Origin: Marivita hallyeonensis | GTDB lineage: Bacteria; Pseudomonadota; Alphaproteobacteria; Rhodobacterales; Rhodobacteraceae | Direction of reading: 5' to 3' | Length of the DNA stretch: 64,000 nt | NCBI RefSeq assembly: GCF_900129875.1 | Contig: NZ_FQXC01000001.1 | Coordinates: forward strand, 930,001-994,000 | Part shown: piece after piece, positions 1-64,000 of the stretch | Position numbering within the stretch: the first letter of the stretch is position 1 | How the letters are laid out: the number at the start of each line of letters is the position of its first letter | Notes under the pieces: generated by a model | Databases searched by the model: none | Told to the model about the DNA's origin: nothing | The model's input: only the letters and a program-made list of their open reading frames with translations | Program-made: the position numbers and the translations under genes

Positions 1-265
1 GTGCATTGCGGGGACTGTCCCCATCGAACCCTGTGTAACGGTCTTTGACGTAAGTGGCGTAGCTGATCTTCGAGGTCTCTCCGTCCGAGACCACGTCAAT
101 TCCGGCTTCGACCTGGCGGCGCACTGTCTCGGACGCGGCGCTTGCCATGGCGACATCGAACGCGGCGGGATCATAGAGCTCGCCTTTTTCGCGGGCGAAG
201 ATGAAATCAACGACGTTCTGCGTGCGTGGCAGGGACCCGACATGGGTGGTTTTGATATGTGCCAT
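1..265 (-). CDS. Cobalamin-independent methionine synthase II family protein (N-terminal part)
   Basis: The first 88 residues are visible; the gene runs off the left edge. The start ATG is at 265 and the protein opens MAHIKTTHVGSLPR, the HVGSLPR motif that begins the C-terminal-domain-type MetE family (COG0620). A second family-like stretch, around residues 53-65, reads EAGIDVVSDGETS. These stand-alone proteins adopt the MetE/UROD barrel and are thought to move methyl groups to a thiol; the real substrate is often not homocysteine. It is read in the same direction as the 8-oxoguanine deaminase gene, with about 110 bases between them. I would not call it metE, because the N-terminal half of true MetE is not present upstream. 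Confidence 0.8.
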   Translation of the reverse strand, partial: MAHIKTTHVGSLPRTQNVVDFIFAREKGELYDPAAFDVAMASAASETVRRQVEAGIDVVSDGETSKISYATYVKDRYTGFDGDSPRNA

Positions 266-375
266 CTGCTCTGCCCCTTAATGTGCATAGGTTTGCAATC
301 ACACTAGCAAATCGCACGGCTGGTGCCAGATGCTTCGAAGCATCTGTCCACGCTTTTCCGAAAACGCGCGCCCGC

Positions 376-1713
376 TCAGTCCATCAGCTGTTGTGCAAGG
401 GCGTTTTGCCGCTCGACCACGCGCGGCAGATCTAGCGTCGTGACCTCTCCGTCGGCCACGATCTGCCGCCCTTCGACAAAGAGGTGCTTGACCCGCGTCG
501 GGCCAGTCATAAGCAGCGCCGCCGGGTCCCAGCTTCCCGCGCTCTCGACACCTGAGACATCCCAGATGGCGATGTCCGCCCGTTGGCCTACCGCGATCTG
601 GCCGCAGTCGGACCGCCCCAAGACCTCGGCCCCACCGCGCGTTGCGATGTGCAACGCTTCGCGCGGGCTCATCGCATCAGCGCCTTTTGCGACCCGTTGC
701 AAGAGCATGGCCTGACGCGCCTCCGCAATCAGGTTGCCCGCATCATTGCTGGCCGATCCATCAACGCCCAAACCCACCGGCACGCCCGCATCCCGCATTG
801 CGCGCACGGGCGCAATGCCTGAGCCAAGGCGGCAGTTCGAACAGGGGCAATGCGCGACCCCGGTGCGAGATGTGGCAAAAAGTTCAATCTCTTGCCCATC
901 GAGTTTCACGCAATGCGCGTGCCACACATCCGACCCGGTCCATCCCAGGTCTTCGGCGTATTGCCCGGGTCGGCAGCCAAATTGTTCGAGCGAGTAGGCG
1001 ATGTCTTCGTCGTTTTCCGCCAGATGCGTGTGCAACATCACGCCCTTGTCCCGCGCCAGAAGGGCTGCGTCCCGCATCAGGTCGCGGCTGACGGAAAACG
1101 GTGAGCAGGGTGCCACGCCAACGCGCACCATCGCCCCGTCGGACGGATCGTGATGGGTGTCGATCACGCGGATGCAGTCCTCGAGAATTGCCTGCTCCTT
1201 TTCCACCAGCGCATCCGGCGGCAGCCCACCGTCGCTTTCGCCAATGCTCATCGCTCCGCGCGTGGGATGGAACCGCAGTCCGACCTCCTGCGCCGCGGCA
1301 ATCGTGTCGTCCAGCCGCGCGCCGTTTGGATAGAGGTAGAGATGGTCGGAGGTCAGCGTGCACCCCGACAACGCCAGTTCCGCCAGACCGATCTGCGCCG
1401 AGACGAACATTTCCTCCGGGCCGAACCGTGCCCAGATCGGATAAAGCGTCTGCAGCCACCCAAAGAGCAATGCATTCTGCCCGCCGGGAACCGCACGTGT
1501 GAGCGTCTGATAAAGATGGTGATGCGTGTTGACGAGGCCAGGCGTGACAACGCAACCGCGGCCGTCGATGGTTTTCGTGCCGGGCGGCCCCACGAGCCCG
1601 GGTCCCACGGCGGCGACAACACCTCCGTCGAACAGCACGTCGCATTGCCCAAGTTCCGAAGCGTTGTCGTCCATTGTCAGGATGACATCCGCGTTCTGGA
1701 TCAGAGTGCTCAC
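376..1713 (-). CDS. 8-oxoguanine deaminase (amidohydrolase family)
   Basis: A 445-residue metal-dependent amidohydrolase that should convert 8-oxoguanine to urate, a salvage or detoxification step for oxidised purines. The zinc-binding HxH is in NTHHHLYQ (about residue 62-69), followed by HTHLAEN, HAHCV and the catalytic DGSASND. The stretch with FGWLQTLYPIWARF is characteristic of the 8-oxoguanine deaminase branch, as opposed to guanine deaminase or AtzA-type chlorohydrolases. The length fits the family. Its ATG overlaps the stop of the upstream phosphatase gene (ATGA at 1710-1713), so the two are translationally coupled. Cytosine-, isoguanine- or related ring-amine deaminase activity is the main alternative. 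Confidence 0.85.
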   Translation of the reverse strand: MSTLIQNADVILTMDDNASELGQCDVLFDGGVVAAVGPGLVGPPGTKTIDGRGCVVTPGLVNTHHHLYQTLTRAVPGGQNALLFGWLQTLYPIWARFGPEEMFVSAQIGLAELALSGCTLTSDHLYLYPNGARLDDTIAAAQEVGLRFHPTRGAMSIGESDGGLPPDALVEKEQAILEDCIRVIDTHHDPSDGAMVRVGVAPCSPFSVSRDLMRDAALLARDKGVMLHTHLAENDEDIAYSLEQFGCRPGQYAEDLGWTGSDVWHAHCVKLDGQEIELFATSRTGVAHCPCSNCRLGSGIAPVRAMRDAGVPVGLGVDGSASNDAGNLIAEARQAMLLQRVAKGADAMSPREALHIATRGGAEVLGRSDCGQIAVGQRADIAIWDVSGVESAGSWDPAALLMTGPTRVKHLFVEGRQIVADGEVTTLDLPRVVERQNALAQQLMD

Positions 1714-2513
1714 GCCGCGTTCAACCGCTCAAGCGCCGCAGCGTGAAGCTCGGGCGTGGCGGCGGCGAGCGTCCTGCCGCCAAGATGCGCGGAATTTCCC
1801 TGCCAGTCGGTGACAACACCGCCTGCCGCTTCGATCACGGCAATAGGGGCCTGGATATCGTAGGCGTTCAGACCGGCCTCGATCACGAGGTCGATCTGCC
1901 CAATGGCGAGAAGTGCGTAAGCGTAGCAATCGCAGCCGTAGCGTGTGAGTTTCACGTCACGGGCCACGCGCTGAAAGGCGGCGCGTTCTGCATCGGTGCC
2001 GATCTCGGGAAATGTCGTAAAAAGCGTGGCATCACTCAGCTTGGTTGTGCCTTTGGCCTTAAGCGCACCGGAGAGGTGCGGACCATGCCAATCCGCTTTG
2101 CCAAGACCGCCCATGAAGCGCTCTCCGACATAGGGTTGGTCGATCATGCCGAGGATGGGGCCGGTGTCATTCGACAGTGCGATCAAGACAGTCCAGGTCG
2201 GCGTGCCGCTGATGAAGGATCGTGTGCCATCAATCGGATCAAGCACCCAAGTCAGTCCAGAGGTGCCCTCGATCGAGCCGTATTCTTCCCCGAGGATGCC
2301 GTCATCCGGCCGCAGGCGGGCCAGAACCTCGCGCATCGCCGTTTCGGAGGCACGGTCGGCAACTGTCACCGGATCAAATCCGCCGGCCAGTTTGTTGTCG
2401 GCGTTCAAACCCATCGTGCGAAAATGCGGAAGGATCGCGTCGCGCGCGGCATTTGCCATTTCGTCGGCAACAGCCCAAAGCGTGTCTGCTTCGGAGGGAT
2501 CAGGGTTGGTCAT
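1710..2513 (-). CDS. hisN: Inositol-monophosphatase family protein, probable histidinol-phosphatase
   Basis: A 267-residue IMPase-fold phosphatase, cytosolic and Mg-dependent. Metal-ligand motifs are visible: GEEYG (about residue 95-99), DPIDGTRSF (about 112-120) and, near the C-terminus, YDIQAPIAVIEAAGG, which carries the last metal Asp. This branch of alphaproteobacterial IMPases is the HisN type, dephosphorylating L-histidinol phosphate in histidine synthesis. That would complement hisB, hisH, hisA, hisF and hisE further along this window, but hisN is not next to them, so the assignment rests on family resemblance. A short dyad (AGCCCG-CTTA-CGGGCT, 2530-2545) lies just upstream of the ribosome site AAAGGA. 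It overlaps the deaminase gene by 4 bases. Confidence 0.75.
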   Translation of the reverse strand: MTNPDPSEADTLWAVADEMANAARDAILPHFRTMGLNADNKLAGGFDPVTVADRASETAMREVLARLRPDDGILGEEYGSIEGTSGLTWVLDPIDGTRSFISGTPTWTVLIALSNDTGPILGMIDQPYVGERFMGGLGKADWHGPHLSGALKAKGTTKLSDATLFTTFPEIGTDAERAAFQRVARDVKLTRYGCDCYAYALLAIGQIDLVIEAGLNAYDIQAPIAVIEAAGGVVTDWQGNSAHLGGRTLAAATPELHAAALERLNAA

Positions 2514-2565
2514 TTGCGCGTCCTTTGGAAGCCCGCTTACGGGCTACCTCAGGAAACGGGTTCTC

Positions 2566-2940
2566 TCAAGCGACGTCTGACAAGACGCGGGCAAGCTCGA
2601 ACAAGCGACGGCGCTGGTTTTCCGGGATCGAATAGTACGACCGGATCAGGTCAAGGGCTTCCTTGTCCCCAAGAAGGTCCGCAGGAACCGCTTCGGCCAT
2701 CGGAGTTTGGTTCTCGTGCGACTCCTCGATGCCTTCGAAGAAAAACGCGACCGGCACGTCCAGCGCGTCGGCAATGTCCCAAAGCCGCGAGGCGCTCACA
2801 CGGTTTGCGCCGGTTTCGTATTTTTGAATTTGCTGGAACTTGATACCCACTTTTTCCGCCAGCTGCTGTTGGGTCATCCCAACCAGCCAACGACGGTGTC
2901 GAACGCGTTTACCCACGTGTACGTCAACAGGATGTGCCAT
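2566..2940 (-). CDS. XRE-family helix-turn-helix transcriptional regulator
   Basis: A 124-residue regulator with an N-terminal Cro/C1-type helix-turn-helix: RRWLVGMTQQQLAEKVG is helices 1-2 and KFQQIQKYETGANRVSASRL is the recognition region, about residues 16-52. A short C-terminal dimerisation or effector part ends FELARVLSDVA. I chose ATG 2940 because a GAAAGAGAG ribosome site precedes it and homologues begin MAHPVDVHVGKRVR; a longer frame opens at 2988 but has no better site. Similar short regulators are common in roseobacters. Its target is not shown. The hisN-deaminase pair lies directly downstream on the same strand, 52 bases away, so it could be their regulator or simply share the transcript. 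Confidence 0.8.
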   Translation of the reverse strand: MAHPVDVHVGKRVRHRRWLVGMTQQQLAEKVGIKFQQIQKYETGANRVSASRLWDIADALDVPVAFFFEGIEESHENQTPMAEAVPADLLGDKEALDLIRSYYSIPENQRRRLFELARVLSDVA

Positions 2941-3236
2941 TGTGCTCTCTTTCGTCAGACGCGAGACCGCGCCGTTCATATCGGACAAGGAGCCTAATCG
3001 CTGGTGTTTAACCGAAAACTAAAAGACAACCTATCCGATTGTTGGTGAAATGACGCTATAGCATGACAGGTATCAGAGCAAGATAATTGCTGCTGCCAAA
3101 TCATGAAAAGGTTAACGAATTGCAATCAATTGGCGAGTGCTGACGGGATTTTTCGTGTTCTATCATAGGTTTTGTTCGCGTTTGGGTTGTCATATAACCC
3201 GCTGAAATATGGATTGATTTGGAAAGAGGATCCGAC
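2941..3236. other. AT-rich divergent intergenic region with two dyads
   Basis: This region separates the divergent XRE regulator and quinone oxidoreductase genes and is visibly richer in A+T than its surroundings. Two inverted repeats can be read: AATTG-CAAT-CAATT at 3118-3131 and GGGTT-N7-AACCC at 3184-3200, the second about 40 bases before the oxidoreductase start. They are plausible operators for the adjacent regulator, but nothing in the sequence proves which protein binds. No gene is seen here. Confidence 0.4.
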
Positions 3237-4202
3237 ATGAAGGCCTATCAAGTCACAAGCCACGATACGGATCCCTCGGTCACGGAGGTGCCGACACCAT
3301 CCCCGGAAGCCGGAGAGATTCGGGTCGAAATCGAGACCTGCGGTCTCAATTTCGCCGATCTTCTGATGGTCAAAGGAACCTATCAGGACACCCCGGAACT
3401 TCCTTTTACCCTGGGCATGGAAGTGGCCGGCAGAGTCGATGCGCTTGGCGATGGCGTGACGGGCTTCAATGTGGGCGACCGCGTCGCGGTGTTCGGCGGC
3501 CAGGGCGGGCTTGCTGAATACGGGTGTTTCGACGCACGCCGCGCCGTTCGACTGCCCGACGATATGCCGATGGAAGACGCGGCCGCGTTCCAGATCGCCT
3601 ACGGCACCAGCCATGTTGCGCTGGACCATCGGGCAAATCTGCAAACGGGCGAAACCCTCCTGGTTCTTGGGGCCGCGGGAGGTGTGGGTCTCACGGCGGT
3701 GGAAATTGGTAAGCTGATGGGCGCAACGGTTGTCGCTTGCGCCCGAGGCGCGGCCAAGCTGGAGGCGGCGAAAGCGGCCGGGGCCGATCACCTGATCGAC
3801 GCTGAAACGCAGGACATCCGTACCGAAATGAAAGCGCTCGGAGGCGCGGACGTGGTGTACGATCCCGTCGGTGGAGAACAGTTTGAAGCGGCATTCCGGT
3901 CCTGCAAGCCCGAAGCGCGGCTTTTACCCATTGGTTTCGCAAGCGGGGATGTGCCGCAGATCAAGTCGAACCACCTGCTCGTCAAGAACCTGTCGGTGCT
4001 CGGGCTATATTGGGGTGGCTATCTTCAGTTCCGACCGGAAGTGATCACGCAAAGCCTGAAGACACTTCTGGAATGGTACTCCGAAGGAAAACTGAAGCCA
4101 CATGTCAGTCACGTCCTGCCGCTCGAGCAGGCTGCTGAGGGGCTGGAGTTGCTCCGGTCGCGGAAGTCGACTGGCAAGGTGGTCATCAAAGTGACCGCGT
4201 GA
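3237..4202 (+). CDS. NADPH:quinone oxidoreductase family (zeta-crystallin type)
   Basis: A 321-residue medium-chain reductase/dehydrogenase without the structural-zinc cysteine cluster, so a quinone or enone reductase rather than an alcohol dehydrogenase. The N-terminal GroES-like fold carries CGLNFADLLMVKGTYQ (about residue 37-52). The NADPH-binding Rossmann motif is LGAAGGVGLTAVEIGKLMGA (about 144-163). The C-terminus VLPLEQAAEGLELLRSRKSTG is typical of the family. The start at 3237 is preceded by GAAAGAGGA and begins MKAYQVTSHD, as in homologues; an earlier in-frame ATG at 3219 is less likely. It converges with the LysR gene, whose stop is 3 bases away. Confidence 0.85.
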   Translation: MKAYQVTSHDTDPSVTEVPTPSPEAGEIRVEIETCGLNFADLLMVKGTYQDTPELPFTLGMEVAGRVDALGDGVTGFNVGDRVAVFGGQGGLAEYGCFDARRAVRLPDDMPMEDAAAFQIAYGTSHVALDHRANLQTGETLLVLGAAGGVGLTAVEIGKLMGATVVACARGAAKLEAAKAAGADHLIDAETQDIRTEMKALGGADVVYDPVGGEQFEAAFRSCKPEARLLPIGFASGDVPQIKSNHLLVKNLSVLGLYWGGYLQFRPEVITQSLKTLLEWYSEGKLKPHVSHVLPLEQAAEGLELLRSRKSTGKVVIKVTA

Positions 4203-4205
4203 CGC

Positions 4206-5084
4206 TCACTCCGCCGCCGGACGCAGGTCCACACCCGAGATCGCAGCGAACTCCCGGCGCAACAGCGCGCAGAGCGGTTCAATGATCTGCGATCGGGCCG
4301 ATCCACGGTAAAGCGCCACGGATTGATGCCCCAACTCCGGCAGGTCGGCGGAAAGCGGGATCGCTTCGAATTGTGGCGGCTCGTGCCCTTCGAGGACCGA
4401 TGTCACCGCGAGATCCGCGCTGACGGCCACTTCGATCGCGCGGTCGCTGTCGGAGGACAGAACGAGATCCCATGCGCGATTATCGCGTTCGAGACGGTCA
4501 AGTGCCACGGGCCGGAAGGAACAATGGTTGCAGAAGGCGACCGGAAGCGGTGACGTTTTCCACGCCTGCCCGCCGGGCGCCCCAAACCAGCGCAACGGAA
4601 CTTGCATGAGGATTTCCGCATCCGGCCCCGGTTTGGTCTCGGTCGTCAGGATCACATCGACATCGCCGCGCGCAAAATGCTCTTTTAGGTCGCTGGTATA
4701 CGAGCTCAGAAGTTGAACCTTCACGCGGGGGAAATCCCGCTGCATCGCCTTCATCACGTTCGGGATCGCGGGATAAATGATATCATGCGGCACGCCGAGA
4801 AGGATTTCCCCTTCCCATACGGTGTTCGTCAGCTTCCCGTACACTTCGTCGTTCAAATCGACGATACGCCGGGCGTAGGTGAGGAGCTGTTCACCCGCAG
4901 CGGTCAGCGCGACACCGCGTCCCTGACGGTCAAGCAGTGTCAGATCGAGGCTTTCTTCAAGCCGTTTGATCTGCATCGACACCGCGGATTGTGTGAGGTT
5001 CAGGAAAGACGCCGCTCGGGTAACGCCGCCCGAATCTGCAACGGCGATGAACGATCTGAGAGTGGTGATGTCGAGATTTCGCAT
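4206..5084 (-). CDS. LysR-family transcriptional regulator
   Basis: A 292-residue regulator. The N-terminal winged helix-turn-helix is clear: LRSFIAVADSGGVTRAAS, then LNLTQSAVSMQIKRLEESL (about residues 8-46) and LLDRQGRGVALTAAG. A substrate-binding-like effector domain follows (about 90-280). It is divergent from the DUF1127 gene at 5210, with about 125 bases between the starts, an arrangement in which LysR proteins often control their neighbour. The sequence does not identify an inducer. It faces the quinone oxidoreductase tail to tail. Confidence 0.88.
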   Translation of the reverse strand: MRNLDITTLRSFIAVADSGGVTRAASFLNLTQSAVSMQIKRLEESLDLTLLDRQGRGVALTAAGEQLLTYARRIVDLNDEVYGKLTNTVWEGEILLGVPHDIIYPAIPNVMKAMQRDFPRVKVQLLSSYTSDLKEHFARGDVDVILTTETKPGPDAEILMQVPLRWFGAPGGQAWKTSPLPVAFCNHCSFRPVALDRLERDNRAWDLVLSSDSDRAIEVAVSADLAVTSVLEGHEPPQFEAIPLSADLPELGHQSVALYRGSARSQIIEPLCALLRREFAAISGVDLRPAAE

Positions 5085-5209
5085 TCATCACGTTCCTTGA
5101 TGCAATTCTTCAAAAACATTCGTTTCACAAATGATCATAGCAGGCGCATATACATCAGGCAACAAGATGATTTCAGGAGAAACCATCACAAACGTGAAAG
5201 GAACATCCC

Positions 5210-5431
5210 ATGATGACCCTCCTCGATACCCTGTTTGGCCGTTTTGATCAGGCCGCTCCGCGCAAAGGTTTTCTGGCACGTGTGAACGCAGCCATGGCAC
5301 TGCGTCGCAGCCGCGCACGTCTGGCCGAGCTTGATGATCATATGCTCGCGGACATCGGATTGACGTCCCGCGACGCCGAAGCAGAGGCAAATCGCCCGAT
5401 CTGGGACGCTCCGCAGACGTGGAAACACTGA
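5210..5431 (+). CDS. Small DUF1127 protein
   Basis: A 73-residue basic protein with the DUF1127 (YjiS-like) C-terminal motif LAELDDHMLADIGLTSRDAE (about residues 39-58). The N-terminal part is amphipathic with several arginines (ALRRSRARL). Family members are small cytosolic proteins; several in Agrobacterium and Rhodobacter bind RNA or affect stress physiology. Two start codons stand side by side (5210 and 5213); AAAGGAA lies 7-10 bases upstream. It is one of three DUF1127-type genes in the window (with 41896 and 52032). It is divergent from the LysR gene. Confidence 0.82.
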   Translation: MMTLLDTLFGRFDQAAPRKGFLARVNAAMALRRSRARLAELDDHMLADIGLTSRDAEAEANRPIWDAPQTWKH

Positions 5432-5513
5432 GTTTCCCGACCGACTCGCCCGGAAAACAAGCAATCCCGACGGAAATTCTCTGAAAAATACATGCTCGAT
5501 ACACATTTTGGTG

Positions 5514-5548
5514 GATCCCGCGTTTCGCAAAGCTTGAAATGCGGGATC
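5514..5548 (+). other. Stable hairpin upstream of the Bax-inhibitor gene
   Basis: GATCCCGC pairs with GCGGGATC and, after one mismatch, TTTC pairs with GAAA, giving a 12-pair stem around a 9-base loop. There is no following run of T, so this is not a simple terminator. A second short dyad (CCCGCA-GG-TGCGGG) sits at 5576-5589. Both fall in the 187-base gap between the DUF1127 gene and the membrane protein gene and could shape the leader of the latter. Confidence 0.4.
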
Positions 5549-5618
5549 AGACACCCGATATTCGTGGCACATGTCCCCGCAGGTGCGGGTGACTCCTGAG
5601 TTTCATTCGGAGGGATAA

Positions 5619-6362
5619 ATGGCTGAGTATAACACAATCCGGACGACCGGCGTTGCTGGCGCCCGTGCCGCCCAGATTGATGAGGGTCTGCGCGCGCATA
5701 TGAATAAGGTCTACGCGACCATGTCGATTGGCATGTTGCTGACCTTCGCGGTGGCTTGGGCCGTGGGCACCAGCCCTCAACTGCTGGCCGTCTTCCGCGA
5801 CCCGGTAACGCTGTCGCCCAACATCCTGGGCTGGATCGTCATGTTCGCGCCGCTCATCATGGTGTTCGCGTTCAGCGCAATGATCAACAAATTGTCGGCC
5901 GCTGGCGCACAGACGTTCTTCTACGTCTTTGCATCCGTCATGGGCCTGAGCCTGAGCTGGATTTTCGTGGCCTTCACGGGCATGTCCATCGCGCAGGTGT
6001 TCCTCGTGACATCGATCGCGTTCGCGGGTCTGTCGCTGTGGGGCTACACCACGAAGAAAGACATCTCGGGTTGGGGATCGTTCCTGATCATGGGTGTGAT
6101 CGGTCTTATCGTGGCCTCGATCATCAACATCTTCCTTGGATCGCCCGCGATCATGTTCGCGATTTCGATCCTGGGCGTGTTGATCTTTGCCGGTCTGACA
6201 GCCTACGACACGCAGTCGATCAAGAACGAATACATTGAACACGCCGCCCACGCAGACAGCGAGTGGTTGGCGAAGTCCGGTATCATGGGGGCGCTGCGCC
6301 TCTACCTCGACTTCATCAACATGTTCATGTTCCTGCTGCAACTGCTTGGCAATCGCGAATAA
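5619..6362 (+). CDS. Bax inhibitor-1 / YccA family membrane protein
   Basis: A 247-residue inner-membrane protein with about seven hydrophobic helices and the BI-1 family pattern: a charged N-terminus with AQIDEGLRAHMNKVYATMS, then membrane helices, the loop TAYDTQSIKNEY (about residue 191-202) and a final helix ending FMFLLQLLGNRE. Bacterial BsYetJ-type relatives act as pH-sensitive calcium leak channels; the physiological role here is unknown. GGAGGGATAA directly precedes the ATG. A strong terminator follows, so the gene is probably monocistronic. Confidence 0.87.
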   Translation: MAEYNTIRTTGVAGARAAQIDEGLRAHMNKVYATMSIGMLLTFAVAWAVGTSPQLLAVFRDPVTLSPNILGWIVMFAPLIMVFAFSAMINKLSAAGAQTFFYVFASVMGLSLSWIFVAFTGMSIAQVFLVTSIAFAGLSLWGYTTKKDISGWGSFLIMGVIGLIVASIINIFLGSPAIMFAISILGVLIFAGLTAYDTQSIKNEYIEHAAHADSEWLAKSGIMGALRLYLDFINMFMFLLQLLGNRE

Positions 6363-6385
6363 GACTGCCGAGAGTTCGACATCCG

Positions 6386-6416
6386 AAAGGGCTGGCCACC
6401 GTGCCAGCCCTTTTCT
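6386..6416 (+). terminator. Rho-independent terminator after the BI-1 gene
   Basis: An 11-base-pair perfect stem (AAAGGGCTGGC with GCCAGCCCTTT) around a six-base loop ends in a short run of T. It lies 24 bases after the BI-1 stop codon. Confidence 0.85.
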
Positions 6417-6465
6417 ATTCAAGGCGCAGTTTTCGCGGCCTCAACAAAATTTACTAGGGCGGCCA

Positions 6466-6489
6466 CAGAAACTTCGTACGAAGTTTCTG
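6466..6489. repeat. Perfect 24-base palindrome in a non-coding gap
   Basis: The 24 bases from 6466 to 6489, centred on CGTACG, form a perfect inverted repeat with no loop. It lies in the 126-base gap between the BI-1 terminator and the end of the secreted-protein gene. There is no T run on either side. It could be a protein-binding site or a dispersed chromosomal repeat; I cannot count copies outside this window. Confidence 0.6.
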
Positions 6490-6542
6490 GTGGAGAGTTT
6501 AATAAATTCTTGGGATGCGCGATGTCATTTGGCGCAGATGGC

Positions 6543-6944
6543 TCAAACGCCGATCTCCGGCCCCAGGCACATCATCGGCTCATCGCTTTGCCGCGCTTCG
6601 TAAAGCGTTGTCGCATTCGGGTCGTTTTCAAAGATGGCCCGCAACCCGCCGCTGTCGCGGAAGAAAGACCAGCATTGCGGATTCGGATTGTCTTCGTAGA
6701 CAAAGCAGATCATGCCTTGATCTTCATACCACACACCGTCCTTGCACTCCCCATCAAGGAACGACCACCGAACGCGCCGGTCGTCGAAGTATTCCTCGAC
6801 CCCGTAGGCTTGCCCGTTCTGCCCGAAATACAGCGTCTTGCCGGTCACATAGGACTCGAATTCGGCCCCCGACATCGGTTCGGCCGCCCAACCTGCACAT
6901 GCGATTGCAGCCAGAGCTGCGGCACTCAAAAGCGTTTGTTTCAT
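6543..6944 (-). CDS. Small secreted protein of unknown function
   Basis: A 133-residue protein with a Sec signal peptide (MKQTLLSAAALAAIACAGWAA, cleavage probably after residue 20-21). The mature part has two cysteine pairs and many aromatic residues (YFDDRRVRWSFLDGEC, GMICFVYEDN, QCWSFFRDSGG). The pattern resembles small periplasmic roseobacter proteins with a beta-barrel-like fold that keep a GxW/WxF core, but I do not recognise a named family. The start at 6944 was taken because the signal peptide begins there; a longer frame upstream adds only a non-hydrophobic tail. It is divergent from the flavoprotein gene that starts at 7132. Confidence 0.7.
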   Translation of the reverse strand: MKQTLLSAAALAAIACAGWAAEPMSGAEFESYVTGKTLYFGQNGQAYGVEEYFDDRRVRWSFLDGECKDGVWYEDQGMICFVYEDNPNPQCWSFFRDSGGLRAIFENDPNATTLYEARQSDEPMMCLGPEIGV

Positions 6945-7131
6945 AAATGGAATCGTAGTCCCAAAGCCGGGGCGGTACAAATGACATCGGCGTAAGATTT
7001 CCGAAACTCGCGCCCTGTTCCCCATCTGCGCCTGTCGCAGCCGCGCAGGCCCGTCTGTTGGTCGTTTTCAGGCTCGTTTTGTCCGAAGAGCCATGCCACG
7101 GTCCGCTCGAACGCGAAGGAAGGGCGGATCG

Positions 7132-8817
7132 ATGGCATTGGACGAACGCAAAGGCGTGTGGAAATCCGGGCGCGGCAAAGGTCGTGTCACGCCGAAGGGC
7201 CGTCAATTCACCGACGCTGCACTGGCCGAGGTGCAATCGCTTCTCGCCGATCGCCCGCGCCGTCGGGACCTGCTGATCGAATTCCTGCACCTCTTGCAGG
7301 ACACGCACGGCCATCTCAACGCCGCGCATTTGCGTGCCTTGGCCGAAGAGATGCGCCTGAGCATGGCCGAAGTCTACGAGGTCGCCAGCTTCTACGCCCA
7401 TTTCGACATCGTCAAAGAGGATGAGACGCCGCCGCCCGCGTTGACCATCCGCGTCTGCGACTCGCTTTCCTGCGAACTGGCGGGGGCACAGCAATTGATC
7501 TCGGCGCTTGAGGACGGGCTCGACCCGACAGAGGTCCGCGTCCTTCGCGCGCCTTGCATGGGCCGCTGCGACACCGCTCCGGTGCTGGAGCTGGGACACA
7601 ACCACATAGATCACGCGACCCCCGAAAAGGTACAGGCCGCCATCGCCGCCGGTGACACGCACGCACATATCCCCGACTATCAGGATCTGAACGCCTATCT
7701 CAAAACCGGTGGGTACTCCGCTCTGACCGAGCTGCGCGCCAATGGTGATTGGGAAGCGGTGCAGGACAAGGTGCTTGAAAGCGGCTTGCGCGGGCTTGGC
7801 GGCGCGGGCTTCCCGTCCGGCAAGAAATGGGGCTTCGTGCGCGCCAATCCGGGTCCGCGCTATCTGGCTGTGAACGGAGACGAGGGCGAACCGGGCACGT
7901 TCAAGGACCGGTTCTACCTCGAACGTGTGCCGCATCTTTTCCTCGAAGGCATGCTGATCGCGGCCTGGGCGGTCGAGGCGGAAACCTGCTTCATCTACAT
8001 GCGCGACGAATACCCGGCCGTCCTCGAAATCCTGCGCCGCGAGATCGCCGCGCTCGAAGCCACTGGCATGGTCGCTCCGGGTTATATCGACCTGCGGCGC
8101 GGGGCAGGGGCCTATATCTGCGGCGAAGAATCCGCGATGATCGAGTCGATCGAAGGCAAGCGCGGCTTGCCGCGCCATCGCCCACCCTTCGTGGCGCAGG
8201 TCGGCGTCTTCGGACGCCCGACACTCGTCCACAATGTCGAAACGCTCTACTGGGTTGCCCGCGTCTGCCGCGAGGGCCCCGAATGCCTGAACAGCACGGA
8301 AAAGAACGGACGCAGGGGCCTGCGTTCCTATTCGGTGTCCGGGCGCGTTGCACAACCGGGCGTCTACCTTCTGCCCGCCGGCAGCACGATCTCCGATATC
8401 ATCGCGGCCGCAGGCGGCATGGCCAAAGGCCACAGCTTCAAAGCCTACCAGCCGGGCGGCCCGTCCTCCGGCCTTCTGCCTAGCTCCATGCACGACATCC
8501 CTCTGGATTTCGACACGCTGCAACCGCACGGGTCCTTCATCGGCTCCGCCGCCGTTGTGGTCCTGTCGGATCAGGACAAAGCCCGCGATGCCGCGCTCAA
8601 CATGCTGCGCTTCTTCGAAGACGAATCCTGCGGCCAGTGTACACCCTGCCGGGTCGGCTGTGAAAAGGCGGTCAAGCTGATGCAGGCGGATCATTGGAAC
8701 CAGCCGTTGCTCGAAGAGCTGTGTCAGGCCATGGCCGATGCATCGATCTGTGGCCTTGGGCAAGCCGCGCCGAACCCGATCCGTCTGACAATGAAGCACT
8801 TCCCGGACGAGGTCTGA
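7132..8817 (+). CDS. NuoE-NuoF fusion, NAD-dependent formate dehydrogenase beta-type flavoprotein
   Basis: A 561-residue protein joining two modules usually found as FdsG and FdsB (or NuoE and NuoF). Residues about 20-150 are a NuoE-like thioredoxin-fold domain with a 2Fe-2S cluster: RVCDSLSC and later APCMGRCD give the four cysteines. Residues about 195-400 are the NuoF FMN/NADH domain (GLRGLGGAGFPSGKKWGF, NGDEGEPGTFKDR, GAGAYICGEES). The C-terminus has the 4Fe-4S site (ESCGQCTPCRVGC and SICGLG). It would pass electrons from a partner dehydrogenase to NAD. The expected molybdenum alpha subunit (FdsA) is not next to it; ftsY follows 64 bases later. The start is preceded by AAGGAAGGG. Confidence 0.8.
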   Translation: MALDERKGVWKSGRGKGRVTPKGRQFTDAALAEVQSLLADRPRRRDLLIEFLHLLQDTHGHLNAAHLRALAEEMRLSMAEVYEVASFYAHFDIVKEDETPPPALTIRVCDSLSCELAGAQQLISALEDGLDPTEVRVLRAPCMGRCDTAPVLELGHNHIDHATPEKVQAAIAAGDTHAHIPDYQDLNAYLKTGGYSALTELRANGDWEAVQDKVLESGLRGLGGAGFPSGKKWGFVRANPGPRYLAVNGDEGEPGTFKDRFYLERVPHLFLEGMLIAAWAVEAETCFIYMRDEYPAVLEILRREIAALEATGMVAPGYIDLRRGAGAYICGEESAMIESIEGKRGLPRHRPPFVAQVGVFGRPTLVHNVETLYWVARVCREGPECLNSTEKNGRRGLRSYSVSGRVAQPGVYLLPAGSTISDIIAAAGGMAKGHSFKAYQPGGPSSGLLPSSMHDIPLDFDTLQPHGSFIGSAAVVVLSDQDKARDAALNMLRFFEDESCGQCTPCRVGCEKAVKLMQADHWNQPLLEELCQAMADASICGLGQAAPNPIRLTMKHFPDEV

Positions 8818-8881
8818 GCCTTCCATATTTGCAGCAGAAGGACTAGGTGAAGGGAAAGTCTTCAACCATCGGGCGGGCCTC

Positions 8882-10282
8882 ATGTCCTTTTTCGGTAAGC
8901 TGAAATCCAAGCTCTTCAAATCCTCCTCCAAACTGGACGAAGGGCTGGACGCGATTGTGCAGGACGGTGGGGAAGAAACCCCGACGCCCGAGGCGCCCCC
9001 ACCGGCGGATCCGTCGCCGCCAGCTGAACCCGAACCTGTCGCGCCACCGCCGGACGTGCCCGCACCCGAGGCGCCCGAGGAAGAGCCGCAACCCGACCTG
9101 CCCGAACCGGATGCGCCGCAGGAGGTGCCAGAGCCCGACCTGCCAGAGCCGCCGCCCGCCGACCCGACACCGCCCCCGCCTGAACCAGAAGCACCGCAAC
9201 CGGTCGATCCCGAACCTGCACCGGACGTCGTCCCGCCGCCTGAACCACCCGTCGAGATGCCACCTCAGCCGGTGGAGACACCCGCCGCGCCGCCGCTCGA
9301 AGTGCCCAACGTCACACCGCTCGAAACGCCGATGATGACGACGATCACCGCACCGCGGCTCGACATGGCGGAACCCGCGCAGGACGTTCGCAAACCCGGC
9401 TTTCTGAACCGCATCCTTGGCCGCTCGGCTGCCCCGACCGAAATCCGGCGCGAGCTGGACGACGACATGCTCGAACAGCTGGAAGAACTTCTCATCCAGG
9501 CCGATATGGGCGTCGATACGGCGCTGCGGGTCACCGCCAACATCGCCGAAGGCCGCTTTGGCAAGAAACTCAGCGTGCGGGAAATCAAGGAACTGCTTGC
9601 GGGCGAAGTGGCCCGCATCATGGACCCGGTCGCCAAACCGATGCCGCTTTACCCGACCAAGCCACAGGTCGTGCTGGTGGTGGGCGTCAACGGGTCCGGC
9701 AAGACCACGACCATCGGCAAACTCGCCAGCCAGTTCCGCGCGGCTGGCAAGAAAGTGGTGATCGCCGCGGGCGATACGTTCCGCGCCGCTGCCGTCGAAC
9801 AGTTGCAGGTCTGGGGCGACCGGGCAGGCGTGCCCGTGCTGACTGCTCCCGAAGGCTCTGACCCGGCAAGCCTCGCCTTCGACGCCATGACCAAGGCGCA
9901 GGCCGACGGCGCCGACCTTCTGATGATCGATACCGCGGGCCGTCTGCAGAACCGGCAGGACCTGATGGAGGAGCTGGCCAAGATCGTCCGCGTCATCCGC
10001 AAGAAAGACCCCGACGCGCCGCACAACACGCTTCTGGTGCTCGATGCGACAACTGGGCAGAACGCGCTGAGCCAGGTCAAAACCTTTCAGCAACTTGCCG
10101 ATGTGTCAGGCCTTGTGATGACAAAGCTCGACGGGACAGCGAAGGGCGGCGTGCTGGTTGCACTTGCCGACAAGTTCGGGTTGCCGATCCATGCCATTGG
10201 TGTGGGCGAACAGATCGATGACCTGCAACCTTTCGATCCAGAGGAGTTCGCGGCGGCCCTGACCGGTCTCGAAGCTGCATGA
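8882..10282 (+). CDS. ftsY: Signal recognition particle receptor FtsY
   Basis: A 466-residue SRP-GTPase that receives ribosome-nascent-chain complexes at the inner membrane. Residues 1-20 (MSFFGKLKSKLFKSSSK) form a basic amphipathic membrane-targeting start. Residues about 30-150 are a long acidic proline-rich A region with repeated EPxxP units. The NG domain follows: GVNGSGKTTTIGKLA (G1, about 268), GDTFRAAAVEQL, DTAGRLQN and TKLDGTAKGG. The A region is unusually proline-rich compared with the enterobacterial protein but is common in this order. EamA and ispZ follow downstream, a frequent roseobacter gene order. Confidence 0.95.
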   Translation: MSFFGKLKSKLFKSSSKLDEGLDAIVQDGGEETPTPEAPPPADPSPPAEPEPVAPPPDVPAPEAPEEEPQPDLPEPDAPQEVPEPDLPEPPPADPTPPPPEPEAPQPVDPEPAPDVVPPPEPPVEMPPQPVETPAAPPLEVPNVTPLETPMMTTITAPRLDMAEPAQDVRKPGFLNRILGRSAAPTEIRRELDDDMLEQLEELLIQADMGVDTALRVTANIAEGRFGKKLSVREIKELLAGEVARIMDPVAKPMPLYPTKPQVVLVVGVNGSGKTTTIGKLASQFRAAGKKVVIAAGDTFRAAAVEQLQVWGDRAGVPVLTAPEGSDPASLAFDAMTKAQADGADLLMIDTAGRLQNRQDLMEELAKIVRVIRKKDPDAPHNTLLVLDATTGQNALSQVKTFQQLADVSGLVMTKLDGTAKGGVLVALADKFGLPIHAIGVGEQIDDLQPFDPEEFAAALTGLEAA

Positions 10283-10295
10283 GCGCTTCTTCCGG

Positions 10296-10368
10296 CCGGA
10301 AATATCCCGGGGTGAGGCGCAAGGCGCCGAGGGGCAGAGCCCCTGAGACGGGTTTTCGAAAACCCGTC
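10296..10368. repeat. GC-rich intergenic hairpin cluster with a perfect 22-base palindrome
   Basis: The gap between ftsY and the EamA gene is filled by stacked dyads: GGCGC-AA-GGCGCC, GGGGC-AGA-GCCCC, and a perfect 22-base palindrome (10347-10368) centred on TTTTCGAAAA with GACGGG/CCCGTC arms. The last one ends only 8 bases before the EamA start codon, so it covers the place where a ribosome site would be. The style resembles dispersed intergenic repeats of Rhodobacterales, but I cannot compare genome-wide. Confidence 0.5.
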
Positions 10369-10376
10369 CGCCGCTC

Positions 10377-11282
10377 ATGATCAGCGACTGGCTGATCTCG
10401 CTCGAAGGCACGCCACAGGGCAGTCAGGTCGCGCTCTACCTCGCGCTCATCGCGGCGTTCCTCCATGCCGTCTTTGGCGCGCTGCAGAAAGGCCGCCACG
10501 ACCCTTGGTTGTCGCGCGGTGCGATTGACATCAGCTACGGTCTGATGGCCGCACCATTTGCGTTCTTCGTTGTCCCGTGGCCCGAACCGCATATGTGGCC
10601 GATCTTCCTAGGCGCTTTCATCATTCATTTCGGCTACAAGGTGTTCCAGGCGCTGGCCTACTCGAAAGGCGCGTTTACCGTGGTCTATCCAGTTGTGAGA
10701 GGCATGGGGCCGCTCTTCACGGTCATTGGGGCGTACCTCATCTTTGGTGAGACCTTTACCACCACGCAATGGATCGGTCTTGGTGTACTGCTCTTGGGCA
10801 TCTTCGGCCTGGCCCTGTACAATCTGATCTTCCTGCAAACCGAACGCGACACGCTGGTCGCCGCGCTGGGCTTTGCTGTGACGACAGGGCTTTTTGTTGC
10901 GTTTTATACCACTTACGACGCCTACGGCATCCGGGCCACTGCCGATCCGTTCACCTTCCTTGCGTGGTTTTTCATGATCGACGGCATCGCCATGCCGATC
11001 ATCGCGGCCATCCGTTACCGCAATATGGCGGTGCGACCCGCGCTGCCGCCACTGGCTCTCCGGGGTGTGATCGGCGGTTTGCTGGCCTTCCTGAGCTTCG
11101 GCTCCATAATGTTGGCCACGCGGCTCGATCAAGTGGGCGAAGCGGCGGTGCTGCGCGAAACCTCCACCGTCTTCGCTGCGATCATCGGCTGGGTGTTTTT
11201 GAAGGAAACCGTTGGCCCGCGCAGGATTGCGCTCATGGCCCTGATCGCGCTAGGGGCGGTCATCGTAGAAGCAGGAGGCTAG
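10377..11282 (+). CDS. EamA-family (drug/metabolite transporter) permease
   Basis: A 301-residue inner-membrane protein with about ten hydrophobic helices in two EamA-like halves. The first half begins ALYLALIAAFLHAVFGALQKGRHDPWLSRG, and the second half ends with the FAAIIGWVFLKETVGPRRI helix-hairpin that is typical of the family. Substrate unknown; family members export amino acids, nucleotides or other small metabolites. No clear ribosome site precedes the ATG; instead the 22-base palindrome sits there, so translation could be coupled or structure-controlled. The stop is followed 3 bases later by the ispZ start. Confidence 0.85.
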   Translation: MISDWLISLEGTPQGSQVALYLALIAAFLHAVFGALQKGRHDPWLSRGAIDISYGLMAAPFAFFVVPWPEPHMWPIFLGAFIIHFGYKVFQALAYSKGAFTVVYPVVRGMGPLFTVIGAYLIFGETFTTTQWIGLGVLLLGIFGLALYNLIFLQTERDTLVAALGFAVTTGLFVAFYTTYDAYGIRATADPFTFLAWFFMIDGIAMPIIAAIRYRNMAVRPALPPLALRGVIGGLLAFLSFGSIMLATRLDQVGEAAVLRETSTVFAAIIGWVFLKETVGPRRIALMALIALGAVIVEAGG

Positions 11283-11285
11283 GCC

Positions 11286-11885
11286 TTGGCACATCGCAAC
11301 GTCCCGCAATGGGTGAAATCCGCGCTGGAACTGGGCCCGGTGATCGGGTTCTTCGTCGCGTATCTTTATCTCAAGGACGAGGTCTTCACGATTGGCGGCA
11401 CGGAATATGACGGATTCATTGTTGTCACCGCCGGGTTCATCCCGGTCATCCTCGCCTCGATGGGCGTTTTGTGGTGGCTGACCGGCCATATCAGCCGCAT
11501 GCAGATCGTGACTGCGGTGCTGGTTGTGGTGTTCGGCGGGCTGACCGTCTGGCTCAATGACGACCGGTTCATCAAGATGAAGCCCACAATGGTCTACCTG
11601 CTTTTGGGCGGCGTGCTCGCCATCGGTCTATTGCGCGGGCAAAGCTATCTGCGGGTTGTCATGGGCGAACTGCTCCCGATGGAGCAGGAGGGCTGGATGA
11701 TCCTCACCCGGCGCATGACCGCGTTCTTCTTTCTTTTGGCGGCCTCGAACGAGATTGTCTGGCGCACTCAAAGCACCGAGGTCTGGGTTTATTTCGAAAC
11801 CTTCGTCCTCACCGGCGCGCTGTTCTTCTTTTTCATCGCGCAGGCGGGTGTGATCCAGAAATACAGCACCGTGGAAGAGGACTGA
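11286..11885 (+). CDS. ispZ: Inner-membrane septation protein IspZ (YciB family)
   Basis: A 199-residue membrane protein with five or six helices, matching the intracellular septation protein A family: VKSALELGPVIGFFVAYL near the N-terminus, GGLTVWLNDDRFIKMKPTMVYLL in the middle (about residues 79-101) and the conserved SNEIVWRTQSTEVWVYFE segment. It is linked to cell-envelope and division integrity. The start codon is TTG at 11286, chosen because an excellent AGGAGG ribosome site precedes it and no in-frame ATG precedes the conserved start. It is almost certainly co-transcribed with the EamA gene. Confidence 0.9.
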   Translation: MAHRNVPQWVKSALELGPVIGFFVAYLYLKDEVFTIGGTEYDGFIVVTAGFIPVILASMGVLWWLTGHISRMQIVTAVLVVVFGGLTVWLNDDRFIKMKPTMVYLLLGGVLAIGLLRGQSYLRVVMGELLPMEQEGWMILTRRMTAFFFLLAASNEIVWRTQSTEVWVYFETFVLTGALFFFFIAQAGVIQKYSTVEED

Positions 11886-11935
11886 CGCAGCTCTCTCAGG
11901 TCGGACAAACTGTCCGGCCCGGTGCTTGCGCGCGT

Positions 11936-12376
11936 CTACCCCCGGCGGTCGATCTTGGTGGAGAGATGAATGAAGCTTTCCGAGCTTTGAACGCCCTTCG
12001 CTTCGGCAATGTCGTCCAGGGTCGCGTCCAGCTCTTGGGTGGAGCGCGCGCTCAGTTCGATCACGAGATCCGCCCGGCCTGACACGGTCACCACCGCATC
12101 GACATGGGGCAGGGCACGCAGACGGGCCAGGACCTCTGGCCCCGTGCGCGGCGTGATGGAGACCAGAACAGTCGCCCGGATCGGCGCGGCCAGCGCGTCT
12201 CCGCGGCGCAGGGTAAAGCCCGCAATCGCACCTTTGGCCACGAGCCGGTCGATACGCGTCTGAACCGTCGTCCGCGCCAACCCCAGTTTGCGGGCAAGTT
12301 CCGCAACGGGCGCGCGTGCATCTTTCTGCAAGAGCGCGATCAATCGGGTATCGATATCGTCGATCTGTAAGGTCAC
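11936..12376 (-). CDS. Lrp/AsnC-family transcriptional regulator
   Basis: A 146-residue regulator with an N-terminal helix-turn-helix (DDIDTRLIALLQKDARAPVA, then ELARKLGLARTTVQTRIDRL) and a C-terminal RAM ligand-binding domain (about residues 65-140). I chose the GTG at 12376 because it gives the usual family start MTLQIDDID; a longer frame opens at an ATG at 12448 but its extra 24 residues do not look like the family. It is divergent from the ornithine-decarboxylase-type gene, which makes that gene a likely target, since Lrp-type proteins often control amino-acid genes next to them. Confidence 0.82.
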   Translation of the reverse strand: MTLQIDDIDTRLIALLQKDARAPVAELARKLGLARTTVQTRIDRLVAKGAIAGFTLRRGDALAAPIRATVLVSITPRTGPEVLARLRALPHVDAVVTVSGRADLVIELSARSTQELDATLDDIAEAKGVQSSESFIHLSTKIDRRG

Positions 12377-12480
12377 TCCGTCAATATGACTCTTCGAGAC
12401 TCGAAAAAGCAAGAATTGCCGAATCCTTTTGTTATTGTCGTCCCGCACACTTGTGCAAAATCAACACCCATGAGGCAGCC

Positions 12481-13662
12481 ATGGTCGCCGGAGCAGACGA
12501 TATCCGCCACGCCCGCTACGACACCGCCCGTGTCGCGGCTTTGATCCGGGAAGCCCCGCCCGAAGACCCTGTGTTCCTGTTCCGACCAGAGGCGCTGACC
12601 CGTCGCGCCGAAACCTTCAAACGCGGCTTTCCGGGCCACGTGAGCTACGCAGTTAAAGCCAACCCCTCCACCGACGTGCTCGACACCCTCGTTCGGTCCG
12701 GCGTCACGGCCTTTGACGTGGCCTCGGTGGCCGAGATGCGCGCTGTACGGGAGTGCCTGCCCGATGCCCGGCTGCATTATCACAACCCGATCCGATCGGC
12801 GGCGGAGATCGCAGAGGCCAAATCGTTGCACGTTGCCTCGTGGTCCGTCGACCGGTTGTCCGAACTCGACAAGCTGGGCGCGCTTCCCCCGACAACGCAG
12901 ATCGCGGTGCGGGTGACCCTCAATCGCGGAGGCGCGGCCTATGATTTCGGTACTAAGTTCGGAGCAGGCCCGGACATGGCAGTTGCGCTGCTGAAAGACG
13001 TATCCGCACGCGGTCTCAGCCTCGCGCTGACGTTCCACCCGGGAACGCAATGCACCGATCCCCACGCCTGGACGGATTACATCGCCGCCTGTGCGCTGAT
13101 CGCCCGCCAGGCCCGCTTTCGACTTGCGGCGCTCAATGTCGGCGGTGGTTTTCCGTCGCGCGAAGCCGCCGAGGGGCCGGTGCTGGCACCGATTTTCGAT
13201 GCGATCCGGTCCGCCATCGCCACACATTTCCCCGACGACCCACCGACCCTATGGTGCGAGCCGGGGCGTGCGATGGTGGCGGATGCGGCGTGGTTGCTGT
13301 TGCGCGTCAAGGCACGCTGTGGCCATATCCTCTATCTCAATGACGGTCTCTACGGCGCGCTGGGCGAATGGCGCGACATGCCGGTGCCCGGCCAACGCAG
13401 CACCTTTGGCCCGCAGGGCGTCGAGCGCGGCGGCAACCCTCAGCCATTCACCATTTTCGGTCCCACCTGCGACAGCCTGGACCGTGTTCCGGGCACGTGG
13501 GAGCTGCCCTCTGACATTGCCGAAGGCGACCATATCCTCATTCGCGCCGCCGGGGCATACAGCACGGCCCTCGTCACGGCGTTCAACGGATACGGTACCC
13601 GCCAGCAGATTGACCTTCGCACCGTGAAAGGTGGCACTGGACAGGGGCGTCTGGCAGGCTAG
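12481..13662 (+). CDS. Type III PLP-dependent decarboxylase (ornithine/diaminopimelate decarboxylase fold)
   Basis: A 393-residue group IV decarboxylase. The PLP lysine is in SYAVKANPS (about residue 58), the glycine-rich phosphate loop is LNVGGGFPSR (about 219-228), and the C-terminal active-site cysteine motif is GPTCDSLDRV (about 328-337). This fits ornithine (or lysine) decarboxylase, making putrescine for polyamine synthesis; meso-diaminopimelate decarboxylase is less likely because the protein is shorter and lacks the usual LysA motifs. It is divergent from an Lrp regulator. Start ATG 12481 agrees with the conserved N-terminus; the ribosome site (AGGCAGCC) is weak. Confidence 0.8.
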   Translation: MVAGADDIRHARYDTARVAALIREAPPEDPVFLFRPEALTRRAETFKRGFPGHVSYAVKANPSTDVLDTLVRSGVTAFDVASVAEMRAVRECLPDARLHYHNPIRSAAEIAEAKSLHVASWSVDRLSELDKLGALPPTTQIAVRVTLNRGGAAYDFGTKFGAGPDMAVALLKDVSARGLSLALTFHPGTQCTDPHAWTDYIAACALIARQARFRLAALNVGGGFPSREAAEGPVLAPIFDAIRSAIATHFPDDPPTLWCEPGRAMVADAAWLLLRVKARCGHILYLNDGLYGALGEWRDMPVPGQRSTFGPQGVERGGNPQPFTIFGPTCDSLDRVPGTWELPSDIAEGDHILIRAAGAYSTALVTAFNGYGTRQQIDLRTVKGGTGQGRLAG

Positions 13663-13704
13663 TGTCCGCCGCAGTACCGCAAGGGTCAACGGCGCGAGGG
13701 ACAA

Positions 13705-16002
13705 ATGGAAAAATTCGGCAAGTCACAACCTGTGAAACGGGTAGAGGACATTCGCTTCCTGACAGGTGCGGGCCGCTATGTGGATGATATCGCGCCAGAG
13801 GATGCCTTGCGCGGCTACGTCTTCCGGTCACCTGTCGCCCATGCGACGGTGGATACCTTGGATGTCACCGACGCGCGGCAGATCCCGGGCGTGCAGCTTG
13901 TCCTGACGGCACAGGACCTGACCGAGATGGGCATCACCGAAGGGATGTGGGGCACCACCGTGCCAAACCGCGACGGCACCAAGGGCGCGGCCCCGTTTCG
14001 CCCGCTGCTGGCGACCGACACGGTGCGTTACGTAGGCGAACCGGTGGCGTTCATCGTTGCCGAGACGCTCGAAGCGGCGCGCGATGCGGCCGAAGCCATC
14101 GAATTCGACTATACCGAGAAACCCGTGCATCTGGCGCATGCCGTTGGCGGCGAGGCTCTGCATTCCGTCGCGCCCGATAACCGGGCATTCGACTGGGGCA
14201 TGGGGGATGAAACCGCAACGCAGGCAGCGTTCGACGCGGCGCACCGGACGGTCAGCCTCGATGTCGAAGACAACCGCATCATCGTCAACGCCATGGAACC
14301 GCGGGGCTGCTACGCGGAGATGGAGGGCGATCGCGTGCATCTGTCGCTCAATGCGCAAGGTGTCTGGAGCCACAAGACCGAACTGGCCCGAGTGCTCAAC
14401 GTGACCGAGGACGCCATTCGCGTGACCAATCCGGATGTGGGAGGGGGCTTTGGTATGAAAGCCATGCCACATAACGAAAACTTCCTCGTCGCGATCGCGG
14501 CAAAACATCTGGATCGTCCGGTCCGGTGGATGTCCGAGCGTACCGAAGGCATGCTGAGCGACAGCGCCGGACGGGATTTGAATCACACCGCCGAACTGGC
14601 CTTTGACGCGAACAACCGCATCACCGCCTACCGCGTGCACACGGTTGCCAATATGGGCGCTTACAACTCTCACTTTGCGCAGGCGATTCAGACCAGCTTG
14701 TTCTCCAAGGTGCTGATGGGGGTCTACGATGTGCAGACCTCGTGGCTGCACGTTGAGGGCGTTTACACCAACACCACGCCCGTCGATGCCTATCGCGGGG
14801 CCGGGCGGCCCGAGGCGATCTACCTTCTCGAACGTGTGATCGACCGCGCCGCGCGGGAACTGGACATCGACCCGTGGGACCTGCGCCGCATCAATTTCAT
14901 CAAACCGCACCAGTTCCCTTACAAGACGACAACGGGCGAAACCTATGACGTCGGTGATTTCGACCGTGTTCTCGACAGCATTGCCCGCTTTGCTGACAAG
15001 GACGGATTCGAGTCCCGTCGGTCCGAAAGCCAGTCGCAGGGCAAGCTGCGCGGCTTGGGGTTGTGTTACTACATCGAAAGCATTCTTGGTGCGCCGACCG
15101 AAGACGTGAAGGTGACCTTCGATGAAGACGGTGGTGCGTCGATCTATGTCGGCACGCAGTCGAACGGGCAGGGGCACGAGACGGTATTCACGCAGTTCCT
15201 GTCGGATCAAACCGGGATTCCTGCGGACAAGATCCGCTTCGTGCAGGGCGACAGCGACCTGATCGCGCGCGGCGGCGGCACGGGTGGATCGCGGTCCGTC
15301 ACCATCCAGAACACCGCGACGCTTGCGGCTGTCGACAAGATGATCACAGCCTTCACCGCGTTTCTGGCCGAGCAGCAGGATGTGCCGCAAGGCGACATCA
15401 GCTTCGACGACGAACAGTTCCGTGTCGGCACATCGAATGTCACGCCGACGATGCTCGAGGTCGCCCAAATGGCGCGCGAGGCCGGGCGCGAAGACCTTCT
15501 GACCTTTGACGCCACGGTTCAACTCGACGCGCGCAGCTTCCCCAACGGAGCGCATGTGGCCGAGGTCGAGATTGATCCCGAAACAGGTCACGTCACGGTC
15601 GAGCGGTATACGGTGGTTGACGATTTCGGCAACCTTATCAACCCGATGCTCGCCGAAGGTCAGGTCCACGGCGGTGTTGTGCAAGGCGTCGGCCAGGCGT
15701 TGACCGAACGCGTTGTCTACGATGAGGACGGGCAGCTCCTCACGGCAACGTTCATGGACTATGCAATGCCGCGCGCCGATGATGTTCCCATGATTGGCTT
15801 TTCAACGGAGGCGACCCCATCGACCACCAACCCCATGGGCATGAAAGGCTGCGGCGAGGCCGGAACCGTGGGTGCGTTGGCCGCCGTCGCAAATGCGGTT
15901 CAGGACGCCATGTGGGCACAGGGTGTGCGGCAGGCGGATATGCCGTTCACGCCGCAACGGGTTTGGGGCATGTTGCAGGATGCGCGCGTCGCGGCTGAGT
16001 AA
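13705..16002 (+). CDS. Xanthine-dehydrogenase/CoxL-family molybdopterin-binding subunit
   Basis: A 765-residue large subunit of a molybdenum hydroxylase. The N-terminus RVEDIRFLTGAGRYVDDI is the family start; the active-site loop reads AYRGAGRPEA (about residue 362), the form II CoxL pattern rather than the AYRCSFR of true aerobic CO dehydrogenase. The catalytic glutamate is in GMKGCGEAGTVGA (about 712-724). So this is an aldehyde/purine/aromatic hydroxylase of unknown substrate. The FAD subunit (CoxM) and 2Fe-2S subunit (CoxS) usually encoded beside it are absent here; the next gene is a DUF2235 protein that overlaps its end. It would have to work with partners from elsewhere or alone. Confidence 0.82.
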   Translation: MEKFGKSQPVKRVEDIRFLTGAGRYVDDIAPEDALRGYVFRSPVAHATVDTLDVTDARQIPGVQLVLTAQDLTEMGITEGMWGTTVPNRDGTKGAAPFRPLLATDTVRYVGEPVAFIVAETLEAARDAAEAIEFDYTEKPVHLAHAVGGEALHSVAPDNRAFDWGMGDETATQAAFDAAHRTVSLDVEDNRIIVNAMEPRGCYAEMEGDRVHLSLNAQGVWSHKTELARVLNVTEDAIRVTNPDVGGGFGMKAMPHNENFLVAIAAKHLDRPVRWMSERTEGMLSDSAGRDLNHTAELAFDANNRITAYRVHTVANMGAYNSHFAQAIQTSLFSKVLMGVYDVQTSWLHVEGVYTNTTPVDAYRGAGRPEAIYLLERVIDRAARELDIDPWDLRRINFIKPHQFPYKTTTGETYDVGDFDRVLDSIARFADKDGFESRRSESQSQGKLRGLGLCYYIESILGAPTEDVKVTFDEDGGASIYVGTQSNGQGHETVFTQFLSDQTGIPADKIRFVQGDSDLIARGGGTGGSRSVTIQNTATLAAVDKMITAFTAFLAEQQDVPQGDISFDDEQFRVGTSNVTPTMLEVAQMAREAGREDLLTFDATVQLDARSFPNGAHVAEVEIDPETGHVTVERYTVVDDFGNLINPMLAEGQVHGGVVQGVGQALTERVVYDEDGQLLTATFMDYAMPRADDVPMIGFSTEATPSTTNPMGMKGCGEAGTVGALAAVANAVQDAMWAQGVRQADMPFTPQRVWGMLQDARVAAE

Positions 16003-17038
16003 GACGGTTCTCGGCTGGTTCCACCGGTGGCCATCGGCGGACCAGTCGGCCGTCACCGCAAGGCGTGGTCGCCGCGATCATGTGATCATCCTTGACGGCA
16101 CGATGTCTTCGCTGGAACCGGGATGCGAGACAAACGCCGGACTTCTCTACCGCCTGTTGCAAGAGGTCGGCGGCGACCTGTCGCTGTACTACGAATCCGG
16201 TCTGCAATGGGCGGACTGGCGCAGCGCGACACAAATCATGGTGGGCCGCGGCATCAATCGCCAGATTTGCCGTGCCTACGGGTTTCTTGCCTCGCGCTAC
16301 AAACCCGGCGACCGCATCTATTTCTTCGGTTATTCCCGCGGTGCCTTTGCCGTCCGATCGCTGGCGGGCGTGATCGACCAGATCGGTCTCATCCGGGCGG
16401 AACACGCAACGGAGCGCAACATCCGCCAAGCGTACCGCCTCTACCGCCACACGCCCGAAAACGGCACGGTTGAGGATTTCGCCAAGGCGCACTGCCATCC
16501 CAACACCACCATCGAGGTGGTCGGCGTCTGGGACACGGTCAAGGCGCTTGGCCTGCGTCTGCCGCTTCTATGGTGCTTGACCAACGACAACCACGCCTTT
16601 CACAACGACCAGCTTGGACCGGCGACGTCGCACGGCTTTCATGCGCTGGCCTACCACGAAAAGCGCATGGCCTACGAACCTGTCCTCTGGACTTGCCCAC
16701 CGGGGTGGTCGGGACACGTGGAGCAGGTCTGGTTTCGTGGCGTGCACGGCGACATTGGCGGGCAGTTGCGCGGCCACGAACAGGCGCGTCCGCTCGCCAA
16801 TATCCCGCTCACCTGGATGCTGGGCCGGGCCGAGGCGGTTGGCCTTCCGCTTCCTCAGGACTGGGCCGCACGCTTTCCGCAGGACGTGATGGCGCCCTCC
16901 GTGGGGAATTGGCGCGGTTGGGGGAAGCTGTTCTGGCACCGTCGGCAAAGGCGCGTGGGTTCGGATATGTCCGAGCGCCTGCACGAAACGCTGGAAGACG
17001 CGCAACCCAAAAGGGCACGCGCGGCGCTTTCGACGTAA
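15980..17038 (+). CDS. DUF2235 alpha/beta-hydrolase-like protein
   Basis: A 352-residue protein with the DUF2235 pattern: HVIILDGTMSSLEPG (about residue 35-49) with the first catalytic-type Asp, the nucleophile elbow FFGYSRGAFAVRSL (about 115-128, GxSxG), VVGVWDTVKALG (about 177-188) and WFRGVHGDIGG (about 251-261). The family includes the Tle1 phospholipase effectors of type VI secretion, but this single-domain copy has no secretion partner or immunity gene nearby. I picked ATG 15980 because the family motif begins shortly after; this overlaps the end of the CoxL-like gene by 23 bases in another frame. Confidence 0.8.
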   Translation: MRASRLSKTVLGWFHRWPSADQSAVTARRGRRDHVIILDGTMSSLEPGCETNAGLLYRLLQEVGGDLSLYYESGLQWADWRSATQIMVGRGINRQICRAYGFLASRYKPGDRIYFFGYSRGAFAVRSLAGVIDQIGLIRAEHATERNIRQAYRLYRHTPENGTVEDFAKAHCHPNTTIEVVGVWDTVKALGLRLPLLWCLTNDNHAFHNDQLGPATSHGFHALAYHEKRMAYEPVLWTCPPGWSGHVEQVWFRGVHGDIGGQLRGHEQARPLANIPLTWMLGRAEAVGLPLPQDWAARFPQDVMAPSVGNWRGWGKLFWHRRQRRVGSDMSERLHETLEDAQPKRARAALST

Positions 17039-17225
17039 TTCCTGACAAAAAGGTTATCACAGCGGAGCGATGCGCCCTTTAAACCGCAAAACCACACCCT
17101 ACTTAACTATCAGGAGCGCGGGAATGGAACACCCGCGACACCTTCACTGTCCCTCGTTCCAACACTTGCGCCCAAGCCTGTCTTGGGCGCTTTTTCTTTT
17201 GTGTGGCCCGGTTTAAGGTCTCTCC
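17039..17225 (+). other. Non-coding gap with two hairpins, possible small RNA
   Basis: The 187 bases between the DUF2235 and CoA-binding genes contain a dyad CGCGGG-N9-CCCGCG (17117-17137) and, 30 bases later, a strong terminator. The stretch before the first hairpin is AT-rich (CTTTAAACCGCAAAACC). A short independent transcript ending at 17196 is possible, but no convincing promoter is visible; it may simply be the 3' end of the upstream operon. Confidence 0.35.
17168..17196 (+). terminator. Rho-independent terminator
   Basis: A perfect nine-pair stem (GCGCCCAAG with CTTGGGCGC) around a five-base loop is followed directly by TTTTTCTTTT. It ends transcription from the CoxL/DUF2235 unit, or a small RNA, 30 bases before the CoA-binding gene. 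Confidence 0.9.
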
Positions 17226-17693
17226 ATGACTGAGATGGACCGGTACCTCAAGAACATCCTGACCCGCACCAAAACCATCGCGGTGGTTGGCGTGTCCACG
17301 AACCCGGTGCGTCCGTCCTACTACGTCGCGCGTTATCTGGGGCTGAAAGGCTTCACGGTGATCCCGGTCAACCCGGGGCACGCCGGGAAAGCGCTGCTAG
17401 GCAACACCATTGTCGCGTCCCTGTCCGAGATCGATCAACCCGTTGACATGGTGGATATCTTCCGCCGGTCCGAGGCGGTCCCGCCCATTGTAGACGAGGC
17501 GCTTGACGTGTTCCCCGACCTGCAAACCATCTGGATGCAGATCGGCGTCGAACACGCAGAGGCCGCCGCCAAGGCTGAAGCGCGCGGCGTGGACGTGGTG
17601 ATGAACCGGTGTCCCAAGATCGAATACCAGCGCCTGTTCGGCGAACTGCGTATGGGCGGTTTCAATACCGGCGTGATCTCGTCAAAACTCTGA
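17226..17693 (+). CDS. CoA-binding domain protein (YccU-like)
   Basis: A 155-residue single-domain protein with a Rossmann-type CoA-binding fold: TKTIAVVGVSTNPVRPSY (about residues 17-34), then GFTVIPVNPG, VDMVDIFRRSEAVPPIV and the C-terminal DVVMNRCPKIEYQRL. It corresponds to the succinyl-CoA-synthetase alpha-like CoA-binding family found alone in many bacteria. Its exact role is unknown. It sits alone behind a strong terminator and converges with the DUF692 gene, whose stop is 8 bases away. Confidence 0.87.
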   Translation: MTEMDRYLKNILTRTKTIAVVGVSTNPVRPSYYVARYLGLKGFTVIPVNPGHAGKALLGNTIVASLSEIDQPVDMVDIFRRSEAVPPIVDEALDVFPDLQTIWMQIGVEHAEAAAKAEARGVDVVMNRCPKIEYQRLFGELRMGGFNTGVISSKL

Positions 17694-17700
17694 GGCGCGC

Positions 17701-19140
17701 CTAACTCGCCCCCGCCGCCTGAACGAACCCTTCGGCAACGGCTTCGGGCAGGATTTCCAATTCCCACGCGGGCGGCGTCGGAGGATCGGGCAGGCGGCCT
17801 TCCGACAGCGCTTCGAAAATCGGCGCGGGATCACCGGGGAAATGCACGATCTGCGGCGTCGTCTCTTTGAGCAACCGCACAAACGCGATGTCGTACTCCA
17901 AGAGGCCCAGCATCAACGGATCGTCCTCGCCCATCTCCAGCAACCACGCCCGAAACGCCTGCGCCTCCAAGGGGGCGTACATCTTTGGCGAATGCGCATC
18001 AAAATACGCGTTCATCTTCGCCTCGAACCCTTCACCATCCCGGAGCAAGCCGTAGCGCACGGTACGCGGCATTGCGCGGGTCAGCATAGAGCCCCTGAAC
18101 GACCGCGCCAGAAAGGCATAGAGCGACAACAGCGGATGATCCTCGGGCCAGGGATGACCGGTCGGATCGGCGGTCCAGACCGACAGTGTGAGACTGTCTT
18201 CCCACGCCTCAACCGTGGTCTCTGGCGCGGGCGGCGCTCCGCGAAGGTCCACGGGTCGCGTGTCCGACCGGCTCTGCCCCGCGCCGTCCCAAATCGCGCG
18301 CAGGCCATCGACGATGGTATCAAACACCGCGGGCTCAAGCCGTTCGAGGAACGTGTCGTAGATCTCGAAATTGATGGCGCCAAGGTTGGGAAGCTCTGCA
18401 ATCACCTCCCGCGCACGCGCCGCGAGGGCATCGGGCATCGGCCCAGAGTGGCTGTCCAGCCACACACCGCCCATGTCATCGCCACCCGCGAGATGCACCT
18501 CCCACACGCGGTCGAACGGGATTTGTGCGAGGGTCTCATCGAAATCGATCCGCCCGTTACAATGGTTGCACCACAGATTGTGCAGGTCGAGCAACAGCCC
18601 GCACTGGGCCTGTTCGGCCACCTGTGCCAGAAACTCACCATCGGGCATCTCGAAAGGCTTCCGCTTCAGGTAAGCCACCCCGGTTTCCACCGCGATGGGT
18701 CGACCGACCCCCGCCCGGAAGGCAGCGATGTTTTCAACCGCCGTGGCCACGCCCTCGTCGGTTTGCAGCGGCGGCAACAGAAAACCCGCGGATCTATGCG
18801 GCGTGCCGGCGATGGACAGGTGCTCGGACACCCAAGGACTATCCAACCGTTGCGCCGTTTCACGCAGCAGCGCCATTTGTCCGGGACTGGGCTTGCGCCT
18901 CCCGCCCAGCGGAACACCCACAGAATGCACCAGCTTGGCTTGAGGAAGGGCGGCAAATGCCTCCATCGCGGGGCGGTATTCCGCAAACGGACCCGCAATC
19001 GCATCCTCTGCCAGCCAGAGCGTCTGCGGTTCGATCTCTAGCACGTCCAGCGCATCAGGCCGACGGCGCAGAAACGGGTCCAGCGCCGCCGAAAAGATCA
19101 TCCCGATGCCCAGCTTCGGTGGCTGGAACATCGCGCGCAT
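17701..19140 (-). CDS. DUF692 (MNIO) multinuclear iron oxidase with an extra C-terminal domain
   Basis: A 479-residue protein. Residues about 8-285 are the DUF692 TIM barrel of multinuclear non-haem iron oxidases, the family of MbnB, TglH and the bufferin enzyme BufB. The metal ligands are in place: H72 (VHSVGVPLGG), E106/H107 (SEHLS), E152, D185/N188 (LDLHNLW), H216 (EVHLAGG), H231 (DSHSGP) and E259 (NFEIYD). Residues about 305-479 form a second, helical domain with EYDIAFVRLL; its position resembles the DUF2063/BufC-type partner that is usually a separate gene. MNIOs remodel cysteine (or other) residues in small precursor proteins. It starts one base after the stop of the cysteine-motif protein gene (TAGAATG), so the two are coupled. 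Substrate and product are inferred. Confidence 0.85.
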   Translation of the reverse strand: MRAMFQPPKLGIGMIFSAALDPFLRRRPDALDVLEIEPQTLWLAEDAIAGPFAEYRPAMEAFAALPQAKLVHSVGVPLGGRRKPSPGQMALLRETAQRLDSPWVSEHLSIAGTPHRSAGFLLPPLQTDEGVATAVENIAAFRAGVGRPIAVETGVAYLKRKPFEMPDGEFLAQVAEQAQCGLLLDLHNLWCNHCNGRIDFDETLAQIPFDRVWEVHLAGGDDMGGVWLDSHSGPMPDALAARAREVIAELPNLGAINFEIYDTFLERLEPAVFDTIVDGLRAIWDGAGQSRSDTRPVDLRGAPPAPETTVEAWEDSLTLSVWTADPTGHPWPEDHPLLSLYAFLARSFRGSMLTRAMPRTVRYGLLRDGEGFEAKMNAYFDAHSPKMYAPLEAQAFRAWLLEMGEDDPLMLGLLEYDIAFVRLLKETTPQIVHFPGDPAPIFEALSEGRLPDPPTPPAWELEILPEAVAEGFVQAAGAS

Positions 19141-19141
19141 T

Positions 19142-19564
19142 CTAGCCGAACCGCATCGCCTGCGCGTCGACGTTCAGCTTTTCGTCCAGCACGAAGTTGT
19201 GTTCGATCTGCAAGCGAAGGTCGTGGCCCGAACAGCAGGCGTCATGACCGCTGAAGCGGGCGATCCGGTCAATTGCAGCGTAGACATTGTCGATTTTGGC
19301 TCCGACCTCCGGGCTCATCGCAACCGTGTTGCGCGCGGCTTTCATCTGAAGACTTGCCGTCGCGCGCGGCACTGCGATGTCGGACAGGTCACGGAAGACC
19401 ATGTCGCGGTGCAAATCGAAACGGATGTCGTGGCCTGAACAGCAGGCCTGACAGCCCAGCTTGTCGAGGATCGACCCCACGGCTTTTTTGAATGTGCCAA
19501 GGTCAGCTGCGACCGAGGCGGGAAGGGAAACGCGAACCGGGGTTACATGGGATAGTTCAGCCAT
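19142..19564 (-). CDS. Small protein with duplicated ACCSGHD motifs, probable MNIO substrate
   Basis: A 140-residue protein that I do not recognise as a named family. It has two copies of a motif, CQACCSGHDIR (38-48) and DACCSGHDLR (108-117), each preceded by a short helix (SILDKLG, AAIDRIA) and followed by an amphipathic strand (FDLHRDMVF, LQIEHNFVL). The only cysteines are in the motifs: three in the first, two in the second. There is no signal peptide or membrane segment. I chose ATG 19564 because GAGAGG lies 8 bases upstream; a GTG at 19573 is the alternative. Its stop is one base from the start of the DUF692 enzyme, which suggests that it is the peptide that the enzyme modifies. A cysteine-rich metal-binding protein matured by the MNIO is the main alternative. 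Confidence 0.75.
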   Translation of the reverse strand: MAELSHVTPVRVSLPASVAADLGTFKKAVGSILDKLGCQACCSGHDIRFDLHRDMVFRDLSDIAVPRATASLQMKAARNTVAMSPEVGAKIDNVYAAIDRIARFSGHDACCSGHDLRLQIEHNFVLDEKLNVDAQAMRFG

Positions 19565-19764
19565 CTGGAACACCTCTCAAAAGTTGCTTTGGAAAAAAAT
19601 GAGCACAAAAACTGCACATCGTGAGCGTACCACGTGCGCCGATTCTCTCTATTTATGCGGGAAAGCCCTGGGCCAAAATCTGCTTAGGGATAAGCCAATC
19701 TCTGCCGAGGACTCGTCAAGCCGTTGACGTAAGGTCAGTAATCCATGCGCTGGAACTCGCCGAG
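19565..19764 (-). promoter_or_regulatory. Intergenic region and candidate promoter of the MNIO unit
   Basis: The 200 bases upstream of the cysteine-motif gene (downstream of hisE) are more AT-rich than the flanks. On the minus strand a possible sigma-70 pair, TTGACG and GCTTAT with an 18-base spacer, lies around 19694-19723. This suggests that the unit has its own start rather than depending only on read-through from the histidine genes. No known operator is recognised. Confidence 0.35.
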
Positions 19765-20073
19765 TTAAGTGCGACCAGCCTTCTCTTGCAGGCCGGACTG
19801 CCCCTGACGCTGCTCCAGCTCAGCCATCACGTCGGCAAGGGCAACGTTCTGGGACTTCAGCATGACGAGCAGGTGAAACAAAACGTCCGCGGCTTCCGAG
19901 GTCAGCCGCTCTTTGTCACCCTTGGTGGCCTCGATGATCGCTTCGATCGCCTCTTCCCCGAATTTCTCGGCGCATTTCTCTGGCCCCTTGGCCAGCAGTT
20001 TGGCCGTCCAGCTGTCGTCGGGGCTGGCCTTGGCGCGGGTGGCGATGATCGTTTCAAGATCGTCCAAAGTCAT
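19765..20073 (-). CDS. hisE: Phosphoribosyl-ATP pyrophosphatase
   Basis: A 102-residue MazG-like all-alpha pyrophosphohydrolase catalysing the second step of histidine synthesis (PR-ATP to PR-AMP). The metal-binding helix [14 protein letters not shown] (about residues 36-49) and [16 protein letters not shown] (about 57-72) are the EExxE and ExxD-type motifs of the family. As in other alphaproteobacteria it is a separate gene rather than fused to hisI. Its ATG overlaps the hisF stop by 4 bases (20070-20073). Confidence 0.93.
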
Positions 20074-20831
20074 GTCAGCCTCACCGGAATGCCTGCCGCC
20101 GCCATATGCGCCTTGGCCTCGCCAATCGTGTATTCGCCGAAGTGAAAGATCGATGCCGCCAGCACCGCGCTTGCGCCGCCTTCGGTCACACCTTCAACGA
20201 GGTGATCCAAGGTGCCGACACCGCCCGAGGCAATCACCGGGACGTCCACCGCATCTGAAATGGCACGGGTCAGCGGAAGGTTGAAACCTGCCTTGGTGCC
20301 GTCCCGATCCATGGAAGTGAGCAGGATTTCACCCGCGCCCTTGGCGACGACAGTCTTAGCAAATTCCACCGCGTCGATGCCCGTGGGCTTGCGTCCGCCG
20401 TGCGTGAAGATCTCCCATCGGCCCGGCTCTACCGTCTTGGCGTCGATGGCCACAACGATGCACTGACTGCCGAACTGGTCTGCGGCTTCGGCCACGACAT
20501 CGGGGTTGGCGACCGCGGCGGAATTGAACGACACTTTGTCCGCCCCCGCCAACAGCAACGCCCGCACATCCGCCACGGTGCGCACACCGCCGCCGACGGT
20601 CAGCGGGATGAAGCATTGCTCGGCGGTTCGCGTTACCACGTCGAACATCGTGCCGCGGTTCTCGTGCGTCGCGTGGATATCGAGAAAACAGATCTCGTCT
20701 GCCCCCGCCGCGTCATAGGCGCGGGCCGCATCCACCGGGTCACCGGCATCACGCAGATCGACGAAATTCACGCCCTTGACCACACGGCCATCGGCGACAT
20801 CGAGACAGGGGATGATGCGGGTTTTCAACAT
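20070..20831 (-). CDS. hisF: Imidazole glycerol phosphate synthase cyclase subunit
   Basis: A 253-residue TIM-barrel that, with HisH, forms imidazole-glycerol phosphate and AICAR from PRFAR and ammonia. The N-terminus [20 protein letters not shown] has the first catalytic Asp; [11 protein letters not shown] carries the second (about residue 130). The phosphate-binding [13 protein letters not shown] is near the C-terminus. Start 20831 was chosen on this conserved N-terminus; an ATG 42 bases earlier would add an untypical extension. It is followed by an overlapping hisE. Confidence 0.95.
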
Positions 20832-20917
20832 GCTGTGTCGCGTACCCCGAAGATCGCCGCTTGTGAAGGCCAAGCGTCACGCATTATGCCTCTGGCATCG
20901 AAAAGAGGGAGCAAACC

Positions 20918-21676
20918 ATGTCCGACAGTTTCGCGCGCTATCCAAGCCTTGACGGCAGAACCGTGTTCATCACCGGCGGTGCCTCAGGCATCGGTGCCGA
21001 AATCGTCAAGGCATTTGCGGCTCAGGGCGCCAAGGTGGGGTTCATCGATCTCGATGACGCGTCTGCCGATGCGCTGGTGTCTGACATCGACGGCACCATC
21101 GCTTGGGAGAAAGCCGACCTGCGCGACATCGAAGCGTTGCGCGCGGCGTTCGAGCGGTTGAAAGCCAAGCTCGGACCGGCTTCCATTCTCGTGAACAACG
21201 CAGCCCGCGATGACCGGCACGACTGGCGCAAGGTCACACCCGAATACTGGGACGAACGCCAGGCGACCAACCTGCGGCACATGTTCTTTTCAATTCAGTC
21301 CGTTGCACCTGACATGATCGCTGCCGGAGGTGGGTCGATCATCAACATGGGATCGAACAGCTGGTGGGAAAAAAGCGGCAACATGCCCGCATACACCACA
21401 GCGAAAGCGGCCGTTCATGGCCTCACCCGCACGATGGCGCGCGATCTGGGGGAGCACCGCATCCGTGTGAACACGGTTGTCCCCGGATGGGTGATGACCG
21501 ACCGACAGAAAGAGCTTTGGGCAGAGCCGGAAGCGCTCGAACGGCATCGCCAGAAGCAATGCCTGCCCGACCTGATCGAGCCGGTCTACCTTGCCCGAAT
21601 GGTGCTCTTTCTGGCTTCTGACGACGCGGCGATGTGCACGGCGAACAATTACATGGTCGAAGCCGGATCGATCTGA
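20918..21676 (+). CDS. Short-chain dehydrogenase/reductase (SDR), possibly sugar-oxidising
   Basis: A 252-residue classical SDR: cofactor motif TGGASGIG (about residues 20-27), an Asp after beta-2 (FIDLDDA) that favours NAD, NNAARDD (about 92-98), and the catalytic Ser-Tyr-Lys in NMGSNSWW and YTTAKAAVHG (about 146-168). The C-terminal pattern resembles SDRs annotated as galactose or other sugar dehydrogenases, but the substrate is uncertain. A good ribosome site (GAGGGAG) precedes the ATG. It lies on the opposite strand in a gap between hisF and hisA. Confidence 0.82.
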   Translation: MSDSFARYPSLDGRTVFITGGASGIGAEIVKAFAAQGAKVGFIDLDDASADALVSDIDGTIAWEKADLRDIEALRAAFERLKAKLGPASILVNNAARDDRHDWRKVTPEYWDERQATNLRHMFFSIQSVAPDMIAAGGGSIINMGSNSWWEKSGNMPAYTTAKAAVHGLTRTMARDLGEHRIRVNTVVPGWVMTDRQKELWAEPEALERHRQKQCLPDLIEPVYLARMVLFLASDDAAMCTANNYMVEAGSI

Positions 21677-21762
21677 GCGGCGCGCCGCCGGTCACGCGAA
21701 CGTGGCTTTCAGTTGAATTGTCCCTGCCGCAGGGTGCCATCACTGCAAGAGGAGGGGTTTGA

Positions 21763-22215
21763 ATGAAGCACGTAATTTTGGCCGTTGGTTTGGCGCTCGC
21801 CGCCACAACGGCAACCGCTGGCGAAAACGGCATGATCCAGAAAGACAGCGCGCTTGGCGTGACCGAGACGGTCGATGCGATGGTGTCCGCCATGGAAGAG
21901 GCCGGCATCACCATCTTCGCCCGCGTCGACCACGGGGCCGGGGCCCAATCGATCGGTGAGGACGTTGGAGAGATGCAGCTTCTGGTCTTCGGCAATCCGA
22001 AGGTCGGCACGCCCGCGATCAAGGATGACCCCGTGGCAGGCCTGTATCTGCCGCTGAAAGTCTTGGTCTACACCGATGGTATGGGGGCGACCAAGATCGT
22101 CTACGAAGAACCCGCCGCGATGCTTGGCAAGCTGGGCGGTGTGTCCGACGACGCAGCATATCTCAATGTCATGGCCGGTGCGCTTCAGCGCTTCACCGAT
22201 GGGGCGTCGCAGTAG
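21763..22215 (+). CDS. Secreted DUF302 protein
   Basis: A 150-residue protein with a Sec signal peptide (MKHVILAVGLALAATTATA, cleavage near 19-20) followed by the DUF302 fold: ETVDAMVSAMEEAGITIFARVDHG (helix and first strand), then LLVFGNPKVGTPAIKDDP and LPLKVLVYTDGMGATKIVYEE. DUF302 proteins are small periplasmic or cytosolic proteins of unknown activity. AGAGGAGGGG precedes the ATG. It is convergent with hisA, whose stop is 7 bases away. Confidence 0.87.
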   Translation: MKHVILAVGLALAATTATAGENGMIQKDSALGVTETVDAMVSAMEEAGITIFARVDHGAGAQSIGEDVGEMQLLVFGNPKVGTPAIKDDPVAGLYLPLKVLVYTDGMGATKIVYEEPAAMLGKLGGVSDDAAYLNVMAGALQRFTDGASQ

Positions 22216-22222
22216 ACAGCCG

Positions 22223-22948
22223 TCAATCGGAACGCAGCGCGGCCAAAGCTTCTTCGAGATCAATCGCGCCGTCGTAAAGCGCGCGGCCCGAAATCGCCCC
22301 GTTCAGCTGCGCGCCGCAATCGCGCAGCGCGATCAGGTCGTCGAGGGATGAGACACCTCCGGACGCGATGACCGGGATCGACACCGCGCGCGCCAGATCC
22401 GCCGTGGCCTCGACATTCGGGCCCTGCATCGCGCCATCGCGGTTGATGTCGGTGTAGATGATCGCCGCAACGCCCGCGTCTTCAAAGGATCTCGCAAGGT
22501 CAGTGACCATCACGTCGGTCTCTTCCGCCCAGCCTTTCGTCGCCACGCGGCCGTTACGGGCATCGATGCCGACGGCAACATGGCCCGGAAAGGCTTTCGC
22601 CGCCTCGCGCACCAGATCGGGGTTTTCCACGGCCACCGTGCCGAGGATGACCCGCTGCAAACCCTTGTCGAGCCATCGTTCGATGGTCGCCATATCGCGG
22701 ATGCCGCCGCCCAGCTGTGCTGGCACCTTTGTCCGCGCGAGAATGGCTTCCACCGCCGCGGCGTTCACCGGTTCACCTGCGAACGCGCCGTTCAGATCAA
22801 CGAGATGCAGCCATTCGCACCCGGCATCGACAAACTCCATCGCCTGCGCCGCCGGATCGTCATTGAACACGGTCGACTTCTCCATATCGCCCCGCAAGAG
22901 GCGCACGGCCTGTCCGTCCTTCAGGTCGATGGCGGGGTAGAGGATCAT
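22223..22948 (-). CDS. hisA: ProFAR isomerase (phosphoribosylformimino-AICAR-P isomerase)
   Basis: A 241-residue TIM-barrel catalysing the fourth step of histidine synthesis. The first catalytic Asp is in [20 protein letters not shown]; the second is in the [16 protein letters not shown] segment (about 162-177). The phosphate site is [13 protein letters not shown]. Start 22948 is supported by GGAG 8 bases upstream and by the conserved N-terminus. It is separated from hisF by two plus-strand genes and from hisH by two others. Confidence 0.95.
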
Positions 22949-23084
22949 GGCGGGTCTCCGGGCAAAAAAACGCCCCCGCGCTTTGACATGACGGAACGGC
23001 ACATGCAACGCGACCCAGCGTCAATCTTGATCGGTGGGCTTTGGTGAGGTGAGGATTTGCCACCACTCTGAGGAGGAGACCAAC

Positions 23085-23471
23085 ATGAAACTAATGACAC
23101 TCGCCGCCGGCTTCGTGCTGGCCGCCACCGCAGCCATGGCCGACCCGGTGGTCGGCACCTGGAAAACCCAGCCGGGCGACGATGGCAATTACGGGCTTGT
23201 GACCATCAACACGTGCGGCGCAGAGATCTGCGGCGTGCTGGGGCAGGGCTACGATGCCAGCGGCAAGAAGATTTCGTCGCCCAATATCGGACGCCAGATG
23301 ATCTGGGGCATGAAGGCCCAAGGCGGCGGCGCCTACAAGGGCGGCAAGATCTGGGCACCGGATCGTGACAAAACTTACAATTCGAAGATGACCCTGAACG
23401 GCAACACGCTGAAGGTCGAGGGTTGTGTGCTTGGTATCTGCCGCGGCCAGACCTGGACGCGCGTGAACTGA
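23085..23471 (+). CDS. Secreted DUF2147 protein
   Basis: A 128-residue periplasmic protein. The signal peptide is MKLMTLAAGFVLAATAAMA, and the mature protein starts with the DUF2147 signature DPVVGTWKTQPGDDG. The rest is a lipocalin-like beta barrel with paired cysteines (CGAEICG and CVLGIC) and the ending GQTWTRVN. Function unknown; some relatives are proposed to bind lipids or act in stress. The AGGAGGAG ribosome site fixes the start at 23085. Divergent from hisA. Confidence 0.88.
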   Translation: MKLMTLAAGFVLAATAAMADPVVGTWKTQPGDDGNYGLVTINTCGAEICGVLGQGYDASGKKISSPNIGRQMIWGMKAQGGGAYKGGKIWAPDRDKTYNSKMTLNGNTLKVEGCVLGICRGQTWTRVN

Positions 23472-23751
23472 TCCTGTTTCGCGGCGACTGCGTCGCCGCG
23501 ACCGGCTGGGGGGCGTTGCCCCCCAGACCCCCAAGGTATTTGGAAAACAGAGAAGCCCATGGGCGCCATCGGTTGTCCCGGCTTTGGCACTGCTCCGCGA
23601 GATCGCTTTCGAAGGCGATTGGCAGAGCGGGCCATCTCAAAACAGGTCGTCACGTCAACTTTCAGGGCCGAGACGCAACATCACGGTTTTGGCGTAGTTC
23701 TGACGATTTCCTCTGGTTCGATGCGGCGCATCAAATGAGAAGGCCGTCGTC
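23472..23751. repeat. Intergenic gap with GC-rich hairpins, REP-like
   Basis: This 280-base gap carries CGGCGAC-TGC-GTCGCCG (23479-23495) and GGGGGGC-GTT-GCCCCCC close behind, followed by CCCCCAAGGTATTTGGA. The run of paired G and C blocks followed by a short AT stretch is of the kind seen as dispersed repeats in this order. The rest of the gap, to the ankyrin gene start, shows no gene. Copies outside the window were not checked. Confidence 0.4.
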
Positions 23752-24531
23752 ATGGACCTGTCAGAATTCGAACGCCGCGCGGCGGCGGTGATGCCGAACA
23801 TGATCGTCACGGATGAAAGCGGCGCGCCGTCGCTCTCGCCCGAGTTTCTCGCCTTGCATGATGACGTCATGGAGGCGCTTGGCGATAACCCGGAGGATTC
23901 AACGCTGACGCAGCTTGCGGAAGCGTTGAGCGGGCTGCGGTTGACCTTGAGCGATCCGGACATCGCCGCAGAGACACTGAACGCGCTGCGGAACCCGCCG
24001 CCGCCACAGCCGCCGCTCTTCGACGCGATCGAGACCGGCGATGTATCTCAGATCCGTGCGGCGCTTCATGGCTGCGATGTGAATGCCCGGTTCGGAGAGT
24101 ACGACAAGACCGCCCTCTATCATGCTGTGACCGAATTAGACGGCCTGTCGCTCGAGGTTGTGCACCTGCTTCTCGATGCCGGGGCCGACCCGAGATTGGG
24201 GCTGACGGACAGCAATGTGCTGCACGGGCTGGGGTTCGCCCGCACGCGTCATCTTGCTCCTGAAGATCTTGCCGGATTTGTCACACGCTGTGTCGACCTT
24301 GGCGCAGATCTCGAACACCGTACCTGCAGACTGCAATGGACGCCGCTCATCACCGCAGTGTCGGAATGGGAGCCGGTCGCGACCGAGGCGCTGTTGATGG
24401 TCGGTGCGGACATCACCGCTTGCGCAGGCGACACGGGGAAAGGGTGCTTTTCGGGCGCTAGCGTCTGGGATTTCGCCAACGGCCATGACGAAACGCTTGC
24501 CGTGCTGAACACCTACGCCAAGCGGCAGTAG
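23752..24531 (+). CDS. Ankyrin-repeat protein
   Basis: A 259-residue cytosolic protein. After an N-terminal helical part (1-80) it has ankyrin-like repeats: LFDAIETGDVSQIRAALHGC (about 87-106), KTALYHAVTELDGLSLEVVH then LLLDAGADPRLG, and WTPLITAVSEW followed by ALLMVGADITA. These mediate protein-protein binding; partner and function are unknown. It sits alone on the plus strand between hisA and hisH, and its stop is 1 base from the hisH stop. Confidence 0.8.
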   Translation: MDLSEFERRAAAVMPNMIVTDESGAPSLSPEFLALHDDVMEALGDNPEDSTLTQLAEALSGLRLTLSDPDIAAETLNALRNPPPPQPPLFDAIETGDVSQIRAALHGCDVNARFGEYDKTALYHAVTELDGLSLEVVHLLLDAGADPRLGLTDSNVLHGLGFARTRHLAPEDLAGFVTRCVDLGADLEHRTCRLQWTPLITAVSEWEPVATEALLMVGADITACAGDTGKGCFSGASVWDFANGHDETLAVLNTYAKRQ

Positions 24532-24532
24532 A

Positions 24533-25165
24533 TCAGGGCGTCCAGGTCAGGAAGTTGGCGATCATCCTCAGCCCGGTTGCGGCGCTTTTTTCCGGATGGA
24601 ACTGGAAACCGATCATTGTGTCCCGCGCGACAATGGCCGTGACATCGCCACCGTAATCCACATGGGCAAGTCGCTGAGCGGGCGTTTCGACGCGCATTTG
24701 GTAGGAATGCACGAAATAGGCATGCTCGCCCGTCTCGACGCCCTCCAGCACGGCATGTGGTTGGTCAATCACCAGATCGTTCCACCCCATATGTGGCACT
24801 TTCAGCCCGCCCGCGGGTGTGATCCGCTCGACCACCCCGTTGATCCAGCCCAGACCGTCTGTCGGCTCGTATTCCAGCCCCTGCCGCGCCATGAGCTGCA
24901 TGCCGACGCAGATGCCAAGGAAGGGGCGTCCCTTCGCCTCCACGGCCTCGACCATCGCGGCGAAGGTGCCCGCCGCGCGCAGGGCCTTGGCACAGGCCGG
25001 GAAAGCCCCGTCGCCCGGCAACACGATCCGGTCGGCGCGCGCCACGACATCGGCCTCTGCCGTCACCACGACCTCGCCTGCGCCAACCTCGGCCGCCATG
25101 CGCTGGAACGCTTTCTCAGCCGAATGCAGGTTGCCGCTTTCGTAATCGATGATCGCCGTGAGCAC
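24533..25165 (-). CDS. hisH: Imidazole glycerol phosphate synthase glutaminase subunit
   Basis: A 210-residue class I glutamine amidotransferase that supplies ammonia to HisF. The nucleophile is in FLGICVGMQLMA (Cys about residue 85), and the His/Glu of the triad are in GFQFHPEKSAATGLRMI (about 185-201). The start YESGNLHS motif is typical. It directly abuts hisB (start next to the hisB stop), so the two form an operon. Confidence 0.95.
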   Translation of the reverse strand: MLTAIIDYESGNLHSAEKAFQRMAAEVGAGEVVVTAEADVVARADRIVLPGDGAFPACAKALRAAGTFAAMVEAVEAKGRPFLGICVGMQLMARQGLEYEPTDGLGWINGVVERITPAGGLKVPHMGWNDLVIDQPHAVLEGVETGEHAYFVHSYQMRVETPAQRLAHVDYGGDVTAIVARDTMIGFQFHPEKSAATGLRMIANFLTWTP

Positions 25166-25753
25166 TTACAACGACCCCTTTGTCGACGGGACGGCGTCCG
25201 ATTTGCGCGGGTCAACCTCAAGCGCGTCGCGCAGCGCGCGCGCCACCGCTTTGAACGCCGCCTCCGCGATGTGATGGCTGTTCACGCCGTGCAGCTGGTC
25301 CACGTGCAGCGTGATCCCGCCATGGGTCGAGAACGCCTGAAAGAACTCGCGCACCAGCTCGGTGTCGAACGTACCCACTTTAGCTGTCGGCATTGCGACA
25401 TTCCACACGAGGAACGGGCGCGCGGACAGGTCCAGTGCCGCGCGCACCAGCGCATCGTCCATCGGCAACAGGCATGACCCGTATCGCACGATCCCGCGCT
25501 TGTCGCCCATGGCTTGCGTCAAGGCCTGCCCCAGAGCGATGCCCACATCCTCGACCGTGTGGTGATCGTCGATATGGGTGTCGCCCTCGCAGCGCACGGT
25601 CATGTCGATGAGCGCATGGCGGGCCAGCTGATCCAGCATGTGATCGAAAAAGCCGACACCTGTCTGGTTGTCATACGTTCCCGTGCCGTCGAGAGAGATC
25701 TCGACAGTGATCTTCGTCTCGGCCGTGTTTCGGGTCACTGTGGCGTTGCGCAT
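25166..25753 (-). CDS. hisB: Imidazoleglycerol-phosphate dehydratase
   Basis: A 195-residue single-function HisB, without the phosphatase part found in E. coli. The manganese-binding motifs are [14 protein letters not shown] (about 34-47), [18 protein letters not shown] (about 62-79), and, in the second half, [18 protein letters not shown] and [17 protein letters not shown]. It catalyses the step after HisF/HisH. It is the first gene of the hisBH pair; the divergent GNAT gene starts 120 bases away. Confidence 0.95.
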
Positions 25754-25873
25754 GTGCCTGTCCTTCGCTCATGTCAGCGGCCTTATAGGCGCGCGCCCCG
25801 GCAGCGCCAAGGCCCCGTTGCAATTGCGGTTCCATGCGTGTTTCCTCGGCACGACCTTGCAGAACCTATTGCC

Positions 25874-26338
25874 ATGACCCAGCATCCCATTCGCACCGCC
25901 AGAGCCGATGACGCCGACGCGCTGGGAGTGGTCATGTTTCGCGCCATCCATGAAGGCGCCAGCCCCTACACAGAGGCGCAGCGCACCGCGTGGCTCGCCC
26001 GCCCCAACCGCGGTCCCGATTGGGCTGACCGGCTCGCTGCGCAATTCGTGGTGCTGGCCGCGCCGGACGCGATTACGGGCTTCATGACGCTGACGCCCGC
26101 TGGCCACATCGACCTGGCCTTTATCCTGCCGGACGCGCGTGGGCAGGGGCTCTTTGCCGCGCTTTTTGCGCGGATCGAGGCCGAGGCCCGACGGAAGCGC
26201 ATCCTCCGGCTCACTACACATGCCAGTCTCATGGCACAGCCCGCCTTTGCCCGGCAGGGATTTGCCATCGAACACCACGAAACGATCGAAATACAAGACC
26301 ATAGACTGGCGCGCGCGGCGATGTCCAAATCTCTGTGA
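25874..26338 (+). CDS. GNAT-family N-acetyltransferase
   Basis: A 154-residue acetyltransferase. The motif A acetyl-CoA loop is LAFILPDARGQGLFAALFAR (about 82-101, with RGQG), followed by RRKRILRLTTHASLMAQPAFARQGF, the motif-B region. Substrate unknown. The start at 25874 (MTQHPIRTARADDADAL) fits the usual N-terminus, although the same frame is open further upstream. It ends just before the tRNA-Gly pair on the other strand. Confidence 0.83.
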   Translation: MTQHPIRTARADDADALGVVMFRAIHEGASPYTEAQRTAWLARPNRGPDWADRLAAQFVVLAAPDAITGFMTLTPAGHIDLAFILPDARGQGLFAALFARIEAEARRKRILRLTTHASLMAQPAFARQGFAIEHHETIEIQDHRLARAAMSKSL

Positions 26339-26349
26339 AGGAAGGTCGA

Positions 26350-26424
26350 TGGAGCGGGCGAGGCGATTCGAACGCCCGACCCTAACCTTGGCAAGGTTAT
26401 GCTCTACCCCTGAGCTACGCCCGC
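26350..26424 (-). tRNA. tRNA-Gly (anticodon GCC)
   Basis: On the minus strand the gene starts GCGGGCGTAGCTCAG and ends with an encoded CCA. The acceptor stem GCGGGCG pairs with CGCCCGC, the anticodon loop is TTGCCAA, and the T-loop is TTCGAAT. Confidence 0.97.
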
Positions 26425-26446
26425 GCTGCCATCGATCAGACCAGAT

Positions 26447-26521
26447 TGGAGCGGGCGAGGCGATTCGAACGCCCGACCCTAACCTTGGCAAGGTTATGCT
26501 CTACCCCTGAGCTACGCCCGC
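26447..26521 (-). tRNA. tRNA-Gly (anticodon GCC), second copy
   Basis: Identical over its whole length to the copy at 26350-26424, including the encoded CCA, and separated from it by 22 bases. This is a tandem duplicate on the same strand, transcribed before the other copy. Confidence 0.97.
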
Positions 26522-26730
26522 ATGCCAATCTTGGTGAGGCGGATTTAGTGGGTGACGGGGCAGGGTGCAAGAGGAAAATTCCGGGTGTGGATCTTGGCGG
26601 TCCGGGTGGTGTGGCAGAGCAGCAGAGATCGCTATGCCGCCCGAACCTGCCGTCATACGGGCCAGGAAAAACGGCCTGTTGTGAATGTGCCGAAACGTTT
26701 GAGGCAGCGCGTCCTTCCTTGAACTGCCTA

Positions 26731-27435
26731 TCAATTCAAGGTCCCGGTCGCTTGTCCGGCTTGCTCGGGCACGGGGGTGCTCACCGACAGCTTGCGTGCG
26801 ATGTCCTTGTTGAACAACGCGCTGATTGCATTGGAAATGCGGGGCGATTTGTCCATCAACGCTTTGAGTTTTGCGCGATCCCAACGAACATATTCGGTTC
26901 CCTTTTGTGCGATCACGTCCGCCGTTGCGGGACCGTCGATCAGGAATGAGATCTCGCCAATGAAATTTCCAGGTCCGATCCACGCATCTGTCCCGTCCCG
27001 AAAAAGGTGCATTTGTCCTGCTGAGACGAGGTAAAGACTGTCGGGTCGCACACCTCGCGTACAAATCCGGGTCTCGGCTTCGGCCGTCACCCAATCTGCG
27101 TGCTTCATGATCCGCCGGAACTGTCCCGGATTGAGCGTCGGGAAGGAAGCGTAGAGTGCCAGCATCGTCGCATTCATGCCCAGGGTTGAACGCTCGTGAA
27201 GGATCACACCGATCATGAACAGGTTGGTGACGCCGATCACCGAGCTGGCCCAAATGGCATCCCAAAGCGGCGCCTCGGAGACATAGTAGTAGTAAACGAT
27301 GTAGCAAAACGTACCTGCGAGAATGAGAAGTCGCAGCCATAGCTCATTGCGGGCAAGCAGACCCCATACGTAGAAGAACAACGCGACGTGTACGAAAAAC
27401 TCTGCTGAGAAGAATTGAGAGGGGTCCACTGGCAT
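26731..27435 (-). CDS. Membrane-anchored cyclic-nucleotide-binding (Popeye/CRP-like) protein
   Basis: A 234-residue protein. Residues 1-90 hold about three membrane helices (FFVHVALFFYVWGLLA, LLILAGTFCYIVYYYY, IGVTNLFMIGVILH). Residues about 95-215 are a cyclic-nucleotide-binding beta roll: LYLVSAGQMHLFRDG and GNFIGEISFLIDGPATADV. In CRP the phosphate cassette is GE...RxAxV with an arginine for the cyclic phosphate; here that arginine is replaced (GPATADV), as in Popeye-type proteins. It lies directly behind the cyclase gene on the same strand (134 bases apart), which suggests that it senses the product of that cyclase. No DNA-binding domain is present. Confidence 0.75.
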   Translation of the reverse strand: MPVDPSQFFSAEFFVHVALFFYVWGLLARNELWLRLLILAGTFCYIVYYYYVSEAPLWDAIWASSVIGVTNLFMIGVILHERSTLGMNATMLALYASFPTLNPGQFRRIMKHADWVTAEAETRICTRGVRPDSLYLVSAGQMHLFRDGTDAWIGPGNFIGEISFLIDGPATADVIAQKGTEYVRWDRAKLKALMDKSPRISNAISALFNKDIARKLSVSTPVPEQAGQATGTLN

Positions 27436-27569
27436 CCTCGCGGTAAAGGCCTTGGATGTGCTAGCAAGGCAGGGTCACCTTGGCAAAGCATTCCTTCACG
27501 GCGAACCGTGATCGGATTTCTCAATCTGGGCGGCACCTTAGAGAGCACCGCATATACCTGACGACAGCC

Positions 27570-28976
27570 TCAGCCCTCATGCGGACCAGTGGGATTGGTC
27601 GCGTGTATCCTGACTGCGTGGGTGATGCCCGGCAGAACGATATCCCCGATGGGCTGCAGATCGCGTTGTGCCAATTCTGCCGCCTGCGGGCCGACAAGAA
27701 CATCGACCGACCGCGTTTTTGCCACCTTCTCCAACCGGGACACGACGTTCATAGCGCCACCAACGGCCGTGTAGTCCATCCGCTGGTCGGTCCCGTGGTT
27801 GCCAACGCTGCATTCCCCGCTTTCGACAATAGCGACAGCTTCCATCGGTTCGGCCAACTGTCGTAGGCGTGTTTGAATCGCCAAGGCCGTGTCAATCGCC
27901 AGATCGGCATGATCTTCCTGCAGGAGTGGTGCGTTCCAGAAGGCCAGCACGGCGTCGCCCAGATATTTGTCGATTGTGCCGTTGCGGTTCATGATTTCTT
28001 CCGTAGCCACGGCAAGGAAACGGTTCACATGTGCTGATGCGGCATCCGACCCATGCACTTGCGCATAGGTCGTGAAACCGCGCAAATCGACCAGGAGGAC
28101 GGAGATCGTGCGGGTCTGAACCGCCAGATCTCGTCCCTCCGACGCCATGAGGGTCTCCACCACCGAGGGCGAGAGAAACTTCGAGAACTGCTCTTCGACC
28201 TGTCGCACGCGCCGCACGCCATCATCGGTCAGCATGCGCATCACCTGAAGCCCATAATGCGCGAATAACAAAACCGCGACCGCAAGTGCCGACATCGCGG
28301 TTGTCAGTTGCAGCGTCCAAGAGACAGCCGAGGTTGCGTAGGTCTGTTCTGACAGGGTTTCGGCTTCTGCCATCAGGGTCAGCACGGTTCGCACAATGGC
28401 CAAAACGGCACTCAAAGCGAGGGCCCAGAGTATCGCGCGTTTCAAACCTGCCGGTGCGTGCGGCAGGACGCGGAACACGGCATAGAGCAAGATGGCCGAT
28501 ACGCCGAAGGTCATCACAACCGTCCGCATGATCAGGTCGGGTTGCACATGCCGAAACCAAAGAACGCCGAGAAACACCGCCAGCCCAGCACCGGTAATCG
28601 ACCGCCACGGGACATCCCGGTCGTTGACCTGAAACAGCCCGGCCGCAAAGAACACGGCGGTCGACAGATACGGAATGTTCGTCAGGTATGTGGCCACCAC
28701 TGGGTCAAAACTGACCCGCAACCAGTCGAGCGTTAGTGCACAGGCAAGGCTGGCATAGCTCGCGGCGAAGTAAATCGCCGACCGCAAATGCGGAAAGCGA
28801 CGCTGCACCAAAAGGAAACTGATAGAAAACGTGGCCAGCAAAAACGGGCCGAGCAACTGAAAATAGGTCAAACGAAGCCGTCCATGAAACGATGGCTCCG
28901 TTATACGTGGTTTGGTCAGCGACGCCAGCCGTCGTGCGAGGCTGCACGCGGGTGGGTTTGGGACAGTCGCAGACAT
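27570..28976 (-). CDS. Membrane class III adenylate/guanylate cyclase
   Basis: A 468-residue protein. Residues about 30-250 contain seven or eight membrane helices with no recognised sensor name. The catalytic domain begins after KFLSPSVVETLM: the first metal Asp is in LLVDLRGFTTYAQV (about 300-313), the second in DKYLGDAVLAFWNAP (about 340-354, with the base-contacting Lys), and the transition-state region is DYTAVGGAMNVVSRLEKV (about 404-421, Asn and Arg kept). Most relatives have GDAVN here; GGAMN replaces the usual Asp. It is predicted to make cAMP (possibly another cyclic nucleotide) in the cytoplasm. It precedes a cyclic-nucleotide-binding membrane protein. Confidence 0.85.
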   Translation of the reverse strand: MSATVPNPPACSLARRLASLTKPRITEPSFHGRLRLTYFQLLGPFLLATFSISFLLVQRRFPHLRSAIYFAASYASLACALTLDWLRVSFDPVVATYLTNIPYLSTAVFFAAGLFQVNDRDVPWRSITGAGLAVFLGVLWFRHVQPDLIMRTVVMTFGVSAILLYAVFRVLPHAPAGLKRAILWALALSAVLAIVRTVLTLMAEAETLSEQTYATSAVSWTLQLTTAMSALAVAVLLFAHYGLQVMRMLTDDGVRRVRQVEEQFSKFLSPSVVETLMASEGRDLAVQTRTISVLLVDLRGFTTYAQVHGSDAASAHVNRFLAVATEEIMNRNGTIDKYLGDAVLAFWNAPLLQEDHADLAIDTALAIQTRLRQLAEPMEAVAIVESGECSVGNHGTDQRMDYTAVGGAMNVVSRLEKVAKTRSVDVLVGPQAAELAQRDLQPIGDIVLPGITHAVRIHATNPTGPHEG

Positions 28977-29124
28977 GATGCCAAGGCGCTAGGTTGAGGC
29001 GTCCTTCACGCGCCAGTGTTTTCCGGCCCGGAACCCGAATGGCGCGTCGGGGATCCTTCAAAATCACCCCACAGGGCTTCCGGTGAGGCTGTAAATGCGG
29101 GCCAGATACCCTACGTTCACCGGC

Positions 29125-30108
29125 ATGATGCGACGACGTACTTTCAACCGATACCTCATGGCCTGCGGTCTTGCCGCGCCGTCCCTTGTGCGGGCGGAAA
29201 GATCGGACACGCTCAGAGCCGCGATTGCGGGTTTGCCTCAACTGCATTCGCTACAAGTGCAGCGCAATGCCGACCTGCTGTTCGCCGAGGCCCCGCGCGG
29301 GCCCGGTCTGAATGCACTGGCGAATATCAAGTCCTGTTCCAAGAGCATCGTTGCGTTGCTCCTTGGCGTGGCCATCGACCGGGGGGCCATACCATCCGTC
29401 GACGCCACCCTTACCGAAGTTGCGCCGCGGCTTTTGGGGAGTAGCGCCACGGAGGGGGCAGGCCGGATCACCATGGAGGACCTCGTTACACTGCGCGCTG
29501 GCTTGGAACGGATGTCGGGCCCGAATTATGGCGCTTGGGTGAGTTCAAGCAACTGGATCGCGCACGCACTCAGTCGGCCGATGGTGGCCGAGCCGGGCAC
29601 GCAGATGCTCTATTCCACGGCAAGCACACATATCCTCGGCGCTGCGCTGACCGAGGCCACCGGAGACAGCCTCCTCGGGCTTGCGCGGACGCATCTGGGA
29701 CGCCCGATGGAGATCGAAATCCCCGCCTGGACCCGGGATCCACAGGGATATTATCTCGGCGGCAACCAGATGGCGTTGCGTCCCACCGCGATGCTCAAGA
29801 TCGCGGCAATGGTGCGCGACGGCGGCGTGTTCGATGGGCGGCAGATTGTGCCGGAAGCGTGGATCGACGCATCAGTCGAACCACGCACGCGCTCGCGATG
29901 GTCCGGCCTTTCCTATGGCTATGGCTGGTTCCTGTCACGCTCGGGCTATGTTCTGGCACGCGGGTATGGCGGGCAGATCATTGCAGCCCATCGCGCGCGT
30001 GGTCTGGCCGTTGCGATCACTTCAGACCCGACTCAACCTGCACGGTCCGGTGGGTACTTCGGCGACCTGATGCAACTTCTCGACGGCCCGGTACTTGAGA
30101 TGGCCTAG
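29125..30108 (+). CDS. Exported serine hydrolase of the beta-lactamase/NylB family
   Basis: A 327-residue class C-type hydrolase. The N-terminus MMRRRTFNRYLMACGLAA is a twin-arginine-like signal. The nucleophile motif SCSK is at about residue 70 (IKSCSKSIVALLLG), the YST tyrosine motif is in QMLYSTASTHILG, and the final KTG-equivalent loop is in ARGYGGQIIAA. This fits periplasmic esterase/amidase relatives of 6-aminohexanoate-dimer hydrolase rather than a true antibiotic beta-lactamase. Start 29125 was chosen for the signal peptide. It converges with pyc; the stops are 23 bases apart. Confidence 0.8.
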   Translation: MMRRRTFNRYLMACGLAAPSLVRAERSDTLRAAIAGLPQLHSLQVQRNADLLFAEAPRGPGLNALANIKSCSKSIVALLLGVAIDRGAIPSVDATLTEVAPRLLGSSATEGAGRITMEDLVTLRAGLERMSGPNYGAWVSSSNWIAHALSRPMVAEPGTQMLYSTASTHILGAALTEATGDSLLGLARTHLGRPMEIEIPAWTRDPQGYYLGGNQMALRPTAMLKIAAMVRDGGVFDGRQIVPEAWIDASVEPRTRSRWSGLSYGYGWFLSRSGYVLARGYGGQIIAAHRARGLAVAITSDPTQPARSGGYFGDLMQLLDGPVLEMA

Positions 30109-30131
30109 GACGGACGCGCAATTGCGACCTT

Positions 30132-33100
30132 TTAGCCCTCCAACTCCACCAAAAGATCCTTCGCGTCGATCTGTGCAGCTACCTGAACGTGGACCGCTTT
30201 CACCACCGCGTCGCGTTCGGCGTGCAGGCCGGTTTCCATTTTCATCGCCTCGATGGTCAAAAGCAGATCGCCTTGTTTGACCTTTTGCCCCGCTGACACG
30301 GCTATGGAGGCGACAACGCCCGGCATCGGTGCGCCGATGTGGTTGTCATTGCCGACCTCCGCCTTCGGTCGGGCCGCGGTCACCGCCTTCGCCTTTCGGT
30401 CAGGCACGCGGATCGTGCGGGGTTGGCCGTTCAACTCAAAAAACACGCGCACTTCGCCGTCGTCCTGGGTCTCTCCGACCGCGATCAGCCGGATTTCGAG
30501 CGTCTTACCGGGGTCGATTTCGGGGCTGATTTCCTCGCCCTGTGTCATGCCGTAAAAGAACGTCTTCGTCGGCAGCACCCGCACGGGGCCATAGGTGCGG
30601 TGACGGCCCATGTAATCGAGGAACACCTTGGGATACATGAGGTACCCGTTCAGATCCTCGTCATCGACCAGCTTTCCCTCAAGTTCCGCGATCAGCTTGG
30701 CGCGGGTCTCTTCGATATCCACGGGTTCGGCGTGTTTGCCGGGACGGTCAGTGAAGGCTTTTTCGCCCTTGAGGATCTTCTTTTGCAGCTTCTTCGGCCA
30801 ACCGCCCGTCGGCTGACCAAGGTTGCCTTTCATCATGTCGACGACGGAGTCGGGGAAACTGACATCGGTGTCCGCATCTTCAACATCCGCCCGGGTCAGG
30901 CCCTGGCTGACCATCATCAGCGCCATGTCACCCACGACTTTGGAGGACGGCGTGACCTTCACGATGTCGCCGAACATCTGGTTCACATCGGCATAGGTCT
31001 GCGCGACCTCGTGCCAGCGTTCCTCCAGCCCCAGCGACCGCGCCTGCGCCTTGAGGTTGGTGAACTGCCCGCCAGGCATTTCGTGCAGGTAAACCTCTGA
31101 TGCCGGGGCCTGCTGGCCGGTCTCGAACGCCGCGTATTGGCCGCGCACCGCTTCCCAGTAGTTCGAGATCTCGCGAATGGCCGAGATGTCGAGATCGGTC
31201 GCGCGGTCGGTATGGCGCAGCGCCTCTACCACGGAACCCAGCGTCGGCTGCGAGGTGTTTCCCGAGAGTGCATCCATCGCTGCGTCGACCGCATCCACGC
31301 CCGCCTCTGCCGCCGCCATGATAGAGGCAATCGCGGCACCGGACGTGTCATGCGTGTGGTAGTGGACTGGAAGCCCAAGCTCTGCCTTGAGCGTCTTGAC
31401 CAGTGCTGTCGCGGCGGCTGGTTTCATCAGCCCCGCCATGTCCTTCAACCCGAGCACATGCGCGCCAGCGGCCTTCAAATCCTTACCCATCTGCACGTAG
31501 TATTTCAGGTCATACTTGCTGCGGTCTGGATCGTTCAGATCGCCGGTGTAGCAGATCGTGCCTTCGAGAATACGGCCCGTATCCAGAACCGCATCCATGG
31601 CGACACGCATGTTTTCAACCCAGTTCAGGCTGTCGAAGACGCGGAAGACATCGACGCCTGTCTCGGCCGCCTGTTTCACAAAGAACTGCACCACGTTGTC
31701 GGGGTAGTTGGTGTAGCCGACCCCGTTCGCCCCGCGCAAAAGCATCTGCGTCATGATGTTGGGCATGCGCGCGCGCAGGTCGCGCAGGCGCTGCCACGGG
31801 CATTCCTGCAGGAACCGGTAGGCCACATCAAAGGTCGCACCGCCCCAGCACTCGACGCTGAACAGTTGCGGCAAGTTCGCGGCATAGGCGGGTGCCACCT
31901 TGATCATGTCGATGGATCGCATCCGCGTGGCAAGTAGCGACTGGTGCCCGTCGCGCATGGTGGTGTCGGTGATCAGCACACCCTTCTGCGCCAGCATCCA
32001 GTCCGCGACCGCTTGCGGACCTTTCTCTTCCAGCAGCGTCTTGGTGCCGGGCGGCGGTGTTTCGACCCGCAGCTTTGGCGCGCGGGCCGGTTTCAGATCC
32101 TCGGCGGGTTTCGGACGCCCTGCGACCTCGGGATGCCCGTTCACGGTGATATCCGCGATATAGGTCAGCACCTTCGTCCCTCGGTCCCGGCGCTTGGAGA
32201 ACTGGAAGAGCTCGGGCGTCTCGTCGATGAATTTGGTCGTGTACTGGTTCGACAGGAAGGTCGGATGCTTGAGCAGGTTCTCCACAAACGCGATGTTGGT
32301 CGACACACCCCGCACCCGGAACTCGCGCAGGGCGCGATCCATCCGGGCAATCGCTTTTTCGGGTGTCGGTGCCCAGGCGGTGACCTTGGTGAGAAGCGAG
32401 TCGTAGTACCGCGTGATGACCCCGCCCGCGTAGGCCGTGCCGCCATCCAAACGGATGCCCATGCCCGTGGCCGACCGGTAGGCGGTGATGCGGCCATAGT
32501 CTGGGATAAAGTTGTTCTGCGGGTCCTCGGTGGTCACACGCGTCTGCAACGCATGGCCATTCAGACGGATATCGTATTGCGAGGCTTTGCCGGTGGCCTC
32601 CGCCAGTGATTTCCCCTCGGCGATCATGATTTGCGCCTGCACGATGTCGATGCCGGTGACCTCTTCCGTCACCGTGTGTTCGACCTGCACGCGTGGGTTC
32701 ACTTCGATGAAGTAAAACTTGCCCGACTCCATATCCATCAGGAACTCGACCGTGCCCGCGCATTCGTAATTCACATGCGCGCAGATCTTGCGGCCCAGTT
32801 CGCAAAGCTCTTCGCGCTGGGCTTCTGACAGATACGGGGCAGGGGCGCGTTCCACCACCTTTTGGTTGCGGCGCTGGACCGAGCAATCGCGTTCGTAAAG
32901 GTGGTAGATGTTGCCGTGGCTGTCGCCAAGGATCTGCACCTCCACATGCCGCGCGCGGATGATCATCTTTTCGAGGTAGCCTTCGCCGTTGCCAAAGGCA
33001 GCTTCGGCCTCGCGGCGGCCTTCCAGCACCTTTTCCTTCAACTCGTCCGGCCCGTTGATCGGGCGCATGCCCCGACCACCGCCGCCCCAGGACGCCTTGA

Positions 33101-33578
33101 GCATCAGCGGATAGCCGATCTCGGCGGCCTCTTTCGCAATCGCCTTGAAATCGTCGCCCAGAACTTCGGTCGCGGGGATGACCGGTACGCCCGCCTCAAT
33201 CGCGACCTTCCGCGCCGACGCCTTGTCACCAAGCGACCGCATGGTTTCCGCCCTGGGACCGATAAAGGTGATCCCATTGGCCGCGCAGGCATCCACGAGA
33301 TCGGGGTTTTCCGACAGAAGCCCGTAGCCCGGATGCACCGCATCCGCGCCGCTTTGCTTGGCCACGCGGATGATCTCGTCAATCGACAGATACGCCGCAA
33401 CCGGTCCCATCCCCTCACCGATCCGGTAGGCCTCGTCGGCCTTGAAGCGGTGCAGGCCCAGCTTGTCTTCCTCGGCATAGACGGCGACCGTCTTTTTGCC
33501 CATCTCGTTGGCGGCTCGCATGATGCGGATGGCGATCTCGCCGCGGTTGGCAATGAGGATTTTCTGGAAATCGGGCAT
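30132..33578 (-). CDS. pyc: Pyruvate carboxylase
   Basis: A 1148-residue single-chain enzyme converting pyruvate and bicarbonate to oxaloacetate (anaplerosis). Domains in order: biotin carboxylase (1-460; KILIANRGEIAIRIMRAA at the start, KASWGGGGRGMR for ATP, and the EVNPRVQVEHTVTE region), carboxyltransferase TIM barrel (about 540-810; ITDTTMRDGHQSLLATRMR, and AGLMKPAAA), the tetramerisation/allosteric linker, and the C-terminal biotinyl domain with TIEAMKMETG (biotin Lys about residue 1112). Full length for the family. The lactate-dehydrogenase-type gene lies upstream on the same strand, 84 bases before its start. Confidence 0.97.
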   Translation of the reverse strand: MPDFQKILIANRGEIAIRIMRAANEMGKKTVAVYAEEDKLGLHRFKADEAYRIGEGMGPVAAYLSIDEIIRVAKQSGADAVHPGYGLLSENPDLVDACAANGITFIGPRAETMRSLGDKASARKVAIEAGVPVIPATEVLGDDFKAIAKEAAEIGYPLMLKASWGGGGRGMRPINGPDELKEKVLEGRREAEAAFGNGEGYLEKMIIRARHVEVQILGDSHGNIYHLYERDCSVQRRNQKVVERAPAPYLSEAQREELCELGRKICAHVNYECAGTVEFLMDMESGKFYFIEVNPRVQVEHTVTEEVTGIDIVQAQIMIAEGKSLAEATGKASQYDIRLNGHALQTRVTTEDPQNNFIPDYGRITAYRSATGMGIRLDGGTAYAGGVITRYYDSLLTKVTAWAPTPEKAIARMDRALREFRVRGVSTNIAFVENLLKHPTFLSNQYTTKFIDETPELFQFSKRRDRGTKVLTYIADITVNGHPEVAGRPKPAEDLKPARAPKLRVETPPPGTKTLLEEKGPQAVADWMLAQKGVLITDTTMRDGHQSLLATRMRSIDMIKVAPAYAANLPQLFSVECWGGATFDVAYRFLQECPWQRLRDLRARMPNIMTQMLLRGANGVGYTNYPDNVVQFFVKQAAETGVDVFRVFDSLNWVENMRVAMDAVLDTGRILEGTICYTGDLNDPDRSKYDLKYYVQMGKDLKAAGAHVLGLKDMAGLMKPAAATALVKTLKAELGLPVHYHTHDTSGAAIASIMAAAEAGVDAVDAAMDALSGNTSQPTLGSVVEALRHTDRATDLDISAIREISNYWEAVRGQYAAFETGQQAPASEVYLHEMPGGQFTNLKAQARSLGLEERWHEVAQTYADVNQMFGDIVKVTPSSKVVGDMALMMVSQGLTRADVEDADTDVSFPDSVVDMMKGNLGQPTGGWPKKLQKKILKGEKAFTDRPGKHAEPVDIEETRAKLIAELEGKLVDDEDLNGYLMYPKVFLDYMGRHRTYGPVRVLPTKTFFYGMTQGEEISPEIDPGKTLEIRLIAVGETQDDGEVRVFFELNGQPRTIRVPDRKAKAVTAARPKAEVGNDNHIGAPMPGVVASIAVSAGQKVKQGDLLLTIEAMKMETGLHAERDAVVKAVHVQVAAQIDAKDLLVELEG

Positions 33579-33662
33579 GGCAGCGGTCCTGACCTTTGTG
33601 TCTTCGGTCTGCTTATTCAGTATTCAGTGCGTTCTCAACTCGTAGAACTGGGTATGCGCCGA

Positions 33663-34817
33663 TTAAACCGGCGACACGAACGCCTTGCCGCGCAATTCAG
33701 CAGGCCGCGTGACGCCCAGCTGGCCCATATTGGCTTCCATGTCCTTGCGAAGGATATCCACCATATGGGGCGGGCCGTCCGTGTCGAGTGCGCCAAGCGC
33801 ATAATGCCACGCACGACCCAGCATCACGAAATCCGCGCCAAGCGCAATGGCGCGCAGAATGTCCAGACCGCCCTCTACGCCGCTGTCCATGATCAGGGGC
33901 ACCTTGGTCGCCTCGCGCATGGCGGGCAACGCCTCGATGGGGGCGGGGGAGGCGTCGAACTGGCGGCCCGCATGGTTCGACAACCAGATCGCATCGACGC
34001 CCATTGCCTCAAGCCGCGGCGCGTCCTCGGCGTTCAGCACGCCCTTGACGAAGAACGTGCCGTCCCAGGCATCGCGAAGCCATGTCACGTAATCCCAATC
34101 CGGAGAGGTCCGCAGCAGGTAGCCCGCGTGTTGTGTCGAACTCAGTCCCGTCACCTTGCCCGCGTAATCGTCAATCAGCTTCATGCGCGGCATCGCACCC
34201 ATGGCGGAGGTCTTCATCGCCCAAGTCGGACACATCGCGATCTGCGCCAACAAGCGCGGCGTCAGCTTCGGCGGCGTCGTCAGGCCTGACCGAACCTGCC
34301 GTTCCCGCCGGGACGGAACCGGCACATCGACGGTCAGGATGAGGGTCGAAAAGCCTGCATCCTTCGCCCGCTTCAGCATGTCCGACCGAATGCCCTCATC
34401 ACGCGGCGGGTACATCTGGAACCAGCCATTTCCGTCCAGACGCGGCGCGACCTCTTCAGGTGTCCGTGTCGCAACGGTCGAGATGCTGTAGGGGATCTTG
34501 GCATTGGTCGCCGCCCGCGCCAGTTTGCGCTCCGCATCGGGCCAGATCAGGCCCGACATGCCCACGGGGCTGATCCCGAACGGCGCACTATAGGTCTGAC
34601 CGCACAGCGTGGTGCTCAGATCGTACGAGATTTCACCATGCAAAACGGACGGCGTGAACAGCACCCGATCCAAAGCGTCCCTGTTGCGCTGCAGCGTCGC
34701 TTCCTTGCCCGTCGCGCTGTCGAGATACTCCCAGACGAATTTCGGGATCCGCCGTCTGGCACGGGCCTTGAGATCGCTGATCGCGGGATAACGGGCATGC
34801 AAATCCATAGCGGGCAT
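33663..34817 (-). CDS. FMN-dependent alpha-hydroxy-acid dehydrogenase (L-lactate dehydrogenase type)
   Basis: A 384-residue FMN TIM barrel. The N-terminus FVWEYLDSATGKEATLQRN, the FMN-binding SPVGMSGLIWPDAER (about 83-97), and the catalytic His with SNHAGRQFDASPAPI (about 274-288, H as proton acceptor, R for the carboxylate) identify the glycolate oxidase/LldD family. DSGVEGGLDILRAIALGAD closes the flavin site. Start codons are ATG 34817 and ATG 34808; neither has a strong ribosome site, and homologues start near the second. L-lactate is the likely substrate and pyruvate the product, which would suit the neighbouring pyruvate carboxylase. Confidence 0.82.
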   Translation of the reverse strand: MPAMDLHARYPAISDLKARARRRIPKFVWEYLDSATGKEATLQRNRDALDRVLFTPSVLHGEISYDLSTTLCGQTYSAPFGISPVGMSGLIWPDAERKLARAATNAKIPYSISTVATRTPEEVAPRLDGNGWFQMYPPRDEGIRSDMLKRAKDAGFSTLILTVDVPVPSRRERQVRSGLTTPPKLTPRLLAQIAMCPTWAMKTSAMGAMPRMKLIDDYAGKVTGLSSTQHAGYLLRTSPDWDYVTWLRDAWDGTFFVKGVLNAEDAPRLEAMGVDAIWLSNHAGRQFDASPAPIEALPAMREATKVPLIMDSGVEGGLDILRAIALGADFVMLGRAWHYALGALDTDGPPHMVDILRKDMEANMGQLGVTRPAELRGKAFVSPV

Positions 34818-34905
34818 TTGGAGCAAAGCCGCGGTATTTGTCCAGCGGCGGATTTTTCCGGGAGTCCGCGCGTTTCCGGGTACGAAAAAGTGCCTGTGGA
34901 TATGT

Positions 34906-34920
34906 GAACATTATCAGAAC
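34906..34920. promoter_or_regulatory. LexA (SOS) box upstream of uvrD
   Basis: The bases GAAC, seven spacer bases and GAAC form the alphaproteobacterial LexA operator (GTTC-N7-GTTC on the other strand). It lies 39 bases before the uvrD start, in an AT-rich stretch, so uvrD is probably part of the SOS regulon. Confidence 0.8.
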
Positions 34921-34959
34921 ATCTTTATCTCTTGTTGCGGCGGCGCTATCTTCGCGCGC

Positions 34960-37404
34960 ATGAGCAGTTTCGATGAAATGGAGGCGTTCGAAAGCGCCTC
35001 TCTGTCCGCCCGCGCCATGGCCGCGCGCCCGCAGCCCTATCTGGACGATCTCAACCCCGCGCAGCGCGAGGCAGTCGAGTTGCTGGATGGCCCGATTCTG
35101 ATGCTCGCTGGCGCAGGCACCGGCAAGACCAAGGCGCTGACCACGCGGATCGTGCATCTTCTGAACACCGGCCGCGCCCGTCAGAACGAAATTCTGGCGG
35201 TCACCTTTACCAACAAGGCCGCGCGCGAGATGAAAGAGCGGGTCGGGCGGCTTCTGGGCCAAACGGTTGAAGGCATGCCGTGGCTTGGCACGTTTCACTC
35301 GATCTGCGTCAAACTCCTGCGCCGTCACGCCGAACTGGCGGGGTTGAAGTCGAACTTCACGATCCTCGACACCGACGACCAGCTTCGGCTTTTGAAGCAA
35401 CTGGTGCAGGCGGCTGGAATCGACGATAAACGCTGGCCCGCGCGACAGCTTTCCGGGATCATCGACAACTGGAAAAACCGCGCGATCACGCCTGACAAGG
35501 TGCCGGCCGCCGATGCGGGCGCGTTCAACCACGAAGGGCCGAAGCTCTACGCGCAATATCAGGCGCGATTGAAAGAGCTGAATGCCGTCGATTTCGGTGA
35601 CCTGCTCTTGCACATGGTCACGATCTTTCAGGCGCATCCGGATGTGCTCGACCAATACCAGCGCTGGTTCAAATACATCCTCGTTGACGAGTATCAGGAC
35701 ACCAACGTCGCGCAGTATCTCTGGCTGCGACTGTTGGCCGGTGGTCACAAGAACATCTGCTGCGTCGGCGACGATGACCAGTCCATTTATGGCTGGCGCG
35801 GGGCCGAGGTGGGCAACATCCTGCGGTTCGAAAAGGATTTCGAGGGCGCGCATGTGGTGCGGCTGGAACAGAATTACCGCTCCACCCCGCATATCCTTGC
35901 CGCGGCAAGCTCGGTCATTCGCGGCAACGCCGCGCGTCTGGGTAAAGAGCTTTGGACTGACAAGAACGAGGGCGAGAAGGTGCGCCTGATCGGTCACTGG
36001 GACGGCGAGGAAGAGGCCCGCTGGATCGGTGAAGAGATCGAAGCGATGCAGGGTGGGACGCGGGGCATGCGCGGCATGTCCCTTGACGAAATGGCCATTC
36101 TCGTCCGCGCCAGCCACCAGATGCGCGCCTTTGAAGATCGGTTCCTAACGATCGGTCTGCCCTATCGCGTGATCGGCGGCCCGCGCTTCTACGAGCGGAT
36201 GGAGATCCGCGATGCGATGGCCTACTTCCGGCTGGTTGTGTCGCCTGACGACGATCTGGCGTTTGAGCGGATCGTCAACACGCCCAAGCGCGGTCTTGGC
36301 GACAAGGCCCAGCAAACCATTCAGACCGTTGCGCGCGCCAATGGCGTATCGCTGGTCGACGGCGCGGCGCTGGCGGTGGAGCAGGGTCTGATCAAAGGCA
36401 AAGGTGCAACCGAGCTGAAACTGCTTGTCGAGAACCTCGCGCGTTGGTCGAGCATGACAAAAGGCCAAGCAATCATTGAAGACAGTGACGAGTTGCTTGA
36501 CGATGGATCACAGGTTCTGAACACTGTCCGTTTTGGAGAGCCAGAAGTATCGCATGTGGAGCTTGCGCAAATTGTCCTCGACGAATCCGGTTACACCGCG
36601 ATGTGGCAGAACGACAAGACACCCGAAGCGCCGGGGCGGTTGGAAAACCTCAAAGAACTGGTCAAGGCACTGGAAGAATTCGACAATCTCCAGGGTTTCT
36701 TAGAACATGTCAGCCTGATCATGGACAACGACAAGGGCGGTGACGGCGAGAAAGTCTCGATCATGACGCTACACGCCGCAAAGGGACTCGAATTCCCCGC
36801 CGTGTTCCTTCCGGGATGGGAGGACGGACTGTTCCCATCGCAGCGGTCAATGGACGAGTCGGGTCTCAAGGGCCTCGAAGAGGAACGCCGTCTGGCCTAT
36901 GTCGGCATCACCCGCGCGGAAGAAATTTGCACCATCTCTTTCGCAGCCAATCGGCGCGTGTTCGGCCAGTGGCAGTCGTCCTTGCCGTCACGGTTCATCG
37001 ACGAATTGGACGAGGCGCATGTGGATGTTCTGACGCCGCCTGGCCTATACGGTGGCGGCTACGGCGCGGCCGGAATGGCTTCACCGGTCACGCAGGCGAT
37101 GGCCGGGTCGGACCTTCACGAAAAGGCGGCGGAAGCGAATGTCTACAACTCTCCCGGCTGGCGGCGTTTGCAGGCGCGTTCGGCCGAACGCCCGCTCAGC
37201 CAACCGCGCGAGACCCGCAACACGGTGATCGACGCCTCCGCAATCTCGGCCTACACGCTGGGTGAACGAGTGTTTCACCAGAAATTCGGCTACGGCGCGG
37301 TAGTCGGGATCGAGGGCGACAAGCTCGAGATCGAGTTCGAAAAAGCGGGCGTGAAGAAGGTTGTGGCCAAATTCATCTGCAGCGCGGATGACGTCCCGTT
37401 CTGA
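34960..37404 (+). CDS. uvrD: DNA helicase UvrD/PcrA
   Basis: An 814-residue superfamily 1A helicase for nucleotide excision and mismatch repair. Motifs in order: LAGAGTGKTKALT (motif I, about residue 51), TFTNKAAREMKERV (Ia), LVDEYQDTN (II), GDDDQSIYGWRGA (III), LEQNYRS (IV), TLHAAKGLEFPAVFLPGWEDGLFP (V) and EERRLAYVGITRA (VI). A C-terminal Tudor-like region (FHQKFGYGAVVGIEGDKLEIEFE) matches full-length PcrA/UvrD. A LexA box is just upstream. Confidence 0.96.
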   Translation: MSSFDEMEAFESASLSARAMAARPQPYLDDLNPAQREAVELLDGPILMLAGAGTGKTKALTTRIVHLLNTGRARQNEILAVTFTNKAAREMKERVGRLLGQTVEGMPWLGTFHSICVKLLRRHAELAGLKSNFTILDTDDQLRLLKQLVQAAGIDDKRWPARQLSGIIDNWKNRAITPDKVPAADAGAFNHEGPKLYAQYQARLKELNAVDFGDLLLHMVTIFQAHPDVLDQYQRWFKYILVDEYQDTNVAQYLWLRLLAGGHKNICCVGDDDQSIYGWRGAEVGNILRFEKDFEGAHVVRLEQNYRSTPHILAAASSVIRGNAARLGKELWTDKNEGEKVRLIGHWDGEEEARWIGEEIEAMQGGTRGMRGMSLDEMAILVRASHQMRAFEDRFLTIGLPYRVIGGPRFYERMEIRDAMAYFRLVVSPDDDLAFERIVNTPKRGLGDKAQQTIQTVARANGVSLVDGAALAVEQGLIKGKGATELKLLVENLARWSSMTKGQAIIEDSDELLDDGSQVLNTVRFGEPEVSHVELAQIVLDESGYTAMWQNDKTPEAPGRLENLKELVKALEEFDNLQGFLEHVSLIMDNDKGGDGEKVSIMTLHAAKGLEFPAVFLPGWEDGLFPSQRSMDESGLKGLEEERRLAYVGITRAEEICTISFAANRRVFGQWQSSLPSRFIDELDEAHVDVLTPPGLYGGGYGAAGMASPVTQAMAGSDLHEKAAEANVYNSPGWRRLQARSAERPLSQPRETRNTVIDASAISAYTLGERVFHQKFGYGAVVGIEGDKLEIEFEKAGVKKVVAKFICSADDVPF

Positions 37405-37489
37405 CAAACTGCTGAAGGTCGGCGAAACCCGTCGTTGTGGACGAGTTGCTTCGCGGTTCGCCGTCGCACACGGCCAATCCACCGTTTGG

Positions 37490-38887
37490 TCAGGTGCACT
37501 CCATGGTGCTGACGACCTTGTCGAACCGCGCATGGGCCAAATCGTCTTCGGTGATCCACATCTGCAGAACCCCGTCGACCATCTCCACCCCGCAGGCACA
37601 GGCAAGCTGGAACAGCATCACCTTGTCCTCGTGCAGAATGGCGGCATGCTGCATCAGGTACCCGGCCCCGAACATTTGAACCTGACGCGCGGCTACATCG
37701 GCGTCGCCGAAATCGTGCTTCGGTTCCGCTGACCGATCGGGGTGAAGATGCTTGAGATCCCGCGCTGCGGCGTGAAACCCGTTCCTGACCATAAATTGGA
37801 GGAAGGACCGCCGCGCCTCATGGTGCTTGAAGATGCCCATGATCTTGAGGTCGGCGGGTTCCTCATCCTGTGCCATTGAGTCCACAAAGCGCAGAAGCGC
37901 AACGAAGGCTTCCTTATCTGCCTCTGTCATCTCGCGCTTTTGACTGACCCGGGCATACCCCATCCATCGGCGCAGTTGCACATCGAAGCGAATGTTGACG
38001 GACGGCGCGTGATCGCAGGAAAAGGGTTCCCACCAGCCCGGGCGGTCTTCCATCCTTTCGGCCATGATCGCGTTCTGTTTGGCGCGAAACTTGGCGATCA
38101 TCTTGTGGTATCGTGGATGATCATTTCAATTGTCGATCTCGTAGGCCAACTCCTCGATCGGGAAGTCGTGGCAGCCGGCAAGGGCTTCCTTGGCAACCGC
38201 AAAGACGTAGCGCCAGTCCCACTGGAAGACGCCGCGCTTGAAATAGGATTGGAAGTATTCCGGAATGGTTTCAAAAAGTGGCTCACGCGCCGCTTGCGGG
38301 GTGGGCAAAGGCACCTCGTAGTCGAACCCTAGCGCATTCAACTGATCGGCGAAGGCCTTGTCGCGGCGATAGATTTCGTCCTCCGACACGCTGTTCCGGT
38401 CGAGGTTGCGCCAGAGAGAATTCTCGGCGCGCGCCGACAGAAACGCCGATGCCGCCATATGGCCCGGTTTGAGCGTCACCTGATTAGCGGCAAGAGCGTC
38501 GGGCTGAAACGCGTAAGCATCTTCGGGATCAAGACGGGGCAGCGGTTTTGGCGGCTGGCGCATTGGGGTTTCGGCCGTGGCCTCAGGGGCGTAAAGGACG
38601 ACCGGATCGACCTCGTAGACCATGTCGCCGTCGAGACGCAGAAAGATGTAGATGAAGCCCGTCTCGGGGAATTGCGGCATCTTGTAGTGATGCCCGGCCT
38701 GATCCATCTCGCGCGGGAGTGCGGCCAGGTCGATCTCTGCCACGAAATGAAACGGCTCGCCATCGCTGTGGAGGGGCCAGTCAAGTGATACGGGCAAGCG
38801 CGGATACCCGCCATAGCGCAACGCGCCGGTTTCGTTGTCGACCAGCGAAATCGCGGGCAGGGCAATGGGCGGAGCGTCTCTTGGCAC
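37490..38887 (-). pseudogene. DUF1963 protein interrupted by an in-frame TGA
   Basis: Two minus-strand segments read as one DUF1963 (YwqG-like) protein. The first (38887-38126, 253 residues) has YPRLPVSLDWPLHSDGEPFHF and FVAEIDLAALP; the second (from 38101 to 37490, 203 residues) has the family C-terminus VLQMWITEDDLAHARFDKV. Between them is a single TGA (38128-38126), and the reading frame continues in phase for eight codons to the ATG at 38101. No ribosome site stands before that ATG. So a single gene of about 465 codons has probably been broken by one stop mutation; a recoded stop, or a functional shortened first half, is possible. Function of the family is unknown. Confidence 0.7.
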
Positions 38888-39045
38888 TGTGCAATCCTCG
38901 TTTTTCGACAGTTTGCAGTGGAAATAGGCCCATTTGCGACGTCATGTCGGCCATACGGTGTCTTGCGCGTGATTCACCCGATAGGCTGCTGCGCGCTACC
39001 GGAGCGATTTGCGTGACCCTTACGCGGGTCGAACCAGGCATGTTC

Positions 39046-39073
39046 TTGACGCAGGGGCCCTGCGCGGTCTATT
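39046..39073 (+). promoter_or_regulatory. Candidate sigma-70 promoter of metZ
   Basis: TTGACG (39046-39051) and TCTATT (39068-39073) are 16 bases apart. The predicted transcript start, about 39080, falls exactly where the SAM-II aptamer begins. Confidence 0.55.
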
Positions 39074-39080
39074 GCGACGA

Positions 39081-39135
39081 CGTGGCGATTTGTTACCGGA
39101 TTGCGGGCCACGTTAAACATGCCGCTAAAAGGCCC
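39081..39135 (+). ncRNA. SAM-II riboswitch (metZ leader)
   Basis: The sequence has the SAM-II layout: stem CGTGG (39081-39085) with CCACG (39108-39112), enclosing GATTTG and CCGGATTGC, then GTTAAAC and the conserved GCTAAAAGG tail of the pseudoknot. SAM-II elements sit upstream of methionine genes in alphaproteobacteria; SAM binding lowers expression. It is directly followed by a terminator-like hairpin, then metZ. Confidence 0.92.
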
Positions 39136-39140
39136 GACGA

Positions 39141-39176
39141 AAGCCCCTTTCGCCTTGGCCGAACGGGGCTTTTTTG
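39141..39176 (+). terminator. Terminator-like hairpin between the SAM-II aptamer and metZ
   Basis: AGCCCC (39142-39147) pairs with GGGGCT (39165-39170) and is followed by a run of T. It sits between aptamer and start codon, so it is probably the expression platform (transcription attenuation) of the riboswitch. Six bases separate the aptamer from this stem. Confidence 0.75.
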
Positions 39177-39203
39177 TTGGGCTGGAGGCCCGGAGAGACG
39201 GTG

Positions 39204-40382
39204 ATGAAAGACAAAAAACCGCGCACCCGGCTGGTGCATGGTGGGACAAAGCGGTCCCAATGGAACGAGGTGAGCGAGGCGATCTTCCTCACCCAAGGAT
39301 TCGTCTACGACAGCGCGGAACAGGCGGAACAGCGCTTTATCAAGGCAGGCCCGGACGAATACATCTACGCGCGTTACGGGAACCCCACGGTCGCGATGTT
39401 CGAAGAACGCATCGCGCTTCTGGAAGGGGCCGAGGACGCCTTTGCCACGGCAAGCGGCATGGCCGCCGTGAACGGTGCGCTGATGTCGATGCTCAAGGCG
39501 GGCGACCACCTTGTGTCTGCGCGCGCCTTGTTCGGGTCCTGCCTCTACATCGTCGAGGATATCCTGCCGCGCTTCGGCGTCGAGGTGACGCTCGTGGATG
39601 GCGCGGATCTCGACCAGTGGCGCGACGCTGTGCGGCCTGACACCAAGGCGGTCTTCTTCGAGTCCATGTCGAATCCCACGCTGGAACTGGTTGATATCGA
39701 AGCGGTTTCCAGGATCGCACATGCGCAAGGTGCGACGGTGATCGTGGACAACGTGTTCTCCACACCGATCTTTTCGGACGCCTTTGGTCAGGGCGCTGAT
39801 GTGATCATCTATTCCTCGACCAAGCACATCGACGGGCAGGGCCGGACGCTGGGCGGCGTGATCCTCGGCACGCAGGAGTTCATCCGCAAGACGGTCGAGC
39901 CGTACATGAAGCACACTGGCGGCTCCATGTCCCCCTTTACCGCCTGGGTGCAGGTGAAGGGGCTGGAAACGCTCGATCTGCGCGTCCGGGCACAGGCCCA
40001 TTCGGCGCAGGCCATCGCCGAGGCGCTGGAAGGGCACGCGGCCTTGACCAAGGTGATCTACCCCGGTCTCGCCTCGCACCCGCAGGCAGAGCTTGCCGAG
40101 CGGCAAATGGGGTCGGGCGGTACGATGCTGTCGATCGAACTTGCGGGCGGGAAAGAGGCGGCGTTCCGGTTCCTGAACGCGCTTGAGGTCGTGGTCATCT
40201 CGAACAACCTTGGCGACGCCAAAAGCATCGCCACCCATCCTGCCACCACGACCCATCAGCGGTTAAGCGAAGATCAGCGCAAGATGCTGGGGATCAGCGA
40301 TGGATTGGTGCGGTTGTCGGTCGGCATCGAAGATTCCGGCGATTTGATCGAAGACCTGCAAAACGCCTTAAATGCAGCGTAA
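39204..40382 (+). CDS. metZ: O-succinylhomoserine sulfhydrylase
   Basis: A 392-residue Cys/Met-metabolism PLP enzyme. The PLP lysine is in YSSTKHIDGQGRTLGG (about 202-217); the N-terminal half has YARYGNPTVAMFEERIALLEGAE and FATASGMAAV. It forms homocysteine from O-succinylhomoserine and sulfide in methionine synthesis. The exact acyl substrate (succinyl or acetyl) is inferred from the MetZ-like sequence. GGAGAGACGG precedes ATG 39204. Expression is controlled by the SAM-II element upstream. Confidence 0.93.
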   Translation: MKDKKPRTRLVHGGTKRSQWNEVSEAIFLTQGFVYDSAEQAEQRFIKAGPDEYIYARYGNPTVAMFEERIALLEGAEDAFATASGMAAVNGALMSMLKAGDHLVSARALFGSCLYIVEDILPRFGVEVTLVDGADLDQWRDAVRPDTKAVFFESMSNPTLELVDIEAVSRIAHAQGATVIVDNVFSTPIFSDAFGQGADVIIYSSTKHIDGQGRTLGGVILGTQEFIRKTVEPYMKHTGGSMSPFTAWVQVKGLETLDLRVRAQAHSAQAIAEALEGHAALTKVIYPGLASHPQAELAERQMGSGGTMLSIELAGGKEAAFRFLNALEVVVISNNLGDAKSIATHPATTTHQRLSEDQRKMLGISDGLVRLSVGIEDSGDLIEDLQNALNAA

Positions 40383-40429
40383 TCCCTGATTTTCCCCTTA
40401 TAATTGATCCGTACTCCCGGATAAATCGT

Positions 40430-40442
40430 ACTCAGACTGAGT
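40430..40442. promoter_or_regulatory. Inverted repeat upstream of folE2
   Basis: ACTCAG-A-CTGAGT is a perfect dyad 60 bases before the folE2 start, in the gap after metZ. folE2 is often under zinc- or iron-responsive control in other bacteria, but this repeat does not match a site that I can name with confidence. Confidence 0.4.
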
Positions 40443-40502
40443 GGACATCACCGGTCTGGTACCTATCTGTTGGGTCCGACCCACAGGCGAGGGGGCCTGA
40501 TT

Positions 40503-41603
40503 ATGAATATCCATACACCTGAGTTCGACCGCAAACCGAGTCTCGATGAGGCCGAACAGGCGCTGGCCGTCTTGCGCCAGTGGGCGAACAAGGCCCATGA
40601 CGCCGAAATCGACCTTGTCGATCCGGTCCTGCGGAAGCTCGTCGACGGCGTGAAAGATGACGGCTACCCGGTGCTGTCGCGCGATTACCCCGATGGCTTT
40701 GCCGTGGACGCGGCCTACAAGGCGACGCTGCCGGACCTGCAAAACGGTCCATCTGCGCTCATCCGTGGGGCAAATCGCGGCATTCAGCATGTGGGCATCT
40801 CGAATTTCCGCCTGCCGATCAGCTATCACACGCGGGATAACGGAGACCTGACGCTGGAAACCAGTGTGACCGGTACGGTGAGCCTTGATGCCGACAAGAA
40901 GGGCATCAACATGAGCCGTATCATGCGGTCGTTCTACGTCCATGCTGAGAAGACGTTCAGCTTCAACGTGATCGAGGCGGCTTTGGACGATTACAAGTCC
41001 GATCTGGAATCCTTCGACGCCCGCATCAACATGCGTCTGTCCTTCCCGATGAAGATGGACAGCCTGCGGTCGGGATTGTCAGGGTATCAGTATTACGACA
41101 TCGCGCTGGAACTGGTCGAGATTGACGGCGTGCGCCGTCAGATCATGCATCTTGACTACGTCTACAGCTCGACTTGCCCTTGTTCGCTGGAATTGAGCGA
41201 ACACGCGCGCCGCGAGCGTGGACAGCTTGCCACGCCGCACTCGCAACGCTCAGTCGCGAGGATTTCGGTCGAGGTGAAGGACGGAAAGTGCCTCTGGTTC
41301 GAAGACCTGATCGACATGTGCCGCAAAGCGGTGCCGACAGAGACGCAGGTCATGGTGAAGCGCGAGGATGAACAGGCGTTTGCGGAGCTGAACGCGGCGA
41401 ACCCGATCTTCGTCGAAGACGCGGCACGCCTCTTTGCGGAGCAGTTGCAGAAAGACCCGCGCGTTGGTGATTACCGCGTTCTGGCCAGCCATCAGGAAAG
41501 CCTGCACAGCCACGATGCGGTGTCGGTCCTGACCGAAGGCACGCTATTCGCAGCGGAGAGCCTTGATCCAAAGCTCTTTTCGACACTCTTCCACGTCGGC
41601 TGA
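40503..41603 (+). CDS. folE2: GTP cyclohydrolase FolE2 (GTP cyclohydrolase IB)
   Basis: A 366-residue type IB GTP cyclohydrolase, converting GTP to dihydroneopterin triphosphate for folate. The catalytic cysteine is in YSSTCPCSLELSEHARRERG (about residue 222-241), followed by TPHSQRSVARISVEV. The unusual metal promiscuity of this family lets it replace the zinc enzyme FolE when zinc is scarce. Start ATG 40503 agrees with the conserved MNIHTPEFDRKPS region; an earlier frame start at 40470 lacks family similarity. A terminator follows. Confidence 0.94.
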   Translation: MNIHTPEFDRKPSLDEAEQALAVLRQWANKAHDAEIDLVDPVLRKLVDGVKDDGYPVLSRDYPDGFAVDAAYKATLPDLQNGPSALIRGANRGIQHVGISNFRLPISYHTRDNGDLTLETSVTGTVSLDADKKGINMSRIMRSFYVHAEKTFSFNVIEAALDDYKSDLESFDARINMRLSFPMKMDSLRSGLSGYQYYDIALELVEIDGVRRQIMHLDYVYSSTCPCSLELSEHARRERGQLATPHSQRSVARISVEVKDGKCLWFEDLIDMCRKAVPTETQVMVKREDEQAFAELNAANPIFVEDAARLFAEQLQKDPRVGDYRVLASHQESLHSHDAVSVLTEGTLFAAESLDPKLFSTLFHVG

Positions 41604-41612
41604 TTTGAAATT

Positions 41613-41646
41613 GCAGCCACGCCCATCCCAGGGTGTGGCTGTTTTC
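41613..41646 (+). terminator. Rho-independent terminator after folE2
   Basis: CAGCCACGCCC pairs with GGGTGTGGCTG around a five-base loop and ends in TTTT, ten bases after the folE2 stop. Confidence 0.88.
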
Positions 41647-41895
41647 CGTTTGAAGACCGACATCAGGTCACATCGGGCCCCTGAGAAATCGCTGCAAGTT
41701 CGTGGCACTTCCAATTCTTCGGCAGACACGCCCAAGAATGCGTCACCCCGGCGGAGTATCGCGGCAAGGATGCCACGGTGACGGTATTCCTTCGCCGCAT
41801 CGGGGCGTTCACTCAAAGAATTAACCAGTCCGCCACGTTCAAAGTGTAATCTCAAAGGTGGGAGGAAACCGAACCGTACAGTCACGAGGTTTCCA
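41647..41895. other. Intergenic gap without a clear gene
   Basis: About 250 bases between the folE2 terminator and the small DUF1127 gene. No gene with a start codon and family match is seen. An open plus-strand stretch of about 50 codons (about 41690-41850, with WHFQFFGRHAQECVTP) lacks a start codon and ends in TAA, so it may be a gene remnant. AT content rises towards the DUF1127 start, which has a GTGGGAGGAA motif nearby. Confidence 0.4.
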
Positions 41896-42141
41896 ATGTC
41901 GTATCACCACCCCCAGATTTCGTTCATCCGGCCCGGTCTGCGCAGCCGAATTGATCTGTTCTTCGCTGAACTCGGACAGGGCTTCAATTCCGCCATTCTA
42001 GTCAAACAGCGTTTACCGGACATTCTGATGCTCGAAGCCATGAGTGATGCCGATCTATTGGCCTGCGGGCTCGCACGCGACGATATCCTGTCCTTTGTCT
42101 TTGCGGATTGCCTGGCCGATACGTCAGAAACCGGCCGCTGA
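41896..42141 (+). CDS. Small DUF1127-like protein
   Basis: An 81-residue protein. Its C-terminal half carries the DUF1127-type motif AMSDADLLACGLARDDILSF (about residues 49-68), as in the proteins at 5210 and 52032, although the N-terminal half (RPGLRSRIDLFFAELGQGF) is different and less basic. Family members are small, often stress-linked and RNA-associated. The role of this one is unknown. A weak ribosome site (GAGG) lies upstream. It stands between folE2 and trkH, 45 bases before the latter. Confidence 0.7.
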   Translation: MSYHHPQISFIRPGLRSRIDLFFAELGQGFNSAILVKQRLPDILMLEAMSDADLLACGLARDDILSFVFADCLADTSETGR

Positions 42142-42186
42142 TCCGGCGCTTGACACTCTGATCGTCCGGGTTCAACGCTTGGCCCC

Positions 42187-43638
42187 ATGTTCGACCTGCG
42201 CCCCGTTGCCTACGTGATCGGCCTCCTTGTGACCGTGCTTGGCGCAACGATGCTGTTCCCCTTTCTCGTGGATTTGGCCGAAGGCCGTGGCGAGTGGCCG
42301 GTCTTCCTGCAAAGCGCTGTTCTGACGATGTTTTCCGGCGGCCTGATCGCGCTCGCCTGTTCCAACGGGGTGAAAGAGGGTCTGTCGATCCAGCAGACCT
42401 TTCTTCTGACCACGGGCGTCTGGGTGGCGCTACCGATTTTCGGGGCAATTCCCTTTTTGCTGGGCGCGACCGATGCGCGTTTCGTCGATGCGTTTTTCGA
42501 AGCGATGTCCGGTCTCACGACCACGGGGTCCACCGTGTTCTCCGGTCTGGAAGAGCTGCCCAAGGGTCTGCTCTTGTGGCGCGGGTTGCTGCAATGGCTG
42601 GGCGGCATCGGCATCATCGTGGTCGCCATGGTGTTCCTGCCGGAACTGCGTGTCGGCGGGATGCAGATCTTCCGCTCCGAAGGGTTCGATACGATGGGCA
42701 AGATCCTGCCACGCGCGACCGAGATCTCGGCGTCGATCTCGACCATCTATGTCAGCCTCACGCTGGCGTGTGCGTTTTCCTATGTGCTTGCCGGCATGTC
42801 GGTCTTCGATGCCACCGTGCATTCCATGACCACGGTCGCGACGGGCGGCTTTGCGAATTACGACGCCTCATTCGAGGCGTTCGGCGCGCCGGTCGAATAC
42901 GTGGCAACGGTCTTCATGCTGCTCGCCGCGCTGCCGTTTGTGCGCTACGTGCAACTGACCACCAGCCGCAGCGTCAGACCGCTGCTCTTTGACAGCCAGA
43001 TCCGGGTGTTTTTCGTCACCGTTACCATCCTTGTTCTGCTGCTTTTGGCGTGGCGCATGGTGGTTACCGAAGCGCAGGGCGAAGAGGCGGTGCGCAAGAC
43101 GCTCTTTAACGTGGTGTCGATCATCACCGGCACCGGTTATGCGTCACAGGATTACGGGCTCTGGGGGCCGATGGCCGTCGCGGTGTTCTTTTTCATTGGC
43201 CTCATCGGCGGGTGCGCGGGCTCGACCGCCTGTTCGATCAAGGTCTTCCGCTACCAGCTTTTGTTTGCGTCGGTCTGGGTGCAACTGCGCAAGGTCCGAT
43301 CGCCCCACGGGGTCTTCATGCCCCGCTACGAGGGCCGCCCGGTCAGCGACGAGGTGCTGAACTCCGTCATCTCGTTCTTCGTGTTCTTCATTGTGACGCT
43401 CGGTGTACTGTCGGTGGCTCTGGGCATGACCGGGCTTGACCTGACCACATCCGTCTCCGGCGCGGCTGCAGCACTGGCCAATATCGGACCGGGGCTGGGT
43501 CCGGAAATCGGACCGTCCGGCAACTTCGCCGGTCTCAACGACACGGCCAAATGGATGCTGTCATTGGGCATGCTGCTCGGGCGGCTCGAGCTGCTTGCCG
43601 TCTACGCGATCTTCACCGTGGCCTTTTGGAGAGCGTGA
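42187..43638 (+). CDS. trkH: TrkH-family potassium uptake protein
   Basis: A 483-residue membrane protein with about ten helices and the four pore-helix motifs: AMSGLTTTGSTVF (about 108-120), SMTTVATGGFANYD, TGTGYASQDYG and AALANIGPGLGPEIGP. The conserved glycines form the selectivity filter. It is the channel subunit of a Trk system; the gating NAD-binding subunit TrkA is not next to it. The stop overlaps the start of the following decarboxylase gene (TGATG at 43636-43640), which is a surprising pairing for a potassium channel and probably only reflects dense packing. Confidence 0.9.
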   Translation: MFDLRPVAYVIGLLVTVLGATMLFPFLVDLAEGRGEWPVFLQSAVLTMFSGGLIALACSNGVKEGLSIQQTFLLTTGVWVALPIFGAIPFLLGATDARFVDAFFEAMSGLTTTGSTVFSGLEELPKGLLLWRGLLQWLGGIGIIVVAMVFLPELRVGGMQIFRSEGFDTMGKILPRATEISASISTIYVSLTLACAFSYVLAGMSVFDATVHSMTTVATGGFANYDASFEAFGAPVEYVATVFMLLAALPFVRYVQLTTSRSVRPLLFDSQIRVFFVTVTILVLLLLAWRMVVTEAQGEEAVRKTLFNVVSIITGTGYASQDYGLWGPMAVAVFFFIGLIGGCAGSTACSIKVFRYQLLFASVWVQLRKVRSPHGVFMPRYEGRPVSDEVLNSVISFFVFFIVTLGVLSVALGMTGLDLTTSVSGAAAALANIGPGLGPEIGPSGNFAGLNDTAKWMLSLGMLLGRLELLAVYAIFTVAFWRA

Positions 43639-45233
43639 TGACACAGCAGCCGCTTGGCGTGCAGATCTCTAAGATGCTGAAGGATCGGGGCGTCGGCACG
43701 GTTTTCGGCATCCCCGGTGTGCACAATGTGGAACTCTACCGCGGCATCGAACAGGCGGGCATCACCCATATTCTGGCGCGGCACGAGCAGGGTGCGGGCT
43801 TCATGGCCGACGGCTATGCGCGGGCGACCGGGAAACCGGGCGTGGCATACGTGATCTCGGGGCCAGGGCTCACCAATATCCTGACACCGATGGGACAGGC
43901 CTATTCGGATTCCGTGCCAATGCTGGTGGTGTCGTCCTGCCTTGACGAAACCGCGGCAACGCGCGGTCAGCTGCACCAGATGCGCGACCAGCGCGCGGCA
44001 GCAGAGACGGTCTGTGCATGGTCCGAAGAAGCGCGGAGTGCAAGCGCCGCATACGCGCTGATTGACCGCGCATTGGATCAATTCGCCAGCGCCCGCAATC
44101 GCCCGTGCCATGTGCAGGTTCCGATCGATCTTTTGGGCACGCAGGCCGATCCGGCACCGGCGGCACCCGAAGACAGGCCGACCCGGCCCGCCGCGCGGCA
44201 CGATGACGTCTACACGGTCGCGGATCGGGTGCTCGCCGCACGAAAGCCCATTTTCGTTTTCGGGGGAGGCGCTGTTGCAGGCGCGGACGCTGTCCCGGCT
44301 GTTCTGCGCCAAACCGGGGCGGCATCTTTCGTCACCTATGCGGCGCGCGGGCTGGTTCCACCGGACACGCAACTCTACTTCGGCAGCTACCTCGCCCGCC
44401 CCGACAGCGCGCGTGTCCTGGCCGAAGCCGATCTGGTCGTCGCTGTCGGAACAACCCTGTCCGAGGTCGATCTGTGGCGGTCGGAGCTGGGCCACATGGC
44501 CCCGATGATCCGCGTCGATATCGATCCCGAATGCTTTGCGGGCCTGGGTCCAGAAGACCACGCGATATTGGCCGATGCGGGCGAGCTGTTGCGCGCCATG
44601 TCCATCGCCATCCCCGCCCGAACCGACGATCGGCCCGCAAAATGGGACACTGCGACGGTGGTCCGGCAGCGTAATGTGTGGCGGGCCGAGGTGAATGCAG
44701 AGCGCCCCGGCATTGTGCTTGTCTGCGACGCGCTGCGCGCGGTCCTGCCCGATGACACGATGATCTATTCAGACATGACCCAGTTCGCCTATGCCGCGAA
44801 AGAGGTCTGGGATATGCCGCGCCCTTGTCACTGGCACCATCCGTACGGGTTCGGCACGCTGGGCTACGCTTTGCCAGCGGCAATTGGCGGTGCGGTCGCG
44901 CGGCCGGGTCTTCCGACGCTTGCCGTCGCCGGAGACTACGGTCTGCAATACACCATTCAGGAATTGGGCACCGCGGTCGAGCTGGGTCTGCCACTGCCGA
45001 TCCTTGTCTGGGACAATGGCAAGCTGGGCGAGATCGAGGACAGCATGGTGCGAAGCCAGATCGCCCCGAATGCGGTCGTCGCGCGCAATCCGGATTTCCT
45101 GGCGCTGGCGCGCGCCTACGGAGCCGACGCGACACAGCCCGACACGCTGGAGGACGTGCAATCCGCGGTTCTTGCGGCGTTCGAGGCGAACCGTCCGACC
45201 CTGATCCGATTGAAGCCTGACCTTACCGCCTGA
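43638..45233 (+). CDS. Thiamine-diphosphate enzyme, probable 5-guanidino-2-oxopentanoate decarboxylase
   Basis: A 531-residue ThDP enzyme of the acetolactate-synthase-like fold. The catalytic Glu is in ARHEQGAGFMADGYARATG (about 46-64), FGIPGVHNVELYRG is the family start, and the ThDP-binding GD...N motif is AVAGDYGLQYTIQELG and WDNGKLGEIEDSM (about 430-470). Closest in pattern to AruI, which decarboxylates 5-guanidino-2-oxopentanoate in arginine transaminase degradation; an oxalyl-CoA or benzoylformate relative is less likely. Overlaps the trkH stop by one base. No arginine-aminotransferase gene is seen beside it. Confidence 0.75.
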   Translation: MTQQPLGVQISKMLKDRGVGTVFGIPGVHNVELYRGIEQAGITHILARHEQGAGFMADGYARATGKPGVAYVISGPGLTNILTPMGQAYSDSVPMLVVSSCLDETAATRGQLHQMRDQRAAAETVCAWSEEARSASAAYALIDRALDQFASARNRPCHVQVPIDLLGTQADPAPAAPEDRPTRPAARHDDVYTVADRVLAARKPIFVFGGGAVAGADAVPAVLRQTGAASFVTYAARGLVPPDTQLYFGSYLARPDSARVLAEADLVVAVGTTLSEVDLWRSELGHMAPMIRVDIDPECFAGLGPEDHAILADAGELLRAMSIAIPARTDDRPAKWDTATVVRQRNVWRAEVNAERPGIVLVCDALRAVLPDDTMIYSDMTQFAYAAKEVWDMPRPCHWHHPYGFGTLGYALPAAIGGAVARPGLPTLAVAGDYGLQYTIQELGTAVELGLPLPILVWDNGKLGEIEDSMVRSQIAPNAVVARNPDFLALARAYGADATQPDTLEDVQSAVLAAFEANRPTLIRLKPDLTA

Positions 45234-45657
45234 GGGTGAAAAGCCCGTCCGTGCGCCCTATTTCAAAATCTTTAATGGGGACCCGGCAAAACCTCTCGCA
45301 CGATGCGCATCGAGCGGAGAGGGTCACTCCCACACCGCGACACCAGCTGACGATTGCTTTCACGCCCCATCAGGGGACACCCGTGAAAGACCGGTCAAAG
45401 GGCCTCTCAGATGGCCACAGGGTTCGGGCAGATACGCCCGAGAGCAAAAAGCAGATGTCAGACCTTCGGGGCGGCGCCGCTTCTTCATAAAGCCATAGGG
45501 TTTCAGCCTGATCGGGATATCCCGGACGGGCCATACCCACATGCGCAAAAACCTGCGCGCAATACGATCAAAGTTCATTAGGCGGATTCGAAAACCCGTT
45601 TTAACCTTCCTTTGCGTCACGCACACAACGTGCGGGCGTCGCAAGGGAGGATTTCAC
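45234..45657 (+). other. Long non-coding gap with several strong hairpins
   Basis: The 424 bases between the ThDP gene and the flavin monooxygenase hold no convincing gene. Three structures stand out: CCTCTC-GC-A-CGATGCGCATCG-A-GCG-GAGAGG (45292-45322); a long stem with CTTTCACG (45357-45364) and CGTGAAAG (45382-45389) enclosing a smaller CCCC-ATCA-GGGG stem; and the palindrome CGGGATATCCCG (45513-45524). The last 60 bases are less structured and end with GGGAGG, the ribosome site of the next gene. Confidence 0.5.
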
Positions 45658-46845
45658 ATGAACAACCGTATGCGTTTTGGCATATTTCTGGCCCCGTTCC
45701 ACAAGCCGGGCATCAACCCGACGCTCGCTTTGGAGCAGGACCTTGAACTGGTGCAATGGCTTGATCGCTGTGATTACGACGAGGTCTGGTTCGGCGAGCA
45801 TCATTCCGCCGGATCCGAGATCTCGGCCAGCCCGGAAATCATGATCGCCACCGCAGCGGAGCGCACGAAGCACATCAAACTGGGCACAGGCGTGGTGTCC
45901 GTCAGCTATCACAACCCGCTTTGGGTCGCCGAACGCATGGTGCAGCTCGATCACCTGACACGCGGACGTGTCATGCTGGGGCTCGGGCCGGGATCGCTGC
46001 CGACGGACGCGACGATGATTGGTTTGTCGCAGAAGGACACGCGCGGGCTCTTGGCAGACGGGCTTGACGTCATCACGCGGCTGTTGCGCTCGGATGAGCC
46101 GGTGAATTTCGAAAACGACCGTTGGACGCTCAAGGATGCGCGTCTGCACCTGCGCCCCTATTCCAACTTCGATCTGGCCACCGCCGCCGTTGCCTCGCCC
46201 ACCGGGCCGAAACTGGCGGGCAAGTACGGGACCGGGCTCATCTCCATCGGTGCGACCACTGCCGCGGGCTTTGACGCGCTCGCGCTGCATTGGGACGTGA
46301 TCGAGGAAGAGGCCAAGCACCACAACCAGCAGGTCGACCGCTCCAAGTGGCGGCTTGTGGGCCTCTGTCACATCGCCGAGACCGCCGAACAGGCGCGCCG
46401 TGACGTGGAATACGGGATCGAACACTGGTTCAACTATTTCCAGGAAATCGCCGCCTTCCCGCAAATGTCGATGCCGGGGCAGAACGCGAAAGAGATGATC
46501 GACTTCATCAATGACAGTGGCTTCGGCGCCATCGGCACGCCCGAGATGTGCCGGGCGCAGATCGACCGGCTCTGGAAGCAGTCAAACGGTGGCTTTGGCG
46601 CGTATCTCATGCTCGCGCACAATTGGGCGAATTTCGACGCGACTAAGCGCAGCTATGACCTGATCGCGCGCGAAGTGTTCCCGCACTTCCAGGGTCAGCA
46701 CATGTCGACAATGAACGCGGCCGTCCGCGCGCAGAAGATGCGACCGGAGCTGGCGGAAATTCACGCCAAGGCTGTCGAGACGGCGCAGCAGACCTATGCG
46801 GCCGAGAAGGAGGGCCGGGGGAGCGTCACTGAACCTGCAGAGTGA
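45658..46845 (+). CDS. LLM-class flavin-dependent monooxygenase
   Basis: A 395-residue luciferase-like flavoprotein: MRFGIFLAPFHKPGINPTLA at the start, DRCDYDEVWFGEHHSAGSEI, and the FMN-site GLGPGSLPTDATMIG (about 112-126). It matches the limonene-1,2-monooxygenase type branch, which uses FMNH2 from a separate reductase to oxidise small hydrophobic molecules; the true substrate is not shown. GGGAGG lies 8 bases before ATG 45658. It is preceded by a 424-base structured gap and followed by a GC-rich hairpin cluster, so it is probably transcribed alone. Confidence 0.8.
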   Translation: MNNRMRFGIFLAPFHKPGINPTLALEQDLELVQWLDRCDYDEVWFGEHHSAGSEISASPEIMIATAAERTKHIKLGTGVVSVSYHNPLWVAERMVQLDHLTRGRVMLGLGPGSLPTDATMIGLSQKDTRGLLADGLDVITRLLRSDEPVNFENDRWTLKDARLHLRPYSNFDLATAAVASPTGPKLAGKYGTGLISIGATTAAGFDALALHWDVIEEEAKHHNQQVDRSKWRLVGLCHIAETAEQARRDVEYGIEHWFNYFQEIAAFPQMSMPGQNAKEMIDFINDSGFGAIGTPEMCRAQIDRLWKQSNGGFGAYLMLAHNWANFDATKRSYDLIAREVFPHFQGQHMSTMNAAVRAQKMRPELAEIHAKAVETAQQTYAAEKEGRGSVTEPAE

Positions 46846-46866
46846 CCGTTTGAAATCGAAAGACCG

Positions 46867-46955
46867 TGCCCGGCGGCAACGCCGGGCTGCGCCGACCCGC
46901 CCCCAAGGGGCGGCGCATTTGCGCCACCCTGCGGGTCTTCACAGCCCTTCGTGAA
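46867..46955. repeat. GC-rich triple-hairpin intergenic element
   Basis: GCCCGGCG-GCAA-CGCCGGGC, CCGCCCC-CAA-GGGGCGG and GGCGCA-TT-TGCGCC stand side by side in the gap between the monooxygenase gene and the 3' end of valS. They could be a bidirectional terminator region or a dispersed palindromic repeat. No run of T is seen. Confidence 0.5.
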
Positions 46956-47017
46956 TTGAAACGGGTTCTGCGCGCATCCCAAGGTCACATATCAATGGAC
47001 GCTTTGGGTGTGCTGTG

Positions 47018-50000
47018 TCACCCGATTTCCGCCAACCGCGCCATCGCCTCTTCCAGCTTCGCCGCTTCGCCTTCGCGCTCGGCCAGATTGGCGCGGGTTT
47101 CCTCAACCACGTCTTCCGGCGCGCTTTCAACGAATTTCGGGTTGCTCAGACGCCCCTTCATCCCGCCGATTTCCTTGGCGAGCTTCTGGAGCGACTTCTC
47201 CAGCCGCGCCTTTTCTTCACCCACGTCGATGATGTCGGCCAGCGGCAGGCCAAAGGTCGCCCCCTGCGCTGGGACCGTGGCGCAGCCTTTCGGGAAGCTG
47301 TCCACCTCGGTCAACGCCTCGATCCGCGCGAGCCGCTTGATCAGCGTCTCGTTGCGCCTCCACGCGCCGCGCGCGGCCTCGCCCATGTCCTTGACCACCA
47401 GCGGCAGGTAAAGGCCCACCGGCACGTGCATCTGCTGGCGGGCGGAGCGGATGCCCTCGATCAGTGCGATGACCCAGTTCATCTCTGTATCCGCCTCGGC
47501 GTCGATGAGGTCGTTTCCATAGGTTGGCCAGTCGGCATGGACGATCATTGTCTCGCGCTGACCGGTCACAGACCACAGTTCCTCGGTGATGAACGGCATG
47601 ATCGGGTGCAAAAGGATCAGGCACTGGTCGATGACCCAGCCCATAACCGCCTGCGTCTCCGCGCGTTCGGGCGCGTCTTCGGCCAACAGCGGTTTGGCGA
47701 ATTCCACGTACCAGTCGCAGACCTTGCCCCAGACAAACCGGTAGAGCGCCGCCGCCGCGTCGTCGAAGCGGTAGGCGGCCAGCGCGGCATCCACTTCAGA
47801 GCGCACGCGGGCGGTTTCGCCGATGATCCAGCGGTTCACCGTGGCGGTCGTCTGCGGCACGTCGGCGGAAGGCACGCGGTTCTCGAACACGCCGTTCATC
47901 TCGGCAAAGCGCGTCGCGTTCCAGAGCTTCGTGCCAAAGTTCCGATACCCCGCAATCCGCTGCATATCGAGCTTCAGCACCCCACCGAGCGAGGCCATCG
48001 CCGCATTCGTGAAGCGCAGCGCGTCGGCGCCGTATTCGTCAATGATCTCAAGCGGGTCAACCACGTTGCCCAGCGACTTGGACATCTTCTTGCCCTTGGC
48101 GTCGCGTACGAGGCCGTGCAGGTAGACGTCCTTGAACGGGATCTGGTCGACCACCGCCAGTTGCATCATCATCATTCGGGCAACCCAGAAGAAAAGGATG
48201 TCCTGCCCGGTTACCAGCACGCTGGTCGGGAAGTAGCGCTTCAGCTCGTCAGTGTCCTCGGGCCAGCCGAGCGTGCCGATCGGCCAAAGTCCGGACGAGA
48301 ACCATGTGTCAAGCACATCGGGGTCGCGCCAGACCGGGTAGACCAGTTTCGTCGGGTCCTGGTCGTGCATTTCGTATTGCGCAAGGCTTTCAGCCAAGGC
48401 ATGCGCCGCTGCCGCGCGGTCTTCGACCTCAACCACCCGCGCGTGGTTGAGCGGGGTCGGCAGGCCTGACATTACATCTGCGAATTGCGCCTGCACCGCA
48501 TCGTACTCCGCCGCCGCGTGGTGGCGTTCGTTGCCTTTCAACAGGCTCTGTGCGTCCAGCAGACGCCCCATCTCGACCAGATCGAGCGCACCGTCGCCTT
48601 CGTCATCGCGGAACCCCTCGCGGGCAAGGTCGAACCCGTACCACACAGGGATCTGATGCCCCCACCACAACTGGCGCGAGATGCACCAAGGCTCGATGTT
48701 TTCGAGCCAATGGTAATAGGTTTTCTCGCCCGATTCCGGGACAATGGTCACATCGCCATTGCGCACGGCATCCAGCGCCGGGCCGACGATCTTTTCGGCG
48801 TCCACGAACCACTGGTCCGTCAGCATCGGCTCGATCACGACCTTGGAGCGGTCGCCGAAGGGCTGCATGATCGCCTTGGCTTCGACCAGTGGCACCAGCT
48901 CTGACGGGTCGTCATTTTCGCCCAGCTTGCGCCCCAGCACCGGGTTGTCGGCACGGGTCATCACCGCAAGGCCGTCTGCCGTGATCTCTTCGACCACGCG
49001 CTTGCGCGCCTCGAACCGGTCCAGCCCCCGCAGATGATCGGGAACGAGGTTCAAGGTATCCGTTTCGGCCTCGTTCAAGTCACGTTCGCCCCGCGCAACG
49101 GCGCCGGCGATCTCGGCCGCTTCGGCGTAAGGCACACCGTCGTCACGCATGTGACCCTTGGTGTCCATCAGGCGGTACATCGGGATGTTGCCGCGCTTGG
49201 CGACGAGGTAATCGTTGAAATCATGCGCGCCGGTGATCTTCACAGCACCCGAACCGAAATCGGGATCGGGATAGTCATCTGTGATGATCGGGATCAGGCG
49301 GCGGTGTTCCTTCGGCCCAACCGGGATCTCGCAGAGTTTCCCGACGATTGGCGCGTAACGCTCATCCGACGGATGAACCGCAACCGCACCATCGCCCAGC
49401 ATGGTTTCAGGGCGCGTCGTGGCAATGGAAATGTAGTCGCGCTCTTCTTCAAGAACGACATTCCCGTCCTCGTCGCGCTCCACATAAGTATAGGTCGCGC
49501 CGCCCGCGAGGGGGTATTTGAAGTGCCACATATGGCCCGCAACTTCGACATTCTCGACCTCAAGATCGGAAATCGCCGTTTCGAAATGCGGGTCCCAGTT
49601 CACCAATCGCTTGCCGCGATAGATCAGGCCCTTGTTGTACATGTCCACAAAGACCTTGATCACGGCATCGTGGAAATTCGGCCCGTTGCCACGGTCCGGG
49701 TCGCCCGCCGCGCCGCCCATGGTAAAGGCCTCGCGCGACCAGTCACAGGAGGCCCCGAGCCGCTTCAACTGCCCGATGATCGTGCCGCGCGATTTGACCT
49801 TCTGCTGCCAGACACGATCCAGAAACGCCTCGCGCCCCATCTCTCGGCGGGACGGCTCGCCATTCGCAGCCATCTCGCGTTCGGTCACCATCTGCGTGGC
49901 GATCCCCGCATGGTCGGTGCCCGGCTGCCAGAGCGTGTCGAAACCGCGCATCCGGTGCCAGCGCACGAGGATGTCCTGCAGGGTATTGTTGAAGGCGTGG

Positions 50001-50161
50001 CCCATGTGCAGCGATCCGGTCACGTTCGGCGGCGGGATCATGATGCAGAACGTTTCATTGCGCTTGGCGTTGGCTCCGGCTTCAAAACAGCCAGTCTCTT
50101 CCCACGCCTTATAGATTCGGTCCTCGGCCTCGGCCGCGTTGAACGTCTTTTCCATCGCCAT
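47018..50161 (-). CDS. valS: Valyl-tRNA synthetase
   Basis: A 1047-residue class I synthetase. The HIGH-type motif is [20 protein letters not shown] (about residues 42-61) and the KMSKS motif is in [14 protein letters not shown]. The editing domain lies between, and the C-terminal coiled coil ([20 protein letters not shown], near residue 990) is present. An insertion near the CP domain ([20 protein letters not shown]) makes the protein longer than the E. coli enzyme; it is in frame and looks native to this group. The start is ATG 50161. Confidence 0.97.
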
Positions 50162-50286
50162 GGGTCAAATCCCGATCTTCGAGGGACTGGCATCCAGCCC
50201 CGTGTGTCTGTCGCGCTTCATCTAGCGAATGGGCGGGGAAAGGAAAACCCAAGCGGGCCGGGAAAATGCGGTGGAGGTCGGTCCTG

Positions 50287-51708
50287 TCAGTGGAGCGCTC
50301 TCAAAGCGGATATGATCTCATCAGCCAGAAGATCGATGTCCGTCCAATCAGTGGCGTGATTGATGATGGATGCCCGGATGATCTTGCGCCCCTGCCAGAC
50401 CCCGTGGCTGGGATACACTTTTCCCCGCGCTTGCACTGTTTCGAGCACCGCTTCGGTTGTGGCGTCATCCTTGCACGCGATGGCAACCTGGTTCGATACG
50501 ACCTCGTTCAAGATATCGATCCCGGGTTCTTGCGAAAGCCGGTCGGCGAGATGCGCCGCCAAAGCGCAGTGCCGGGCGATCATGTCGCGCACGCCCGCAG
50601 CCCCGAGATGGCGCAGGATGGCATAGCTCGGCACGCCACGCGCCCGGCGGCTGAGTTCAAGCGTGGTGTCTCCCGGCTCCCACGTATTTCCGGTCGCCGG
50701 CAAATAGGCCCCCCGCGCCGACATGGCGCGGACCAGCGCCTCTCTGTCCCGCACAATGCACAGCCCCGCGTCATAGGGTGCATTGAGCCATTTGTGCAGA
50801 TCGACCGCCCAACTGTCCGCCAAATCGACACCGGCAAGGCGCTGTTTCAGCTCCGGAACCGCGTGCAGCCAGAGCCCGAACGCACCATCCACGTGCACCC
50901 ATCCACCCATGTCGTGGACAAGCGGAATGATCTTGGCAAAGGCATCGCTCGCCCCGGTGTTGATCTGCCCGGCCTGGAGGATGACCAGAGGCGGTTGAGC
51001 GCAGTGCGCAAGGGCGTCTTTCACGGCGTCAACGCGCATACGGCCCTGGTTGTCCGTGTCGACACGGATGGCCCGACCTGCACCCAGGCCAGCATAGCTT
51101 AACCCTGCAAGCGGTGCGGAATGTGCATCGGCGCCGACAAAAACCGGGATCTCGGGCGCGCCAAAAAGGCCCTGTTTCGCAACGCTCCAGCCTTGCCGCG
51201 CGAGTAACGCATCGCGGGCGGCCATGATCGCTTGCGTGTTTGCAACGGTGGCCCCGGTGACAATGCCTACGCCGGACGTGCCGGGAAGCCCCAGCAGATC
51301 AAGGCACCAGTGACAGACCGTCTGTTCGATTTGGGCGACGGATGGGCTTTCCCACGAGGACGCGGAGTTTTGGCCCCAAGCGGTGACAAGAAAATCCGCT
51401 GCCGCGCCGACAGGCATGGACCCGCCGCAGACATAACCGAAAAACCGAGGGGAGGTGTGCGCGTGAAGCCCGTCTGACGCGTCGGCAACAAGCTGTTCGA
51501 TCACGTCCTCTGCAGAGGCACCCGCCTCGGGCAACCCGATCGAAAACCGCGCCTCCACCCCCTCGGGGCGCAGATGTGGACGCGCCGGCGCATCGGCGAG
51601 GTCCGCGCGGTAAGCGACGGCGTGTTGAGCCGCGCTTTCCATGGCGCGCCGGTCGTCGTCGGACAACGGCGTGCGGCGCTCAACTGCGCCCTCGTTTGAA
51701 TGTGACAT
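50287..51708 (-). CDS. Group II PLP-dependent decarboxylase (aromatic/diaminobutyrate type)
   Basis: A 473-residue fold-type I decarboxylase. The PLP lysine is in SWAVDLHKWLNAPYDAGL (about 295-312); WVHVDGAFGLW (about 270-280) holds the Asp that binds the pyridine ring; GVGIVTGATVANTQAIMAAR is the cofactor loop. Relatives include L-2,4-diaminobutyrate, tyrosine and other amino-acid decarboxylases. The substrate is open, since no siderophore or other biosynthetic neighbour is present. It sits between valS and the CcsR-like RNA array, on the same strand as both. Confidence 0.82.
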   Translation of the reverse strand: MSHSNEGAVERRTPLSDDDRRAMESAAQHAVAYRADLADAPARPHLRPEGVEARFSIGLPEAGASAEDVIEQLVADASDGLHAHTSPRFFGYVCGGSMPVGAAADFLVTAWGQNSASSWESPSVAQIEQTVCHWCLDLLGLPGTSGVGIVTGATVANTQAIMAARDALLARQGWSVAKQGLFGAPEIPVFVGADAHSAPLAGLSYAGLGAGRAIRVDTDNQGRMRVDAVKDALAHCAQPPLVILQAGQINTGASDAFAKIIPLVHDMGGWVHVDGAFGLWLHAVPELKQRLAGVDLADSWAVDLHKWLNAPYDAGLCIVRDREALVRAMSARGAYLPATGNTWEPGDTTLELSRRARGVPSYAILRHLGAAGVRDMIARHCALAAHLADRLSQEPGIDILNEVVSNQVAIACKDDATTEAVLETVQARGKVYPSHGVWQGRKIIRASIINHATDWTDIDLLADEIISALRALH

Positions 51709-51812
51709 GGGGTCTCCCGATGATCGAGCCGGTCTGCGCGCAATCCCTGACCGATATCAGCCCGGAACGCAAAAGCTCGGACTCCGCCGGGGATAGGTTT
51801 GGACAAGAAAAA

Positions 51813-51845
51813 ACGGTGATCCCAAGGGAGGAGAGGGATCACCGT
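51813..51845 (-). ncRNA. CcsR-like sRNA hairpin 4 (distal), terminator-linked
   Basis: An 11-pair perfect stem (ACGGTGATCCC with GGGATCACCGT on the plus strand). On the minus strand the loop reads CUCCUCCC and the stem is followed by a run of T, so it also ends the transcript. The CUCCUCCC loop is complementary to the Shine-Dalgarno sequence, as in the CcsR RNAs of Rhodobacter. Confidence 0.75.
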
Positions 51846-51854
51846 TCCAGTTCA

Positions 51855-51883
51855 CGACACCCAGGGAGGAGGAGAGGGTGCCG
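51855..51883 (-). ncRNA. CcsR-like sRNA hairpin 3
   Basis: CACCC (51858-51862) pairs with GGGTG (51876-51880), extended outward after one mismatch. The loop contains CUCCUCC on the minus strand. Confidence 0.65.
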
Positions 51884-51920
51884 ATCTCGATCGGGCCGGG
51901 TGGCCCGGAATTTTCAGCTC

Positions 51921-51946
51921 CGGCACGAGGGAGGAGGAGTGTGCCG
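51921..51946 (-). ncRNA. CcsR-like sRNA hairpin 2
   Basis: CGGCAC pairs with GTGCCG; the 14-base loop contains CUCCUCCC on the minus strand. Between this and hairpin 3 there is a further GC dyad (CGGGCC/GGCCCG) without the loop motif. Confidence 0.65.
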
Positions 51947-51955
51947 TCGCTGTGT

Positions 51956-51988
51956 TCGGAACGCCTAAAGGGAGGAGACGGCGTCCGA
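51956..51988 (-). ncRNA. CcsR-like sRNA hairpin 1 (proximal to the DUF1127 gene)
   Basis: TCGG(A)ACGCC pairs with GGCGTCCGA with one bulged A; the loop contains CUCCUCCC on the minus strand. It lies 43 bases downstream of the stop codon of the DUF1127 gene. Confidence 0.65.
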
Positions 51989-52031
51989 TCTGATGTGCGG
52001 GGGCGCGATGTCGCGCCATACCCGCGAAAAC

Positions 52032-52250
52032 TTACGTCTCGTACGCGGCCTGGTAGGCAATGCGCTTGAGCATGGATGGGTTCAGACCAAGGTCTGCCAA
52101 TTCGCGCGCATCCAACGTCCGGAGTTCGCGCAAGGTTTCACGATAGACCTTCCGCCGCGCCAGTTTCGCCCGCAAGTCAGCAACAAAACCGGCAATCCGG
52201 TCGGACAGTCCGCGGTACGATGCGGTATGTGTCAGGTTGAGATGTGTCAT
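52032..52250 (-). CDS. ccaF1: DUF1127 protein, CcaF1-like
   Basis: A 72-residue basic protein. The C-terminal part has the DUF1127 motif LRTLDARELADLGLNPSMLK (about residues 46-65). Its position before four CUCCUCCC-loop hairpins on the same strand matches the RSP_6037 (CcaF1)-CcsR1-4 locus of Rhodobacter sphaeroides, where CcaF1 binds RNA and affects maturation of the CcsR RNAs, and where transcription depends on stress sigma factors. I assign the name by context plus family; the similarity of the protein alone is limited. Start ATG 52250 begins MTHLNLTHTASYRG; a longer open frame upstream has no family similarity. Confidence 0.75.
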   Translation of the reverse strand: MTHLNLTHTASYRGLSDRIAGFVADLRAKLARRKVYRETLRELRTLDARELADLGLNPSMLKRIAYQAAYET

Positions 52251-52293
52251 TGGTCTGCTCGGTTCAAGGCCGTGTGGTTGCTGTGTTGGCTGT

Positions 52294-52321
52294 AAGATAA
52301 GTGAATGCTGCAATTGCACAA
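52294..52321 (-). promoter_or_regulatory. Candidate promoter of the ccaF1-ccsR unit
   Basis: On the minus strand TTGTGC and TATCTT lie 16 bases apart, about 45 bases before the CcaF1 start. A dyad TGCTGC-TAT-GCAGCA (52338-52352) sits just upstream. In Rhodobacter this locus is read by RpoH-type sigma factors; the -10 here is not distinctive enough to say which sigma is used. Confidence 0.35.
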
Positions 52322-52474
52322 TGCCTCGCGTGCTCAATGCTGCTATGCAGCAACTGCATAGGCTAAATGGTGCATTTTTGAGCAATCTTTTCGCGCGAGG
52401 CCGCTTATTCGGGCGCGCGGTTGCAGGTCCTTCACGCGATTGCCACTTAATGGCAACACCAAACGGGAGGCGAC

Positions 52475-53542
52475 ATGACGGTAAAACCCGATGAGATTCG
52501 CGCGGCGCTGGCGCGCGTGGCGTTGCCGGACGGGAAAAACCTGATCTCTGCGGATATGGTCCGGGCGATTCAGGTGGCGGATGGCGCGGTGCGCTTCGTG
52601 ATCGAAGCTCCGTCCCCCGAGATTGCGAAACTGATGGAGCCCGTGCGCAAGGCGGCAGAGGCCGTGGTGGCGGAGCTGCCGGGGGTCACAACCGTTTCTG
52701 TCGCGCTGACGGCGCATGGTCCGGCGGCGGACCCACCCAAAGGATTGAAGATCGGCGGTCATCCCAAGGCGCAGGCGGGGTCACTCAAACCCGCGAGTGT
52801 GCAGCGCATTCTGGCCATCGGGTCGGGGAAGGGCGGGGTTGGCAAATCCACGGTGTCGTCGAACCTCGCCGTGGCGCTGGCGCGCGCGGGGCGGCGGGTC
52901 GGATTGCTCGACGCCGATATCTACGGTCCAAGCCAGCCGCGCATGATGGGGGTGTCGCAGAAGCCAAAAAGCCCGGATGGCAAAATCATCGAGCCGCTCA
53001 TCGCGCATGGCGTGACGATGATGTCCATTGGCCTGATGCTGCCCGAGGAAAAGGCGGTTGTCTGGCGCGGGCCGATGCTCATGGGGGCGTTGCAACAGAT
53101 GCTGAGCCAGGTGGCGTGGGGTGCGCTTGACGTTCTGCTGGTCGATCTGCCGCCCGGCACCGGAGATGTTGCGATGACGCTTTGTCAAAAGGCGCAGGTG
53201 TCAGGCGCGATTGTCGTGTCCACGCCGCAGGATGTGGCGCTGCTCGATGCGCGCAAGGCGCTCGACATGTTCGAAACGCTGAAGACGCCGGTGCTGGGCC
53301 TGATCGAAAACATGGCCGTCTTCACCTGTCCGCATTGTGGCGGCGAAAGCCACGTCTTCGGGTCGGGCGGCGTTGCAGAGGAAGCGGCGGCGCGGGGCAT
53401 TCCGCTTTTGGCGCAATTGCCGCTTGATCTCGACACCCGATTGGCCGGGGATGGCGGCACACCGGTGGCGACGGCGGACGGACCGATGAGCACGGCCTAC
53501 GCGCGGTTGGCAGACCGATTGATCCAGGGCGGCATGGCGTGA
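52475..53542 (+). CDS. mrp: Mrp/ApbC-family P-loop ATPase (Fe-S carrier)
   Basis: A 355-residue protein. An N-terminal MIP18-like (DUF59) domain (about 1-85) precedes the deviant Walker A ATPase: [20 protein letters not shown] (about 110-129). The Fe-S ligand pair is in [14 protein letters not shown] (CxxC, about 285-298), and [13 protein letters not shown] is the Walker B region. It carries and transfers Fe-S clusters. A GGGAGG ribosome site marks the start. It is divergent from the ccaF1-like gene. Confidence 0.92.
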
Positions 53543-53543
53543 C

Positions 53544-54542
53544 TCAGCGCCGTGGGGCCAAGGCAAGTGTGACGGCGAACTGGTAGCTGCCTTGCGTCAG
53601 CACCGATGGGGCACGCGGCAGCCTTGCGCGTTTGACCGCCGTAAGCGCCGCCTGATCCAGTTTGCGATCCCCCGATGACCGCAGCAGTGACACGCCGGAC
53701 AGACGCCCGGACGGGCTGACGGCAAGTTGCAACTTCACCTCTCCTACCGCGCGTGTCCCGCTTGGATAGCGCGCGGCGCGGGTGACCGCGGTGCGAATAC
53801 GCGCGCCCCATTGCTGCTGGGCCTTGGTGATCTGTGCCTTCGAGGGTCCGCTGGCTACCGGCGCAGGGGCTGCTTGGGCGGCGCTGGCGGCAGGGCGCGT
53901 GCCGGATCCTCGCGCCGTTTGTGCCGGGCGCTGCGCGGTTTGCGTCCTTTGAGGTGACGGTGCCGCCGCTGGTCGGGCAGGGCGCTCGACCGGGCGGGCC
54001 GAGACTGTCGGGGCGTGCCGTTCTGGGGCGGGTTCCGTGTCCACGGTCGGCGGTGCCATCGCCGTCGGAGTGTCCGGGCGCGAGAGGGACGGCGTGCGGG
54101 TCGGCGGCGTGGCGCGTGATGGCGTGGGCAAGGCGGTCCTTTGCGGTTCCGCGGGCGGGAGTAGAGCGTTTGGGGCCTGATCTGTCAGGGGCATCTGCGG
54201 GGCGGGAAGCCGCGTCTCAACTGTTGGAGGCGTTGGTAGATCGTTTGGTGCCGACAGCGCGTCGGGCTGTACCGTCGATGCGACCGGGGTGTCGCCAGTC
54301 GGGCGGGTCGGCGCGGGGTGCGCGACCGGTTGGGCCAATTCCGACACGGTCCCGATCTCGGGCGGGCGCGACCAGTCCGCGACCATGGCGGCAAGCGTGG
54401 GTGTCGCCGCCTGAAGCGTGACGTCGGCGTCTCCTCTCTGACCACTGCCCGCGCCACCGCCGGTCAGGGGGGCGAGCGTCAGGGCGGCCACGTGAAGTGC
54501 GCCCGACAGGCTGAGGAACGCCGCGACCTCCAGTACACGCAC
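53544..54542 (-). CDS. tonB: TonB-family energy transducer
   Basis: A 332-residue protein: an N-terminal membrane anchor (FLSLSGALHVAALTLAPL), a long Pro/Ala/Thr-rich periplasmic spacer (about 60-240), and a C-terminal TonB fold (about 250-330; YPSGTRAVGEVKLQLAVSPS and GVSLLRSSGDRKLDQAAL). It carries proton-motive energy to outer-membrane receptors. The start is GTG at 54542, directly after the stop of the second exbD gene, with GGAGG upstream. Last gene of the cobalamin-riboswitch operon. Confidence 0.87.
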   Translation of the reverse strand: MRVLEVAAFLSLSGALHVAALTLAPLTGGGAGSGQRGDADVTLQAATPTLAAMVADWSRPPEIGTVSELAQPVAHPAPTRPTGDTPVASTVQPDALSAPNDLPTPPTVETRLPAPQMPLTDQAPNALLPPAEPQRTALPTPSRATPPTRTPSLSRPDTPTAMAPPTVDTEPAPERHAPTVSARPVERPARPAAAPSPQRTQTAQRPAQTARGSGTRPAASAAQAAPAPVASGPSKAQITKAQQQWGARIRTAVTRAARYPSGTRAVGEVKLQLAVSPSGRLSGVSLLRSSGDRKLDQAALTAVKRARLPRAPSVLTQGSYQFAVTLALAPRR

Positions 54543-54932
54543 CTAACGGCCCTCCGTCACGATCTCGACCCCGGTTGCGCCGAGGGCAGCGAGCTGTGCC
54601 AGCACCTGCGCAAGCGTCGCTGCGGTCTGGGATGCATCCACGTTAAGGCGCACCACATCCGTGCCCGCGACACGGACGCTTTCCGCCAGAGCGGCCTCGC
54701 CGCGCAGGGTGTCGAAGGCGATCAGGCCTTCGGCGCTGATGAAGAGGTTGGATGTGCCCGTCTCTTCCTCGCCTTCAGCGCTGGGCAGCGACACGTCGAA
54801 TGGGACGGGGGGCGCGATCTGCGCGGTCATCAGGAAGAAGATGAGCAACAGGAAGACGATGTTGATCATCGGCACGACGGGTTCCCGCGTGCTGCGCCGG
54901 GCCTGTGGCGCGAGGCGCAACCGGCGTCTCAT
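54543..54932 (-). CDS. ExbD/TolR-type protein (second of two)
   Basis: A 129-residue protein with one membrane helix (VPMINIVFLLLIFFLMTAQIA, about 17-37) and a periplasmic domain. Members form the ExbB-ExbD stator that drives TonB; a charged Asp in the helix is typical of ExbD (usually D in PMIDVVF). Here the helix reads PMINIVF, with Asn in place of the usual Asp. The ATG overlaps the first ExbD stop (ATGA at 54929-54932). Start 54932 is preferred over an upstream start. Confidence 0.83.
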   Translation of the reverse strand: MRRRLRLAPQARRSTREPVVPMINIVFLLLIFFLMTAQIAPPVPFDVSLPSAEGEEETGTSNLFISAEGLIAFDTLRGEAALAESVRVAGTDVVRLNVDASQTAATLAQVLAQLAALGATGVEIVTEGR

Positions 54933-55303
54933 TCGAGTACCACGAGGTTGGACCAACCTGCGGCACGCAGGGTCGTCATTGCGTCCAGAAGGTGCTGAAC
55001 GGATGCGTCTTCGCTTGGGCGCAGAATGATGATGTCGCTGTCTTGGGTCATCAGCGGAGACAGCGCGTTCACCGGGTTCGAGACCTCGATGCCGTTCACT
55101 CTTATGCTATCGGTCAACACGGTCACGAGTCGGGGTGGGCCTTGGTAGTCTGCCGTGCCGCCCGCTGTCAGGGTGACCGGAATGGCATCGGTCGTGCCGA
55201 AACGTGCGGCCAGCATGAAGAAGACAAGCAGCAGAAACACGACGTCGATCATCGGGGTCAACCCGATGCGGCGTCGGCGTGTCTCGGGCGCGAGGTCAAG
55301 CAT
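54929..55303 (-). CDS. exbD: ExbD-type protein (first of two)
   Basis: A 124-residue protein with the canonical helix LTPMIDVVFLLLVFFMLAARF (about 16-36, Asp present) and a periplasmic domain. It should pair with ExbB to energise TonB. It overlaps ExbB by 8 bases at its start and the second ExbD by 4 bases at its end. Confidence 0.87.
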   Translation of the reverse strand: MLDLAPETRRRRIGLTPMIDVVFLLLVFFMLAARFGTTDAIPVTLTAGGTADYQGPPRLVTVLTDSIRVNGIEVSNPVNALSPLMTQDSDIIILRPSEDASVQHLLDAMTTLRAAGWSNLVVLE

Positions 55304-55916
55304 GCGGGTCTTTTGTTGTCAGAACACGGATGGCGAGATCTTCGAAATCATGCGCGAGGCGCGCATTGACGCTGTCGAACCAGCTCAGCGCCATGGAGGC
55401 CGGGATCGCGACGGCCATGCCAGCGGCGGTGGTCAGGAGCGCTTCCCAGATGCCACCGGCCAGCGCTGCCGGGTCCGCCCGTGCGCCGCTTTCCTGCAAT
55501 GTCTGAAACGCCTCGATCATGCCAAGCACCGTGCCCAGCAAGCCGACCAGAGGCGCAATGGTGGCAATCAGATCAAGCGCGCGCAGACCGCTGCCCGCGT
55601 CCATCAGCGCGCCGCGCGCGACGCGGGCGGTTTCCTCGCGTGCGTCGTCCTGCGGTAAGCTGTGCGCCGCCTGCATCGCGGACCGGGCGACGCGCGCTCG
55701 TAAACCAGTGCGGGTCTGCAACGCCGAGGTTGCCGCGTCATGCTGACCCTGCCGCCACAACTCCACCGCGTTTTCCGTCGGATCGCGGCGCCATGCCCCC
55801 ATCCGGGAGAGGCGCCAGAGTTTCCAAAGAATGAGGCCCAGTGTGATGACGCTCAGGGCGGCGATGACCCACAAAGCGGGGCCGCCGCGATTGAGAAAGG
55901 CGATGATGTCGGTCAT
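55296..55916 (-). CDS. exbB: MotA/TolQ/ExbB proton-channel protein
   Basis: A 206-residue membrane protein with three helices. The family signature is the pair of C-terminal helices with LDLIATIAPLVGLLGTVLGM (about 117-136) and GGIWEALLTTAAGMAVAIPA (about 154-173). Overlaps the ATPase gene at its start (ATGA at 55913-55916). Its position before two ExbD genes and TonB marks it as ExbB rather than TolQ. Confidence 0.88.
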   Translation of the reverse strand: MTDIIAFLNRGGPALWVIAALSVITLGLILWKLWRLSRMGAWRRDPTENAVELWRQGQHDAATSALQTRTGLRARVARSAMQAAHSLPQDDAREETARVARGALMDAGSGLRALDLIATIAPLVGLLGTVLGMIEAFQTLQESGARADPAALAGGIWEALLTTAAGMAVAIPASMALSWFDSVNARLAHDFEDLAIRVLTTKDPHA

Positions 55917-56704
55917 CCGTGGGCTCCGGTCTGGGGGGCGGTTGATGCATGCAGCACACCGAGCGGTTGCACAATCGGACCTTCGGCGGTGTCAAGAACT
56001 TCGGCCCTGAGGTCGAAGACGTCGGCCAGCATCTCTTTCGTCAGGATGTCGTCCCGCGGGCCATCGGCGACGACACGGCCTTGATGCATGACGATCAGGC
56101 GAGTGCAGTAGCGGGCGGCAAGGCTGAGGTCGTGCAGGGACGTAAGCACCGCGCGGCCTTCCCCGGCGAGGGACCGGAACACGTCAAGCGTCGCGATCTG
56201 CGCGGCGGGATCGAGGCCGGCGATGGGTTCGTCGGCAAGTAGAAGCGGCGTGTCCTGCGCCAGCGTTCGGGCGATCAGGACACGGGCCTGTTCACCGCCC
56301 GAGAGCTGCGTCGCGATCCGCTGCCGGAAACCGTCAAGCCCCATGCGGTGCAAGGCGGCGTCGACGGCAGATTGATCCTGCGCCGAGAGTGTCGCACCAC
56401 GGGCAAGGTAGGGCAGGCGGCCAAGCGCCACGACCCGTTCAACGCTCATCGGCCAGGCAATTTCGCGCTTTTGTGGGAGCCAGGCCGCTTGCGCGGCGCG
56501 GTGCCGGGGGGGCAGGTCGGCCAGAGAGCTTTGGCCTTCGATCGGCAAAAGCCCCAGCGCGCCGCGCAGGAGGGACGTCTTGCCCGCACCGTTCGGGCCG
56601 ATGAGGCCGACGCATTCCCCCTCGGCAATCGTCAGGCTGGCCTGATCCACCACGGGGCACGCGCCACGGCGCACAGTAAGGCTGTCCAGCGTAAGGAAGG
56701 TCAC
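55913..56704 (-). CDS. ABC transporter ATPase (FecCDE/BtuD type)
   Basis: A 263-residue ATPase. Walker A is LIGPNGAGKTSLLRG (about 33-47), the ABC signature is LSGGEQARVLIA (about 132-143), Walker B is PLLLADEPIAGLDP, and the H-loop is TSLHDLSLA. It pairs with the FecCD permease upstream (overlap ATGA at 56701-56704). Haem importers (HmuV) share this pattern, but the cobalamin riboswitch upstream points to a B12 importer. No substrate-binding protein is encoded here. Confidence 0.85.
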   Translation of the reverse strand: MTFLTLDSLTVRRGACPVVDQASLTIAEGECVGLIGPNGAGKTSLLRGALGLLPIEGQSSLADLPPRHRAAQAAWLPQKREIAWPMSVERVVALGRLPYLARGATLSAQDQSAVDAALHRMGLDGFRQRIATQLSGGEQARVLIARTLAQDTPLLLADEPIAGLDPAAQIATLDVFRSLAGEGRAVLTSLHDLSLAARYCTRLIVMHQGRVVADGPRDDILTKEMLADVFDLRAEVLDTAEGPIVQPLGVLHASTAPQTGAHG

Positions 56705-57711
56705 GCGATTTCCCTCCGTGTCTTGTAGATCAGGTGCAGAAAAAGCGGCGCGCCGATCAAGGCCATGACCACGCCAAGCTTGAGGTCACGGTCGGGCAGG
56801 ATCACTCGCACCGCCAGATCTGCTGCAAGCACCATCGCAGCCCCGCCAAGGGCGGAGGCCCAAAGAAGTGTTGACGGGCGACCTTCGGCAAAGCGCCGCA
56901 GGATGTGCGGCACCACGAGGCCGACAAAACCCACGGCTCCGGCGACGGCGGTCGCGGCCCCAACAGCGGCGGCGGTGCCCAGCAGCAATTGCAACCGCAG
57001 GGACGAGAGCGACACGCCCAGGGCCTCTGCCGCGTCTTCGCCAAGCGTCAGGGCGTCAAGCCCGTGGCCCAGCGTGATCAACGCCAGCCATCCAAGGGCC
57101 ATGACCGGTAGAGCCAGCCAGACATGTGTCATGGCCCGGTCCGCGACAGAGCCCATCAGCCAGAACACGATCTCGGACGCGGCATAGGGGTTGGGCGACA
57201 GGTTCAGCGCCAGAGAGGTTAGAGCGGCGGCAAAGGCCGAGACCGCGATGCCCGTCAGGATCAGGGTCAGCGACGATCCACGTGGTCCGGCAAGCAGGAG
57301 GATCAGCCCCACAGCTCCGGCGGCGAAGACCAGCGCGGACACCGGCAACGCCAGCAGGAAGGCCGACGCAAAGCCCGTCTGCAGCGCGATCACAGCACCG
57401 AGCGCGGCTGAACCGGAGACGCCGATCAGGCCGGGTTCGGCGAGGGGATTGCGCAAGAAGCCTTGCATCGCGGCACCGGCAAGGCCAAGCGACAGCCCGA
57501 CCATCGCGGCCAGAAGCGTCCGGGGCAGGCGGATCTCCTGCATGACCGTCACGATCAGCGGATCGCCCGAGCCGAAGAGCGCGGCCAACCCATCGGGCAG
57601 GGAGATCGCTGCATAGCCCACGAAAAGCGATGCGGTGAACATCGCCACAGTCAGGACCATCAGCGCACCAAAGAGCTTCACTGCTCCATCCCCCGCGCGT
57701 GTCTTCAACAT
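56701..57711 (-). CDS. FecCD-family ABC permease (probable cobalamin)
   Basis: A 336-residue membrane protein with about ten helices, family pattern RLPRTLLAAMVGLSLGLAGAAMQGFLRNPLAEPGLIGVSGSAALGA (about 60-105). FecCD/BtuC permeases import Fe-siderophores, haem or cobalamin. The cobalamin riboswitch directly upstream on the same strand makes B12 or a cobinamide the best guess. I chose ATG 57711 because the conserved MLKTRAGDGAVKL starts there; GTG 57750 would add 13 residues. First gene of the operon. Confidence 0.85.
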   Translation of the reverse strand: MLKTRAGDGAVKLFGALMVLTVAMFTASLFVGYAAISLPDGLAALFGSGDPLIVTVMQEIRLPRTLLAAMVGLSLGLAGAAMQGFLRNPLAEPGLIGVSGSAALGAVIALQTGFASAFLLALPVSALVFAAGAVGLILLLAGPRGSSLTLILTGIAVSAFAAALTSLALNLSPNPYAASEIVFWLMGSVADRAMTHVWLALPVMALGWLALITLGHGLDALTLGEDAAEALGVSLSSLRLQLLLGTAAAVGAATAVAGAVGFVGLVVPHILRRFAEGRPSTLLWASALGGAAMVLAADLAVRVILPDRDLKLGVVMALIGAPLFLHLIYKTRREIA

Positions 57712-57801
57712 GTCTTTGTGCCGAAGCGCAAAAACGGTGAACGCCACCACGCCGGAGAACCGTTACACATCGCGCACCCCGCGCGGGTGTAGGGTGAACC
57801 G

Positions 57802-57982
57802 TCACGGCAGGTCTCCTGACTTGCGGGTCTTCACGTGGCTCGGGCCTTCCCGGTTTCCCAGTGGCATGTGCCGAACACGCTCGCCGTTAACAGTTGCGGG
57901 GGCAGTCGCGGATTTGCACCGCGTTCCCTTTTCACCGGGGGTTGCCCGGACCGTGACAGGATTGGCGTAACCGGGTGCGGGC
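57802..57982 (-). ncRNA. Cobalamin riboswitch
   Basis: On the minus strand the aptamer has the conserved core: GGGAACGCGGTGCAAATCCG, then CGACTGCCCCCGCAACTGT, GCCACTGGG, CCGGGAAGGC, and the B12 box AAGTCAGGAGACCTGCC (57803-57822). It lies about 90 bases before the permease start. A short dyad after the B12 box (CACCC-GCGC-GGGGTG) has no run of T, so control is probably translational. B12 binding would lower expression of the whole operon. Confidence 0.95.
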
Positions 57983-58008
57983 AGCGTTGCAAGCTTTGTG
58001 CGCGCGGC

Positions 58009-58635
58009 TCAGGTGGAACGGGTGGCCTTGAGTGTGAAAAGACCGGCAACGCACAGGCAACTTGCCCCGATCCGGTTCAACAGGCGCATCGCATGAGGTT
58101 TCGTGAATTGTCTGCGCAGGCTGCTTGCGAAGATCAGCCAGAACAGGCTGTTGAGGGTCGCCACGACTAGGAAGGTCGCGATGAGGATTGCAAATTGCTG
58201 GAACACCGGGCCGCCGGGCGTCACGAATTGTGGGACGAAGGCCACGTAGAAGGCCGGGCCCTTGGGGTTGAGAACGCTGATCAGCATTGACTGCCAAAAG
58301 AGCTGCGACAATGGCTTGGCGGGTGTGTCGTTGTTCAGGGACACAGTCGCGACGGGTGCGGTCCAGAGCGTGTAGGCCAACCATAGTAAGTAAAACGCGC
58401 CTGCGAGTTTCAGGAGTGTGAATAGAAAGACAGACGTGGCCAGCACCGCACCCGCGCCCAGAAGCGATAGCGACATTGCAATGAATGCGCCTGTGACGAC
58501 GCCGGGGATGGTTGCAAGACCCGAGCGTTTGCCGTCGCGGATGGCGTAGTTCACCGTCAGAACAATGTTCGGGCCGGGGATGAGAACGACAATCGCGCTT
58601 GCGAGAGTGAAGGCCAGCCAGGTCTCGTAGGTCAT
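58009..58635 (-). CDS. LysE-family amino-acid exporter
   Basis: A 208-residue membrane protein with about six helices. The family signature is LIPGPNIVLTVNYAIRDGKRSGLATIPGVVTG (about residues 19-50). It exports an amino acid or a related metabolite (RhtB/LysE type); the substrate is not shown. Start 58635 (MTYETWLAFTL) is backed by AGGAAAG upstream; an earlier in-frame start adds a charged tail. It precedes the cobalamin riboswitch on the same strand by only 27 bases but is transcribed away from it. Confidence 0.85.
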   Translation of the reverse strand: MTYETWLAFTLASAIVVLIPGPNIVLTVNYAIRDGKRSGLATIPGVVTGAFIAMSLSLLGAGAVLATSVFLFTLLKLAGAFYLLWLAYTLWTAPVATVSLNNDTPAKPLSQLFWQSMLISVLNPKGPAFYVAFVPQFVTPGGPVFQQFAILIATFLVVATLNSLFWLIFASSLRRQFTKPHAMRLLNRIGASCLCVAGLFTLKATRST

Positions 58636-58998
58636 GCGTCCGTCTTTCCTGCTTTGCTGATCGCAGAAGACCGGAAAGTCGCGCCGTTTGAAAGGCACTT
58701 TCGACGGCCAGCTTTTGCGGTGCCGCTTATCTCATGGGAAATGATGGGATCGAGTTGGGAATGTGTGGTGCCTGAGTCGAATCAAATGCAAAAAGCACCG
58801 AGATATTGTGGTTATTGCGATGAATTTTGCGACTGACATGATTGCTCCAAGCCAATGTTCCACTTTTGTACCAAGGTCTTTCGGGAAATTATGGGCATAT
58901 ACGGAAAGACGCGTGGGCCACAACATATAGTGTTTGAGATTGTCATTTGTGGCCGATGTTCCGATTTTTGGCTGAGATTGCATGCTAGATGCTGTGTT

Positions 58999-59027
58999 TT
59001 GAGGGTTTGAAAACCAAATCTTGTATA
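58999..59027 (+). promoter_or_regulatory. Candidate promoter of the mraZ/division cluster
   Basis: TTGAGG (58999-59004) and TGTATA (59022-59027) are 17 bases apart, directly upstream of the MraZ-type repeats. The -10 is imperfect. Confidence 0.45.
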
Positions 59028-59031
59028 GATT

Positions 59032-59076
59032 TCCCATAAAAAACTGTTGCGACCCACGTTTTCCCATGTCATCCCT
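59032..59076. promoter_or_regulatory. MraZ-type operator (repeats with 10-base period)
   Basis: The plus strand shows TCCCA (59032), then ACCCA (59052), TCCCA (59062) and TCCCT (59072), with one 10-base position (59042) lacking the motif. On the minus strand these read (A/T)GGGN units separated by five bases, the pattern bound by MraZ. They lie immediately after the candidate promoter, well placed for autorepression of the cluster. Confidence 0.6.
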
Positions 59077-59343
59077 TTCATCACGAGATGAGAGCAGGAA
59101 CGGCAAACGAGGCACCAAGACCTCACAGCGGTATCCGAACAATAATAAACGCAGGTTTCATACAGGCACCCGCTTTCATCAAACACAGAGATCCGGCGCG
59201 CGGGCGAGCAGACATCCCCCCAGGTGGCGCGCGCAGTCGGACTTCCCGGAGACGGGACTCGGACGGCGGGTTGATCAGTGGCAGCAGATCGACTCGCCGT
59301 TTCCGTTTCCAGGGACTTGAGGACAGAAAGGACCAGTCGGGAC

Positions 59344-59853
59344 GTGGCCCGGAAGCTGAGGTTCAGAGGTGAAAGCCATCACAAGGTTGATGGCAAGGGT
59401 CGGGTGTCCATCCCGGCCTCGTTTCGCCGTGTGCTGGAGGCGGGAGACCCGAACTATACCGAGGGTCTGAACCCCGAGCTGGTCATTGTCTACGGCGACA
59501 AGCGCCGGAAATACCTTGAATGCTATACGGTCGAGGCCATCGAAGAGGTGGACGAGAAGATCGAGGCGCTCCCGCGTGGGTCGGTTGAGCGCAAGATGCT
59601 GCAACGCCTGTTCAATGGTCAGTCCCTGTCCACCAGCGTGGACGAGACGGGGCGGTTGGTGCTGCCCGCGAAGTTACGGCAGAAGATCGGGTTGTCTTCC
59701 GAGGCGTTTTTCATCGGCGCCGGCGACACCTTCCAGATCTGGGAGCCCGACACCTACGAGGCCGAGGAAATGGCGGCCACCGAAGAGTGGCTGGACGAGT
59801 TGCCCGACGATGTGGATCCGCTCATCTTCCTCGATGGGCCGGCGGGGGGCTGA
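59344..59853 (+). CDS. mraZ: MraZ, division/cell-wall cluster regulator
   Basis: A 169-residue protein with two SpoVT/AbrB-like MraZ domains: FRGESHHKVDGKGRVSIPASF near the N-terminus (DxxGR motif) and STSVDETGRLVLPAKLRQKIG in the second half. It binds TGGGN repeats and controls the dcw cluster. The start GTG 59344 begins MARKLRFRGES, as in relatives; a longer open frame upstream is not family-like. AAAGGA lies about 11 bases upstream. rsmH follows after 6 bases. Confidence 0.9.
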   Translation: MARKLRFRGESHHKVDGKGRVSIPASFRRVLEAGDPNYTEGLNPELVIVYGDKRRKYLECYTVEAIEEVDEKIEALPRGSVERKMLQRLFNGQSLSTSVDETGRLVLPAKLRQKIGLSSEAFFIGAGDTFQIWEPDTYEAEEMAATEEWLDELPDDVDPLIFLDGPAGG

Positions 59854-59859
59854 ACCAAG

Positions 59860-60852
59860 ATGTCCGCTGCCGCTGCCACGACAGTCCCTGACCCGCATAT
59901 TCCCGTCCTGCTTGGCCCGCTCTTGCGGGCCGTCGCGCCGGTGTCCGGTGTCTGGATCGATGGGACCTTTGGCGCGGGCGGCTATGCGCGCGGATTGATC
60001 GCGGCGGGCGCGGAGAAGGTCATTGGCATCGACCGCGATCCGCTGGCGCATGAGATGGCGGCGGATTGGCTTGGCGACTACGCGGGTCGGATCGAACTGC
60101 ATCAGGCGAATTTTGCCGAGATGGACGAAATCGCGTCCGACGTGGATGGTGTGGTTCTTGATCTGGGCGTGTCGTCAATGCAGCTGGATCGGGCGGAGCG
60201 CGGGTTTTCCTTTATGAAAGACGGCCCGCTCGACATGCGGATGGGGCAGGACGGGCCGTCTGCGGCGGATATCGTCAATGAAGCCGCTGAGGTGGATTTG
60301 GCCGATATCCTTTACACTTACGGCGAAGAGCGGGCCTCGCGACGGATCGCGAAGGCGATTGTCGCGGCGCGCAAGATCACGCCGATCACGCGGACTTTGG
60401 AACTGGCTGGCATCATCGAGACCTGCCTACCGCGTCCGAAGCCGAACCAGTCACATCCTGCGACGCGCAGCTTTCAGGCGCTCCGCATTGCGGTGAACGA
60501 TGAATACGGCGCACTGATGCGCGGGCTGATGGCGGCGGAGCGGGTGCTCAAGGCCGGTGGATTGCTGGCTGTCGTGAGTTTCCATTCGGTCGAGGACCGG
60601 ATGGTCAAGCGCTTCATGCAGTCGCGCGCCGGGCAGACCGGGCGCGCGAATCGCTACGCGCCCGAGGTCGAAGCTGTTGCACCCGCGTTCGAGATCGTCA
60701 CCCGGAAGGCAGTGGGTCCCGATCCCGAAGAGGTCGCCGCGAATCCGCGCGCGCGATCGGCCAAACTGCGCGTGGCGCGGCGCACGGACGCGCCTGCCGG
60801 AGATATCGACGCAGGACAAATCGCTCTGCCGCAACTGAAGGAGGCACGCTGA
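59860..60852 (+). CDS. rsmH: 16S rRNA (cytosine-N4) methyltransferase RsmH
   Basis: A 330-residue SAM-dependent methyltransferase acting on C1402 of 16S rRNA. N-terminal [16 protein letters not shown] motif [14 protein letters not shown] (about 37-50), [16 protein letters not shown] (about 104-119) and [13 protein letters not shown] (about 244-256) are all family hallmarks. Its stop overlaps the ftsL start by one base (TGATG). Confidence 0.95.
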
Positions 60853-61196
60853 TGCGGTCGCTCATGTATGTTCTGACCTTTCTCACGGTGATTGGCGCCG
60901 CGTTCTGGGCCTATCACGAGAACTACAAGACTCAGGCGGCGCTGGGCGAGGCGCAGGCGGTGCGGGCAGAGATTCGCGACGCACGGGCGCGGCTGGCCGT
61001 GCTCAAGGCGGAATGGGCCTATCTGAACCGTCCCGACCGGCTGCGCGATCTGGCCGAGGTGAATTTCGACCGGTTGCGTCTGATGCCGTTGCAGCCGGAT
61101 CAGTTCGGGCGGGTCGACCAAGTCGCCTATCCCAAGCCGCCCGAAGTGCCGATCACTGATCCGATTGAGGTTTCCAGCGCCGGAGCGAACGAATGA
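60852..61196 (+). CDS. ftsL: Cell division protein FtsL
   Basis: A 114-residue bitopic protein: a short cytoplasmic start and membrane helix (MYVLTFLTVIGAAFWAYHENY, about 5-25) followed by a periplasmic coiled coil (ALGEAQAVRAEIRDARARLAVLKAEWAYL). It belongs to the FtsQLB divisome sub-complex. Assigned on position between rsmH and ftsI plus this layout, because FtsL sequence is poorly conserved. It overlaps both neighbours (start at the rsmH stop; end overlaps ftsI by 4 bases). Confidence 0.9.
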   Translation: MRSLMYVLTFLTVIGAAFWAYHENYKTQAALGEAQAVRAEIRDARARLAVLKAEWAYLNRPDRLRDLAEVNFDRLRLMPLQPDQFGRVDQVAYPKPPEVPITDPIEVSSAGANE

Positions 61197-62980
61197 TCCG
61201 CACGCCGCTTCGTCCCCTGGCCCGCATCCTTGACGCCCGCCGCAAGGGCGAGAACCCGGATGCCATTGAGCGTGAAAATCTGCGGATTCGGCACGAGCAG
61301 ATGCGCGACAAGGCGCGGTTGCGCGCCGAGGGTCGCCTTTTGGTCATGGCGGTGATGTTCTTCTGCGCGTTCGGTGTCGTCGGAGCACGCATGGGAACGC
61401 TGGCGGCGTCAGAGCCGATGGAGCCGCGCGCGCAGGCCACGGGAGCCTCGATCATCGCGAATCGCGCCGATATCGTCGACCGCAAGGGTCGCATCATGGC
61501 GACCAATATGGAGACGTTTTCGCTCTACGCGCACCCCCAGCAGATGATCGATCCGGAACGCGCTGCAACCGAACTTGTGAAGATTTTTCCAGAGCTTGAT
61601 CACGACCGTTTGCGCAAAGATTTCACTGGCAATCGCAAGTTTATGTGGGTGCGCAAGAAATTGAGCCCAGAGCAGAAGCAAAGCGTGCATGATATCGGGG
61701 AGCCCGGACTCTTGTTCGGCCCGCGCGAGATGCGGCTTTATCCCAACGGCGCCCTGGCAGCGCATATCCTGGGCGGCGCGAGCTTTGGCCGCGAAGGTGT
61801 TCATTCTGCCGAAGTTATCGGCACCGCCGGGATCGAGAAGTTCTTTGACAAGGAATTGCGCGATCCCGCGCGCGAGGGTGCGCCGCTGCAATTGTCGATT
61901 GATCTGACGATCCAGTCGGCGGCAGAACGGGTCCTTCTGGGCGGGATGAAACTTTTGAACGCGAAGGGCGCGGCGAGTGTGCTGATGGATGTGCACACCG
62001 GTGAAGTGATCTCTATCGCGTCGCTGCCCGATTTCGACCCGAACGACCGTCCGCGACCTTTGACCGAGGGCGATGCCTCGGACAGCCCCTTGTTCAACCG
62101 GGCTGTGCAGGGGGTTTATGAGCTTGGTTCGACCTTCAAGATTTTTGCTTCGGCGCAGGCGCTTGAGCTTGGGCTGGTGAACCCTGGGACTGTGATCGAC
62201 ACCTCCGGCCCGATGAAAGTGGGCGGGTTCAAGATCGGTGAATTCAACAACAAGAATTACGGGCCGTTGTCAGTGTCCGACATCATCGTCAAAAGCTCGA
62301 ACCGGGGTACCGGTCGAATGGCGCTGTCGATCGGGTCAAAGCGTCAGAAAGAGTTCCTCGAGGACCTCGGGTTCTTCGAGCCCACACCGCTTGAGATCGT
62401 GGAAGCGAAAGGCGGTCAGCCGCTTTTGCCACAGAAGTGGACGGAACTGTCGAGCGTGACGATTTCTTACGGTCACGGTCTGAGTTCCAGCCCGCTGCAC
62501 CTCGCAGCTGGGTACGCGGCGATTGCGAATGGCGGGCACTATGTGGCGCCCACCCTGTTGCGGCAGGATGGGCCGCGGCTTGGTCCGCGGGTCATGTCAG
62601 AGCGCACCGCCGCGCAATCCCTTGAAATGCTGCGAAAAGTTGTGACCGAGGGCACGGCCAGCTTTGGCGAGGTGCCGGGCTACCATGTCGGCGGCAAGAC
62701 CGGCACGGCGGACAAGCCGAAGCGGCGCGGTGGCGGGTACTACAAGGACAAGGTAATCAACACCTTTGCCTCGGTCTTTCCGACGACCGACCCGAAATAC
62801 GTGCTTATCGTGACCCTGGACGAGCCGGTTGAGACCAGCGGAACTAAGCCGCGTCGCACCGCCGGGTGGACGGCTGTACCCGTTGCAGCGGAGATGATCC
62901 GCCGGGTTGCGCCGCTTCTGGGCTTGCGGCCCGATGTCGAAACAAGGCATTTGACGGGCATCATCAACACCTCGAACTGA
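61193..62980 (+). CDS. ftsI: Peptidoglycan transpeptidase FtsI (PBP3)
   Basis: A 595-residue class B penicillin-binding protein for septal wall synthesis. A membrane helix lies near residue 45-65 (LVMAVMFFCAFGVVGARMG). Transpeptidase motifs: STFK (serine nucleophile, about residue 312), SSN (about 366-368, in IVKSSNRGTG) and KTG (about 502, GGKTGTADKP). It starts overlapping ftsL (61193-61196). The murE start follows 40 bases later. Confidence 0.95.
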   Translation: MIRTPLRPLARILDARRKGENPDAIERENLRIRHEQMRDKARLRAEGRLLVMAVMFFCAFGVVGARMGTLAASEPMEPRAQATGASIIANRADIVDRKGRIMATNMETFSLYAHPQQMIDPERAATELVKIFPELDHDRLRKDFTGNRKFMWVRKKLSPEQKQSVHDIGEPGLLFGPREMRLYPNGALAAHILGGASFGREGVHSAEVIGTAGIEKFFDKELRDPAREGAPLQLSIDLTIQSAAERVLLGGMKLLNAKGAASVLMDVHTGEVISIASLPDFDPNDRPRPLTEGDASDSPLFNRAVQGVYELGSTFKIFASAQALELGLVNPGTVIDTSGPMKVGGFKIGEFNNKNYGPLSVSDIIVKSSNRGTGRMALSIGSKRQKEFLEDLGFFEPTPLEIVEAKGGQPLLPQKWTELSSVTISYGHGLSSSPLHLAAGYAAIANGGHYVAPTLLRQDGPRLGPRVMSERTAAQSLEMLRKVVTEGTASFGEVPGYHVGGKTGTADKPKRRGGGYYKDKVINTFASVFPTTDPKYVLIVTLDEPVETSGTKPRRTAGWTAVPVAAEMIRRVAPLLGLRPDVETRHLTGIINTSN

Positions 62981-63020
62981 GGGCACGCCCTTGGTCGAGC
63001 AACGACAAGAGGGGCGCGTC

Positions 63021-64000
63021 ATGGGGGCAGACGCCAAAAGCCTGAGCGAACTGGGCCTGACCGCGCGCGGCGGGGCAGATGCGTTTGTCACCGGTCTGGC
63101 GGTGGACAGCCGGGACGTGAAGGACGGCTATCTTTTTGCCGCCTTGCCGGGCACACGCATGCATGGCGGAGAATTCATCCAGTATGCCTTGCGCATGGGC
63201 GCGGCCGCGGTTCTGACGGATACCGAAGGAGCCGAGATCGCGCGCGACGTTTTGGATGGGTCCACAGCGGCCGTGATCATCGCCGCCGATCCGCGCCAGA
63301 CGCTGGCCTTCACCGCAGCGCTTTGGTTCGGTGCGCAGCCGGACACCGTCGTCGCGGTGACCGGCACCAACGGCAAGACCAGCGTGGCGAGCTTTGTGCG
63401 GCGCATCTGGCAGTTGCTGGGCCATCAGGCGGTCAATCTGGGCACGACTGGTGTTGAGGGCGATTGGGAAGCGCCCTTGGCGCACACAACGCCCGAGCCG
63501 ATCACGCTGCACCGGGCCTTGGCGGGCGCGACCGAGGCCGGGATCACTCACGCGGCGATGGAGGCGTCTTCGCACGGATTGGCGCAGCGGCGGCTTGACG
63601 GGGTGAACCTGCGCGCGGCGGGGTTCACCAATTTCACGCAGGACCATCTGGATTACCACGAGAGCTTTGAGGCGTATTTCGACGCCAAGGCGGGATTGTT
63701 TGCACGGGTGCTGCCCGAGGACGGGATCGCTGTCATCAATATCGACGACGCGCGCGGCGTGGATATGGTGGCCATCGCCCGGGCGCGCGGGCAGGAAGTC
63801 ATGACCGTGGGCCGGGATGGCGGGGCAGATATGACCCTGCTGGGCCAGCGGTTTGATGGCACCGGGCAGGACGTGCGCATCCGGTTCGGCGGCGAGACGT
63901 TCCAGACACGACTGAACCTCGTCGGCGGGTTTCAGGCTGAAAACGTCATGATCGCGGCGGGGCTGGTGATCGCCAGCGGCGCAGAGCCGGATCGCGTGTT
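63021..64000 (+). CDS. murE: UDP-MurNAc-tripeptide synthetase MurE (5' part)
   Basis: The first 326 residues are visible; the gene runs off the right edge. It adds meso-diaminopimelate to UDP-MurNAc-Ala-Glu. The N-terminal domain has GLAVDSRDVKDGYLFAALPG (about 25-44); the ATP loop is VAVTGTNGKTSVASFV (about 111-126); TTPEPITLHRAL and MEASSHGL follow. The ATG at 63021 is preceded by AGAGGGG. DAP specificity is expected from the lineage, but the deciding DNPR-type motif is beyond the window. Confidence 0.95.
   Translation, partial: MGADAKSLSELGLTARGGADAFVTGLAVDSRDVKDGYLFAALPGTRMHGGEFIQYALRMGAAAVLTDTEGAEIARDVLDGSTAAVIIAADPRQTLAFTAALWFGAQPDTVVAVTGTNGKTSVASFVRRIWQLLGHQAVNLGTTGVEGDWEAPLAHTTPEPITLHRALAGATEAGITHAAMEASSHGLAQRRLDGVNLRAAGFTNFTQDHLDYHESFEAYFDAKAGLFARVLPEDGIAVINIDDARGVDMVAIARARGQEVMTVGRDGGADMTLLGQRFDGTGQDVRIRFGGETFQTRLNLVGGFQAENVMIAAGLVIASGAEPDRV

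Follow-up and report, generated by a model that had tools for sequence, protein, structure and literature searches.

A rare two-gene MNIO cassette of Rhodobacterales: a duplicated Cys/His-motif protein and an enzyme with an extra C-terminal domain

In the window, by which we mean the whole stretch of 64,000 nucleotides of Marivita hallyeonensis DNA that was analysed, the gene of a small protein with two Cys/His motifs stands directly before the gene of an MNIO (DUF692) enzyme. Is the small protein the substrate of this enzyme, and to which of the known MNIO systems is the pair closest? The reading that we favour, with a probability of roughly 0.55, is a two-gene cassette that makes one modified cytoplasmic protein by means of an enzyme with a built-in partner.

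The gene pair, its distribution and its surroundings

Both open reading frames were found on the minus strand at the positions given in the preliminary description, and the small protein has its cysteines at residues 38, 41, 42, 110 and 111 as was stated there. The genes and the upstream gap are as follows.

19142..19564, minus strand: small Cys/His-motif protein, open reading frame of 140 aa; putative MNIO substrate, adjamnio-IV-like
17701..19140, minus strand: MNIO (DUF692) enzyme, open reading frame of 479 aa; PF05114 match, ligand set invariant
19565..19764, no strand: intergenic gap between the pair and the hisE-like gene, on the upstream side of the pair

The frame of the small protein runs from the ATG at 19564 to the stop at 19142 and that of the enzyme from the ATG at 19140 to the stop at 17701, with one base between the two genes. 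By eye, a Shine-Dalgarno-like GAGAGG stands 8 nt ahead of the ATG at 19564. No sigma-70-like promoter was found within 17550-19900; provided that the pair has a promoter of its own, it likely lies within 19565..19764. The upstream neighbour (19765-20073, minus strand) is presumably a hisE-like gene and the downstream neighbour, which faces the pair (17226-17693, plus strand), presumably a CoA-binding-like gene. Inspection by eye agreed with the earlier remark that no transporter or protease gene is adjacent, and no copper gene adjoins the window pair.

Selection was estimated from three loci whose enzymes are 91-97% alike (L010, L012 and L015). In the three close pairs among them, the small gene had a dN/dS of 0.037-0.043 and the enzyme gene one of 0.039-0.057. 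Between the window and L007, the small gene gave a dN/dS of 0.175 at a dS of 1.43, which is near saturation. The low dN/dS of both genes rules out chance open reading frames; the small gene and the MNIO gene are a real pair.

Relatives were sought in genome samples of the order, family and class, which overlap, and in a species-level scan that covered 84,980 genomes, one for each species, with a pair of short peptide patterns, which distant kin can escape. The small protein was matched in 4 of 292 genomes of the order sample. Of the four matches in 394 genomes of the family sample, one (L006, E 0.009) was discarded because it belongs to a longer frame that is unrelated. The class sample gave five matches in 385 genomes, and only the window remained after four weak ones had been set aside: L017 and L020 lie within long unrelated frames, L018 lies within a stretch with stops, and L019, 28 positions long with two stops, was set aside unopened as weak. 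The species-level scan yielded 143 candidate stretches and nine confirmed loci, four of which were already in the samples. The distinct loci number ten with the window, the others being in Marivita, Phaeobacter, Paracoccus (two), Marinosulfonomonas, Loktanella, Rhodosalinus, an uncultured member of Rhodobacteraceae and an uncultured alphaproteobacterium whose locus falls in the window's own family. We take all of these organisms to be Rhodobacterales; the pair is a rare two-gene package in this order. Pattern-based scans of viral contigs detected none with the small protein, its alignment or the enzyme alignment. On plasmids, the small protein had no match at E 1e-3 and a single 36% piece in Rhodococcus (E 2) at E 10; the relative from L011 used as query had none at E 10.

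The small gene lies directly before the MNIO gene in all ten distinct loci, with spacings that range from 3 bases between the genes to 14 bases of overlap when frames are taken from their first start. Adjacency in relatives had been named beforehand as the test of the proposed tight pairing, and no non-adjacent pair was encountered. The ten loci represent at least four gene contexts. The his genes stand upstream in the window, L007, L008 and L011; L010, L012 and L015 lie in another common setting; L009 and L014 have a downstream gene in common; and L013 has, among the matches listed, nothing else in common with the other loci. Comparison of open reading frames revealed, among the matches listed, no gene other than the pair that is common to all ten. 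Both flanks of the window site are shared with L007 only, and L008 and L011 share the his side. In three genomes of the same genus that lack the pair, the flanking genes are separated by 139, 139 and about 18 bases, compared with 2071 bases in the window, and in genome G003 the hisE-like and CoA-binding-like genes touch or overlap. Altogether, the flanking genes were 18-139 bases apart or overlapping in four of the five relatives compared at the hisE site. The closeness of the flanks in relatives without the pair indicates that both genes are gained or lost together, as a self-contained module of two genes.

Three further observations were made at individual loci. In another relative without the pair (G001:C1:2092005-2094439), about 2.4 kb separates the hisE-like and CoA-binding-like genes. 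The CoA-binding-like match in G253 is partial and holds one stop. In Rhodosalinus (L013, 5239-5805), a DUF411-like small Cys protein with a CGCC motif was seen by eye just upstream of the pair, in this one locus of ten. DUF411 has been linked to copper.

A patchy accessory pair of this kind might be decaying or nearly neutral, with an enzyme that is inactive in some hosts. Its rarity (4/292 genomes) would agree with this, as would the locus of Paracoccus amoyensis (L009, 6401-7857), where the enzyme gene breaks into two frames right after LLDLHN and the small gene is intact; this break is either real decay or a sequencing error. Against decay stand the dN/dS of 0.04-0.06 for both genes in the three close pairs and the ligands, all of which are intact in the nine full-length enzymes. 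We regard decay as very improbable.

The small protein

Comparison of the two halves of the small protein showed that it is an internal duplication, each unit holding one Cys/His motif.

19379..19546, minus strand: repeat unit 1, residues 7-62 (profile-profile match of the halves)
19169..19339, minus strand: repeat unit 2, residues about 76-132 (profile-profile match of the halves)
19430..19453, minus strand: motif 1, C38-x-A-C41-C42-S-G-H45 (alignment of ten relatives)
19223..19246, minus strand: motif 2, H107-x-x-C110-C111-x-G-H114 (alignment of ten relatives)

The halves matched each other over 54 columns with a profile-profile probability of 98.8%, compared with 1.6% for the best of 30 column shuffles. 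With the motif omitted the probability was 76.9%, and 30 shuffles reached at most 4.7%. The motifs have the general forms CxxCCSGH in unit 1 and [H/C]xxC[C/A]xG[H/C] in unit 2. In motif 1, residues C38, C41, C42, S43, G44 and H45 are identical in all ten proteins. Motif 2 keeps C110 and G113 in all ten, with variation at three positions: 107 is His in eight and Cys in two, 111 is Cys in three and Ala in seven, and 114 is His in three and Cys in seven. The rows with Ala at 111 have Cys at 114, and the rows with C111 may form one branch, so that a single evolutionary switch may account for what is seen in unit 2. The total is five cysteines in eight proteins and six in two.

The position of C41 and C110 is Cys in all 20 units of the ten relatives. 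A constant C41/C110 together with Cys/His exchange at 107 and 114 is what would be expected of metal ligands plus one chemically needed thiol. Positions 107 and 114 would then be metal ligands, and C41 and C110 appear to be the best candidates for the chemistry. The exchange offers a testable split between residues that bind metal and residues that have to be Cys for the chemistry. Equal weight had at first been placed on all five cysteines, which does not hold for C111, replaced by Ala in seven of the ten relatives.

The small gene's low dN/dS is more in keeping with a folded protein than with a short core and a free leader. Since the AlphaFold2 model of the small protein was unusable (pLDDT 36.8), we infer folding from this pattern. 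Pfam and NCBIfam gave only weak, chance-level matches to the small protein, and no relative was present in the PDB. The strongest 12-residue stretch within the first 45 residues had a hydropathy of 1.03-1.39 in the ten rows, compared with 2.39 for the bufferin-like precursor of the same genome. By this measure, hydropathy only, the earlier view that the protein lacks a signal peptide was borne out.

The preliminary description had called the precursor unrecognised. Its described features match adjamnio-IV, a cluster (cluster IV) of ten proteins of 119-146 aa with 5-6 Cys and a CxxCC motif (Antoine 2025, PMC12452194). According to the passages of that paper on adjamnio-IV, these proteins have no signal peptide, their major organisation is 'Adjamnio-IV - MNIO' with no partner gene listed, and they are judged likely new precursors, predicted only. 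The small proteins of the window type likewise have CxxCC (10/10), 5-6 Cys, a gene before the MNIO gene and no signal peptide. With the starts chosen here they are 140-148 aa long, nine of the ten falling within the published range and L011 (148 aa) outside it. Compared by description rather than by alignment with these passages, the pair showed no feature that separates it from adjamnio-IV. This close fit on every point checked makes the small protein most likely an adjamnio-IV member, by description. Neither the duplication nor the Cys/His exchange nor the enzyme's C-terminal domain comes up in the passages of PMC12452194 on adjamnio-IV. In the open-licence full texts, adjamnio-IV was not found outside PMC12452194, and the open-licence literature yielded no experimental work on it.

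The enzyme and its C-terminal domain

The enzyme consists of a catalytic barrel and an extra domain of about 180 aa (residues ~300-479).

18271..19140, minus strand: catalytic TIM-barrel domain, residues 1-290 (AlphaFold2 model, Foldseek)
17704..18243, minus strand: C-terminal domain, residues 300-479 (AlphaFold2 model); proposed fused partner, PME-type 2-like

The assignment to DUF692/MNIO was upheld by a match to PF05114 (MbnB_TglH_ChrH; E 2.3e-39, 135.7 bits, cut-off 25). An AlphaFold2 model of the enzyme (mean pLDDT 70.4, pTM 0.62) was compared with the PDB by Foldseek; the best match was TglH (8hi7_B, E 4.5e-15), followed by 3bww and MbnB chains. TglH was also the best PDB sequence match (E 4.4e-22). 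Residues H72, E106, H107, E152, D185, N188, H216, H231 and E259 are invariant in the alignment of nine full-length enzymes. The positions listed earlier as metal ligands were correct, with the exception that E106 is likely no ligand: opposite E106-H107 the alignment has N-H in TglH (8hci) and D-H in 3bww, and because the His of both aligns with H107, this residue is the likely ligand. The assignment of individual conserved residues to iron binding is partly presumptive.

A tree of 45 barrel sequences was built from eight of the clade and 37 other MNIOs, the latter taken as best matches from 299 genomes and a number of plasmids; neither TglH nor MbnB was part of it. The clade was split from the other 37 by a branch of 4.56 changes per column (support 100/100), and the nearest outside MNIO in this sample was 31% identical. 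The same genome has a second MNIO, located in an ordinary bufferin-like cluster (L027, G000:C9:901500-907500, 1148-3792, minus strand) with a precursor, a DUF2063 protein and a DoxX-like gene; the signal peptide of the precursor, its four Cys and the DoxX gene were recognised by eye. The genome's only DUF2063 match is in this cluster, about 45 kb from the pair. Within the order, 45 of 61 genomes had a DUF2063 match and 4 of 292 had the pair.

The product of the pair might be a bufferin-like copper buffer kept inside the cell, with several cysteines converted to copper-chelating groups of the thiooxazole type. In NCBIfam the enzyme matched MNIO_BufB best (E 1.4e-33), which points in this direction, and characterised bufferins are copper chelators (PMC12452194, passages on bufferins). 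However, the match scored 116.3 bits, below the equivalog cut-off of 310, 4.56 changes per column separate the clade from the 37 sampled MNIOs, the precursor has no signal peptide and the genome has its separate bufferin-like cluster. Bufferin systems (BufABC/HvfABC) resemble the window pair in having a Cys-bearing precursor encoded before the MNIO, but they have a signal peptide, a separate DUF2063 partner and a DoxX gene, and the pair lacks all three. A buffer of this type is improbable.

In the model, the C-terminal domain has helices at 310-426, a strand at 430-434, a helix at 438-446 and a strand at 459-463, with a pLDDT of 56-69 for residues 311-360 and mostly 61-91 for 361-460. The window row belongs to no Pfam or NCBIfam family, and a sequence search of the PDB gave no match. 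In the order samples the same four genomes had the domain and the small protein (4/244 for the domain, 4/292 for the small protein), in the phylum sample it occurred in one of 299 genomes, which is the window, and on plasmids there was no match at E 1. The domain was seen only together with the small protein.

Partners of PME-type 2 are described as rich in helices, with an RRE-like part that is whole or truncated, and as lacking the DUF2063 signature (PMC12452194, in its passages on partners). The helices followed by strand-helix-strand in this medium-confidence model would agree with that description, and we think it fairly likely, on the strength of the model, that the domain is a fused MNIO partner of PME-type 2-like make-up. 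A fused partner would explain the absence of an adjacent partner gene. No DUF2063 signature was found in the nine members of the domain (Pfam up to E 10), and comparison by hhalign with 11 DUF2063 proteins gave a probability of 0.1%. Profile comparison with one Streptomyces protein encoded before an MNIO gave 0.3%. The HvfC model matched one of the nine members (E 0.12), and an aminoglycoside adenylyltransferase model gave a stronger match to one of the nine (E 0.014). Among the fold matches listed for the enzyme model (50), all are barrel proteins by title. Since profile similarity to partners is absent and these fold matches are all barrels, we infer the partner role indirectly.

It is also conceivable that the small protein is itself a metallo-subunit or an iron or copper chaperone of the enzyme and that the true substrate is encoded elsewhere. 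Its conservation over the full length and its duplicated Cys/His motif with ligand exchange resemble a metal-binding protein, and it has no recognisable leader and core. Yet the small gene precedes the MNIO gene as precursor genes usually do in known systems, where partner genes usually follow (PMC12452194, passages on gene order), and the extra domain of the enzyme is already available for the partner role. We consider a metallo-subunit or chaperone unlikely, and the small protein likely to be the MNIO substrate, as far as the sequences tell.

A proposed route to a modified protein and other MNIO systems

In the two-gene cassette that we favour, the substrate would be folded and duplicated, each of its halves displaying a loop with Cys and His (CxxCCSGHD and a variant). 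The C-terminal domain of the enzyme would do the job of a separate partner of the DUF2063, TglI or MbnC type, binding the substrate and bringing the loop into the di/tri-iron site. There, one or more cysteines would be oxidised with O2. The modified cysteines are rather likely to lie within the two motifs, judging by conservation; the likeliest targets would be those present in every relative, C41 and C110 at matching positions of the units, together with C38 and C42. The product, which has no export signal, would probably stay in the cytoplasm as a metal binder or redox protein. That it is a binder of metal there, most likely copper, seems to us slightly less than an even chance. A more specific version is tentative: a one-enzyme MNIO system with a fused partner would alter one invariant Cys in each of the two Cys/His sites of a folded, duplicated cytoplasmic metalloprotein, giving two tuned copper or redox centres within the protein and no released peptide.

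If the C-terminal domain is a partner, the pair would be a compact two-component MNIO system of one substrate and one enzyme, convenient for studying the structure and mechanism of large-substrate uptake by MNIOs. If the small protein is modified, it would be an MNIO product of protein size in the cytoplasm, a class for which there are so far only predictions according to the passages of PMC12452194 on such proteins.

Two other systems share features with the pair. MovX, of the Vibrio methanobactin-like clusters, is likewise an MNIO in one chain with an extra domain that may act as, or replace, the partner (PMC12452194, passages on MovX). The extra domain of MovX is a winged-helix, whereas the domain here is C-terminal and mostly helical, with another predicted make-up, and the putative substrate here, unlike that of the MovX system, is a 140-aa protein. 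The TglHI system of pearlin (3-thiaglutamate) has in TglH the best match of the enzyme in structure and in PDB sequence, and its substrate also has no signal peptide; its partner TglI, in contrast, is a separate protein, and no other pearlin genes were seen by eye beside the window pair.

Other arrangements around MNIO genes were observed on plasmids. On a plasmid of Streptomyces sp. NBC_01527 (L048, 1965-5735), a 54-aa open reading frame (CEACRGC) and a 274-aa protein precede the MNIO, which is followed by an FAD/NAD(P)-binding protein, a 2OG-Fe(II) oxygenase and an ABC transporter gene; it is possible that this is a larger MNIO peptide cluster. On a Tsukamurella plasmid (L088, 531-3507), a TIGR04222 membrane protein, an MNIO and a hypothetical protein of 61 residues follow one another.
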